Source: Bacteroidaceae bacterium
GTDB taxonomy: Bacteria; Bacteroidota; Bacteroidia; Bacteroidales; Bacteroidaceae
Length of the DNA: 36,984 bases
Assembly: GCA_017398805.1 (NCBI GenBank)
Contig: JAFQEZ010000106.1
Coordinates: 1-36,984 of the forward strand
Direction of reading: 5' to 3'
Position numbers and translations under genes: made by a program. The notes beneath the pieces are model-generated. The model was not told the DNA's origin, did no database searches, and was given only the letters and a program-made list of their open reading frames with translations. Below, piece by piece: positions 1-36,984 of the stretch (the stretch's first letter is position 1; each line of letters begins with the position of its first letter).

Positions 1-835
1 GATGATTGTACCTTCTCGTTGGTTTGCAGGAGGTCGAGGTCTTGATGATTTTAGAGATGAGATGCTACATGACGAAAGGATACGCACCATTGTTGATTTT
101 CCAATTTCTTCAGAATGTTTCCCTGGTGTAGAAATTAAAGGTGGTGTATGTTATTTTCTGTGGGATAGAGATAGTAAGGGGGATTGCGAAATTAAGACCA
201 TGAGAAATAATGAAGTATCAACAATGCGGAGACCTTTGCTTGAGAAGGGGTGTGATACATTTATTAGATATAATGATGCTATTTCAATATTAAGAAAAGT
301 TCAAGCATTCAAAGAGCCGACTATGAATACTCAGGTTAGTTCTCAAAAACCTTTTGGCTTTAGAACTTTTGTAAAAGGAAAAGAAAAACCATTTATTGGA
401 GCTGTAAAGCTGTATGCAAACAAAACCGAGGGTTATGTAGATAGAGCCGAGATAACTCAAAATATTTCTTGGGTAGATGAATATAAGATATATATAACTC
501 GTGCTTATGGAGCAGGCGAAGATTTTCCACATCAGATATTAAACAAACCTTTCTTGGGTGAACCGAATACATGTTGTACTGAAACCTATATGGTAATAGG
601 ACCTTATGCCAATAAAAAGAGAAGTGAAAATGTGCTCTCATATATCAAGACTCGATTTTTTCGATTTATGGTATTATTGAAGAAGAACACCCAAGATGCA
701 CCTGCAAGAGTTTATTCCTTTGTCCCTATTCAAGATTTTACAAAAGAGTGGACTGATGAAAAACTGTACGCTAAATATGGCTTAACAGATGATGAGATAT
801 CTTTTATTGAATCAATGATACGCCCAATGGATTAA
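1..835 (+). CDS. Eco57I-type DNA methyltransferase, C-terminal part (5' end outside window)
   Basis: The reading frame is open to the left edge, and its first visible residues (MIVPSRWFAGGRGLDDFRDE) match an internal block of Eco57I-like N6-adenine methyltransferases, a short way past the NPPY catalytic motif. I therefore read it as the last ~277 residues of a longer protein rather than a gene starting at base 2. Also visible is the block SSECFPGVEIKGGVCYFLWDR, typical of this family; the rest should be the target-recognition region. In the family this module methylates adenine, either as the modification half of a restriction system or fused to a nuclease. The AdoMet-binding motif and catalytic NPPY lie outside the window, so activity cannot be judged. 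The gene is AT-rich, and 89 bases separate it from the SIR2-like gene, which has its own promoter. Confidence 0.8.
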   Translation, partial: MIVPSRWFAGGRGLDDFRDEMLHDERIRTIVDFPISSECFPGVEIKGGVCYFLWDRDSKGDCEIKTMRNNEVSTMRRPLLEKGCDTFIRYNDAISILRKVQAFKEPTMNTQVSSQKPFGFRTFVKGKEKPFIGAVKLYANKTEGYVDRAEITQNISWVDEYKIYITRAYGAGEDFPHQILNKPFLGEPNTCCTETYMVIGPYANKKRSENVLSYIKTRFFRFMVLLKKNTQDAPARVYSFVPIQDFTKEWTDEKLYAKYGLTDDEISFIESMIRPMD

Positions 836-873
836 AAATGTATTGCACTATGAAAAGACATTTGCTCTTAAAA

Positions 874-906
874 TTTGCAAACCGTACATAGCATACATTA
901 TTTTTG
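874..906 (+). promoter_or_regulatory. Bacteroidota-type promoter for the SIR2-like gene
   Basis: TTTG at 874-877, a 21-base spacer and TATTTTTG at 899-906 match the primary sigma consensus of Bacteroidota (TTTG, 19-21 bases, TAnnTTTG). Transcription would begin near 913, about 12 bases before the ATG at 925. The SIR2/GIY-YIG pair can therefore be transcribed without the upstream methyltransferase. Confidence 0.6.
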
Positions 907-924
907 TAGAAAACTCGAAAGATT

Positions 925-1968
925 ATGAATATAGAACAGATGATAGAAATTTATCCCCAAAGACCCCATTTGGTTATTTTGGGAGCAGGTGCAAGCAAAG
1001 ATGCAATGCCTGATGGGGATGCCAATGGCAAGCCTTTACCCGTTATGAGTGAGTTTATTAGCACCCTTAACTTAACTGATTACATAGGAAAGATAGAGGG
1101 AGTTCCCAAGACTGACAACATAGAGGATGTGTATTCTTGGTTAGCGAACCAAGAGCGTTTTGTCGATGAGCGTATTGTTGTAGAGAATGAAATTAGGGAG
1201 TATTTCTCAAATATCACACTACCAGATACCTTAACAAAATACGATCTACTAGTGTTATCCCTTCGGCAAAAAGATTGTATTGCAACCTTTAATTGGGATG
1301 GATTATTGGTACAAGCATACCAAAGAATGCAGAAGATTACTACAGACCTACCACAAATGGTTTTTCTACATGGCAATGTTGAGGTTGGTTATTGCCCAGA
1401 GTGTAAAACTTATGGTTATTGGTTTGCAAAATGCCATAAATGTGGAGAACAACTACAAAGTGTACCTCTATTGTATCCTGTAAAAAATAAAAATTATCAA
1501 AAGAATGAGTTTATTAGTGAACAATGGAAAATCTTAGAGGATTTTATTTCCAAAGCAGCACTGATTACAATATATGGATATAGTGCTCCAAAGACAGATA
1601 TTGAGGCTATCAATATTCTAAAAAAGGCCTTTGCTCGGTTAGGGACACCACGATATTTTGATATAATTGAAATAATAGAGCATCCAAAATTTGACACGAA
1701 AAACATTAGTGAGGCGTGGTTAGACTTATCAGAGATGGCAAGAGACCATCTTGAACTTCGCAGGTCAGTGTTTGATAGTTATATGTTCAGAAGTCCCCGC
1801 CGTTCACTTGAATTTTTACACAAGAATCGAATAGCTTCATCGTGGTGGGGAGAATCGAGTATCAAATTCACACAAGAAGACATTAATGAAGATAAGATAT
1901 CCGCATTAGAAACAAAGATTTTACCTCTACTAAAAAATGAAGATAGTGGTAATCCTGATGTCATTTAA
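925..1968 (+). CDS. SIR2-fold (NAD-binding) defence-type protein
   Basis: 347 residues. A Rossmann-type start VILGAGAS (residues 17-24), TFNWDG (121-126), LHGN (148-151) and GYS (218-220) appear in the order of the SIR2/sirtuin fold. Asn123 and His149 fall where the catalytic Asn and His are expected. Between them and GYS lie two CxxC pairs (Cys157/160, Cys170/173), a complete sirtuin-style zinc site that many defence SIR2 proteins lack. No signal peptide or membrane segment is seen. SIR2 effectors in prokaryotic immunity often hydrolyse NAD; deacylation is the alternative. The ATG at 925 follows a good promoter, and the stop is 6 bases before the GIY-YIG/helicase gene, so the two form an operon. 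Fold: confident. Activity: inferred. Confidence 0.8.
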   Translation: MNIEQMIEIYPQRPHLVILGAGASKDAMPDGDANGKPLPVMSEFISTLNLTDYIGKIEGVPKTDNIEDVYSWLANQERFVDERIVVENEIREYFSNITLPDTLTKYDLLVLSLRQKDCIATFNWDGLLVQAYQRMQKITTDLPQMVFLHGNVEVGYCPECKTYGYWFAKCHKCGEQLQSVPLLYPVKNKNYQKNEFISEQWKILEDFISKAALITIYGYSAPKTDIEAINILKKAFARLGTPRYFDIIEIIEHPKFDTKNISEAWLDLSEMARDHLELRRSVFDSYMFRSPRRSLEFLHKNRIASSWWGESSIKFTQEDINEDKISALETKILPLLKNEDSGNPDVI

Positions 1969-1974
1969 TAAAAT

Positions 1975-4893
1975 ATGCCAAACAACTTCTTCCCTCAACG
2001 CCCGACTGTTACTCCAACGATATACGCATATCGCCTGATTGGAGTTGATTCCCACAAAGGCTATTTGAAAGTAGGCTATACCGACCGTACAGCCAAAGAA
2101 CGCATAGATGAACAACTGCACACAAGCAAAGTGCAGTATGAGATTGTATTGGTGGAGTCGGCAATGAGCAACGATGGCTCTTGCTTTACCGATAAGGATG
2201 TTCATCGTCTGCTTGAACGCAAAGGTTGCAAACGCCTTAACCCGCTTGACAAAACCGATGAGTGGTTCCGCTGCTCGGTTGCTGATGTTATGGCTGCTAT
2301 CTTGTCACTCCGCACAGGGGTTGCGAACGAGGAGAACAGAACGCAAAACTTTACCATGCGCCCCGAGCAGTTCCGTGCAGTAGAGCAGACAAAAACTTAT
2401 TTTGAACAAGCAAAGAACTCAGAGCCTAACCGCATACCCAAGTTCCTTTGGAACGCAAAAATGCGTTTCGGAAAGACATTTGCCTCGTATCAGTTGGCAA
2501 AGAAAATGTGCTTGTCTCGTATCTTAATCCTCACCTTCAAACCCGCAGTTGAATCGGCTTGGCGTGAAGACCTTGTTTCACATATCGACTTTGAGGGGTG
2601 GCAATATATCTCCAACAAGGATGCTCGCAACAACAATCTGAACATAGACCAAGAGTACCACAGAGCGGACAAATCAAAACCCATAGTTGTGTTCGGTTCG
2701 TTCCAAGACCTGCTTGGTACAAACGAGAGTGGCGGAATCAAGACTAAGAATGAGTTTATACACGCCACCAATTGGGATTTGGTAATCTTTGACGAATACC
2801 ACTTTGGTGCTTGGAAGGAGCGTGCAAAGGAGCTGTTTGAAAAGGAGGACGAAGAAAGTGCAGTAGATTTTGATGCCGAGAAGTACAAGAAGGACGAGGC
2901 TAACAATGCCATAAATGAATCGTGGTTGCCAATCTCAACAAAGTATTATCTTTTCTTGTCGGGCACTCCGTTCAGAGCTATAAACAATGGTGAGTTTATA
3001 GAGGAGCAGATTTTCAACTGGACTTACAGCGATGAGCAACGGGCAAAAGCAGAATGGAAAGGGAGCGATAATCCGTACTTTGCCTTGCCCCGAATGGTAA
3101 TGCTCACCTACCGTATGCCCGATGAGATACAAGAGGTAGCCAAACAAGGAGAATTTGACGAGTTCGACCTCAATCTGTTCTTTGCAGCAGAGGGTAAAGG
3201 CGAGAATGCTCGTTTCAAATATGAGAATGAGGTACAGAAATGGCTCGACCTTATTCGTGGCGGTTATTTGCCAGCAAGTGTAGATGATTTGAAACTCGGA
3301 CAAGACAAGCGACCTCCAATGCCATTCAGCGATACAAGGTTGCTTAATGTACTTTCGCATACATTGTGGTTTTTGCCCAATGTGGCATCGTGCTTTGCAA
3401 TGGCAAACTTGCTGAAGCAACGACAAAACAAATTCTATCACGACTACAAAGTGATAGTATGTGCCGGAACAGCAGCCGGTATAGGCCTTGATGCACTGCA
3501 TCCAGTTCAAGCCAATATGGGCGATCCTTTGGAGACAAAGACCATTACACTCACTTGCGGTAAGCTGACAACGGGTGTAACAGTAAAGCCCTGGACAGGT
3601 ATATTTATGCTCCGCAATTTGAAAAGCCCCGAGACCTATTTTCAGGCTGCGTTCCGCGTGCAGAGTCCTTGGGAAGTTAAGAACGAAGAGGGAAGCAAAA
3701 CCATAATGAAGAACGAGTGCTATGTATTCGATTTTGCACTCGACCGAGCTTTGCGTCAAATATCGGATTACAGTTGTCGCTTGGATATAAACGAGAGTAA
3801 TCCCGAAGCAAAGGTAGGCGAATTTATCAAATTCTTGCCGGTATTGGCTTACGATGGTAGTAGTATGAAAGAGGTCGATGCACAGGATATTCTCGATATT
3901 GCATTGGCAGGAACATCGGCGACACTGCTTGCAAAGCGTTGGGAATCGGCTCTGCTTGTCAATGTGGATAACGATACACTCAAGCGCTTGCTTGCAAGCC
4001 CCGAGGCAATGAAAGCCTTGATGAACATCGAGGGCTTCCGCAACCTTAACAGTGACTTGACAACCATCATCAACAAATCCGAGGCTGTCAAGAAGGCAAA
4101 GAAAGAAAATCCCGACCCGACACCAAAGGAGAAGAAGGAGCTATCAGCCGAGGAAAAGGAGATGAAGAGCAAGCGCAAGCAGATACAGGAGAAACTCATC
4201 AAGTTTGCTACCCGAATCCCTGTATTTATGTACCTGACCGACTACCGCGAGCGTTGCCTGAAAGATGTTATCACGCAGTTAGAGCCGGGCTTGTTCAAAA
4301 AAGTTACAGGCTTAAGCGTTGAGGATTTCAATATGCTTTGCTCGTTGGGCGTGTTCAACGCACCGCTAATGAACGATGCTATCTTCAAATTCAAACGATA
4401 CGAGGATGCCAGTCTTACTTATACCGGCATTGACAAACATACCAATGATGAGGTCGGCGGTTGGGACACCACTATCCGCAAAACTCAATATGAGAAGCTG
4501 TTCTATAATCAGCAATCCTCTATGAGTGAGATTGATTATAGTTCATATTCAAAGAGTAACGAAACTACTGAATATAAGCGTACAGAACAGCAAAGAACGG
4601 CTATAAAGGTAGAGAAGCCTAAATCAACGTGCATTGTCCAATCTGAGCCAGCGAGGTCGGCAGCACCTTCTATTCCAACATCTTCTGCAGCTCCCAACAA
4701 AGCCGAAATTGACCTTAAAGCCCAATTAGAAGCATTGGCCGTGGATAGCACCGTGCTTCACAAGAAATTCGGCCGCGGCACTATAGTGAAGATTGACAAG
4801 AGCGCAAAGTTCATCCACATAAAATTCTACGCCAGCGAAAAGAAATTCATCTTCCCCGATGCGTTTGTAATGGGATTCTTGGAGGTGGAATAA
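1975..4893 (+). CDS. GIY-YIG (T5orf172-like) nuclease / DExH helicase / tudor-like restriction protein
   Basis: 972 residues. Residues ~16-105 look like a T5orf172-type GIY-YIG nuclease (YRLIGVDSHKGYLKVGYT, Arg43, His77, closing DEWFRCS). A superfamily-2 helicase follows: Walker A-like AKMRFGKT (161-168), motif II DEYH (273-276), a SGTP motif III, and a C-terminal RecA-like lobe with TTGV and QAAFRVQ. After a Lys/Glu-rich charged stretch, the last ~50 residues (HKKFGRGTIVKI) resemble the tudor-like tail of UvrD/PcrA helicases. The architecture fits a translocating restriction enzyme or effector that cuts unmodified or foreign DNA. It starts 6 bases after the SIR2-like stop. Its GC content is visibly higher than that of its AT-rich neighbours, suggesting a separate origin. 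Cofactors and target are unknown. Confidence 0.8.
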   Translation: MPNNFFPQRPTVTPTIYAYRLIGVDSHKGYLKVGYTDRTAKERIDEQLHTSKVQYEIVLVESAMSNDGSCFTDKDVHRLLERKGCKRLNPLDKTDEWFRCSVADVMAAILSLRTGVANEENRTQNFTMRPEQFRAVEQTKTYFEQAKNSEPNRIPKFLWNAKMRFGKTFASYQLAKKMCLSRILILTFKPAVESAWREDLVSHIDFEGWQYISNKDARNNNLNIDQEYHRADKSKPIVVFGSFQDLLGTNESGGIKTKNEFIHATNWDLVIFDEYHFGAWKERAKELFEKEDEESAVDFDAEKYKKDEANNAINESWLPISTKYYLFLSGTPFRAINNGEFIEEQIFNWTYSDEQRAKAEWKGSDNPYFALPRMVMLTYRMPDEIQEVAKQGEFDEFDLNLFFAAEGKGENARFKYENEVQKWLDLIRGGYLPASVDDLKLGQDKRPPMPFSDTRLLNVLSHTLWFLPNVASCFAMANLLKQRQNKFYHDYKVIVCAGTAAGIGLDALHPVQANMGDPLETKTITLTCGKLTTGVTVKPWTGIFMLRNLKSPETYFQAAFRVQSPWEVKNEEGSKTIMKNECYVFDFALDRALRQISDYSCRLDINESNPEAKVGEFIKFLPVLAYDGSSMKEVDAQDILDIALAGTSATLLAKRWESALLVNVDNDTLKRLLASPEAMKALMNIEGFRNLNSDLTTIINKSEAVKKAKKENPDPTPKEKKELSAEEKEMKSKRKQIQEKLIKFATRIPVFMYLTDYRERCLKDVITQLEPGLFKKVTGLSVEDFNMLCSLGVFNAPLMNDAIFKFKRYEDASLTYTGIDKHTNDEVGGWDTTIRKTQYEKLFYNQQSSMSEIDYSSYSKSNETTEYKRTEQQRTAIKVEKPKSTCIVQSEPARSAAPSIPTSSAAPNKAEIDLKAQLEALAVDSTVLHKKFGRGTIVKIDKSAKFIHIKFYASEKKFIFPDAFVMGFLEVE

Positions 4894-4906
4894 TAATTTT
4901 TAATCC

Positions 4907-4953
4907 ATACTTAAACATCCCTTGTCATGAAAGAACAAGGGGCGTTTAAGTAT
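4907..4953. terminator. Long hairpin between convergent operons, probable bidirectional terminator
   Basis: Arms ATACTTAAAC/GTTTAAGTAT (10 bp) and CCCTTGT/ACAAGGG (7 bp) are separated by a 2x2 mismatch and close a 9-base loop. It lies 13 bases after the helicase stop and 12 bases before the stop of the converging methyltransferase. It is the only structure between the two operons. Confidence 0.7.
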
Positions 4954-4965
4954 CAAATGCATTAA

Positions 4966-6258
4966 TTAGTAGTCAATTACAATAACACTTTCTCGAAGCT
5001 TTCCAATCTTATCGCTTTGCTGAGGACTAGTTTTTAAATCTCTAGCTTTTCGTATTTCTCTAACACGGAAACCGCATGATTCAGCAATATCTGCTATTAT
5101 ATAATCAACAGGAACTTCGACACCATAATATGCTGAATTTGCAACGTTAAAATAAATGACACCACCTTTACGCATTTTCTTCGAGAATGCAGAAAATAGG
5201 AACTGCATATCTTCAAAATATGCACATATCATATTTATAATGTCCGAATTCCAAGTTTTACTTGTGTTGTTAGACATTTCTGATAAGCACGCTTTAAGCC
5301 GTCCATTATCTATTGGAGTAATTCTCTCATAAGAAACTTGCACGTGAGAACGTAATGTGTTTTTACGCAATGCACGAAGTTCCTCATGGGAGTTTATAAG
5401 TTGTAGAACTTTTAACTCCAACATATATATATCTGTGTAATCTCTTGAGTTTAGATATGGAGGTGATGTTATAATCAGGTCTATTTCTCCATCAGGCACA
5501 TGCTGTATAGACTTTCTTACATCGCCCAAATAACATATCTCAGAATTATGCACAGTAGGATTCTCTTGTGAGATGATTCTAATATCCTCTGCAAAAATTG
5601 AATTTAATTTGTCCAAGAAGAAATTATGGATCTCCTTTCGGTTAAAGATTCTAGTTTCCCATCCTTTTTTGTACGACAAACACTTGCCATTACGAAACAT
5701 GTTGCTTGCTTGAACTATGATTGACGCTAGTGCGATTGTAAATAAATTCTTATAATCATCATCGTCAATAATAGTTCTAATAGCATGTCGTATATCAAGA
5801 ATACCATCTATAGCAGTATCATGAAAATTCCATTTTCTACTATACTCTCTTTTTACAATCGTATCGCCAAAAGGTAATGTTTCTATTTTGCGTATATTTC
5901 GGCTTGTACGTGACAACTTATTTGTTACAGCTTTAACATAATGAGCAAAGGTTTCTACATTATATTTTCTACCTAATTTGACAGTTGATAAGAGATGCAT
6001 AAAGGGACTTACCTCAAAAGAATAGCACTTTATCCCGTGATTTTGCAGTTCGACTGGAGTTGTTCCACTTCCACAGAAAGGTTCTAATGCGCAGGTCGGT
6101 GCAAAAGGCAATTCATTCAAGATGTCTTCAATAAACTCTTTAGAATATCCTTCTACAAAAGGGTACCAACGATGTACAAAAACATTCTTGTTTTTGTCAA
6201 ATTGCATAACCGAATGGTATTTTTCTGTGCAATCTATGAATTTATAGTCTTTGTACAT
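4966..6258 (-). CDS. Site-specific DNA methyltransferase (FxGxG / SPPY type)
   Basis: 430 residues from the ATG at 6258; a TTG 9 bases upstream is a less likely start. An AdoMet-binding motif EPFCGSGTT (residues 59-67) comes first, and a catalytic motif TSPPYLNSRDY (264-274) comes later. SPPY is most common in N4-cytosine methyltransferases, though adenine methylation is not excluded. The ~200 residues between the motifs are probably target recognition. It is the last gene of the minus-strand operon, 11 bases after the PD-(D/E)XK gene, as expected if it protects host DNA from that nuclease or marks DNA for the complex. It is AT-rich like the rest of the operon. Confidence 0.85.
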   Translation of the reverse strand: MYKDYKFIDCTEKYHSVMQFDKNKNVFVHRWYPFVEGYSKEFIEDILNELPFAPTCALEPFCGSGTTPVELQNHGIKCYSFEVSPFMHLLSTVKLGRKYNVETFAHYVKAVTNKLSRTSRNIRKIETLPFGDTIVKREYSRKWNFHDTAIDGILDIRHAIRTIIDDDDYKNLFTIALASIIVQASNMFRNGKCLSYKKGWETRIFNRKEIHNFFLDKLNSIFAEDIRIISQENPTVHNSEICYLGDVRKSIQHVPDGEIDLIITSPPYLNSRDYTDIYMLELKVLQLINSHEELRALRKNTLRSHVQVSYERITPIDNGRLKACLSEMSNNTSKTWNSDIINMICAYFEDMQFLFSAFSKKMRKGGVIYFNVANSAYYGVEVPVDYIIADIAESCGFRVREIRKARDLKTSPQQSDKIGKLRESVIVIDY

Positions 6259-6269
6259 AGTTGTCAATA

Positions 6270-7385
6270 TTAGTTGGGATGTTCGTTTATTACTCTAAAA
6301 TCATCTAATTTTACATGTCTGTAATAAGCTGGTTTATCTTTCTCTGGTATTTGATCGATTGTCATGCCTATTCCTGTATCGGGAAGTTCTTCATCTCTAG
6401 CATCAAATACAGCTAAATATCCCAACTTAAAATCTTTCTCCTCTGCCAATAATTCTGTTATGTAAGAGGTTGACTGCTTAAAAGCATCAGGTACAATACG
6501 TGGTTGAGCACTATATGTAGTTCCTATTTTCTTACCTAAATAGTGAACACTAGTTCCAACCCACTTAACTTCTATAAAATATAGCCCTTCGCCATCTTCA
6601 TCAATCATAGCAATATCCAATCTCTTCAAACTTTCCAACATGACCTCTTTTTGCACGAAGAATACTTTTAATTTTTCCTTTAAGAACATGCGTAAATCAT
6701 CTCTAAAACAATCCTCAGGTGTATTTCTGAGTAATTGCTTATTGGCTTTGATAAATTGTTCCTCATTAAGTTCTGAGTTCAAATCTTGTCTTAAAGATTT
6801 TAAATGACTTTTCTCGACAAAGAATTTAGAGTAGGTGTCCCTGAGTTTTAAGTGTTTTCTATATTCCTCAAGTACTCTCGGCAATTCTGAAATAGGCTTT
6901 TTGCTATTGAATGAGTGTAAAGTAGAACTTTCATAGAAAATGGAATCACCTCCATCGCGACCGTTAACAAAATAATTGATAATCCCTTCTGGAGCTACCA
7001 TAAATACAACGACACCATCCTTTGACATTTGTGTGAAGATACGTCTAGTTTCATTGTTGTCTTTATGCAACTCGTTATTAACTTCTTGAATATTAAAGTT
7101 GGAGTCAATGACAATGTGGCGATTTTGAACAAATATTGGATTCGTAAATAACTGTTCAATAGCACTATCCGCATTATTGGTGAGATTCTGCAAGTCTTCT
7201 TCTGATATAACAATATATTTAAAACTATTGTCAGGGTGTTTATCGCACATCGCTTTTATGAGCGATTGCATAAGTTTGAAGTTGTCAGTAGCCTCTAATC
7301 CATTTAATGCCGCATCCACTATAGCATCTTGATTACGTTTTAGCAAATCTTTGAAGTTTGCATTTTGGCTAAATCTTGTTTTCAT
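6270..7385 (-). CDS. PD-(D/E)XK nuclease-like protein, putative ABC-3C effector
   Basis: 371 residues. The C-terminal third carries a PD-(D/E)XK-type core: Glu224 in PEDCFRDDLRMFL, Asp257 in KRLDIAMIDEDG, and Glu272-x-Lys274 in YFIEVKWVG. This is the spacing expected of restriction-type nucleases. The N-terminal ~200 residues match nothing I recognise; they include a hydrophobic strand (VVVFMVAPEGIINYFV) and a predicted helical stretch. There is no signal peptide. The gene starts 6 bases after the middle-component gene and is followed 11 bases later by a DNA methyltransferase gene. In ABC-three-component systems the third gene commonly encodes such an effector, released or steered by the ATPase. 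Nuclease fold: fairly confident. Role: inferred from context. Confidence 0.7.
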   Translation of the reverse strand: MKTRFSQNANFKDLLKRNQDAIVDAALNGLEATDNFKLMQSLIKAMCDKHPDNSFKYIVISEEDLQNLTNNADSAIEQLFTNPIFVQNRHIVIDSNFNIQEVNNELHKDNNETRRIFTQMSKDGVVVFMVAPEGIINYFVNGRDGGDSIFYESSTLHSFNSKKPISELPRVLEEYRKHLKLRDTYSKFFVEKSHLKSLRQDLNSELNEEQFIKANKQLLRNTPEDCFRDDLRMFLKEKLKVFFVQKEVMLESLKRLDIAMIDEDGEGLYFIEVKWVGTSVHYLGKKIGTTYSAQPRIVPDAFKQSTSYITELLAEEKDFKLGYLAVFDARDEELPDTGIGMTIDQIPEKDKPAYYRHVKLDDFRVINEHPN

Positions 7386-7391
7386 AACCTG

Positions 7392-7979
7392 CTACTTTAT
7401 AATTTCGCTAAATACATACTCAAAATATAACTCTATGTATTTTTCATCGCTGATAGCTGAAGTATCATCAAGACTTTGTTCAAAGGCAACTTTGAAATCT
7501 TTGAGGACTTTTAAAGTTTCGCTATCAGGTGATGATGTGTCTATACCATCAACATTGTTAGTTTGAGATGCGTTTTCATAAGACGGATCATTGACGATGA
7601 ATCCAAACAGACGTTTTTCACCGTACTTACCTAACATATACATAACAGTTCTCAACCATTCAACCTTTTCTTGATTCAAAGGTATTTCCTTTTTAGTGTT
7701 TAGAATCAAGCCTCCCTCTTCTTCACGTAATTTCGAGGAGCTTTTCAAAAAAACTAAACTTCGTTCTATTAAATCTGAATATGGGCCGAAGGTCGTTACT
7801 GTAAAATGGTAATATGAAAAGATGTTATCTCCTTCATGCTTGAATGAATAGAGAACTTGAACCAAGTACAATATCCTTTGGAAAGATTGTTCAGAGACAG
7901 CTCCCCAACCCATACTTTTAGCAATGGTCGAGACGGTTACAATATCTTCATTTGCTCTTATTAAATTCGTTTCTAACAT
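7392..7979 (-). CDS. Small middle-component-like protein of an ABC-three-component system
   Basis: 195 residues, no enzymatic motif. The segment FQRILYLVQVLYSFKHEGDN followed by TTFGPYSDLIERSLVFL recalls ABC-3C middle components and, more distantly, the Panacea/SocA fold (a helix with LLYL, then a GPYS turn). The C-terminal ~70 residues are polar and acidic. Its ATG overlaps the stop of the ATPase gene by 7 bases (ATGTTAG), so the two are probably translationally coupled and the proteins made in fixed ratio. Identification rests on size, the LYL...GPYS pattern and position between an SMC-like ATPase and a nuclease; another adaptor family is possible. Confidence 0.55.
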   Translation of the reverse strand: MLETNLIRANEDIVTVSTIAKSMGWGAVSEQSFQRILYLVQVLYSFKHEGDNIFSYYHFTVTTFGPYSDLIERSLVFLKSSSKLREEEGGLILNTKKEIPLNQEKVEWLRTVMYMLGKYGEKRLFGFIVNDPSYENASQTNNVDGIDTSSPDSETLKVLKDFKVAFEQSLDDTSAISDEKYIELYFEYVFSEIIK

Positions 7980-9988
7980 AATTCCAATCTGTTTTTTATG
8001 TGATGATAGATTGATTTTAATTGTTCACTTGTGTGTTGTATAGTAGATTGTTTTGCAATATCCAATAAACCAACAATACCAAGATCAATATCTTCCTGAT
8101 CTAATAAATGTTCAATAAACAGACTATTATTCAGGTTTGATGTTATAATTAATGAGTTTGGTTTCTTTAGAAATTCAGCAAAAACACTTGCGGCATTCCT
8201 TTCGTATGATATATCCAAACTGCTGTCAGGAGTCTCAACTATATAAAAAGATGGTGTTCTATAGAAGAACGTCAAAATACTCATTCTAAAGGAATGATCT
8301 ACAAAAAATCTTTGCGATTCAGACATTTCTTCTTCGTAAAATCGTACTTTCCCGTCAATAACAGGATAAAAACGCTTGTTCGAGTCACCGGCCTGTTTGA
8401 TATACGTCAACTCGCAAGGTACACCTAAAAATTTTCCGGCGTATTGAGCAAAAATAGATGAAAATACGTGAACATTAGATGTTATAACATCTTCAATCTC
8501 GTTTGATATTGAGGTCACTATATCATATTGCTCGTCACGTTGTTTTTGGTATGCTTCTTTTTGCTGGGTCAGACGGTTTACTTCATCTAAGAATGGCTGA
8601 ATTGAATTTTGACTGTTATCAGACATAGCATTTTCATACTCAAGTTCCCTTACTTGTTGCTGAATAGTTCTTCTTCCCAGTTCAATTTTAGCAAACTCTG
8701 CATCCAAATTAATTATTTGTTGTTCAATATTTTGTATTGACCGTTTTTTGCTATTGATGGACTGATACAATGTTTTTCTATGTGTACTTATGTCATCAAA
8801 GCGTTTTTTTAATATTGTGTCTGCTTCCGTGTTTTCATTAATTGAAGAATTACACGCAAAGCAACGATCTGAATTGTTTGCAACTTTTTCTACAAATTCA
8901 TCATTTGGCTGATTGCACATTGGACAAATGTGGTTTAACTGAATGTTCTTTATAAAAACATGATATGACGGATGTAAGGTCTCCCATATATGATTATTCA
9001 GCTGCTCCTCTATTTGTTTTAACTGTTTGTCTATATCGTTTGCAGATAAGCTAATTTTATTAATTTCATTTTGCAATAGTGATATATCTTGACTTTTCGA
9101 AGCACGTTCTTTTTGTATGGACGCTAGTCTAGTATCCATTTCAGCAAGTTTACCTTTTAAGTCTATAAGAATAAGTGCAGTGTTCCCCTGATTAGCTGTA
9201 GAATTATTGGCTGATGGAGAAGTGTCCTTCATTTTGCTTAACACTTTATTTATAGCTCTCATGTCTTCTGAACTATGACGAGACAAACTGTCAAAGTATT
9301 TAGCTTTTCTGATAGCCTCTTGTCGTTTTTTGTCAAGATCGGGGTCATTGAAATATTTATTAAATAATTCACTTTGCACATCTGGTAAAAAGTCACCATC
9401 GTTCCAAAGAATGGTTTTATGGTCTTCTCCGAAAAACAGAACTTCGTTTACAAAAAATATCAGATCATCAAATTCCAAATTTGTGTTAACCTTAATAATT
9501 TTCTCATATTTATAAGGCAACGTGTCAACTTTCGCTGCATCTGATAATTTTTCATAACCGAACTGATTGATTAATGTGCCCAATATTTCTATTCCATCAA
9601 CTTTAAGTTGTGTCAATGTTATGGAGGATAAATCTCTTGTCAGTTCAACTATGACATTGTTTATCTTCATCCTAATCGTTACTGTAGGAGAAGCATCCGT
9701 GTGAATGCTGTCGTCCATACGATTACTGAAATACTTTTGTGGAAATAGTTGACGCTTTTCTATGATATTTCCTTGATATGTCCGAGTATATCCAAACGGT
9801 TTTTTGTATAACCCGAGAATGGCAAATCGAATAATGTTGACAAAGGTGGTCTTTCCCATGCCATTACCACCTAAGACTAAATTGACTCCTTTAACAAAGT
9901 CAAAGGTGTAATCCAGACCGTTGGGGTATAAAGTATAATTCTTTATGTTTATACTTAACAACTCTGGTAGATATATTTGCCTACTCAT
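7973..9988 (-). CDS. SMC/Rad50-like ATPase with double-CxxC zinc element
   Basis: 671 residues. The Walker A is GGNGMGKTT (40-48). Two predicted coiled-coil stretches (about 275-335 and 385-500) flank a zinc element with CPMC (355-358) and CFAC (376-379). The C-terminal lobe has the signature MSESQRFFVDHSFRM (555-569) and a Walker B FYIVETPDSSLD (581-592), where the usual DE pair reads ET. This is the head-coil-hook-coil-head plan of Rad50-type ABC ATPases, with a two-CxxC knuckle rather than a single Rad50 CxxC. Family members are thought to sense or bridge DNA and gate a partner effector. It is the first gene of a four-gene operon. A TATCTTTG element ~95 bases upstream may be its promoter. 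Confidence 0.85.
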   Translation of the reverse strand: MSRQIYLPELLSINIKNYTLYPNGLDYTFDFVKGVNLVLGGNGMGKTTFVNIIRFAILGLYKKPFGYTRTYQGNIIEKRQLFPQKYFSNRMDDSIHTDASPTVTIRMKINNVIVELTRDLSSITLTQLKVDGIEILGTLINQFGYEKLSDAAKVDTLPYKYEKIIKVNTNLEFDDLIFFVNEVLFFGEDHKTILWNDGDFLPDVQSELFNKYFNDPDLDKKRQEAIRKAKYFDSLSRHSSEDMRAINKVLSKMKDTSPSANNSTANQGNTALILIDLKGKLAEMDTRLASIQKERASKSQDISLLQNEINKISLSANDIDKQLKQIEEQLNNHIWETLHPSYHVFIKNIQLNHICPMCNQPNDEFVEKVANNSDRCFACNSSINENTEADTILKKRFDDISTHRKTLYQSINSKKRSIQNIEQQIINLDAEFAKIELGRRTIQQQVRELEYENAMSDNSQNSIQPFLDEVNRLTQQKEAYQKQRDEQYDIVTSISNEIEDVITSNVHVFSSIFAQYAGKFLGVPCELTYIKQAGDSNKRFYPVIDGKVRFYEEEMSESQRFFVDHSFRMSILTFFYRTPSFYIVETPDSSLDISYERNAASVFAEFLKKPNSLIITSNLNNSLFIEHLLDQEDIDLGIVGLLDIAKQSTIQHTSEQLKSIYHHIKNRLELC

Positions 9989-10067
9989 ATTTTCTTAACA
10001 ATCTATCAACAATTAATAAGTTGCATGCAAACGCAGAGACTTTAGGACTGTCCGGCATACAATACTC

Positions 10068-10511
10068 CTAATTTAGGTGCAAAGATAATAAGAAATATCC
10101 AAAATCTGATATGTCAATGCCATTATTTACCATACGTAATTTCAACTTGATATGTTTTATTTGTTGTTTAAGGAAATCAAAAAACTTACTAAATTTTCTT
10201 TTCGTTGGCAAACACTCTTCAATACCTTCTGTCTTATTCTGTTCGATTAATAGGTTGTTCAAGCGAAACACAAGTGCAAAAACCACTTCAAGATTGTAGA
10301 ATGTTGTCCAACTTGCAGGAGTAACCAAATCACATCGTTGAGTTGTTGCAGGGTTAAGTATTCCGCTCTTATATATCGCTCTGATGGCAACTCGGAGTGT
10401 CCGGGCTATCACCCTGAACAACTCCACCAATTCCATTTCGGACATCCAAACATTACCGCATGGGATATTCACTCTGCCATTCTCGCTTATTGTTATAATT
10501 GCTCGTTCCAT
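10068..10511 (-). CDS. RhuM-like/wHTH-type small protein of Bacteroidota mobile elements
   Basis: 147 residues. The start (VNIPCGNVWMSEMELVELF) resembles the DNA-binding front of RhuM-type proteins (VWLT..QMAELF) and a family I associate with integrase regions of Bacteroidota mobile elements. The remainder (AIRAIYKSG, then YNLEVVFALVFRLNN) is probably helical and has no known motif. Its ATG at 10511 lies 2 bases after the stop of the integrase remnant, so the two were once co-transcribed. The C-terminus is basic. Function unknown; a transcription factor for the element is a reasonable guess. Confidence 0.6.
   Translation of the reverse strand: MERAIITISENGRVNIPCGNVWMSEMELVELFRVIARTLRVAIRAIYKSGILNPATTQRCDLVTPASWTTFYNLEVVFALVFRLNNLLIEQNKTEGIEECLPTKRKFSKFFDFLKQQIKHIKLKLRMVNNGIDISDFGYFLLSLHLN
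10080..10087 (-). promoter_or_regulatory. -7 element (TATCTTTG), possible promoter of the ABC-3C operon
   Basis: Read on the minus strand this is a perfect TAnnTTTG. It lies inside the last codons of the upstream gene, and the ATPase ATG is about 90 bases downstream. I see no good TTTG at the usual distance, so the call is tentative. The leader also holds the palindrome TTGCATGCAA (10021-10030). Confidence 0.35.
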
Positions 10512-10513
10512 AG

Positions 10514-10795
10514 TTACATTGCGATTGAAATTTCACTAAACGATTGATTAAGTCTGTTGCCGAACATCGTCAAATCCTTGTCTATTTTCTCGGTGATAAT
10601 CTTGGCATACTTTTGTGTTGTGGTAATGTTCGTACGCCCCAATACTCGGCTGACACTACCAATGGGGACACCCTTGCTCAGAGCTAATGTCGCGAACCCA
10701 TGGCGACTTGAATGGAATGAAATATCCTTTGAGATTCCACACCCTTTTATCATCTTTTTCTGTGCTTTGCAGATTTTCCAATAGTATATTACAAC
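10514..10795 (-). pseudogene. Tyrosine recombinase (integrase), C-terminal remnant
   Basis: The frame holds only the last catalytic part of a phage-type integrase: SFHSSRHGFATLALSKG (the HxxR box), SVSRVLGRTNITTTQKYAKI (Gly-Arg-Thr-Asn in place of the more usual Gly-His-x box, then the Tyr nucleophile in TQKYAKI). The homology runs about 15 residues further up than the first ATG (10753), as VVIYYWKICKAQKK, directly after an in-frame stop near 10796. The N-terminal arm-binding and core domains and the first catalytic Arg are missing, and I find no continuation in another frame before 11050. This is a stump left by decay or replacement, and it marks the right side of the island. Confidence 0.8.
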
Positions 10796-11106
10796 TTATT
10801 CCCTTTACAAATATTCTGGTTTCTAATGCGAAGTCGGGGTGTTTAATCGATAAGTAATGAAGTTGAATATGCTTATTTCTTAAAATTCGGTAATTTGGCG
10901 AAGATTTGTTCGGTGATTTGGTTTACATAATAGCACTATCTATTGTTTTCTGTAAATAGAGATTACTGGGTTTACAATACGAACTCTGTAATTTTTTCTA
11001 TCCTGTTTTTACATGCCAAAGGCCGAGTACCACCTTTGAATTTTTGATGATTTTTCAAATGCAAAGATGCGAAAGAAGTTTCTCCAAACAAAATATCCAT
11101 TCATTT
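10796..11106. other. Gene-free AT-rich stretch beside the integrase remnant
   Basis: No complete gene is seen. It holds a near-direct repeat (TTCGGTAATTTGGC / TTCGGTGATTTGGT, around 10891 and 10908) and a small inverted repeat CAAAGG/CCTTTG (about 11021-11038). On the minus strand a short open tail reads ...YVNQITEQIFAKLPNFKK-stop near 10876-10930, possibly the end of a lost gene. It looks like a junction or decayed segment of the mobile element. Confidence 0.4.
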
Positions 11107-11139
11107 GTTTCCAAAATGGGAAACTTTATTTTAGATTTG
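11107..11139 (+). promoter_or_regulatory. Promoter plus overlapping palindromic operator of the XRE gene
   Basis: GTTTCC-AAAATG-GGAAAC (11107-11124) is a perfect 6-bp inverted repeat. The -7 element TAGATTTG (11132-11139) is a perfect TAnnTTTG, and TTTC (11108-11111) stands 20 bases before it as -33. The palindrome overlaps the -33 box and most of the spacer, where a dimeric XRE repressor would block polymerase. Transcription would start near 11146, 11 bases before the ATG at 11157. Confidence 0.6.
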
Positions 11140-11156
11140 CAAAAAGAATTGATGTT

Positions 11157-11828
11157 ATGACAGCAAGAATTGATAACATTGGTGCTATGATTCGCAACGA
11201 ACGCTTGCGTCGTGGTATGACCCAAGAGGAACTTGGCGAGTTGGTTGGCGTGGGTAAGGCGCAAATATCAAAAATTGAAAGTGGCAAAGGACTCACCATT
11301 AAAACCATAACAAAAGTGCTTGGTGCCTTGGGGCTATCTGCTTCTGTAAGCCTTAAAAGTGAACAGAGAATTGATAAACGTATTATCGGCTACATTCTTG
11401 CTGCTATAAATGAGTTTGCAGCAGCACACCGGATGACAACCCGTGAAGCGAGCAATTACCTGGTACGTTTCAAAGGCGTGGATTTTCTTGCTGAACACTA
11501 TGAGGCTGAACATCTGTTGTCATTCGATGATAGCGTGCAAGATTTGACTCGTGTATGCATTAATAATGGAGGAGGTGCCGAGGTTGATAAATCATTAAAT
11601 GAACATACCAAATCAAAATCCCAATACCTTGTAGAAGGTATAACAAAGGATATAGTCTGCTTTCTGATGGAAGAAGAAGGGTTTGATTTATCTGAGGCTC
11701 TTGGCATTTTTTATAATTCCGATACTTTTGCAAAACTCACGGACGAGGAAACTGGGCTCTACATTGAGAGTTCTTCCTTTGTCTATGAGATATTGAAATC
11801 AGAGCTTAAATACGGAAAAATACGATAG
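11157..11828 (+). CDS. XRE-family regulator with DUF3791-like C-terminal region
   Basis: 223 residues from ATG 11157. I reject the upstream in-frame ATG at 11067 because the promoter and operator lie inside that extension. Residues ~1-60 are a Cro/CI-type helix-turn-helix (NIGAMIRNERLRRGMTQEEL, VGKAQISKIESGKG). The middle (IIGYILAAINEFAAAHRMTTREASNYL to HYEAEHLLSFDD) resembles DUF3791, and the last ~60 residues (CFLMEEEGFDLSEALGIFYNSDTFAKL...ETGLYIESSSFVYEIL) resemble small proteins I associate with DUF3791/DUF3990 toxin-antitoxin-like clusters. This looks like an antitoxin-type repressor fusion with no toxin gene beside it. The DUF assignment is from memory. Autoregulation is suggested by the palindrome. 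Confidence 0.7.
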   Translation: MTARIDNIGAMIRNERLRRGMTQEELGELVGVGKAQISKIESGKGLTIKTITKVLGALGLSASVSLKSEQRIDKRIIGYILAAINEFAAAHRMTTREASNYLVRFKGVDFLAEHYEAEHLLSFDDSVQDLTRVCINNGGGAEVDKSLNEHTKSKSQYLVEGITKDIVCFLMEEEGFDLSEALGIFYNSDTFAKLTDEETGLYIESSSFVYEILKSELKYGKIR

Positions 11829-11845
11829 TCCGGCCCAAGGACAGC

Positions 11846-11874
11846 CAGATGCTTCGACTACGCTCTGCATGACA
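11846..11874. repeat. REP-like dispersed repeat remnant
   Basis: The segment ATGCTTCGACTACGCTCTGC with CAG before it and ATGACA after it reads on the other strand as a GTCATGCAGAGCG...TCGAAGCATCT element. I know this type as a short, widely dispersed intergenic repeat in several bacterial phyla. It can form a weak hairpin (ATGC/GCAT ends). Confidence 0.45.
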
Positions 11875-11926
11875 TGGTGCACGGATAACATAGAACTGAA
11901 TGCGGAAAACGGAAAGCAACAACAAC

Positions 11927-11963
11927 GGCAAAAAACAACGCCGCTCCAGTGCATTGGAGCGGC
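11927..11963 (-). terminator. carB: Intrinsic terminator of carB
   Basis: The perfect 9-bp stem GCCGCTCCA/TGGAGCGGC (11940-11963, 6-base loop) is followed on the minus strand by GTTGTTTTTT. It lies 27 bases past the carB stop. Confidence 0.85.
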
Positions 11964-11989
11964 ATTGATGGTAATGTTGAGTATCCGTT

Positions 11990-14900
11990 TTACTTGAACT
12001 CGTCCCAGCTCTTTACCGGCAACTCCTTCACGTCGATGTTGCAGAAAGCATTGATGAATGCGCTTGCAAGGCGTGCGTTGGTGATGAGCGGTATGTTGTG
12101 GTCAATAGCTGCACGACGGATGCGGTAGCCATTGGTAAGTTCGCGCTTGGTGTGGTTTTTGGGGATGTTGATGATGAGGTCGAAACGGTGGTCGGCAATC
12201 ATCTGCATCACATTATTCTCGGCTGTAGGGTTCTCATCGGGCCACATTACCGGTGTTGCCTTAATGCCATGCTCGTTAAGGAACTTGGCAGTACCCATTG
12301 TTGCATAGATATTGTAACCCTTCTGCTGAAGTACTGCTGACGGTTCAAGCAAATCAACCTTAGACTTTGCAGCACCTGAAGAGAGCATTACATTCTTCTC
12401 GGGAACACTGTAGCCCACTGCTATCATTGCATTGAGAAGTGCCTCGTCAAAGTCGTCACCTATGCAGCCCACCTCACCTGTCGATGACATATCAACGCCA
12501 AGCACAGGGTCGGCCTGATGCAAGCGGCTGAATGAGAACTGCGATGCCTTGACACCAATCCAGTCGATATCGAATGCCGACTTGTCGGGCTGGCTGTAAG
12601 GAGCATCGAGCATGATGCGTGTGGCAGTCTCAATGAAGTTGCGCTTGAGCACCTTTGAAACGAATGGGAACGAACGCGAAGCACGCAGGTTACACTCGAT
12701 AACCTTTACCTCATTGTTCTTTGCAAGGAACTGGATGTTGAAAGGACCCGAGATGTTGAGTTCCTTTGCGATGCGACGGCTTATCTTCTTTATGCGGCGT
12801 GCAGTCTCGAAGTAGATTTTCTGTGCAGGGAACACCAGTGTCGCGTCACCGGAGTGTACACCGGCAAACTCAACGTGCTCTGATATTGCATACTCCACTA
12901 CCTCACCGTTCTGTGCCACAGCATCGAACTCAATCTCCTTGGTCTCCATCATGAACTGTGAAACCACAACAGGGAACTCCTTGGAAACTTCGGCTGCCAT
13001 CTTCAGGAACTCCTGAAGTTCCTCCTCGTTGTAGCAGACATTCATGGCTGCACCCGAGAGCACGTATGATGGACGTACAAGCACAGGATAGCCCACTTTG
13101 TCTACAAATTCCTTCATATCCTCAATGCTTGTAAGCTCCTTCCATGCAGGCTGGTCGATACCAAGCTGGTCGAGCATTGCCGAGAATTTGTGACGGTTCT
13201 CGGCACGGTCGATTGAGAGAGGCGATGTACCCAAAATGGGCACAGACTGACGATGCAGTTTCATCGCAAGGTTGTTAGGTATCTGTCCGCCCACCGAAAC
13301 TATTACACCACCCGGCTGCTCAAGGTCAATTACATCGAGTACACGCTCGAAGGAGAGCTCATCGAAGTAGAGACGGTCGCACATGTCGTAGTCGGTTGAT
13401 ACAGTCTCAGGGTTGTAGTTAATCATTATTGATTTATAGCCAAGCTTGCGGGCTGTCTGCACCGCGTTCACCGAACACCAGTCGAACTCTACCGACGAGC
13501 CGATGCGGTATGCACCCGAACCGAGCACAACTACAGATTTGTCATTCTTGTAGTAGTTTACATCGTAGCCCTTGACACCGTATGTCATGTAGAGGTAATT
13601 TGTAAGTTCGGGATGCTCCGAAGCTACGGTATTGATGCGTTTCACAGCTGGGAGGATGCCGAGTTCCTTACGGCGTGCACGCACTGCAAGGTTGCCGCTC
13701 TCCATATTCTTCTGATCCTTGAGCACGAAACGTGAAATCTGGAAGTCGGAGAAGCCAAGTTCCTTTGCACGGCGCAGAACATCCTCGGGGAGTTCCTCAA
13801 GGCTGTTGTAACCCTCAAGCACAAGCTTGTAGTCAACGATATTCTTGAGTTTACCTATGAACCACGGGTCAATCTTTGTAAGTTCGCTTATGCGCTCAAC
13901 TGTATAACCCTCCTCAAGAGCCGATGCGATTGAGAAGACGCGCATGTCGGTGGGGTTGGCAAGTTCCTCGTCGAGGTTATCGAAATGCGTATGCTCGTTG
14001 CCCACAAAGCCGTGCATGCCCTGACCTATCATGCGGAGACCCTTCTGGATAACTTCCTCAAATGATCGGCCGATTGACATGATTTCGCCCACAGACTTCA
14101 TGCTTGAACCTATCTGACGTGAAACGCCCGCGAATTTTGTCAAGTCCCAACGTGGAATCTTGCAAATGAGGTAGTCAAGCTCCGGAGCCTTGTATGCGCT
14201 GTTCGGTGTACCCATTTCTCCAATCTCATCAAGAGTGTAACCGAGGGCAATCTTCGCAGCAACGAATGCAAGAGGATAACCTGTAGCCTTTGAAGCAAGG
14301 GCCGATGAACGGCTCAGGCGAGCATTAACCTCAATCACGCGGTAGTCGTTTGTCTCGGCATTGAATGCATACTGAATGTTACACTCGCCCACGATACCAA
14401 GGTGACGGATAGCCTTAACCGAAATCTCCTGCATGAACTTCACCTGATCTGGTGTAAGTGAACAGGTTGGAGCAACTACGATTGACTCACCGGTGTGGAT
14501 GCCAAGCGGGTCGAAGTTCTCCATGCTTGCCACTGTAAAGCAGTGGTCGTTTGCGTCGCGGATAACCTCGAACTCAATCTCCTTCCAACCCTTCAAAGAC
14601 TCTTCAACAAGAATCTGGTTAGAGAATGTGAAAGCACTCTCCGCCAACTCCTTGAAGCTCTCCTCGTCGCGGCAGATACCGCTGCCGAGGCCACCGAGTG
14701 CATAAGCCGAACGTACCATGACAGGAAAACCGATACGGTGAGCAGCGGCAAGAGCATCCTCCATGCTCTCTACAGCCTGGCTCACAGGTGTCTTCATTGG
14801 AATCTCATCGAGCTTCTTGACAAAGAGGTCGCGGTCCTCGGTGTACATGATAGCCTCTACCGAAGTACCAAGAACCTTTACGCCGTATTTCTCAAGAATA

Positions 14901-15211
14901 CCTTTCTGATAAAGTTCTGTACCGCAGTTGAGTGCTGTCTGGCCACCGAATGCAAGCAGAATGCCATCGGGACGCTCCTTTTTAATAATCTCCTCAACAT
15001 TGTGAATGTCTACGGGAAGGAAGTATACCTTGTCGGCAATACCTTCCGATGTCTGGATTGTTGCGACATTTGGGTTGATCAGCACCGACTGGATGCCCTC
15101 CTCGCGGAGTGCCTTGAGTGCCTGTGAACCTGAATAGTCAAACTCTCCTGCCTGGCCGATGCGGAGCGCACCCGAACCGAGCAATAACACTTTTTTCAGT
15201 TTTTCTTTCAT
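11990..15211 (-). CDS. carB: Carbamoyl-phosphate synthase large subunit
   Basis: 1073 residues, the normal length. The two homologous ATP-grasp halves are both visible: one opens KKVLLLGSGALRIGQAGEFDYSG and the other SVVVLGSGAYRIGSSVEFDW (near residue 560). Conserved blocks such as EVNARLSRSSALASKATGYP (first half) and ECNLRASRSFPFVSK (second half) are intact. The C-terminal MGS-like allosteric domain is present (YNIYATMGTAKFL, IINIPKN). It makes carbamoyl phosphate from bicarbonate, 2 ATP and ammonia delivered by CarA, for pyrimidine and arginine synthesis. No carA is seen in this window; the gene upstream, 23 bases away and in the same operon, is a PurF-like glutamine amidotransferase, so carA must lie elsewhere. 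Confidence 0.98.
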   Translation of the reverse strand: MKEKLKKVLLLGSGALRIGQAGEFDYSGSQALKALREEGIQSVLINPNVATIQTSEGIADKVYFLPVDIHNVEEIIKKERPDGILLAFGGQTALNCGTELYQKGILEKYGVKVLGTSVEAIMYTEDRDLFVKKLDEIPMKTPVSQAVESMEDALAAAHRIGFPVMVRSAYALGGLGSGICRDEESFKELAESAFTFSNQILVEESLKGWKEIEFEVIRDANDHCFTVASMENFDPLGIHTGESIVVAPTCSLTPDQVKFMQEISVKAIRHLGIVGECNIQYAFNAETNDYRVIEVNARLSRSSALASKATGYPLAFVAAKIALGYTLDEIGEMGTPNSAYKAPELDYLICKIPRWDLTKFAGVSRQIGSSMKSVGEIMSIGRSFEEVIQKGLRMIGQGMHGFVGNEHTHFDNLDEELANPTDMRVFSIASALEEGYTVERISELTKIDPWFIGKLKNIVDYKLVLEGYNSLEELPEDVLRRAKELGFSDFQISRFVLKDQKNMESGNLAVRARRKELGILPAVKRINTVASEHPELTNYLYMTYGVKGYDVNYYKNDKSVVVLGSGAYRIGSSVEFDWCSVNAVQTARKLGYKSIMINYNPETVSTDYDMCDRLYFDELSFERVLDVIDLEQPGGVIVSVGGQIPNNLAMKLHRQSVPILGTSPLSIDRAENRHKFSAMLDQLGIDQPAWKELTSIEDMKEFVDKVGYPVLVRPSYVLSGAAMNVCYNEEELQEFLKMAAEVSKEFPVVVSQFMMETKEIEFDAVAQNGEVVEYAISEHVEFAGVHSGDATLVFPAQKIYFETARRIKKISRRIAKELNISGPFNIQFLAKNNEVKVIECNLRASRSFPFVSKVLKRNFIETATRIMLDAPYSQPDKSAFDIDWIGVKASQFSFSRLHQADPVLGVDMSSTGEVGCIGDDFDEALLNAMIAVGYSVPEKNVMLSSGAAKSKVDLLEPSAVLQQKGYNIYATMGTAKFLNEHGIKATPVMWPDENPTAENNVMQMIADHRFDLIINIPKNHTKRELTNGYRIRRAAIDHNIPLITNARLASAFINAFCNIDVKELPVKSWDEFK

Positions 15212-15234
15212 GATTATAATATTGTTTGTTATTC

Positions 15235-17115
15235 TTATTTATAGAGATATTTCTCGTAGTGGTATACAAACGCTTCGTTCACCAGACGGTTTCCGCCGGG
15301 TGTGGGATATACTCCGCTGAAATACCAGTCGCCAAGATGGTTGGGGCATGCATCGTGCAAGCCTTCAAGGCTCTGGAAAACAAGTTCAAGGTCGGCATTG
15401 AGGTCAACCGGTTTCAAAAGGTCGGCAATCTTCCTTGAAATCTCGTCGGCCGTAAAAGGACGGTAGATTGCGCGTGTGCAGTTGACCTGCTCTGCATCGG
15501 GTTTCTTCAGTTCCTCGAGACAAGCGCGATAAGTCTCGTCGATGAGCGAGCGTTTTCCATTCTCATAAAGCAACTCAAGAGCAGCCTTGAAGGCTACAAA
15601 GTGGTCGAACTTCTCCATGTCAATGCCGTAATAGTCGGGGTAACGAATCTGAGGACTTGAAGATACAACCACAATCTTCTTGGGTTCCAGACGGTCAAGA
15701 ATATTGAGAATGCTCTGCTTAAGGGTTGTTCCGCGCACAATACTGTCATCAATTACAACAAGGTTGTCGACCTTGGGTTTTATTGTACCGTATGTAATGT
15801 CGTACACATGAGCGGCAAGGTCATTGCGCTTGTCGCTTGTGGAAATGAAAGTACGCATCTTGATATCCTTGTTGGCAACCTTCTCCTGACGAACTTTCTT
15901 TGTAACGATAGTCTTCATCTCCTCGGCAGTAAGTTCTTTACCAGATGTAAGCTCCTTTACTTTCCATTCGTCAAGATACTCCTCCATACCCTCTACCATT
16001 CCATAGAATGCCATTTCGGCTGTGTTTGGAATGAAAGAGAATACAGTATTGTCGAGGTCATAGTCAATAGCCTTGAGAATCTGCTCCTTGAGGTTTGCAC
16101 CCAACTGCTTTCTCTCCTTGTAAATATCGCCGTCATTTCCACGGCTGAAGTATATTCTCTCGAACGAGCATGGAAGAAGAGCCTTCTGCTCAATCACCTG
16201 CACACTGCGCAGTTCACCGCGTTTGTTCATAATTAGCGCCTCGCCCGGCTTCATCTCGATCACCTCATCCTGTTTGAGGTTCATTGCTGTCTGCAAGGCT
16301 GCACGCTCGCTGGCAATAAGGAAAATCTCATCGTTGGCATACCAGTATGCAGTACGTACACCCCATGGGTCACGCATTGCAAACATCTCTCCGCTACCGG
16401 TAACGCCACAGAACACATAACCACCGTCAAGCATTGGTGTCGAGGTGCGGAGTACATTGGCAATGTCCATGCGGTCCTCGATGGTGTTTGTGATATCCAT
16501 TCCCTTAATGCCTTCGGCTTCACACTCCTTGAAGATGCGTTCAACCTCGCGGTCGAGACGGTGTCCCATAAGTTCAAGCATGATGTAAGTATCGGCATGC
16601 ACACGTGGATGCTGGCCGTGTGATACAAGTTCATGGAATACGTCATCAACATTTGTTATGTGGAAATTGCCGCATAGGGCAAGGTTCTTCGCCCTCCAGT
16701 TGTTGCGGCGGAGGAATGGATGCACATACTGCATGCCTGTCTTTCCTGTTGCCGAATAGCGCAGGTGACCCATGTACAGTTCGCCTGCAAAGCCAAAATG
16801 ACGGTATGCGTAGTTGGCATTGTTCTTCATCTCCTTAGGATGGGAAGCAATGCTCTTGTTTGCGCAATCAAAGACCTCGGATATTGCGCCGGATCCCTCG
16901 GCCCTCTCACGGAACATATAATCCTCGCCCGGGGAAGCTTTCAGTTTCACACATGCGATACCTGCGCCCTGCTGACCACGATTATACTGTTTGTTCATCA
17001 AAAGGAACAGCTTGTTCATTCCGTATGCCCAGGTACCGTATTTCTCCTGATAATAGTTCAACGGCTTACGCAGGCGAATCATCGCAACACCGCATTCATG
17101 CAATAGAGGTTCCAT
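15235..17115 (-). CDS. PurF-like class II glutamine amidotransferase/phosphoribosyltransferase, long form
   Basis: 626 residues against ~470-500 for standard PurF. The N-terminal Ntn glutaminase begins MEPLLHECGVAM; Cys8 would be the nucleophile after removal of a short propeptide. GHLRYSATGKTG matches the glutamine-binding Arg loop. The oxyanion NGN of PurF instead reads CGN (LALCGNFHITN). A type I phosphoribosyltransferase domain follows, with the PRPP loop VVIDDSIVRGTT. Extra sequence lies between and after the two domains. I associate this long form with Bacteroidota, where it is commonly annotated amidophosphoribosyltransferase; whether it makes phosphoribosylamine or aids carbamoyl phosphate synthesis is unclear. 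There are no SIS domains, so it is not GlmS. It heads an operon with carB. Confidence 0.8.
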   Translation of the reverse strand: MEPLLHECGVAMIRLRKPLNYYQEKYGTWAYGMNKLFLLMNKQYNRGQQGAGIACVKLKASPGEDYMFRERAEGSGAISEVFDCANKSIASHPKEMKNNANYAYRHFGFAGELYMGHLRYSATGKTGMQYVHPFLRRNNWRAKNLALCGNFHITNVDDVFHELVSHGQHPRVHADTYIMLELMGHRLDREVERIFKECEAEGIKGMDITNTIEDRMDIANVLRTSTPMLDGGYVFCGVTGSGEMFAMRDPWGVRTAYWYANDEIFLIASERAALQTAMNLKQDEVIEMKPGEALIMNKRGELRSVQVIEQKALLPCSFERIYFSRGNDGDIYKERKQLGANLKEQILKAIDYDLDNTVFSFIPNTAEMAFYGMVEGMEEYLDEWKVKELTSGKELTAEEMKTIVTKKVRQEKVANKDIKMRTFISTSDKRNDLAAHVYDITYGTIKPKVDNLVVIDDSIVRGTTLKQSILNILDRLEPKKIVVVSSSPQIRYPDYYGIDMEKFDHFVAFKAALELLYENGKRSLIDETYRACLEELKKPDAEQVNCTRAIYRPFTADEISRKIADLLKPVDLNADLELVFQSLEGLHDACPNHLGDWYFSGVYPTPGGNRLVNEAFVYHYEKYLYK

Positions 17116-17144
17116 ATACTTTATAATAATTTCCGCTAATATAC

Positions 17145-17173
17145 AAAAAAAGTCGTTTCATAAAGAAACGACT
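17145..17173 (-). terminator. Terminator-like hairpin in the leader of the PurF-like gene (possible attenuator)
   Basis: AGTCGTTTC/GAAACGACT (9 bp, 5-base loop, 17151-17173) is followed on the minus strand by seven U. It stands only 35 bases before the ATG at 17115 and is separate from the dipeptidase terminator at 17359-17402. It is either an attenuator of the PurF-carB operon or a second stop for upstream transcription. Confidence 0.6.
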
Positions 17174-17305
17174 ATATAAAACTACAAAAAATATTTGTCA
17201 ACAGCATGAAAAACAGGGGAAAAAGCCTCAACGGAGCATCTTTCTGAGTCCGTTGGCATATATCTGTTATACTCCCTGAATCCCATATATTGTTTTTTAA
17301 CTCCG

Positions 17306-17313
17306 CGAAGATA
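17306..17313 (-). promoter_or_regulatory. -7 element TATCTTCG, possible promoter of the PurF-carB operon
   Basis: TATCTTCG on the minus strand is the same -7 variant seen before the dipeptidase gene. A start near 17299 would give a ~185-base leader containing a stem CAACGGA/TCCGTTG (17229-17255) and the terminator-like hairpin at 17151-17173. No TTTG is seen at the right distance. An alternative weak promoter (TTTC, 21 bases, TATATTAG) sits within 60 bases of the ATG. Confidence 0.35.
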
Positions 17314-17358
17314 ATAAAAAAAATCATACGCACGCGCGAAGGAGAAAAAGTTTTTTAG

Positions 17359-17402
17359 CATAAAATATCGGACTGCACAAAAGCGCAGTCCGATATTTTA
17401 TG
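17359..17402 (-). terminator. Terminator of the dipeptidase gene
   Basis: An 18-bp perfect stem, CATAAAATATCGGACTGC against its complement, with an 8-base loop, begins 21 bases past the stop codon. On the minus strand it is followed by CTAAAAAACTTTTT. With A/U-rich flanks on both sides it could work in both directions. Confidence 0.85.
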
Positions 17403-17422
17403 TTTTATATGAGATACAGCAT

Positions 17423-18781
17423 TTACCCTCGGTAATTTCTGTGGAACTCAACCACAGCCTCAATTCCCTTGCGGAAGATGTCGAGGTTGAAGTTTTCGTT
17501 GGGTGAGTGGATTGCATCGCTCTCGAGGCCGAAACCCATGAGAACGGTCTTCACGCCCAGAATCTTCTCGAAGTCACTGATAATGGGGATACTTCCGCCA
17601 CGACGCACAGCAAGAGGTTTCTTTCCGAAGGCTTTCTCGAAGCCTGCCTCGGCAGCCTTGTATGCAGGCAATGTAATTGGACACACATATCCCTGGCCGC
17701 CATGCATAGGAGTAATTTTCACCTTCACGCAATCGGGAGCAAGCGATGAGAAATAATCAACGAACATCTTTGAGATTTTTTCGTGGTCCTGATGCGCTAC
17801 CAGTCGGCATGACAATTTCGCATAGGCCTTTGAAGGGAGCACAGTCTTGCTGCCTTCACCGATGTAACCGCCCCATATACCGCATACATCGAATGAAGGA
17901 CGGCAACTGTTGCGTTCAAGGGTAGAATATCCCTTCTCGCCACGCAGGGCATTGACATCGATTGCAGCCTTGTATTTAGCCTCATCAAACGGAATTGATG
18001 CAAGCATGTCGCGCTCCTCTTTCGACAGTTCCTCTACATCATCATAGAAACCGGGGATTGTTATGTGCCCATCCTCATCGGTCATCTTTGCTATCATCTC
18101 GCAAAGCACGTTTATTGGATTGGCAACCGCACCGCCGAAGTGACCCGAGTGAAGGTCGCGGTTAGGACCGGTGACTTCAACTTCCCAATATGCAAGTCCA
18201 CGCAAGCCCGTTGTGAGCGAAGGAAGTTCTGCGCCCAACATACTTGTATCACTTACAAGAATTACATCCGCCTTCAACAGTTCCTTGTTCTCTTTGAGGA
18301 AAGCATTGAGACTTGGCGAACCTATCTCCTCCTCACCCTCAAAAATGAATTTCACATTATGCTTCAGAAGACCATTCTTTACAACATATTCAAATGCCTT
18401 AGCCTGAATCATTGCCTGCCCTTTATCATCATCGGCACCACGTGCCCAAATGCGTCCATCCTTCACAACAAGTTCGAATGGATTGGTATTCCATAGTTCA
18501 AGCGGCTCTACAGGCATTACATCATAATGAGAATATACAAGCACAGTAGGTGCAGCAGGGTCTACAATCTTTTCACCGTAGACAAGAGGATTGCCACAAG
18601 AAGGCATAACCTCTACCCTATCGGCACCCGCCTCGAGCAGTAGTTCCTTCCACCGCTCGGCACACGCTGCAATGTCAGCTTTATGCTCTGCCTTTGCACT
18701 TATACTGGGAATACGTATCAACGACTCCAACTCCTTGAGGAAACGGTCCTCATTCTCTTGGATATATTTCTTTACTTCCAT
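17423..18781 (-). CDS. M20-family metallodipeptidase
   Basis: 452 residues from ATG 18781 (MEVKKYIQENEDRF). An in-frame ATG at 18895 is rejected because a promoter lies between the two. The sequence is that of an M20 carnosinase-like/PepV-type dipeptidase: metal ligands in VLVYSHYDVMPVEP (His and, two residues on, Asp), GADDDKGQ (bridging Asp), FEGEEEIGSPS (catalytic Glu-Glu) and VSDTSM, the dimerisation-domain sequence DLHSGHFGGAVANP, and a late His in ESDAIHSPNENF. There is no signal peptide, so a cytoplasmic enzyme releasing amino acids from dipeptides is expected. It is a single-gene unit, with a promoter before and a strong terminator after. Confidence 0.92.
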   Translation of the reverse strand: MEVKKYIQENEDRFLKELESLIRIPSISAKAEHKADIAACAERWKELLLEAGADRVEVMPSCGNPLVYGEKIVDPAAPTVLVYSHYDVMPVEPLELWNTNPFELVVKDGRIWARGADDDKGQAMIQAKAFEYVVKNGLLKHNVKFIFEGEEEIGSPSLNAFLKENKELLKADVILVSDTSMLGAELPSLTTGLRGLAYWEVEVTGPNRDLHSGHFGGAVANPINVLCEMIAKMTDEDGHITIPGFYDDVEELSKEERDMLASIPFDEAKYKAAIDVNALRGEKGYSTLERNSCRPSFDVCGIWGGYIGEGSKTVLPSKAYAKLSCRLVAHQDHEKISKMFVDYFSSLAPDCVKVKITPMHGGQGYVCPITLPAYKAAEAGFEKAFGKKPLAVRRGGSIPIISDFEKILGVKTVLMGFGLESDAIHSPNENFNLDIFRKGIEAVVEFHRNYRG

Positions 18782-18810
18782 AATACAAATTATTTTATTC
18801 TGCACTTTGG

Positions 18811-18843
18811 CGAAGATAGTAAAAATACCGTAACCGGAGCAAA
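18811..18843 (-). promoter_or_regulatory. Promoter of the M20 dipeptidase
   Basis: On the minus strand: TTTG (18840-18843), 21 bases, TATCTTCG (18811-18818). The ATG at 18781 is about 23 bases after the expected start. The -7 differs from TAnnTTTG only at its seventh base. Confidence 0.6.
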
Positions 18844-18878
18844 CTTTACTCCATTTTTCAAAAAAGCAGACTCCATAT

Positions 18879-18909
18879 TTTGATATTTTCACCATTTACA
18901 CTAACTTCG
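18879..18909 (+). promoter_or_regulatory. Promoter of the tRNA-Thr array
   Basis: TTTG (18879-18882), 19 bases, TAACTTCG (18902-18909). It lies 18 bases before the first decayed tRNA copy and is the only clear promoter I see ahead of the functional tRNA, which starts 465 bases further on. Confidence 0.6.
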
Positions 18910-18927
18910 CAGTCGCAAAAGAGTGTT

Positions 18928-19036
18928 GCCGAATTAGCTCAGTCGGTAGAGCAAATCATTCGTCCAAAAGATGAACAAGGTGTAGGTCTGGGGGCGAGGA
19001 TTTTATATAATGTTGGTGATTTCCAACGAACATACT
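18928..19036 (+). pseudogene. Decayed tRNA-Thr copy 1 (A-type, divergent)
   Basis: The first ~27 bases match the 5' half of the intact tRNA-Thr downstream (acceptor strand, D-arm; one T-to-C change in the D-loop). The anticodon arm is altered after ATTCGT by CCAAAAG, and a trace of the T-arm remains (TAGGTCTGGGG). The 3' acceptor strand is gone. Unit length is 109 bases. Confidence 0.75.
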
Positions 19037-19142
19037 GCCGAATTAGCTCAGTTGGTAGAGCAAATCATTCGTCCAAAAGATGAATAAGGTTAGGCCGGGG
19101 CAAGGATTTTTAACTTGCAAGTGATTATACAGCTAAGATACT
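19037..19142 (+). pseudogene. Decayed tRNA-Thr copy 2 (A-type)
   Basis: A 106-base unit. The 5' half equals the intact tRNA; the anticodon region has the same CCAAAAG change as copy 1, with a degraded T-arm (CCGGGGCAAGG) and a tail containing the palindrome ACTTGCAAGT. It is nearly identical to copy 4. Confidence 0.75.
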
Positions 19143-19205
19143 GCCGAATTAACTCAGTTGGTAAAGCAACGCTGGGAATGAAAGGGAGCATACTTGAAAC
19201 ATTTT
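19143..19205 (+). pseudogene. Decayed tRNA-Thr copy 3 (B-type)
   Basis: A 63-base unit. It keeps GCCGAATTA and the D-loop, but two G-to-A changes break D-stem pairs (ACTC...AAGC for GCTC...GAGC). No anticodon arm, T-arm or 3' acceptor strand is recognisable. Confidence 0.7.
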
Positions 19206-19310
19206 GCCGAATTAGCTCAGTTGGTAGAGCAAATCATTCGTCCAAAAGATGAATAAGGTTAGGTTGGGGCAAGGATTTTTAACTTGCAAGTGATTAACAG
19301 CTAAGATACT
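19206..19310 (+). pseudogene. Decayed tRNA-Thr copy 4 (A-type)
   Basis: A 105-base unit that differs from copy 2 by two substitutions (CC to TT in the T-arm remnant) and one missing base near its end. It shows that the A+B pair was duplicated recently. Confidence 0.75.
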
Positions 19311-19373
19311 GCCGAATTAACTCAGTTGGTAAAGCAACGCTGGGAATGAAAGGGAGCATACTTTAAACATTTC
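19311..19373 (+). pseudogene. Decayed tRNA-Thr copy 5 (B-type)
   Basis: A 63-base unit differing from copy 3 at two positions (the G/T after CATACTT, and the last base). It carries the same D-stem-breaking changes and directly precedes the intact tRNA. Confidence 0.7.
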
Positions 19374-19446
19374 GCCGAATTAGCTCAGTTGGTAGAGCAA
19401 CTCATTCGTAATGAGTAGGTCTGGGGTTCGAGTCCCCAACTCGGCT
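19374..19446 (+). tRNA. tRNA-Thr(CGU)
   Basis: 73 bases fold as a full cloverleaf: D-stem GCTC/GAGC, anticodon stem ACTCA/TGAGT with the 7-base loop TTCGTAA (anticodon CGT), and T-stem TGGGG/CCCCA with loop TTCGAGT. The acceptor stem GCCGAAT/ACTCGGC has one A-C mismatch at the sixth pair, discriminator T. CCA is not encoded, as is common in Bacteroidota. It is the last and only intact member of the array. Confidence 0.92.
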
Positions 19447-19450
19447 CAAA

Positions 19451-19476
19451 AGAAGGCTTTAAAGCCTTCTTTCGTT
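19451..19476 (+). terminator. Terminator of the tRNA-Thr transcript
   Basis: AGAAGGC-TTTAAA-GCCTTCT (19451-19470) followed by TTCGTTT, 4 bases after the tRNA. Confidence 0.8.
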
Positions 19477-19492
19477 TATAAACAACTAACAG

Positions 19493-20203
19493 ATGTCAAA
19501 CAATTATTTCCAATTCAAGCAATTCACAATACACCAGGACGGGTGTGCAATGAAGGTTGGCACCGACGGATGCCTGCTCGGTGGCTGGTTCGACTGCACG
19601 CACAGCCGACGCATACTTGACATTGGAACAGGAAGTGGCCTGATAGCCATAATGGCAGCCCAGCGTTGTAATGCGCACGTGACCGGGATAGAAATTGACA
19701 GCAACGCAGCAGCACAAGCGAAGAAGAATGCCGACAACTGTCCATGGAGCGAAAGGATAGAAATAATCAACACTGACATCCTGAAATATCAAGCCGAAGA
19801 ACCATTCGACACCATCGTAAGCAACCCACCCTACTTTGTAAACAGTCTGAAATGCGGTACAGAATCAAGAACACTCGCACGTCATAGCGACACTCTCGAC
19901 TGCAACAGTTTTTTCAGAAAAGCCGACGAACTGTTGACCAAGGAGGGTAAGATATCAATTGTAATACCCACCGATTTGTTTGAAGAGTGGAAGGATGCAG
20001 CTGCACTTTGCGGATTCTGCCCCTCGCGTGTCACATATATAAAGACAACACCACGTAAAGCACCTAAAAGAGTACTTGTGGAATTTATCCGCGCATTCCG
20101 CTGCAACACCATAACCTCAACACTTGTGCTCGAAGACTCACCGGGGGTATACAGCAAGGAGGCGCAAGAAATCCTGCGCGACTTTTATCTAAAGATAATG
20201 TAA
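19493..20203 (+). CDS. trmN6: tRNA1(Val) A37 N6-methyltransferase family (TrmN6/YfiC)
   Basis: 236 residues, the usual length. FKQFTIHQDGCAMKVGTDGCLLGGW is the family's characteristic N-terminus. The AdoMet motif is ILDIGTGSGLIAIMAA, and the catalytic motif IVSNPPYFVN is of the N6-adenine (NPPY) type. The C-terminus KAPKRVLVEF also fits. E. coli TrmN6 methylates A37 of tRNA-Val; specificity here is assumed by homology. The start is ATG 19493, 17 bases after the tRNA terminator, with no clear promoter of its own. Position next to a tRNA gene fits but does not prove a link. Confidence 0.9.
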   Translation: MSNNYFQFKQFTIHQDGCAMKVGTDGCLLGGWFDCTHSRRILDIGTGSGLIAIMAAQRCNAHVTGIEIDSNAAAQAKKNADNCPWSERIEIINTDILKYQAEEPFDTIVSNPPYFVNSLKCGTESRTLARHSDTLDCNSFFRKADELLTKEGKISIVIPTDLFEEWKDAAALCGFCPSRVTYIKTTPRKAPKRVLVEFIRAFRCNTITSTLVLEDSPGVYSKEAQEILRDFYLKIM

Positions 20204-20242
20204 AGCTGTTTTACCAAAAGAACATCCTAAAAAAGAAGAATA

Positions 20243-21199
20243 TCAGCCCACCAATCCGGCAACAACATCATAGAACTGCCTGTAAAGAGGAACCGGCATA
20301 CATGTCCCGTCCCAAGATGGTGCAGCAAGAACTGTTATTCCCTCGGGTACGATCTCTACTATAAGTTCCGCATCCATTTCACATGGTTCACCATCATAAT
20401 GCACCGCACCTGCACTCTTACGTTTTATCTTGACACGACGAGCAGCAAGCATTGTCATATGGTCACTCTTGTCGAATCTATTGCTGAAAAGCTGGGCCAC
20501 GATTTTGGGAACTTCAACCGGCAGGAATGGAGAGAGAATCGAAACGGTCAGCAAGCCATCGCGCATAGATGCGTAAGGTGCTATATATGCATTGTTTCCA
20601 TACTGCGATGCATTGCCACAGGCTATAACGAATGCCTTATATTTCTTCTTTACATTATCGGCCTCAACCTCATATGTTTCGGGCTTATAAGTCACCCAAT
20701 CAGCAAGTGTTTTCTGGACGTAACTGAACATACCGCGACGTCCTCCACGTGCAAAATGATTGCTCACGAGAGCATCGAAACCCACACCACAGGCACAAAA
20801 GAAGGGATGTCCGTTAAGTTTGCCATAATCAATAGCCACCGGTTGGGCTTTATTTATGAATTCAATCGCCTTCTTAGGCTCAATCGGGATTCCAAGATGA
20901 CGCGCAAAACCATTCCCCGAACCACAAGGTATCACGCCCATAGCCGTGGAGGTGTGAATCAGAGAGCGCCCTACTTCATTGATTGTACCGTCTCCACCGA
21001 CAGCTACAACCACATCAACCCCTCTACCGGCTGCCGCCTTGGCCAGCTCGCAGGCATGCCCGGCGTACTGTGTATATTCTATTGAGAAATTGAATTTATC
21101 CTTGTCAATATTTTTCTCAATCAACAAAGGTATTTTCTTTTTCTTTTGGACGCCTGATTTCGGATTGACAATAAAAAGTATCGTTCTCTTCTCTTTCAC
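20243..21199 (-). CDS. Diacylglycerol kinase-family lipid kinase (DagK/YegS-like)
   Basis: About 318 residues. The N-terminal catalytic domain shows ILFIVNPKSG, VVVAVGGDGTINEVGRSLI and GVIPCGSGNGFARHLGIP, the nucleotide-binding and GGDGT motifs of the family. The C-terminal beta-rich domain has AVHYDGEP. It phosphorylates diacylglycerol or a related lipid at the inner membrane; the exact substrate is unknown. There is no ATG near the expected N-terminus: the candidates are GTG at 21199 (used here) and TTG at 21208. A -7 element TAACTTTG (21222-21229, minus strand) places the transcript start near 21215, favouring the GTG and giving an unusually short leader. It is convergent with trmN6. Confidence 0.88.
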   Translation of the reverse strand: MKEKRTILFIVNPKSGVQKKKKIPLLIEKNIDKDKFNFSIEYTQYAGHACELAKAAAGRGVDVVVAVGGDGTINEVGRSLIHTSTAMGVIPCGSGNGFARHLGIPIEPKKAIEFINKAQPVAIDYGKLNGHPFFCACGVGFDALVSNHFARGGRRGMFSYVQKTLADWVTYKPETYEVEADNVKKKYKAFVIACGNASQYGNNAYIAPYASMRDGLLTVSILSPFLPVEVPKIVAQLFSNRFDKSDHMTMLAARRVKIKRKSAGAVHYDGEPCEMDAELIVEIVPEGITVLAAPSWDGTCMPVPLYRQFYDVVAGLVG

Positions 21200-21221
21200 A
21201 ATGACCAAGTATAAAGTGCCG

Positions 21222-21229
21222 CAAAGTTA
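21222..21229 (-). promoter_or_regulatory. -7 element of the diacylglycerol kinase gene
   Basis: TAACTTTG on the minus strand is a perfect TAnnTTTG. TTTT stands 20 bases upstream as a weak -33. It helps restrict the start codon choice to GTG 21199 or TTG 21208. Confidence 0.5.
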
Positions 21230-21352
21230 TAACTAATAAACGAAAGCATAAAACAATTATTAAACAATTTAACAGTCACAAAAAAACACCATTCCAAAAG
21301 GACTTAAAAATGTACTATAAATTTAAATATATAATATAAACATAAAGAAAAG

Positions 21353-21384
21353 TTTCGTCATATCAACAAAAACAATTAATTTCG
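21353..21384 (+). promoter_or_regulatory. lon: Probable promoter of lon
   Basis: TTTC (21353-21356), 20 bases, TAATTTCG (21377-21384). It matches the TTTG / TAnnTTTG pattern with one mismatch in each box. The start would be near 21391, about 64 bases before the ATG at 21455. No heat-shock operator was recognised. Confidence 0.4.
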
Positions 21385-21454
21385 CAAATTGTAATTGAAG
21401 AAGAAATATAGATTTAAGATTGCCTTAGGGCACATCAGAAACAAATGTTTGAAA

Positions 21455-23917
21455 ATGAGCAAAAAGAGTAAAAAAGAGGAAATTTTTCAGGAGGAAGAGA
21501 TATATGACGAAGGAGGCATCTCTTTGATTGCCGACTTCAAGGTAATGCGTGAAGATGAAAAGATGGAACCGTTCACAGACCGTACTTTACCGTTGTTGCC
21601 ACTCCGTAATACCGTGTTGTTCCCTATCACATTGCAGCCTATTTCCGTCGTACGTAATTCGTCGTTCAAGCTTATCAAGGATGCACTCAAGGATGACGGC
21701 TTGATTGCTGTTGTCTGCCAGAAGGATGCCCGCATTGAAAATCCGGGATTAAACGACATATATACCACTGGAACACTTGCAAAGGTATTCCGTATTCTGG
21801 AATTGCCCAATGGCAGTACGACCGTTGTACTTCGAGGCATAAAGAGGGTGAAACTCAAGAGCATCATAGAAGGTGATTCATATTTATACGGAGTCGTTGA
21901 CAGTTATGACGAAACACCATACCAGACCGACAAGGAGTTCAAACTGCTTATAAAGAACTGCAGAGACATGGCAGCAAACTCCTTCAGCGCTTTCGGCAAG
22001 AAGGAAGAGGCGGCTTTTGCACTCAAGAATATCCAGAGAGATGACCTGCTCATCAACTTCCTATGTTCAAACATCGACCTTTCAATCAAGAACAAGATTG
22101 TTCTGCTGAACAAGGAGTCTATCAAGGACAGAGCATATCATCTGCTGACTCTCCTGGACCAGGAGAGACAGTTCATAGAACTGCAGCATATGATAGACAA
22201 GAAAACACATCAGGAGATTGACCAGCAGCAGAAGGAGTACTTCCTGCACCAGCAGATGAAGAATATCCAGGAAGAACTCGGTTTCAACATCCAGGAGCAG
22301 GACAGCAACGAGTTGCGAAACAAAGCAAAGGAGAAAAAATGGAGTGCAGAAGTCGCAGAGATTTTCGAGAGGGAGATAATGAAGCTTGAACGCATCAACC
22401 CTCAAAGTCCCGACTATCATGTGCAGCTCAACTATCTTCAACTGTTTACAAGTCTGCCATGGGGAGAGTGCAGCAAGGACAACTTCGACATAAAGAATGT
22501 GCGTAAGGTTCTTGACAATGACCACTACGGACTTGAGAAAGTAAAGGAGAGAATCATCGAGCACTTGGCTGTGATAAAGATGCGTGGCGACATGAAATCG
22601 CCTATAATATGCCTTTACGGTCCTCCGGGAGTAGGAAAGACCTCATTGGGGAAATCGATAGCATCGGCACTGAAACGCAAATATGTGCGTATGTCGCTCG
22701 GTGGCGTACATGACGAATCAGAAATACGCGGACACCGCAAGACATATGTTGGTGCAATGCCGGGACGCATACTTAAGAACCTTGTCAAGGCAGGCACAGA
22801 CAACCCGGTATTCATTCTTGATGAGATTGACAAGGTTGGACAGGCATCTATGCACGGTGACCCATCATCGGCGCTTCTTGAGGTACTTGACCCGGAACAG
22901 AACAATACATTCCATGACAATTTCCTTGACATAGACTATGACCTGTCGAATGTAATGTTCATAGCTACAGCCAATAATCTTGGCAGTATTCCCCCTCCAC
23001 TGCTCGACCGCATGGAGCTGATTGAGGTAAGCGGATATCTTACCGAAGAAAAGATTGAGATAGCCAAACGTCATCTTGTACCAAAGGAGAAAGAGGCCAA
23101 CGGTATTGCAAAGGAGAAAGTTACCATAAGCAAGGCTGCTCTTGAACGTATCGTGGAGGATTACACACGTGAATCGGGTGTACGCGGTCTTGAAAAGAAG
23201 ATAGGCAAGATCTTCCGCCGCCTCGCTTACCATAAAGCGACAGAAGGCGATTTCGAGATAAAGAGCGTAAAACCCGAGAATCTTCAGGACCTTCTTGGAG
23301 TCAAGGAGTTCTCACGCGACAGATATCAGGGCAACGATTATGCCGGTGTTGTAACAGGACTTGCATGGACAGCCGTGGGTGGAGAGATACTCTTCATAGA
23401 GACAAGCCTCAGCCGCGGCAAGGGAGAGAAACTCACCTTGACGGGTAACCTCGGTGATGTGATGAAAGAGTCGGCTATGCTGGCACTGGAATACGTCAAG
23501 TCGCATGCTGCCGAAATAGGTATACCCTACGAAGTTTTCGAGAAATGGAACATACACCTGCATGTACCGGAAGGCGCAATACCCAAGGATGGTCCTTCGG
23601 CCGGCATAACGATGGCTACAGCACTTGCCTCGGCACTTACACAACGCAAGGTAAGGAAGAACATAGCCATGACCGGAGAGATAACTCTCCGAGGAAAGGT
23701 GTTGCCTGTAGGCGGCATCAAGGAGAAGATACTTGCAGCCAAACGTGCAGGAATAACGGACATCATCATCTGCGAAGAGAACAGACGCAACATCGAGGCT
23801 ATCCCTGAGATGTATGTCACCGGACTGAACTTCCATTATGTAAATGAGGTGAAGGATGTACTTGACATTGCACTCCTCGACCAGAAAGTAAAGAACCCGA
23901 TAATTCTTACAGAGTAA
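21455..23917 (+). CDS. lon: ATP-dependent Lon protease
   Basis: 820 residues from ATG 21455 ([15 protein letters not shown]); an in-frame ATG at 21395 lies almost on the predicted transcript start and is rejected. The LonA plan is complete: the LON substrate-binding domain ([19 protein letters not shown]), coiled helical linker, AAA+ module with [14 protein letters not shown], Walker [10 protein letters not shown] and sensor region, then the serine protease domain with catalytic Ser in KDGPSAGI and Lys in VGGIKEK. It degrades damaged and regulatory proteins in the cytoplasm. It heads a close plus-strand cluster lon - tgt - lptG-like - DEAD helicase - gamma carbonic anhydrase, with gaps of 1, 42, 9 and 6 bases. 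Confidence 0.97.
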
Positions 23918-23918
23918 C

Positions 23919-25049
23919 GTGAAATTCAATTTATTACATACAGACAGCGGCAGCAAGGCACGTGCCGGAGTACTCTCCACCGACCATGGAGATATAATGA
24001 CCCCGATATTCATGCCCGTAGGCACTGTAGGGTCGGTAAAAGGCGTGCAGATACCACACCTAAAGAATGACATAAAGGCACAGATTATTCTGGGCAATAC
24101 CTATCATCTCTATCTGCGCCCCGGACTTGATGTACTTGAAAAGGCCGGCGGTCTGCACAAGTTCAACGCATGGGACCGCCCGATACTTACCGACAGCGGT
24201 GGTTTCCAGGTATTCTCACTCAAGGATATACGCAAGATGAATGAAGAAGGTGTCGAGTTCCGTTCGCACATCGACGGTTCAAAGCACTTCTTCTCGCCCG
24301 AGAGAGTAATGGATATTGAACGCAGCATCGGCGCTGACATCATAATGGCATTCGACGAATGCACACCCGGCACTGCCGACTACAACTATGCAAAGAAATC
24401 AATGGAGAGGACGCACCGTTGGCTTGACCGTTGCATAGGACGTCTCAATGAGACCGATCCTATGTACGGATACGAGCAGCAGCTTTTCCCCATTGTACAG
24501 GGATGTGTATATCCTGACCTCAGACGCCAATCGGCAGAGTTCATTGCATCAAAAGAGGCGGCAGGCAATGCCATCGGCGGACTTGCAGTGGGAGAACCTG
24601 CCGAAAAGATGTACGAGATGATTGAGGTAGTGAACGAGATTCTGCCTACCGACAAGCCACGCTACCTTATGGGAGTGGGTACACCGGCAAATATCCTTGA
24701 GGGTATTGAGCGAGGTGTGGACATGTTCGACTGCGTGATGCCCACACGCAACGGCCGCAACGCAATGCTCTTCACAAAGCACGGAATAATGAACATGCGC
24801 AACGAGAAGTGGAAATATGACTACTCCCCGATAGAAGAGGATGGAGCATCGTTTGTAGACACTCTTTACAGCAAGGCATACCTGCGGCATCTGTTCATAG
24901 CACAGGAGTTGCTGGCAATGGAGATTGCATCGATACACAATCTTGCATTCTATGTATGGCTGACTCAGGAAGCACGCAAGCACATCCTTGCCGATGACTA
25001 TGCCGATTGGAAGAAACATATGATTGAAGAGGTTACGCGCAGGCTCTAA
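23919..25049 (+). CDS. tgt: Queuine tRNA-ribosyltransferase (Tgt), zinc-cysteine-less form
   Basis: 376 residues; it starts with GTG one base after the lon stop, so translation is probably coupled. Bacterial Tgt motifs are clear: GVQIPHLKNDIKAQIILGNTYHL, ILTDSGGFQVFSL (general base Asp), IVQGCVYPDLR, IGGLAVGE, and the nucleophile Asp271 in MFDCVMPTRNGRNA. The zinc site near residues 300-325 normally has three Cys and a His; here the stretch DYSPIEEDGASFVDTLYSKAYLRHL has no Cys and keeps only the final His. I believe this is a lineage feature of Bacteroidota rather than a defect. It exchanges guanine 34 for a queuosine precursor in GUN-anticodon tRNAs. Confidence 0.95.
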   Translation: MKFNLLHTDSGSKARAGVLSTDHGDIMTPIFMPVGTVGSVKGVQIPHLKNDIKAQIILGNTYHLYLRPGLDVLEKAGGLHKFNAWDRPILTDSGGFQVFSLKDIRKMNEEGVEFRSHIDGSKHFFSPERVMDIERSIGADIIMAFDECTPGTADYNYAKKSMERTHRWLDRCIGRLNETDPMYGYEQQLFPIVQGCVYPDLRRQSAEFIASKEAAGNAIGGLAVGEPAEKMYEMIEVVNEILPTDKPRYLMGVGTPANILEGIERGVDMFDCVMPTRNGRNAMLFTKHGIMNMRNEKWKYDYSPIEEDGASFVDTLYSKAYLRHLFIAQELLAMEIASIHNLAFYVWLTQEARKHILADDYADWKKHMIEEVTRRL

Positions 25050-25091
25050 ACGAACTGCGCATGCACCGAATATTTGAAAAACATACTCAAC

Positions 25092-26195
25092 ATGAAATGG
25101 TTTGACTGGTTAAAACTGAAAAGGATCGACTGGTACATAATAAAGAAATTCCTCGGGACGTACTTCTTCTCGCTGGCACTTATTATTGTCGTTATCGTAG
25201 TGTTCGACTACAACGAAAAGATTGACAAGTTCGCCACATCGAACGCCACGACCCAGGAGATAATTTTTGACTATTACCTGAACCTGGCACCATACTATGC
25301 CAACACGTTCAGTGCCCTTTTCGTATTCATCTCGGTAATATATTTCACCTCCAAACTTGCCGAAAACTCCGAAATCATTGCAATGTTCGCATCAGGAATC
25401 AGTTTCAGACGTCTGATGAAACCGTATATGGTTTCGGCAGGAATAATTGCTATAATGACATTTGCACTCAGCTCGTATGTCATACCTCAAGGAAACAAGA
25501 CAAGGTTGGCTTTCGAGCAGCAACACAACAAGAAAAAGAAAGTCGAGACAGCGCAGAACGTGCAGTTGAAGCTGGAGGACAACAGTATTGTGTACATCGA
25601 ACGTTATGACAGCCGCAACAACCTTGGCTGGCGATTCTCACTTGATAGGTTCGAAGGAAAGAAACTGGTATCACGCATGACAGCCAACAGCATCACCCAC
25701 GACCCTGAGAACCCCGGAAAATGGACTGCAAAACGATGGACCATAAGGGATATGCAAGGAGACAAGGACATAATACGCTCAAGCAACAGGGAACCGCTTG
25801 ACACTGTATTGCCTTTTGAGCCCAACGATTTCCTTATCTCAGAAGGAGAACAGGAGACTATGACAAGCCCGGAGCTAAGCGCCTACATCGACAAACAGAA
25901 ATCACGAGGAATCAGCAATATCAAGACATTTGAGGTAGAATACCACAAGCGCATAGCCATGTCATTCGCTGCATTTATCCTTACCATCATCGGAGCATCG
26001 CTATCGTCAAGGAAAAGGAAAGGCGGTATGGGACTATCCCTGGGCGTGGGCCTTGCACTCAGTTTCTCATATATAATGTTGCAGACTGTATCTGCGGCGT
26101 TTGCCGAAAAGATGCCCGTGGTACTTGCCGTATGGCTACCTAATATATTGTTTACACTGATTGCGGTATACCTCTACCGCAGAGCACCAAGATAA
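25092..26195 (+). CDS. LptF/LptG-family permease (YjgP/YjgQ)
   Basis: 367 residues from ATG 25092; an in-frame TTG at 25074 is less likely. Three N-terminal membrane segments (~20-41, ~67-88, ~112-132) and three C-terminal ones flank a ~150-residue soluble domain, the LptF/G layout. The segment LIIVVIVVFDYNEKIDKF and the turn SEIIAMFASGISFRRLMKPY are typical. In E. coli these permeases pair with LptB to extract lipopolysaccharide from the inner membrane; LptF and LptG cannot be told apart with certainty here. It lies between tgt and the DEAD-box gene in one cluster. Confidence 0.9.
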   Translation: MKWFDWLKLKRIDWYIIKKFLGTYFFSLALIIVVIVVFDYNEKIDKFATSNATTQEIIFDYYLNLAPYYANTFSALFVFISVIYFTSKLAENSEIIAMFASGISFRRLMKPYMVSAGIIAIMTFALSSYVIPQGNKTRLAFEQQHNKKKKVETAQNVQLKLEDNSIVYIERYDSRNNLGWRFSLDRFEGKKLVSRMTANSITHDPENPGKWTAKRWTIRDMQGDKDIIRSSNREPLDTVLPFEPNDFLISEGEQETMTSPELSAYIDKQKSRGISNIKTFEVEYHKRIAMSFAAFILTIIGASLSSRKRKGGMGLSLGVGLALSFSYIMLQTVSAAFAEKMPVVLAVWLPNILFTLIAVYLYRRAPR

Positions 26196-26204
26196 TATCA
26201 CAAG

Positions 26205-27668
26205 ATGTATTTCGACGAATTTGACTTTGAAGACGAAGTGCTTGACGCGCTTGATGCCATGCGCTTCGAGAAGTGCACTCCTATCCAGGAGCAGACATTG
26301 CAACCGCTGATGGAGGGACGCGATCTCATTGGAGTTGCCCAGACCGGAACCGGCAAGACTGCAGCATATCTGTTGCCTGTACTCAACAGGTTATGCCGGG
26401 GCGGTTACCCTGAAGATGCCATAAACTGCGTCATAATGGCACCCACACGTGAACTCGCACAACAGATTGACCGCCAGTTAGAAGGATTCACATACTTCAT
26501 GCAGGTATCAAGCGTTGCTGTTTACGGTGGCAACGACGGACAGCGATATGAGCAGGAACTGCGCGGAATGGCAAAGGGAGCAGACATCATAGTTGCAACC
26601 CCCGGACGTCTCATAAGCCATATTAACCTTGGCAACATCGACTTGTCAAAAGTATCGTTCTTCATTCTTGACGAGGCTGACCGCATGCTCGACATGGGAT
26701 TCTACAACGACATCATGACCATTGCCAAGCAGTTGCCCAAAGAGAGGCAGACAATGCTCTTCTCGGCAACCATGCCCGAGGAGATACGCCGTTTGGCAGG
26801 AGAGATTCTCAACGACCCGCTCCAGATAACACTTGCTTTGGCAAAACCTGCCGAGGGAATAACCCAGCAGGCATATGTATGTTACGAAGGGCAGAAGATG
26901 GGAATTATAAACAGTATCTTCGAGAGCGAAAGCAGCGAGAGAGTAATACTCTTTGCGTCGCGCAAGACCAAAGTCAAGGAGATTGCACGTGCCATAAGAA
27001 AACATGGTTTCAACGTCGGCGAAATGCACAGCGACCTCACGCAGAGCGAACGCGATGAGATTATGTTCCAGTACAAGAGCCGCAAAATAGACATGATTGT
27101 GGCAACAGACATCCTTGCGCGAGGAATTGACATTGACGATATACGTATAGTGATAAACTACGATGTTCCGCGTGACTGCGATGACTACATACACCGCATA
27201 GGACGTACTGCCCGTGCCGGCAGTAAAGGACGCGCAATAACATTTGTTTCGGAAGAGGACCAGGAATTCTTCAAGCGCATTGAGGATTTCATCGAGCAGG
27301 AGGTAACCAAAATGGAGATACCGGCAGAACTTGGCGAAGGGCCTGCATATGATCCTAAGAAGAAAAAGCAGAAGGTTGAGAGAAAGCCCAACCGACGAGG
27401 AGGAAACAGGAAACGCGGCAAACAGGATACCGGACATGGCGCAAAACCTGCTGCACAAAACGAAGGCAAAAGCAAAAGCAGACACGGGAACAGGAGAGGC
27501 GGAAAGAAGAAAACCGACGGGATGATAGCAGCATCAGAGAACAATAATGCCCAAACAGATAAGCCTCAACAGGATTCCTCACAACAGAATAACGAAAAGA
27601 AGAGAAACAACAGACGCCGCTATCGCCGTCCTGCAAAGAGAGATGGAGAAGCACTTAAAAGCGAATAA
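26205..27668 (+). CDS. DEAD-box RNA helicase, RhlE-like
   Basis: 487 residues. All motifs are present in order: an F-x-x-CTPIQEQ Q motif, AQTGTGKT, PTRELAQQ, TPGR, DEAD, SAT, and in the second lobe ATDILARGIDID and HRIGRTARAG. The final ~110 residues are a low-complexity basic tail rich in Lys, Arg, Gly and Asn (NRRGGNRKRGK, later NNRRRYRRPAKR), as in RNA-binding tails of RhlE-type helicases. It probably remodels rRNA or mRNA structure. It lies 9 bases after the permease gene and 6 bases before the carbonic anhydrase-like gene. Confidence 0.95.
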   Translation: MYFDEFDFEDEVLDALDAMRFEKCTPIQEQTLQPLMEGRDLIGVAQTGTGKTAAYLLPVLNRLCRGGYPEDAINCVIMAPTRELAQQIDRQLEGFTYFMQVSSVAVYGGNDGQRYEQELRGMAKGADIIVATPGRLISHINLGNIDLSKVSFFILDEADRMLDMGFYNDIMTIAKQLPKERQTMLFSATMPEEIRRLAGEILNDPLQITLALAKPAEGITQQAYVCYEGQKMGIINSIFESESSERVILFASRKTKVKEIARAIRKHGFNVGEMHSDLTQSERDEIMFQYKSRKIDMIVATDILARGIDIDDIRIVINYDVPRDCDDYIHRIGRTARAGSKGRAITFVSEEDQEFFKRIEDFIEQEVTKMEIPAELGEGPAYDPKKKKQKVERKPNRRGGNRKRGKQDTGHGAKPAAQNEGKSKSRHGNRRGGKKKTDGMIAASENNNAQTDKPQQDSSQQNNEKKRNNRRRYRRPAKRDGEALKSE

Positions 27669-27674
27669 AGGATT

Positions 27675-28190
27675 ATGGCTATAATAAAGGAGGTAAGAGG
27701 TTTCAAACCGGTAATAGGCGACAACTGCTACATGGCTGAGACAGCAGCCATAATAGGCGACGTTACCATAGGCGACAACTGCTCGATATGGTTCGGCACC
27801 GTACTCCGTGGAGACGTAAACAGCATCACAATAGGCAACAACGTAAACATACAGGACGGTGCTGTGGTACATACTCTGTACCAACGCTCAAAAACAGTCA
27901 TAGGAGACAATGTCTCTATCGGGCACAATGCCACCATACATGGTGCAACAATAGAGAGCAACAGTCTTATAGGTATGGGCGCTACTGTGCTTGACAATGC
28001 TGTTGTGGAGAGCGGAGCGATTGTTGCCGCGAATGCACTCGTGACATCGGGCATGCGCGTAGAAGGCGGCTGGATATATGCAGGAGTTCCGGCAAAGAAA
28101 ATAAAGGAAGTCAGCCGCGAACAACAGAAAGATATGGTCGAGCGCATTGCCAACGATTATATAATGTATGCATCGTGGTACAAAGAGTAA
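27675..28190 (+). CDS. Gamma-carbonic anhydrase-family protein (YrdA-like left-handed beta-helix)
   Basis: 171 residues made mostly of hexapeptide repeats (IGDVTIGDNCSIW, ITIGNNVNI, IGDNVSIGHNATIHGATI) that form a left-handed beta-helix. The zinc-ligand histidines of gamma carbonic anhydrases are in place (VVH, then IGHNATIH). A C-terminal helix follows (AKKIKEVSREQQKDMVERI). Members bind metal as trimers; many, such as YrdA and CaiE-like proteins, have weak or no carbonic anhydrase activity. It is the last gene of the lon cluster. Confidence 0.9.
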   Translation: MAIIKEVRGFKPVIGDNCYMAETAAIIGDVTIGDNCSIWFGTVLRGDVNSITIGNNVNIQDGAVVHTLYQRSKTVIGDNVSIGHNATIHGATIESNSLIGMGATVLDNAVVESGAIVAANALVTSGMRVEGGWIYAGVPAKKIKEVSREQQKDMVERIANDYIMYASWYKE

Positions 28191-28262
28191 ACTGAAAGGT
28201 GAAAAGTGAAAGATGAAAGGTAAAACTGCAAGTTAGCGCTTTACAATACAACCTTTCAGTTT
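28189..28262 (+). repeat. 12-bp inverted repeat around a GAAAGG/GTGAAA-rich segment
   Basis: AAACTGAAAGGT (28189-28200, starting inside the stop codon) is repeated exactly inverted as ACCTTTCAGTTT (28251-28262). The 50-base loop starts with a purine-rich run of GTGAAAAG/TGAAAGA units. It may end the lon-cluster transcript, but the U-run is poor. I recall similar GTGAAA-rich strings in other Bacteroidales intergenic regions. Confidence 0.5.
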
Positions 28263-28302
28263 TCTGCTTGATAAATGAAATTATAAACTAAAATAAACCA
28301 TT

Positions 28303-30501
28303 ATGAAACACCTATTTTCACTGTTTGCGGCTGTGATTGCCGCGACAACGGCATTTGCCGGGAATGACATCACACTCAAGGATGTGATGTACGGAGGCTA
28401 CTGGCCACAGACATATGCAGCCATACAGCCAATGGCTGATGGCGAGCATTTTGCACGCATGAGTGACGACCGCACTATGATTCTCATGGGTTCGTTCAAG
28501 AACGGAGAGATTGTAGACACATTGTTCAATGCAGCCACAGCACGTGATTTCGACAAGAAGCACATCGACGGCTACCAGTTCTCACCCGACGAGAAACTGA
28601 TTCTGTTGCAGACAAGGACACGTGGAATATACCGCAACTCATTCACTGCAGAGCATTACATCTTCAACCGCAAGAACAACAAGACCGAACCTCTGTCGGC
28701 TAACGGAGCACAGCAGGTTCCCAAATTCTCACCCGACGGAACAATGATTGCATTCGTGCGTGACAACAACATCTTCCTTGTAAAACTGCTCTTCGGCAAC
28801 AGCGAGTCACAGATTACAAAAGACGGTGAATTCCGCAAGATTATCAACGGTATACCGGACTGGGTAAACGAGGAGGAGTTCATGAACAACTGTTCATATG
28901 ACTTCAGTGCCGACAGCAAGGTCATCGCTTATATCAAATACGACGAAAGCGACGTCATGATGTATGACATGCCAATGTACTCAGGCGGAGAGAGCAAGGA
29001 GTATTTCGACTTCAGCAAACCCTATAGTTTCAAATACCCTGTAGCAGGAGCAGACAATGCAAAACTTTCGGTACACTCATACGAGATAAAGAGCCGTGTT
29101 ACACGCAAACTTGATGTGAACATTCCTCAGGAGGGATATATCCCACGCATAAAGTTTACAAAAGACCCCAACATTCTTGCCGTGCTCACTCTCAACCGTC
29201 ACCAGAGCGTGCTTGAGATACAGGCAGTGAATCCCTTGTCAGGCGTAAGCAAGACAATCATGCGCGAAGAGAGCGACACCTATCTGAACGAACAGACATA
29301 TGCCGGCATCGAATTCCTCGACAAGCATTTCGTATTCCAGAGCGAGCGTAGCGGATACAACCATCTCTATCTCTACACTTTGGGTGGACAGTTGGTACGT
29401 CCAATCACAAAGGGAGAGTTCGAGGTAAAGAAGTTCTACGGTTGGGACAGCAAGAAGAACGAGTTCTACTACTCAAGCAACGAAGGCAGTCCACTACGCG
29501 AAGGTATATATAAGGTAAATGCAAAGGGAAAGAAGACAAAGCTGAGCAAACATGAGGGAACAAACTCTGCCGTATTCAGCAAGGGAATGAAATACTTCAT
29601 AAACACATACTCAAGCATCAACACTCCACACCAGGTAACCACAAACGACAACAACGGCAAGGAATTGGAGACACTCATTGACAACAAGAAATTGACTGAT
29701 CGCCTTGCAGAGTTCGATATGCCTACCAAAGAGTTCTTCACATTCAAGACAAGTGACGGTGTGGAGCTCAACGGATGGATGATAAAGCCACATGACTTTG
29801 ACGCATCGAAGAAATATCCTGTAGTGATGTTCCAGTACAGCGGTCCTTACTCACAGCAGGTAACCGACAGCTGGTACATCGGCAACTATGGCAACGCAAT
29901 GTTCGAGAGCTACATGGCTGGCGAAGGTTTCATCATGGTATGCGTTGACGGACGCGGTACAGGCGGACGCGGTACAGAATTCGGCAAGTGTACATACCTT
30001 AAGATTGGACAGTACGAGCCTGCCGACCAGGTTGAGGCAGCAAAGTATCTTGCATCACTCCCTTACGTGGACGGCAAGAACATTGGCATCTGGGGTTGGA
30101 GTTTCGGAGGCTACAACACTCTCATGTCAATGAGCCACGACAATGCATTCTTCAAAGCCGGTGTTGCTGTTGCAGCACCTACAGACTGGCGCTTCTATGA
30201 CACCGTGTACACCGAGCGTTACATGCGTACTCCAAAGGAGAACGGTGAAGGTTATGATGCCGGTTCTGCAATAATCAACGCAAGCAAACTGAAAGGTCAC
30301 CTGTTGCTTGTACATGGCACAGCCGATGACAATGTGCACCTGCGCAATATGATACATTACATCGGGGCAATAACCCAGGCAAACAAGAAGTTTGAGACAG
30401 CCCTCTACCCCGACTGCAACCACAGCATCTACCACGGTTCAAACACACGTTTCCACCTCTTTGAGCAGATTGCAGAGTTCTTCAAAGCGAATTTGAAGTA
30501 A
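28303..30501 (+). CDS. S9-family dipeptidyl peptidase IV-like serine peptidase
   Basis: 732 residues. An N-terminal signal peptide (LFSLFAAVIAATTAFAG) points to export to the periplasm. A ~450-residue beta-propeller region follows, with DPP IV-like features (IPDWVNEEEF, the Glu pair that holds the substrate amino terminus). The C-terminal alpha/beta-hydrolase carries the nucleophile Ser600 in WGWSFGGYN, an Asp near 676 in HGTADDNVH and His707 in DCNHSIYHG. It removes X-Pro dipeptides from peptide N-termini and serves peptide nutrition in gut Bacteroidales. It stands alone; an inverted repeat lies before it and a strong terminator after it. Confidence 0.95.
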   Translation: MKHLFSLFAAVIAATTAFAGNDITLKDVMYGGYWPQTYAAIQPMADGEHFARMSDDRTMILMGSFKNGEIVDTLFNAATARDFDKKHIDGYQFSPDEKLILLQTRTRGIYRNSFTAEHYIFNRKNNKTEPLSANGAQQVPKFSPDGTMIAFVRDNNIFLVKLLFGNSESQITKDGEFRKIINGIPDWVNEEEFMNNCSYDFSADSKVIAYIKYDESDVMMYDMPMYSGGESKEYFDFSKPYSFKYPVAGADNAKLSVHSYEIKSRVTRKLDVNIPQEGYIPRIKFTKDPNILAVLTLNRHQSVLEIQAVNPLSGVSKTIMREESDTYLNEQTYAGIEFLDKHFVFQSERSGYNHLYLYTLGGQLVRPITKGEFEVKKFYGWDSKKNEFYYSSNEGSPLREGIYKVNAKGKKTKLSKHEGTNSAVFSKGMKYFINTYSSINTPHQVTTNDNNGKELETLIDNKKLTDRLAEFDMPTKEFFTFKTSDGVELNGWMIKPHDFDASKKYPVVMFQYSGPYSQQVTDSWYIGNYGNAMFESYMAGEGFIMVCVDGRGTGGRGTEFGKCTYLKIGQYEPADQVEAAKYLASLPYVDGKNIGIWGWSFGGYNTLMSMSHDNAFFKAGVAVAAPTDWRFYDTVYTERYMRTPKENGEGYDAGSAIINASKLKGHLLLVHGTADDNVHLRNMIHYIGAITQANKKFETALYPDCNHSIYHGSNTRFHLFEQIAEFFKANLK

Positions 30502-30523
30502 AGCATTTGCATTTACGCATACA

Positions 30524-30561
30524 AAAAACATCCATCACGACATGTCATGATGGATGTTTTT
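30524..30561. terminator. Bidirectional terminator between convergent genes
   Basis: AAAAACATCCATCA (30524-30537) and TGATGGATGTTTTT (30548-30561) form a 14-bp stem with A and U runs built in, 23 bases after the DPP IV stop and 38 bases from the stop of the converging lipoprotein gene. Confidence 0.88.
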
Positions 30562-30598
30562 GTTATAGTAATACTCATAGAAAGTTAGAAATCTATTT

Positions 30599-31648
30599 CT
30601 ACTCTTTGTAATCCTCTCTTATTTTTACTTTTCCAGATTCACGTTGCACATATTTGTTACCGTATATAGCAGGATAATGGTCATGGCAACCATACAATAA
30701 AAACATATCAAAAGGCGTACCACTGTCAGACGGCATAAAAACAGCAATAGGTAAAAGTATTATATTAGTAGCAATAACGGCTGGAATTGTTATCGGGCTC
30801 AAACAAACATGTGTTATGATAACATCCCTTCTATGTTTTTTATACATTTCGATATTCAAATCATCTATTCTATTTGCTTCAGTATAATCAATTGGAGTAG
30901 TCCAATCGGCTCTATAACATACATATAAAGTATTCTTATCATTTATATGACGATTCCCATCACGAGGATATTTATTTTTATAGTGTCCTGGAATTGTAAC
31001 TTTCTCAGACATTATATTATTGAAATAAACCCTATTCCGGGATGTGTTCCACTTTGCTAATGAATAGTCAAAACTATATGGGAGTATAAATTCTGTAATA
31101 TCAATATCATCATACGGTGTAAGAGCCTTGGTTCCTTCTTCTGAAATAAACTGGGGTAATTTTTTCAAAGGTTCAATATTTGTTTCATTAATGGCTATCG
31201 CAAATGTTGAGTAAGGAGGTATACTCATACTTACACCAGATTCGTTAGTTTGTACGTTATTTATAGCATCCTGAACATTGTTAAATGTTGTACTGCGAGT
31301 GGAACGAACATCTTTAAATAATTCTGTAGCATAGCCATTTCTAAGAACATAGCACTTTGATTTATCAATAATCATACTCTTGTTACTCTTATTAACAATC
31401 TCAAAAGTTATAATATAGTCTTTATAGTTTTCAATCAATTTATATCTAATATCGAAATTCTCATAATGACAAGTAAGATTTTGTTCTTCAACCTTTGCCT
31501 CTTCATCCATATTTTGTATACCCAAATTACAGGTATTTTTTATGTATGGGTAATTAATATTAGGAGCTGCTAAATAAGTTGGAGCAGAACATGACGACAT
31601 CAAGACAACACTCACTAAAAGAAAGAAAAAAGATTTAAGTAGTTTCAT
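30599..31648 (-). CDS. Hypothetical lipoprotein
   Basis: 349 residues. I recognise no family. The N-terminus KLLKSFFFLLVSVVLMSSCS is a lipoprotein signal with lipobox LMSSC, so Cys20 should be lipidated. The residue after Cys is Ser, followed by APTYLA without the acidic run of surface-exported Bacteroidota lipoproteins, which hints at retention in the periplasmic leaflet. The body is rich in Asn, Tyr, Ile and Thr and probably beta-structured. A hydrophobic stretch near residues 280-305 (LSPITIPAVIATNIILLPIAVFMP) could be a membrane anchor or buried strand. The gene is more AT-rich than its neighbours. Terminator shared with the DPP IV gene. Confidence 0.75.
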   Translation of the reverse strand: MKLLKSFFFLLVSVVLMSSCSAPTYLAAPNINYPYIKNTCNLGIQNMDEEAKVEEQNLTCHYENFDIRYKLIENYKDYIITFEIVNKSNKSMIIDKSKCYVLRNGYATELFKDVRSTRSTTFNNVQDAINNVQTNESGVSMSIPPYSTFAIAINETNIEPLKKLPQFISEEGTKALTPYDDIDITEFILPYSFDYSLAKWNTSRNRVYFNNIMSEKVTIPGHYKNKYPRDGNRHINDKNTLYVCYRADWTTPIDYTEANRIDDLNIEMYKKHRRDVIITHVCLSPITIPAVIATNIILLPIAVFMPSDSGTPFDMFLLYGCHDHYPAIYGNKYVQRESGKVKIREDYKE

Positions 31649-31714
31649 ATTTGTGTTTTAATTATTGATTATCACAAAAAAGGTTAACAACAAGTCCTTT
31701 ATCCAATTACGCAC

Positions 31715-31867
31715 AAAAAGAAAACGTGGACCAAACTTTCTCTATCGCATATCGAGGTTCTGGAATACCTTGTGGCAATAAATCAAGTGAAGCCCACGCC
31801 AAACGGCATGAGCATCAACTTTGCTTCTTTTGCCACAATTTGAAATTTTCCAGATTTCGATATGCAA
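31715..31867 (-). ncRNA. Candidate structured small RNA (rod-like, 6S-like shape)
   Basis: Five nested helices fold 31747-31865 into one rod: GCATATCGA/TCGATATGC (9 bp), TCTGGAA/TTCCAGA (7), TGTGGCAA/TTGCCACA (8), GAAGC/GCTTC (5) and a tip CATGCC-GTTT-GGCGTG. The tip pairs fully (one U-G) only in the minus-strand RNA; on the plus strand it has a C-A mismatch. A -7 element places the start at ~31867, right at the base of the rod. Downstream, GTTTTCTTTTT (ending near 31715) could end the transcript. An asymmetric internal loop (AATTTCAAAT against AGGTA) and rod shape recall 6S RNA, but identity is unproven. Confidence 0.6.
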
Positions 31868-31872
31868 GATTG

Positions 31873-31908
31873 CAAAGCTAACGCTTTCTCCAATATATTC
31901 TAAAATGC
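31873..31908 (-). promoter_or_regulatory. Promoter of the candidate small RNA
   Basis: On the minus strand TAGCTTTG (31873-31880) is a perfect TAnnTTTG. TTTA lies about 20 bases upstream as -33. The predicted start falls at the first helix of the rod. Confidence 0.5.
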
Positions 31909-31983
31909 GCGCAACAAACTACGCTAATACTTCATAGGCTAATCTTTTAATTATTTATATTCAATTACTTTTATCATTTCATA

Positions 31984-32157
31984 TTACATAACAAACTTTG
32001 GAGGCGCAGTGAATGCAAAGATTATCAACGAGACAAAAGCCAAGACAACAACTAATATCGCTATTTTCTTTATAAGCTGTCTGCGTTTTATTTCCGCTTT
32101 GCGCTTGCGGTCCTTCTCTATGCGCGCCGCACTCTTCTTTCTTGGTTTATCTGTCAT
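31984..32157 (-). CDS. Small single-pass membrane protein (57 residues)
   Basis: The ATG (32155-32157) lies 2 bases after the aspS stop, and the frame ends at TAA 31984-31986. The protein is a strongly basic N-terminal half (TDKPRKKSAARIEKDRKRKA, EIKRRQLIKK) followed by one membrane segment (IAILVVVLAFVSLIIFAF) and a short tail APPKFVM. The basic side should face the cytoplasm. Tight spacing behind aspS, good coding character and a clean membrane segment argue for a real gene. Function unknown; basic-plus-membrane microproteins often bind membrane complexes or ribosomes, but nothing here decides that. Confidence 0.75.
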   Translation of the reverse strand: MTDKPRKKSAARIEKDRKRKAEIKRRQLIKKIAILVVVLAFVSLIIFAFTAPPKFVM

Positions 32158-32159
32158 GA

Positions 32160-33920
32160 TTACTGTTTGTCAATATTAACAACAATATTGAGCTCATCCA
32201 ACTGACCAGGTTCAAGAACAGATGGTGCATCAATCATGGTATCGCGACCCGAGTTGTTTTTTGGGAAGGCAATGCAGTCACGGATTGAATCAAGACCGGC
32301 AAAGAGACTAACCCAACGGTCAAGACCATACGCAAGACCACCATGAGGAGGCGCACCGTACTTGAACGCATCGAGCAGCCAGCCGAACTGCTGCTGGGCA
32401 CGCTCGGGAGTGAAACCGAGAAGTTCGAACATCTTGTTCTGCAGTTCGCTGTCATAGATACGGATTGAACCGCCACCTACTTCGACACCGTTGATGACCA
32501 TGTCATATGCATTCGCACGTACAGCGCCCATGTCGGTATCGAGCAATGGAATATCCTCGGGCTTGGGAGATGTAAAAGGATGGTGCATTGCCATGTAGCG
32601 TCCCTCCTCCTCGCTGTACTCGAAGAGCGGGAAGTCTACTACCCACAGGCAAGAGAACTTGTTCTTGTCGCGAAGACCAAGCTGAGAACCCACCTCAAGG
32701 CGAAGTTCACAAAGCTGCTTGCGGGTCTTCATTGTATCATCGCCGCTGAGGATGAGGATAAGGTCACCTGGCTCGGCATTGAAGGCAGCCTTCATTGCCT
32801 GGAGAGTCTCCTGAGTGTAGAACTTGTCAACGCTTGACTTCACTGTACCGTCAGCCTCTACGCGCGCATAAACCATACCCTTTGCGCCAATCTGAGGACG
32901 ACGCACAAAGTCGGTAAGTGCATCGATCTGCTTGCGTGTATATGTAGCAGCACCCTTTGCGCAGATACCGCCGATATATTCGGCACTGTCGAACACGCCG
33001 AAACCATGTCCCTTCATGATATCCATGAGTTCAACGAACTCCATGCCGAAGCGTGTATCGGGCTTGTCGCTGCCGTAGTACTTCATTGCATCGTGCCATG
33101 TCATACGTGGGAATGCTTCAGTAAGCTCAACACCGCGGATTGTCTTGAAAAGATGCTTTGCCATACCCTCGAAGAGAGAAATGACATCCTCCTGCTCCAC
33201 GAAACTCATCTCGCAGTCAATCTGAGTGAACTCGGGCTGACGGTCGGCACGGAGGTCCTCGTCACGGAAACACTTCACAATCTGGAAGTAGCGGTCGAAA
33301 CCGGATACCATAAGCAGCTGCTTGAATAGCTGAGGGCTCTGCGGCAGTGCATAGAACTGGCCCGGGTTCATACGGGAAGGCACAACAAAGTCACGTGCAC
33401 CCTCGGGTGTTGAAGCAATGAGCATTGGTGTCTCAACCTCGATGAAGTTCATCGCGTCAAGATAACGGCGAACCTCCATTGTCATCTGATGACGCAGTTC
33501 AAGATTCTTGCGCACCGCTTCGCGACGGAGGTCAAGATAACGGTATTTCATGCGGATATCATCACCGCCATCGGTATTGTTCTCTATTGTAAAAGGAGGG
33601 GTTGCAGCCTCGTTGAGAACATTGAGTTCACTCACGATAATCTCTATTTCACCTGTAGGTATATTGGCATTCTTGCTCTGACGCTCACTGACAACACCTG
33701 TTGCCTGTATTACATACTCGCGTCCCAGATGCGAAGCCTTCTCACACAACTCTGCGTTTGTGTCCTCGCTGAACACCAACTGGGTTATTCCATAACGGTC
33801 GCGGAGGTCAACGAATGTCATACCTCCCATCTTACGTGCACGCTGTACCCAACCACTGAGGGTTACTGTTGTGTTTACATCGGCCAACCTAAGTTCGCCG
33901 CAAGTCTTTGTTCTGAACAT
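32160..33920 (-). CDS. aspS: Aspartyl-tRNA synthetase
   Basis: 586 residues from ATG 33920 ([15 protein letters not shown]); the in-frame ATG at 33983 overlaps the promoter. The N-terminal OB-fold anticodon-binding domain ([24 protein letters not shown]) is followed by the class II core: motif 2 [20 protein letters not shown] and motif 3 [15 protein letters not shown]. The bacterial GAD insertion lies between. Pro-Gln-Ser-Pro-Gln and Arg-Asp-Phe-Val-Val-Pro motifs are those of bacterial AspRS. It charges tRNA-Asp in the cytoplasm; whether it is discriminating cannot be read off. A small membrane-protein gene follows at once in the same transcript. Confidence 0.97.
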
Positions 33921-33951
33921 TATTGTATAAATTATAAGCTGTTTTATATGC

Positions 33952-33988
33952 ACCGCAAACATTCTTTTGCTTGCGGTTTGCAAAAATA
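33952..33988 (-). promoter_or_regulatory. aspS: aspS -7 element and leader hairpin
   Basis: TATTTTTG on the minus strand (33981-33988) is a perfect TAnnTTTG; the -33 is weak. The leader holds ACCGCAA/TTGCGGT (33952-33977), a 7-bp stem that competes with a GCAAAC/GTTTGC pairing of the same bases. The start would be near 33974, ~54 bases before the ATG. Confidence 0.45.
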
Positions 33989-34031
33989 CAAAAAAAGAGG
34001 GATTATATTCACTTAATTATGCAAAAAATCA

Positions 34032-35168
34032 CTATTCCACCTCAACCACCACGCCACGCCCGCAAGGCATAAATATAGTATCCTGCTCACCCGACAACGA
34101 GGTCTCGACAATGTAATATTGTTTCTGCATCTCAAGCGGAATTGTCAATGAGACAGCACCGGCAGCATCGGTAACAGTCTCGTGGCCATCCACCTTTAAT
34201 ACCACCCCCGGCAAGAACTGCTCCTTTACTGGGTTCCATAGCCTGAAGTTTACATTCCCGTATACCGACGGGTCACGACGCACGGCAATCTTTAAATCCC
34301 CTGACAGCTCAACGAATGTATCGACAGGCAGGAAATCCTTTGCCGCGACCTTCAGGCGCACCCTTTCACCGACGAAACGGGATGGGATATTCTTGAAAAG
34401 GCATTTTGATGAGAGTGCCGGCAGCGTATCACTCTTTATCTCGTTCTCGAGTTCAAGAGTCACTACAGCATCCTTCAATGGCGGCAGGCCGGTATTCTTT
34501 ACAGAAACCTCGTCGAGACGAACCTCCACATCGACAGGCTTGCCGGCTGTCCAAACGGCAAACAAGACAGCAAGCACAGCTATGAAGAGAGTTGCAGAGA
34601 GCAGTATTTTGTTTACAAGCAGTCTTTTGTGCCGTTTCCATATCGAGTCGAACTCTACCCCAAGCAATGTAGTCACAAGCTGTACATAGGCACGTTGCCT
34701 GTTCATCCACGGCCAGCGGTAGTTTTTCTCGTGTATGTTGGCGCCGAGAATTTCGGGAATACCGAGTTCCTTGACGACCGGATTGAAACATTCGGTCGCA
34801 CTATCGCTGCTGTTGGGTATCCCGTCGACAATGAAGAAGTGTATATTTGCTGTGCGGCCAAGGCTGTGGAAATAGGCGATTTCCTCACCTACCCATTTCG
34901 ATTTAGCCGAATTGGGCGAACATATCACAATGAGGTTGCGGGAGGCTCTCAGGCGAGCCTTCAACTCTTCGTCCAAGACACCGATACCGATGTCTGCGGG
35001 AGCAAAGAAAACCGGTTTTATCGGCTTACGTTCCCATCCGTGCTCACTGCACAGAGTTGCCGGCATCTTGTATCCCTCAAGCTTGCGCTGCAGGCGTTTA
35101 CCCCATTTCGTATCCTTTGAATTATAGCTTATAAAAGCGTAATATTTATATTGCCGGTTGTTTTCCAT
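34032..35168 (-). CDS. Membrane-anchored TIR-domain protein
   Basis: 378 residues. Residues ~8-150 are a TIR domain: YYAFISYNSKDTKWGKRLQRKL, a BB-loop region with PVFFAPADIG, NLIVICSPNSAKSKWVGEEI with Glu96 at the position of the NADase catalytic Glu. A single membrane segment (~186-206, LLSATLFIAVLAVLFAVW) follows a basic stop (KRHKRLLVNK), so TIR should face the cytoplasm. The last ~170 residues (two beta-rich repeats, each with a PLKDAVV- or LPGVVLKVDG-type strand) would then be periplasmic, like carboxypeptidase regulatory-like or Ig-like modules. It is encoded 18 bases behind a TPR protein gene. A signalling or immune role with the TPR partner as sensor is inference. Confidence 0.82.
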   Translation of the reverse strand: MENNRQYKYYAFISYNSKDTKWGKRLQRKLEGYKMPATLCSEHGWERKPIKPVFFAPADIGIGVLDEELKARLRASRNLIVICSPNSAKSKWVGEEIAYFHSLGRTANIHFFIVDGIPNSSDSATECFNPVVKELGIPEILGANIHEKNYRWPWMNRQRAYVQLVTTLLGVEFDSIWKRHKRLLVNKILLSATLFIAVLAVLFAVWTAGKPVDVEVRLDEVSVKNTGLPPLKDAVVTLELENEIKSDTLPALSSKCLFKNIPSRFVGERVRLKVAAKDFLPVDTFVELSGDLKIAVRRDPSVYGNVNFRLWNPVKEQFLPGVVLKVDGHETVTDAAGAVSLTIPLEMQKQYYIVETSLSGEQDTIFMPCGRGVVVEVE

Positions 35169-35186
35169 AGGACTCTCTACTCTATT

Positions 35187-36984
35187 TTATTCCTGTTTTT
35201 TGATTTTAATTTCTATGAGTTTCTTCAAATCTATTACATCCGATGCAATCTTGCCATACTCGAATGGTGATTTTATATAGAAAGCATAAGCATTATTGAT
35301 ATACTCAAGGGCCTGCTCGTATTTCTTCATTTGGTACAGTTGATAGGCTATCTCGTATGCCATCAATGCAGCTCTATCATTCAGTTTCTCTACTTTTGAG
35401 TAATACTCGTATGAATAGAGAAAATCATAATAGGCCGACGAATGATTACCGTTCCTCTTTTTTATGTACCCGTTCTGTTCACAGCACAACGCAAACTGCG
35501 GGGTATTTTGTTTTCCGTTCTTCACCATCAGTTCCAACATTGCATCATAATGCTTTTTTGCATCATCTGCCCGCTCTAAGGTTTCATAGATTATGCCTAT
35601 TTCATAGGCTTTATCAATAAAAGACGGAATATTCTCGACACCCAACTGACTGACAGCATTCTCATAGTTGCGCAAGGCATTCATAATCAACCCCTCATCA
35701 ATACACTTAACAAGGTTATTGTAATAGGCCTCCTCGGCCTTCTTCATATAATAGCCTGCCTGATTCGTATCACCTATTCTCTTGCAATCATTGTACAGGT
35801 TCGAATAAAGAATACCTAATTGGGAATAACCCTCACCATACGTCTCTATTGTATATTCAAGTGCCTTGAGTGAACATTCATACGCCTTGCCATGCTCCCT
35901 TTTGCGGCTATAGACGCGGGACATAGTAGAGTATGCATCGAGCGAATAGGGATGGACAACACCGAATATCTCGAAAGATTTTTCAATACTCTTCTCCATA
36001 AATGCAAGAGCCTCATCGTAATACCCACAATAATAACATATCCTGCCATAATTGGAGAGAAAAATTATATAAGCCGGTTTGTTTTCAAGGCCACATTTTT
36101 CGGCGATTTCCACAGCTTTCCTATTTGCATCAAGCGCTGCGCGGTATTTTTTGTTTGCCATATATACACTACCCAAATGTCCCCATAAATAGGCCTCACG
36201 AAAAGGAGTTGCGTTGGTCTGGCTGTTAAAAACCTCAAAAGCTGTATTCAATATATCTTCAGCTTCATCAAAATACAGAAGAAGATAAAACAAGTTAGAC
36301 GTAGCAATCAAAGCATCTACAAAGAAATCTGTTTCTTCTACTTCGGAATTCTCCAATGAAGATACTATGTTCAGAAATTTATCGGAATACTCTAAAGCCT
36401 TTTTCAGTTCCTTTGCATCATTTGTCATCAGATATACTTGAGCAATGTGAATATATGCACGGGCTGCCTGATAACTGTTTTCTCCATACGTAGCTATCGC
36501 AGATTCAAGTTCACGCCCTGTATACATCAGCGCCGTTTCAAAATCCGATGCATACTCCATTAAGAAATCGGCAGCCTCTTCCTGCCACATAATGTTCGTT
36601 GTGTCAAGCGCTGCACGTGTCTCAATGTAGAAACGGGCCTTTTCGTTGTCGAAACGGGCAAGGGATATCGTGTAGAGATGGTACAGGTACTCGGCATCCT
36701 TCTCCTGTTGCTTGAGGACGGCGGCAAGGTCGGCATTGGCTTCGTTGATTATCTCCTCGGCCTGGGCAATGCGGCTGTCGAGTCCGGCTATGAATTCGGC
36801 AGGGTTGAAGGCGAGCTGCAACAGGGAGTCGGCACGCTCGAGTTCGCCGTTCTCGATACAGATGTTTATCTCGCGTTCGAGCTCCGTGAGCTGCGAGTAG
36901 TCGACACGGGCATAGTGGTCGGAGAGGGAACTTATCAACGACTGGTATTTCTCGAAAGAGGTGTAGAGTTTTTCTATCTCGGCA
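35187..36984 (-). CDS. Tetratricopeptide-repeat protein (5' end outside window)
   Basis: At least 599 residues; the frame stays open to the right edge of the window, and the only nearby start-like codon (TTG 36938) is internal. From about 150 visible residues onward it is a chain of TPR units of the TPR_12/kinesin-light-chain kind (for example LGSVYMANKKYRAALDANRK, YGRICYYCGYYDEALAFMEK, YSTMSRVYSRKREHGKAYE, and IAYQLYQMKKYEQALEYINN near the end). The visible N-terminal part is a Glu/Ala-rich helical stretch. No enzyme motif or signal peptide is seen in this part. It precedes the TIR gene in one operon and is the natural scaffold or sensor for it. Confidence 0.85.
   Translation of the reverse strand, partial: AEIEKLYTSFEKYQSLISSLSDHYARVDYSQLTELEREINICIENGELERADSLLQLAFNPAEFIAGLDSRIAQAEEIINEANADLAAVLKQQEKDAEYLYHLYTISLARFDNEKARFYIETRAALDTTNIMWQEEAADFLMEYASDFETALMYTGRELESAIATYGENSYQAARAYIHIAQVYLMTNDAKELKKALEYSDKFLNIVSSLENSEVEETDFFVDALIATSNLFYLLLYFDEAEDILNTAFEVFNSQTNATPFREAYLWGHLGSVYMANKKYRAALDANRKAVEIAEKCGLENKPAYIIFLSNYGRICYYCGYYDEALAFMEKSIEKSFEIFGVVHPYSLDAYSTMSRVYSRKREHGKAYECSLKALEYTIETYGEGYSQLGILYSNLYNDCKRIGDTNQAGYYMKKAEEAYYNNLVKCIDEGLIMNALRNYENAVSQLGVENIPSFIDKAYEIGIIYETLERADDAKKHYDAMLELMVKNGKQNTPQFALCCEQNGYIKKRNGNHSSAYYDFLYSYEYYSKVEKLNDRAALMAYEIAYQLYQMKKYEQALEYINNAYAFYIKSPFEYGKIASDVIDLKKLIEIKIKKQE

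Follow-up and report, generated by a model that had tools for sequence, protein, structure and literature searches.

A compact set of four genes, encoding an ATPase, a small middle protein, a predicted PD-(D/E)XK nuclease, and a DNA methyltransferase, recurs across phyla and probably represents a mobile defence system akin to restriction-modification, with a machine of the SMC/Rad50 type as its proposed restriction part. The set was found in a DNA stretch of 36,984 nucleotides from a Bacteroidaceae bacterium (assembly GCA_017398805.1, contig JAFQEZ010000106.1; hereafter the window), where it lies on the minus strand. The first gene of the operon encodes the ATPase (9988-7973; 671 aa) and is followed by the middle-protein gene (7979-7392; 195 aa), the nuclease gene (7385-6270; 371 aa), and the methyltransferase gene, which runs either from ATG (6258-4966; 430 aa) or from TTG (6267-4966; 433 aa). 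The ORFs are located where the initial annotation placed the four-gene operon, and the proposed spacing was also correct: the ATPase and middle-protein genes overlap by 7 bases, the next gap is 6 bases, and the gap between nuclease and methyltransferase genes is 11 bases for the ATG start (2 bases to TTG). The four-gene operon is confirmed as real, and its recurrence and the purifying selection on its genes, both described below, place it beyond chance. Promoter scanning resulted in 27 counts versus 28.0 in shuffles, without excess, and terminator scanning in 3 counts versus 2.5, not judged to be above shuffles. A second modification system, with an Eco57I-type methyltransferase and a GIY-YIG/helicase, adjoins the operon.

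The recurrence of the set was surveyed by ATPase searches. From 43 input loci (the window, L008-L045, L046, and L065-L067) two were left out as containing only short ATPase ends at the sequence edge (L038, L039) and two as having the ATPase split into two ORFs (L042, L046); modules L018, L020, L025, and L026 were removed as at least 97% identical. At least 37 non-redundant modules in at least 35 loci were obtained, belonging to Bacteroidota, Spirochaetota, Bacillota, Chloroflexota, Pseudomonadota, and viral contigs. Among the loci are L021 of Bacteroides caecigallinarum, L037 of Lysinibacillus xylanilyticus, and L041 of a non-pathogenic Rhodanobacter. The nuclease and the methyltransferase are both present in 36 of these 37 modules (among the matches listed), and the sole exception stops at the contig end. 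The E-values of this survey are flattering, since its profiles were trained on loci from the same set, and the gene presence was additionally confirmed by reading the ORFs directly. Both the view of the four genes as a unit and that of the methyltransferase as its coupled fourth member are borne out by this count, which makes the methyltransferase an obligate partner; because the set recurs across phyla, the supposition that homologous loci never retain all four genes fails. No description of the set was found among the literature matches listed, which did not cover the 2020 ABC-ATPase survey.

In reverse searches of viral contigs both nuclease relatives (2/2) and all methyltransferase relatives (3/3) were located in loci of the four-gene type, and one new locus with all four genes (L119) was added; an alignment-based search of viral contigs listed at least 17 weak methyltransferase relatives. 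A methyltransferase relative was present in 29 plasmid records, 8 of which were opened, 2 containing the system or most of it and 6 being without it. The ATPase search of annotated phage records was without match, and the single-protein search with the nuclease gave no match in viral contigs, plasmids, and phages and, among 150 relatives, matched only in the window's own genome. A recurrent fifth gene was not found among 303 flanking ORFs of 35 loci, where the largest shared family is restricted to 3 closely related loci, and a fifth gene as a member of the system was rejected on the basis of these ORF families.

The four genes stay together across phyla and rearrangements, co-evolve, and retain their catalytic residues. 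The distance correlations, which still include shared species history, are 0.97 for ATPase and middle protein, 0.96 for ATPase and nuclease, and 0.87 for ATPase and methyltransferase, and the largest value in 1000 permutations per pair did not exceed 0.36. The dN/dS values of 0.016-0.070 in 11 of 12 gene comparisons with three near relatives (dS was saturated in the twelfth) indicate that the four genes are under purifying selection. In two loci (L021, L022) the DNA similarity to the window covers the four genes and stops at their edges.

The methyltransferase matches the Pfam N6_N4_Mtase family (1.2e-06) and, over residues 10-427, the PADLOC type II model PDLC03224 (5.8e-53), and it is a circularly permuted N4/N6 amino-methyltransferase, where the SAM-binding motif FCGSG (residues 61-65; 6064..6078, minus strand; F61, G63, and G65 in 33/33 rows) precedes the catalytic motif SPPY (residues 265-268; 5455..5466, minus strand; 33/33 rows). 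The modification part of a restriction-modification system, a DNA methyltransferase with both motifs, is present in this way, and, as SPPY is a sign of N4-cytosine methylation, the enzyme is probably of the N4-cytosine type. Its gene lies downstream of the ATPase gene on the same strand in 13 cases and convergent in 11, and upstream on the same strand in 8 and divergent in 4. In two loci (L008, L041) one methyltransferase is situated between two different ATPase-middle-nuclease modules, and both pairs combine one member from each of two ATPase branches, which are the same in the two loci. Where the methyltransferase has relatives outside the system, these adjoin ordinary restriction genes, for example, an AvaI/BsoBI-family enzyme or an HNH endonuclease. 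For the clade of L009 and L012, which was chosen after viewing the trees, the AU test gave p of 0.0099 with the methyltransferase and 0.4 with the ATPase; it seems that the methyltransferase was exchanged at least once while the other three genes stayed.

The third product of the operon is a predicted PD-(D/E)XK nuclease. Its aligned core (E224, D257, E272/K274, Q304, and Y308; 6462..6716, minus strand) displays the catalytic pattern D ... E-x-K with an upstream E and a downstream Q in 36/36 rows; E224, D257, E272, K274, and Q304 are invariant, and Y308 is found in 35/36. Glu272 and Lys274, named as catalytic in the initial annotation, are indeed in place together with D257. Among 30 nuclease relatives 5 match PDDEXK_9 of Pfam (best E 6.3e-05) and 2 match SduA_C of Shedu, and the window nuclease itself is below the cut-off of every Pfam nuclease family. 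The nuclease profile found no solved structure in the PDB below E 0.6, the N-terminal 200 residues matched no known relative, and the C-terminal docking domain of ABC-3C effectors was matched in Pfam neither by the nuclease nor by its 30 relatives.

The window ATPase is an SMC/Rad50-like ABC ATPase with a coiled coil, which matches Pfam AAA_23 (8.5e-08); a profile built from 29 relatives gave PDB matches to chains of SMC, Rad50, and the Rad50 hook. Walker A (GGNGMGKTT, residues 40-48; 9845..9871, minus strand) has G40, N42, G43, G45, and K46 invariant in 37/37 rows. The double-CxxC knuckle proposed earlier is located in the coiled coil at C355/C358 and C376/C379 (8852..8926, minus strand), with all four cysteines in 37/37 rows; this region overlaps the Rad50 zinc-hook match (1l8d, 6zff) and is presumed to be a zinc-binding tip. 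SESQ (residues 556-559; 8312..8323, minus strand; 37/37 rows) was assigned by eye as the presumed ABC signature motif. In the Walker B/D-loop stretch ETPDSSLD (residues 585-592; 8213..8236, minus strand) L591 and D592 are found in 37/37 rows, and residue 586, the usual position of the catalytic glutamate, is T in 33/37 and A in 4/37 rows; the canonical motif at this place is DEP. In profile comparison the ATPase matched a DndD-like protein with E 2e-11 and two LmuB-like proteins with 7e-07 and 9e-05, and it resembles the Rad50/DndD/LmuB ATPases in general. The LmuB model PDLC03859 matches 29/29 ATPases but also, at E up to 1e-10, finds matches in 13 of 14 control genomes, for which reason the match was rejected as evidence; on this model the window ATPase scored 59.5 bits versus 357-378 for two Lamassu-like proteins.

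The middle protein leans weakly to the Panacea domain. Its match to SocA_Panacea (PF13274) has E 0.0082 and 17.5 bits, not reaching the cut-off of 25.7, and a Panacea match at E up to 0.1 was given by 2 of 28 relatives. When its profile was compared with a Panacea profile built from 9 of 11 Panacea matches, E was 0.0012 over 165 columns with a probability of only 19%, where four unrelated controls had P of 0.11-0.42. P66 is invariant in 35/35 rows. At E up to 1, no ABC-3C middle-component model in Pfam was matched by the window protein, and the nine families that its 28 relatives matched at E up to 0.1 include no MC model; MC2 (PF20288) is present in Pfam, presumably together with other MC models, and its search gave no match anywhere. 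The PDB profile search gave nothing useful, and in profile comparison the middle protein did not match three counterparts taken from Lamassu-like loci. The membership in ABC-3C systems, suggested initially from the gene layout, is not supported, nor is that in Lamassu, since the middle protein matches no MC model and the likeness of the ATPase is general.

According to the preferred model, the methyltransferase would modify a short motif of the host's own DNA, with N4-methylcytosine as the probable product. An ATPase dimer would form a clamp whose coiled-coil tip carries zinc; this clamp would hold the PD-(D/E)XK nuclease via the middle protein, load onto DNA, and sample it. On unmarked DNA it would release or place the nuclease, so that phage or plasmid DNA would be cut and the host spared. 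Complex formation, the DNA-reading subunit, cleavage, the methylated base, and the defence itself are what we infer here, and comparative data favour the role of methylation in marking self and gating the nuclease. More tentatively, and with somewhat more doubt than confidence, the set may be a distinct restriction-modification type, with an N4-cytosine-type mark and with the PD-(D/E)XK nuclease attached to an SMC/Rad50-like clamp through a Panacea-like adaptor. Several points speak against the main model: the window nuclease is below every nuclease-family cut-off, and its profile found no solved structure below E 0.6; the exchange rates differ, the methyltransferase tree correlating less with the others, and the exchange involving a distant relative (L009/L012) is awkward if the restriction module alone reads a fixed motif; Lamassu-type ATPases, regarded as sensors of DNA ends or structure, would need no mark.

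The strongest alternative is an abortive system like Lamassu or ABC-3C, whose complex would sense DNA ends or replication structures and destroy DNA indiscriminately, the methyltransferase only shielding or tuning the chromosome without discriminating self from non-self. Lamassu, ABC-3C, and DdmABC share with the present set a coiled-coil SMC/Rad50-like ATPase, a small middle protein, and an effector nuclease in three tightly ordered genes, and their ATPase models match over most of the length, the LmuB models, though unspecific, matching all 29 ATPases. Published descriptions of Lamassu give abortive infection as its mode of action and DNA ends or structure as what it senses (PMC10586767, PMC12904381). 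However, the three Lamassu-like loci opened have the effector-middle-ATPase order, and the profiles used recognised no such methyltransferase in them, whereas the present set has an obligate one and the ATPase-middle-nuclease order; the LmuB-like proteins opened contain one CxxC instead of two, and the middle protein is of a different kind, without a match to theirs. A methyltransferase in 36/37 modules (among the matches listed) is also beyond the need of a mere modulator, and this explanation is considered unlikely.

Somewhat less likely still is an arrangement of the BREX or type I kind, in which the methyltransferase would be the specificity subunit through which both modification and restriction read DNA. 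The seeming exchange of the methyltransferase with retention of the other three genes and the ability of a single one to serve two divergent modules would fit this, but it is convergent or divergent to the other genes in 15 of 36 cases, and its relatives are stand-alone type II methyltransferases. Very improbable is that the nuclease targets methylated DNA or that the methyltransferase serves as a regulator or in the manner of an antitoxin. Since Panacea-like domains are antitoxin domains, such a middle protein might keep the nuclease silent, but the type II-like methyltransferase relatives accompany ordinary restriction genes, and the window's proteins gave no match to a domain that reads modified bases. 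A chance neighbourhood of separate genes in a defence island, which the adjoining second modification system could suggest, is refuted by the recurrence in 36/37 modules (among the matches listed), the viral locus L119, the lack of a recurrent fifth gene, and the similarity confined exactly to the four genes in L021 and L022.

Other known systems share single features with the set. The group of CxC ABC-ATPase, PbeABCD, and Dnd systems has a zinc hook in its coiled-coil ABC ATPases and sometimes includes circularly permuted N4-cytosine methylases (PMC10853773). Matches to PbeC models were obtained with 25 of 29 ATPases, with best E of 2.3e-11 or better, but the CxC hook is replaced here by CxxC twice in 37/37 ATPases, the effector is a PD-(D/E)XK protein, and no recurrent DndE partner, HKD-helicase protein, or disordered small protein is observed; neither DndE nor HKD-helicase was found in Pfam matches of the middle protein, the nuclease, and their relatives. 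The methyltransferase groups with type II methyltransferases, but restriction would presumably fall to an ATPase machine made of three proteins, in contrast to the stand-alone sequence-specific enzyme of type II systems. MADS also combines a methyltransferase and an ATPase in one defence system, and its mad3 model finds a match in 27 of the 29 ATPases; however, MADS is an eight-gene system, while only four genes recur here. The likeness to Shedu and PDDEXK_9 nucleases is limited to the PD-(D/E)XK core and the few weak matches given above.

If the restriction-modification-like reading is true, the compact four-gene set seems to join modification-based and SMC-based strategies, which are usually described apart; in a 2026 review RM, BREX, DISARM, MADS, and Druantia are listed separately from the SMC-like Wadjet and Lamassu, and it is asked why SMC nucleases leave the host chromosome uncut (PMC12904381). 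If it is a distinct restriction-modification type, the set would be a missing link from the SMC-based immunity of Wadjet and Lamassu to methylation-based immunity, the methylation mark would answer how an SMC-nuclease spares the chromosome, and in the two-module loci a single mark would license both machines. Should the methyltransferase license the SMC-nuclease, self-avoidance would be testable by removing one gene or methylation site, and the four genes would provide a tool that is compact and portable.

Two variant loci were also observed. In L046 the methyltransferase and the middle protein are present, the nuclease profile has no match, and an unrecognised 300-aa ORF is found in the nuclease place. 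In the L015 pair of the distance analysis an unrecognised 202-aa ORF occupies the place of the middle protein.

The four genes on the minus strand of the window encode an ATPase (9988-7973), a middle protein (7979-7392), a nuclease (7385-6270) and a methyltransferase (6258-4966). Their positions in the initial annotation were confirmed by the ORF map together with the spacing of -7, +6 and +11 bases between genes, counted from the ATG at 6258. The G+C content of the operon region is 0.33-0.35 vs 0.50 on the carB side of the window, as expected of acquired DNA.

The neighbourhood survey proposed in that annotation was run, and the set recurs. A near-identical four-gene copy (99% for the middle protein) is present in a different family within the same order, and the four genes are under purifying selection, with dN/dS of 0.016-0.070 in 11 of 12 comparisons with that copy and two further relatives. 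All four genes were also found in two distant Bacteroidota genomes detected by the ATPase alone among 395 searched, and in each of three loci obtained in an independent draw from 398 Pseudomonadota genomes. ATPase profile searches yielded 9 viral contigs and at least 26 genome contigs, and profiles of the four proteins applied to those loci and further draws gave 37 non-redundant modules (ATPase, middle protein and nuclease) in 35 loci. Nuclease and methyltransferase accompany 36 of the 37 and a recognised middle protein 35, the only partnerless module being that of locus L034, whose contig stops directly after the ATPase. When viral contigs were scanned with closer alignments, methyltransferase relatives (3/3) and nuclease relatives (2/2) lay in four-gene loci, one of them new. 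The four genes together are rare: apart from the centre genomes, the set was found in 2/394 Bacteroidota (threshold 1e-06) and 4/397 Pseudomonadota (1e-20), one of the latter being the already known locus L044, and it was absent from 298 genomes of the Lysinibacillus phylum in an ATPase scan at 1e-20 and, at the same threshold, from 150 genomes of the phylum of a Chloroflexi locus and 148 of that of a Spirochaetaceae locus.

ATPase, middle protein and nuclease follow in this order on a single strand, overlapping or separated by short gaps, in 35/35 modules with a recognised middle protein, while the methyltransferase lies downstream on the same strand (13), downstream convergent (11), upstream on the same strand (8) or upstream divergent (4). 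At five loci (L010, L011, L065, L066, L067) the convergent methyltransferase and nuclease genes run into each other at the stop codons, with an overlap of exactly 4 bases. Among 303 flanking ORFs, some flanks being short, no fifth gene family recurred beyond three closely related loci.

Tree-distance correlations over 35 modules, which include shared species history, were 0.97 for ATPase-middle, 0.96 for ATPase-nuclease and 0.87 for ATPase-methyltransferase, the largest value in 1000 permutations per pair being at most 0.36; the ATPase-middle-nuclease core travels as one and the methyltransferase is looser. The methyltransferase seems exchangeable, not dispensable, because the grouping of loci L009 and L012 with Bacteroidota relatives is rejected by methyltransferase data (AU p 0.0099) and allowed by ATPase data (p 0.4), in a test based on quick trees with the group chosen after the trees were seen. 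In Burkholderia stagnalis (L008, 3373-13496) and Rhodanobacter (L041, 4008-13948) a single methyltransferase is flanked by two full modules; the same two ATPase branches supply one module apiece at both loci, and each branch is also found alone with its own methyltransferase.

The genomic contexts look mobile, including nine viral contigs, a VapE-like primase gene beside locus L119, and, at L036 and L037 (the latter in Lysinibacillus xylanilyticus), neighbouring genes that on inspection by eye look like those of a Tn7-like transposon. At L021 (Bacteroides caecigallinarum) and L022 the DNA similarity to the window starts and stops with the four genes. Just upstream of the operon, window 10068-10753 (-) contains a 79-aa C-terminal piece of a tyrosine recombinase (Phage_integrase, 2.1e-08) and a 147-aa ORF with a hit to PDC-S05, a candidate defence family. 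Both are also present in the related contig L004/L020, and the stretch is read as the edge of a mobile island.

The ATPase matches Pfam AAA_23 (E 8.5e-08) and, in a PDB profile search, SMC and Rad50 chains, the Rad50 zinc hook among them. The double-CxxC knuckle noticed initially is borne out by four cysteines kept in 37/37 non-redundant rows, in which Walker A, SESQ and D592 are likewise unchanged. Where ABC ATPases have their catalytic glutamate, Thr or Ala stands in 37/37 rows, and by eye a plain DE is also absent there in the LmuB- and DndD-like ATPases compared. Membership in Lamassu is not established, the LmuB match being unspecific and the gene order, CxxC count and middle proteins being different. 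LmuB models match 29/29 system ATPases tested; since one of them also gives hits in 13/14 control genomes, the match says only "Rad50/SMC-like coiled-coil ATPase", and on that model two Lamassu-like proteins reach 357-378 bits vs 59.5 for the window ATPase. The Lamassu-like comparison loci L094-L096, one of which has a broken ATPase gene, differ in their effector-middle-ATPase order, a single CxxC in the ATPase and no methyltransferase by the profiles used, and profile comparison of the window middle protein with theirs gave no match. The ATPase is closer in profile comparison to a DndD-like ATPase (E 2e-11), so labelled by eye from its PAPS-reductase-like neighbour, than to LmuB-like ones.

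The middle protein appears to lean toward Panacea, with SocA_Panacea at E 0.0082, under the cut-off, and a profile comparison at E 0.0012 and 19% probability. The proposed PD-(D/E)XK nuclease held in part: predicted core residues E224, D257, E272, K274 and Q304 are constant in 36/36 non-redundant rows (Y308 in 35/36) and 5/30 relatives match PDDEXK_9 (best 6.3e-05), besides DUF234 in 3/30, Shedu SduA_C in 2/30 and SfsA in 2/30, while the window protein, searched alone against domain and defence families, gave no convincing family.

The SPPY methyltransferase was recognised correctly, with matches to Pfam N6_N4_Mtase (1.2e-06) and the PADLOC type II methyltransferase model (5.8e-53) and with F61, G63, G65, SPPY, N270, S271, D273, Y274, D276 and S304-H305-V306 kept in 33/33 non-redundant rows. 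Alignments show that it is circularly permuted: in its N-terminal part, residues 43-100 and 49-115, for example, match 223-280 of 2zie and 246-313 of M.PvuII, respectively, where solved methyltransferases have a C-terminal SAM motif, and the catalytic motif that is N-terminal in 2zie aligns with its residues 242-276. SPPY presumably indicates N4-cytosine, yet adenine enzymes are also among the PDB matches. In the tree the split between system methyltransferases and eight outside relatives is weakly supported (70); one outside relative adjoins an AvaI/BsoBI-family restriction enzyme, another a second methyltransferase and an HNH endonuclease, and further ones other genes.

The set is linked and evolves jointly, keeps its catalytic residues, is under purifying selection and at two loci shares one methyltransferase between two modules, and with moderate confidence we regard it as a system of restriction-modification-like kind, with an SMC-type machine as its restriction part. 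In such a system the methylation mark would be the self signal, the ATPase complex would sample DNA and control the nuclease, and the purpose would be defence. Krishnan et al. 2020 reportedly treats ABC ATPases acting together with restriction-modification systems, so the four-gene set may have been mentioned before; literature searches gave no paper on it among the matches listed. The nearest published parallel is in PMC10853773, which reports CxC ABC-ATPase/DndE systems accompanied by circularly permuted N4-cytosine methylases.

A second modification system, convergent to the operon, occupies window 2-4893 (+). It consists of an Eco57I-type methyltransferase (Pfam Eco57I, 3.8e-07), truncated where the contig ends, and a T5orf172/ResIII helicase protein of 972 aa. 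Between them lies a 347-aa ORF (925-1968) with a GAGAS motif seen by eye and no match in Pfam or PADLOC; it looks like an insertion or a loss, because the two genes are adjacent in the related contig L020/L004. An ORF at 11067-11828 (+) combines HTH_3 and DUF3791, matches parts of three small families of candidate defence genes (PDC-M13A and PDC-M13C) and looks like a fused toxin-antitoxin-like gene. Loci L097 (the window's own genome, G000:C83) and L098 (G092:C9) have in common a 759-764-aa protein, a DndD-like one-CxxC ATPase and a 190-aa protein, judged by eye to be probably another ATPase-based defence set, which in L097 is adjoined by a PAPS-reductase-like gene.
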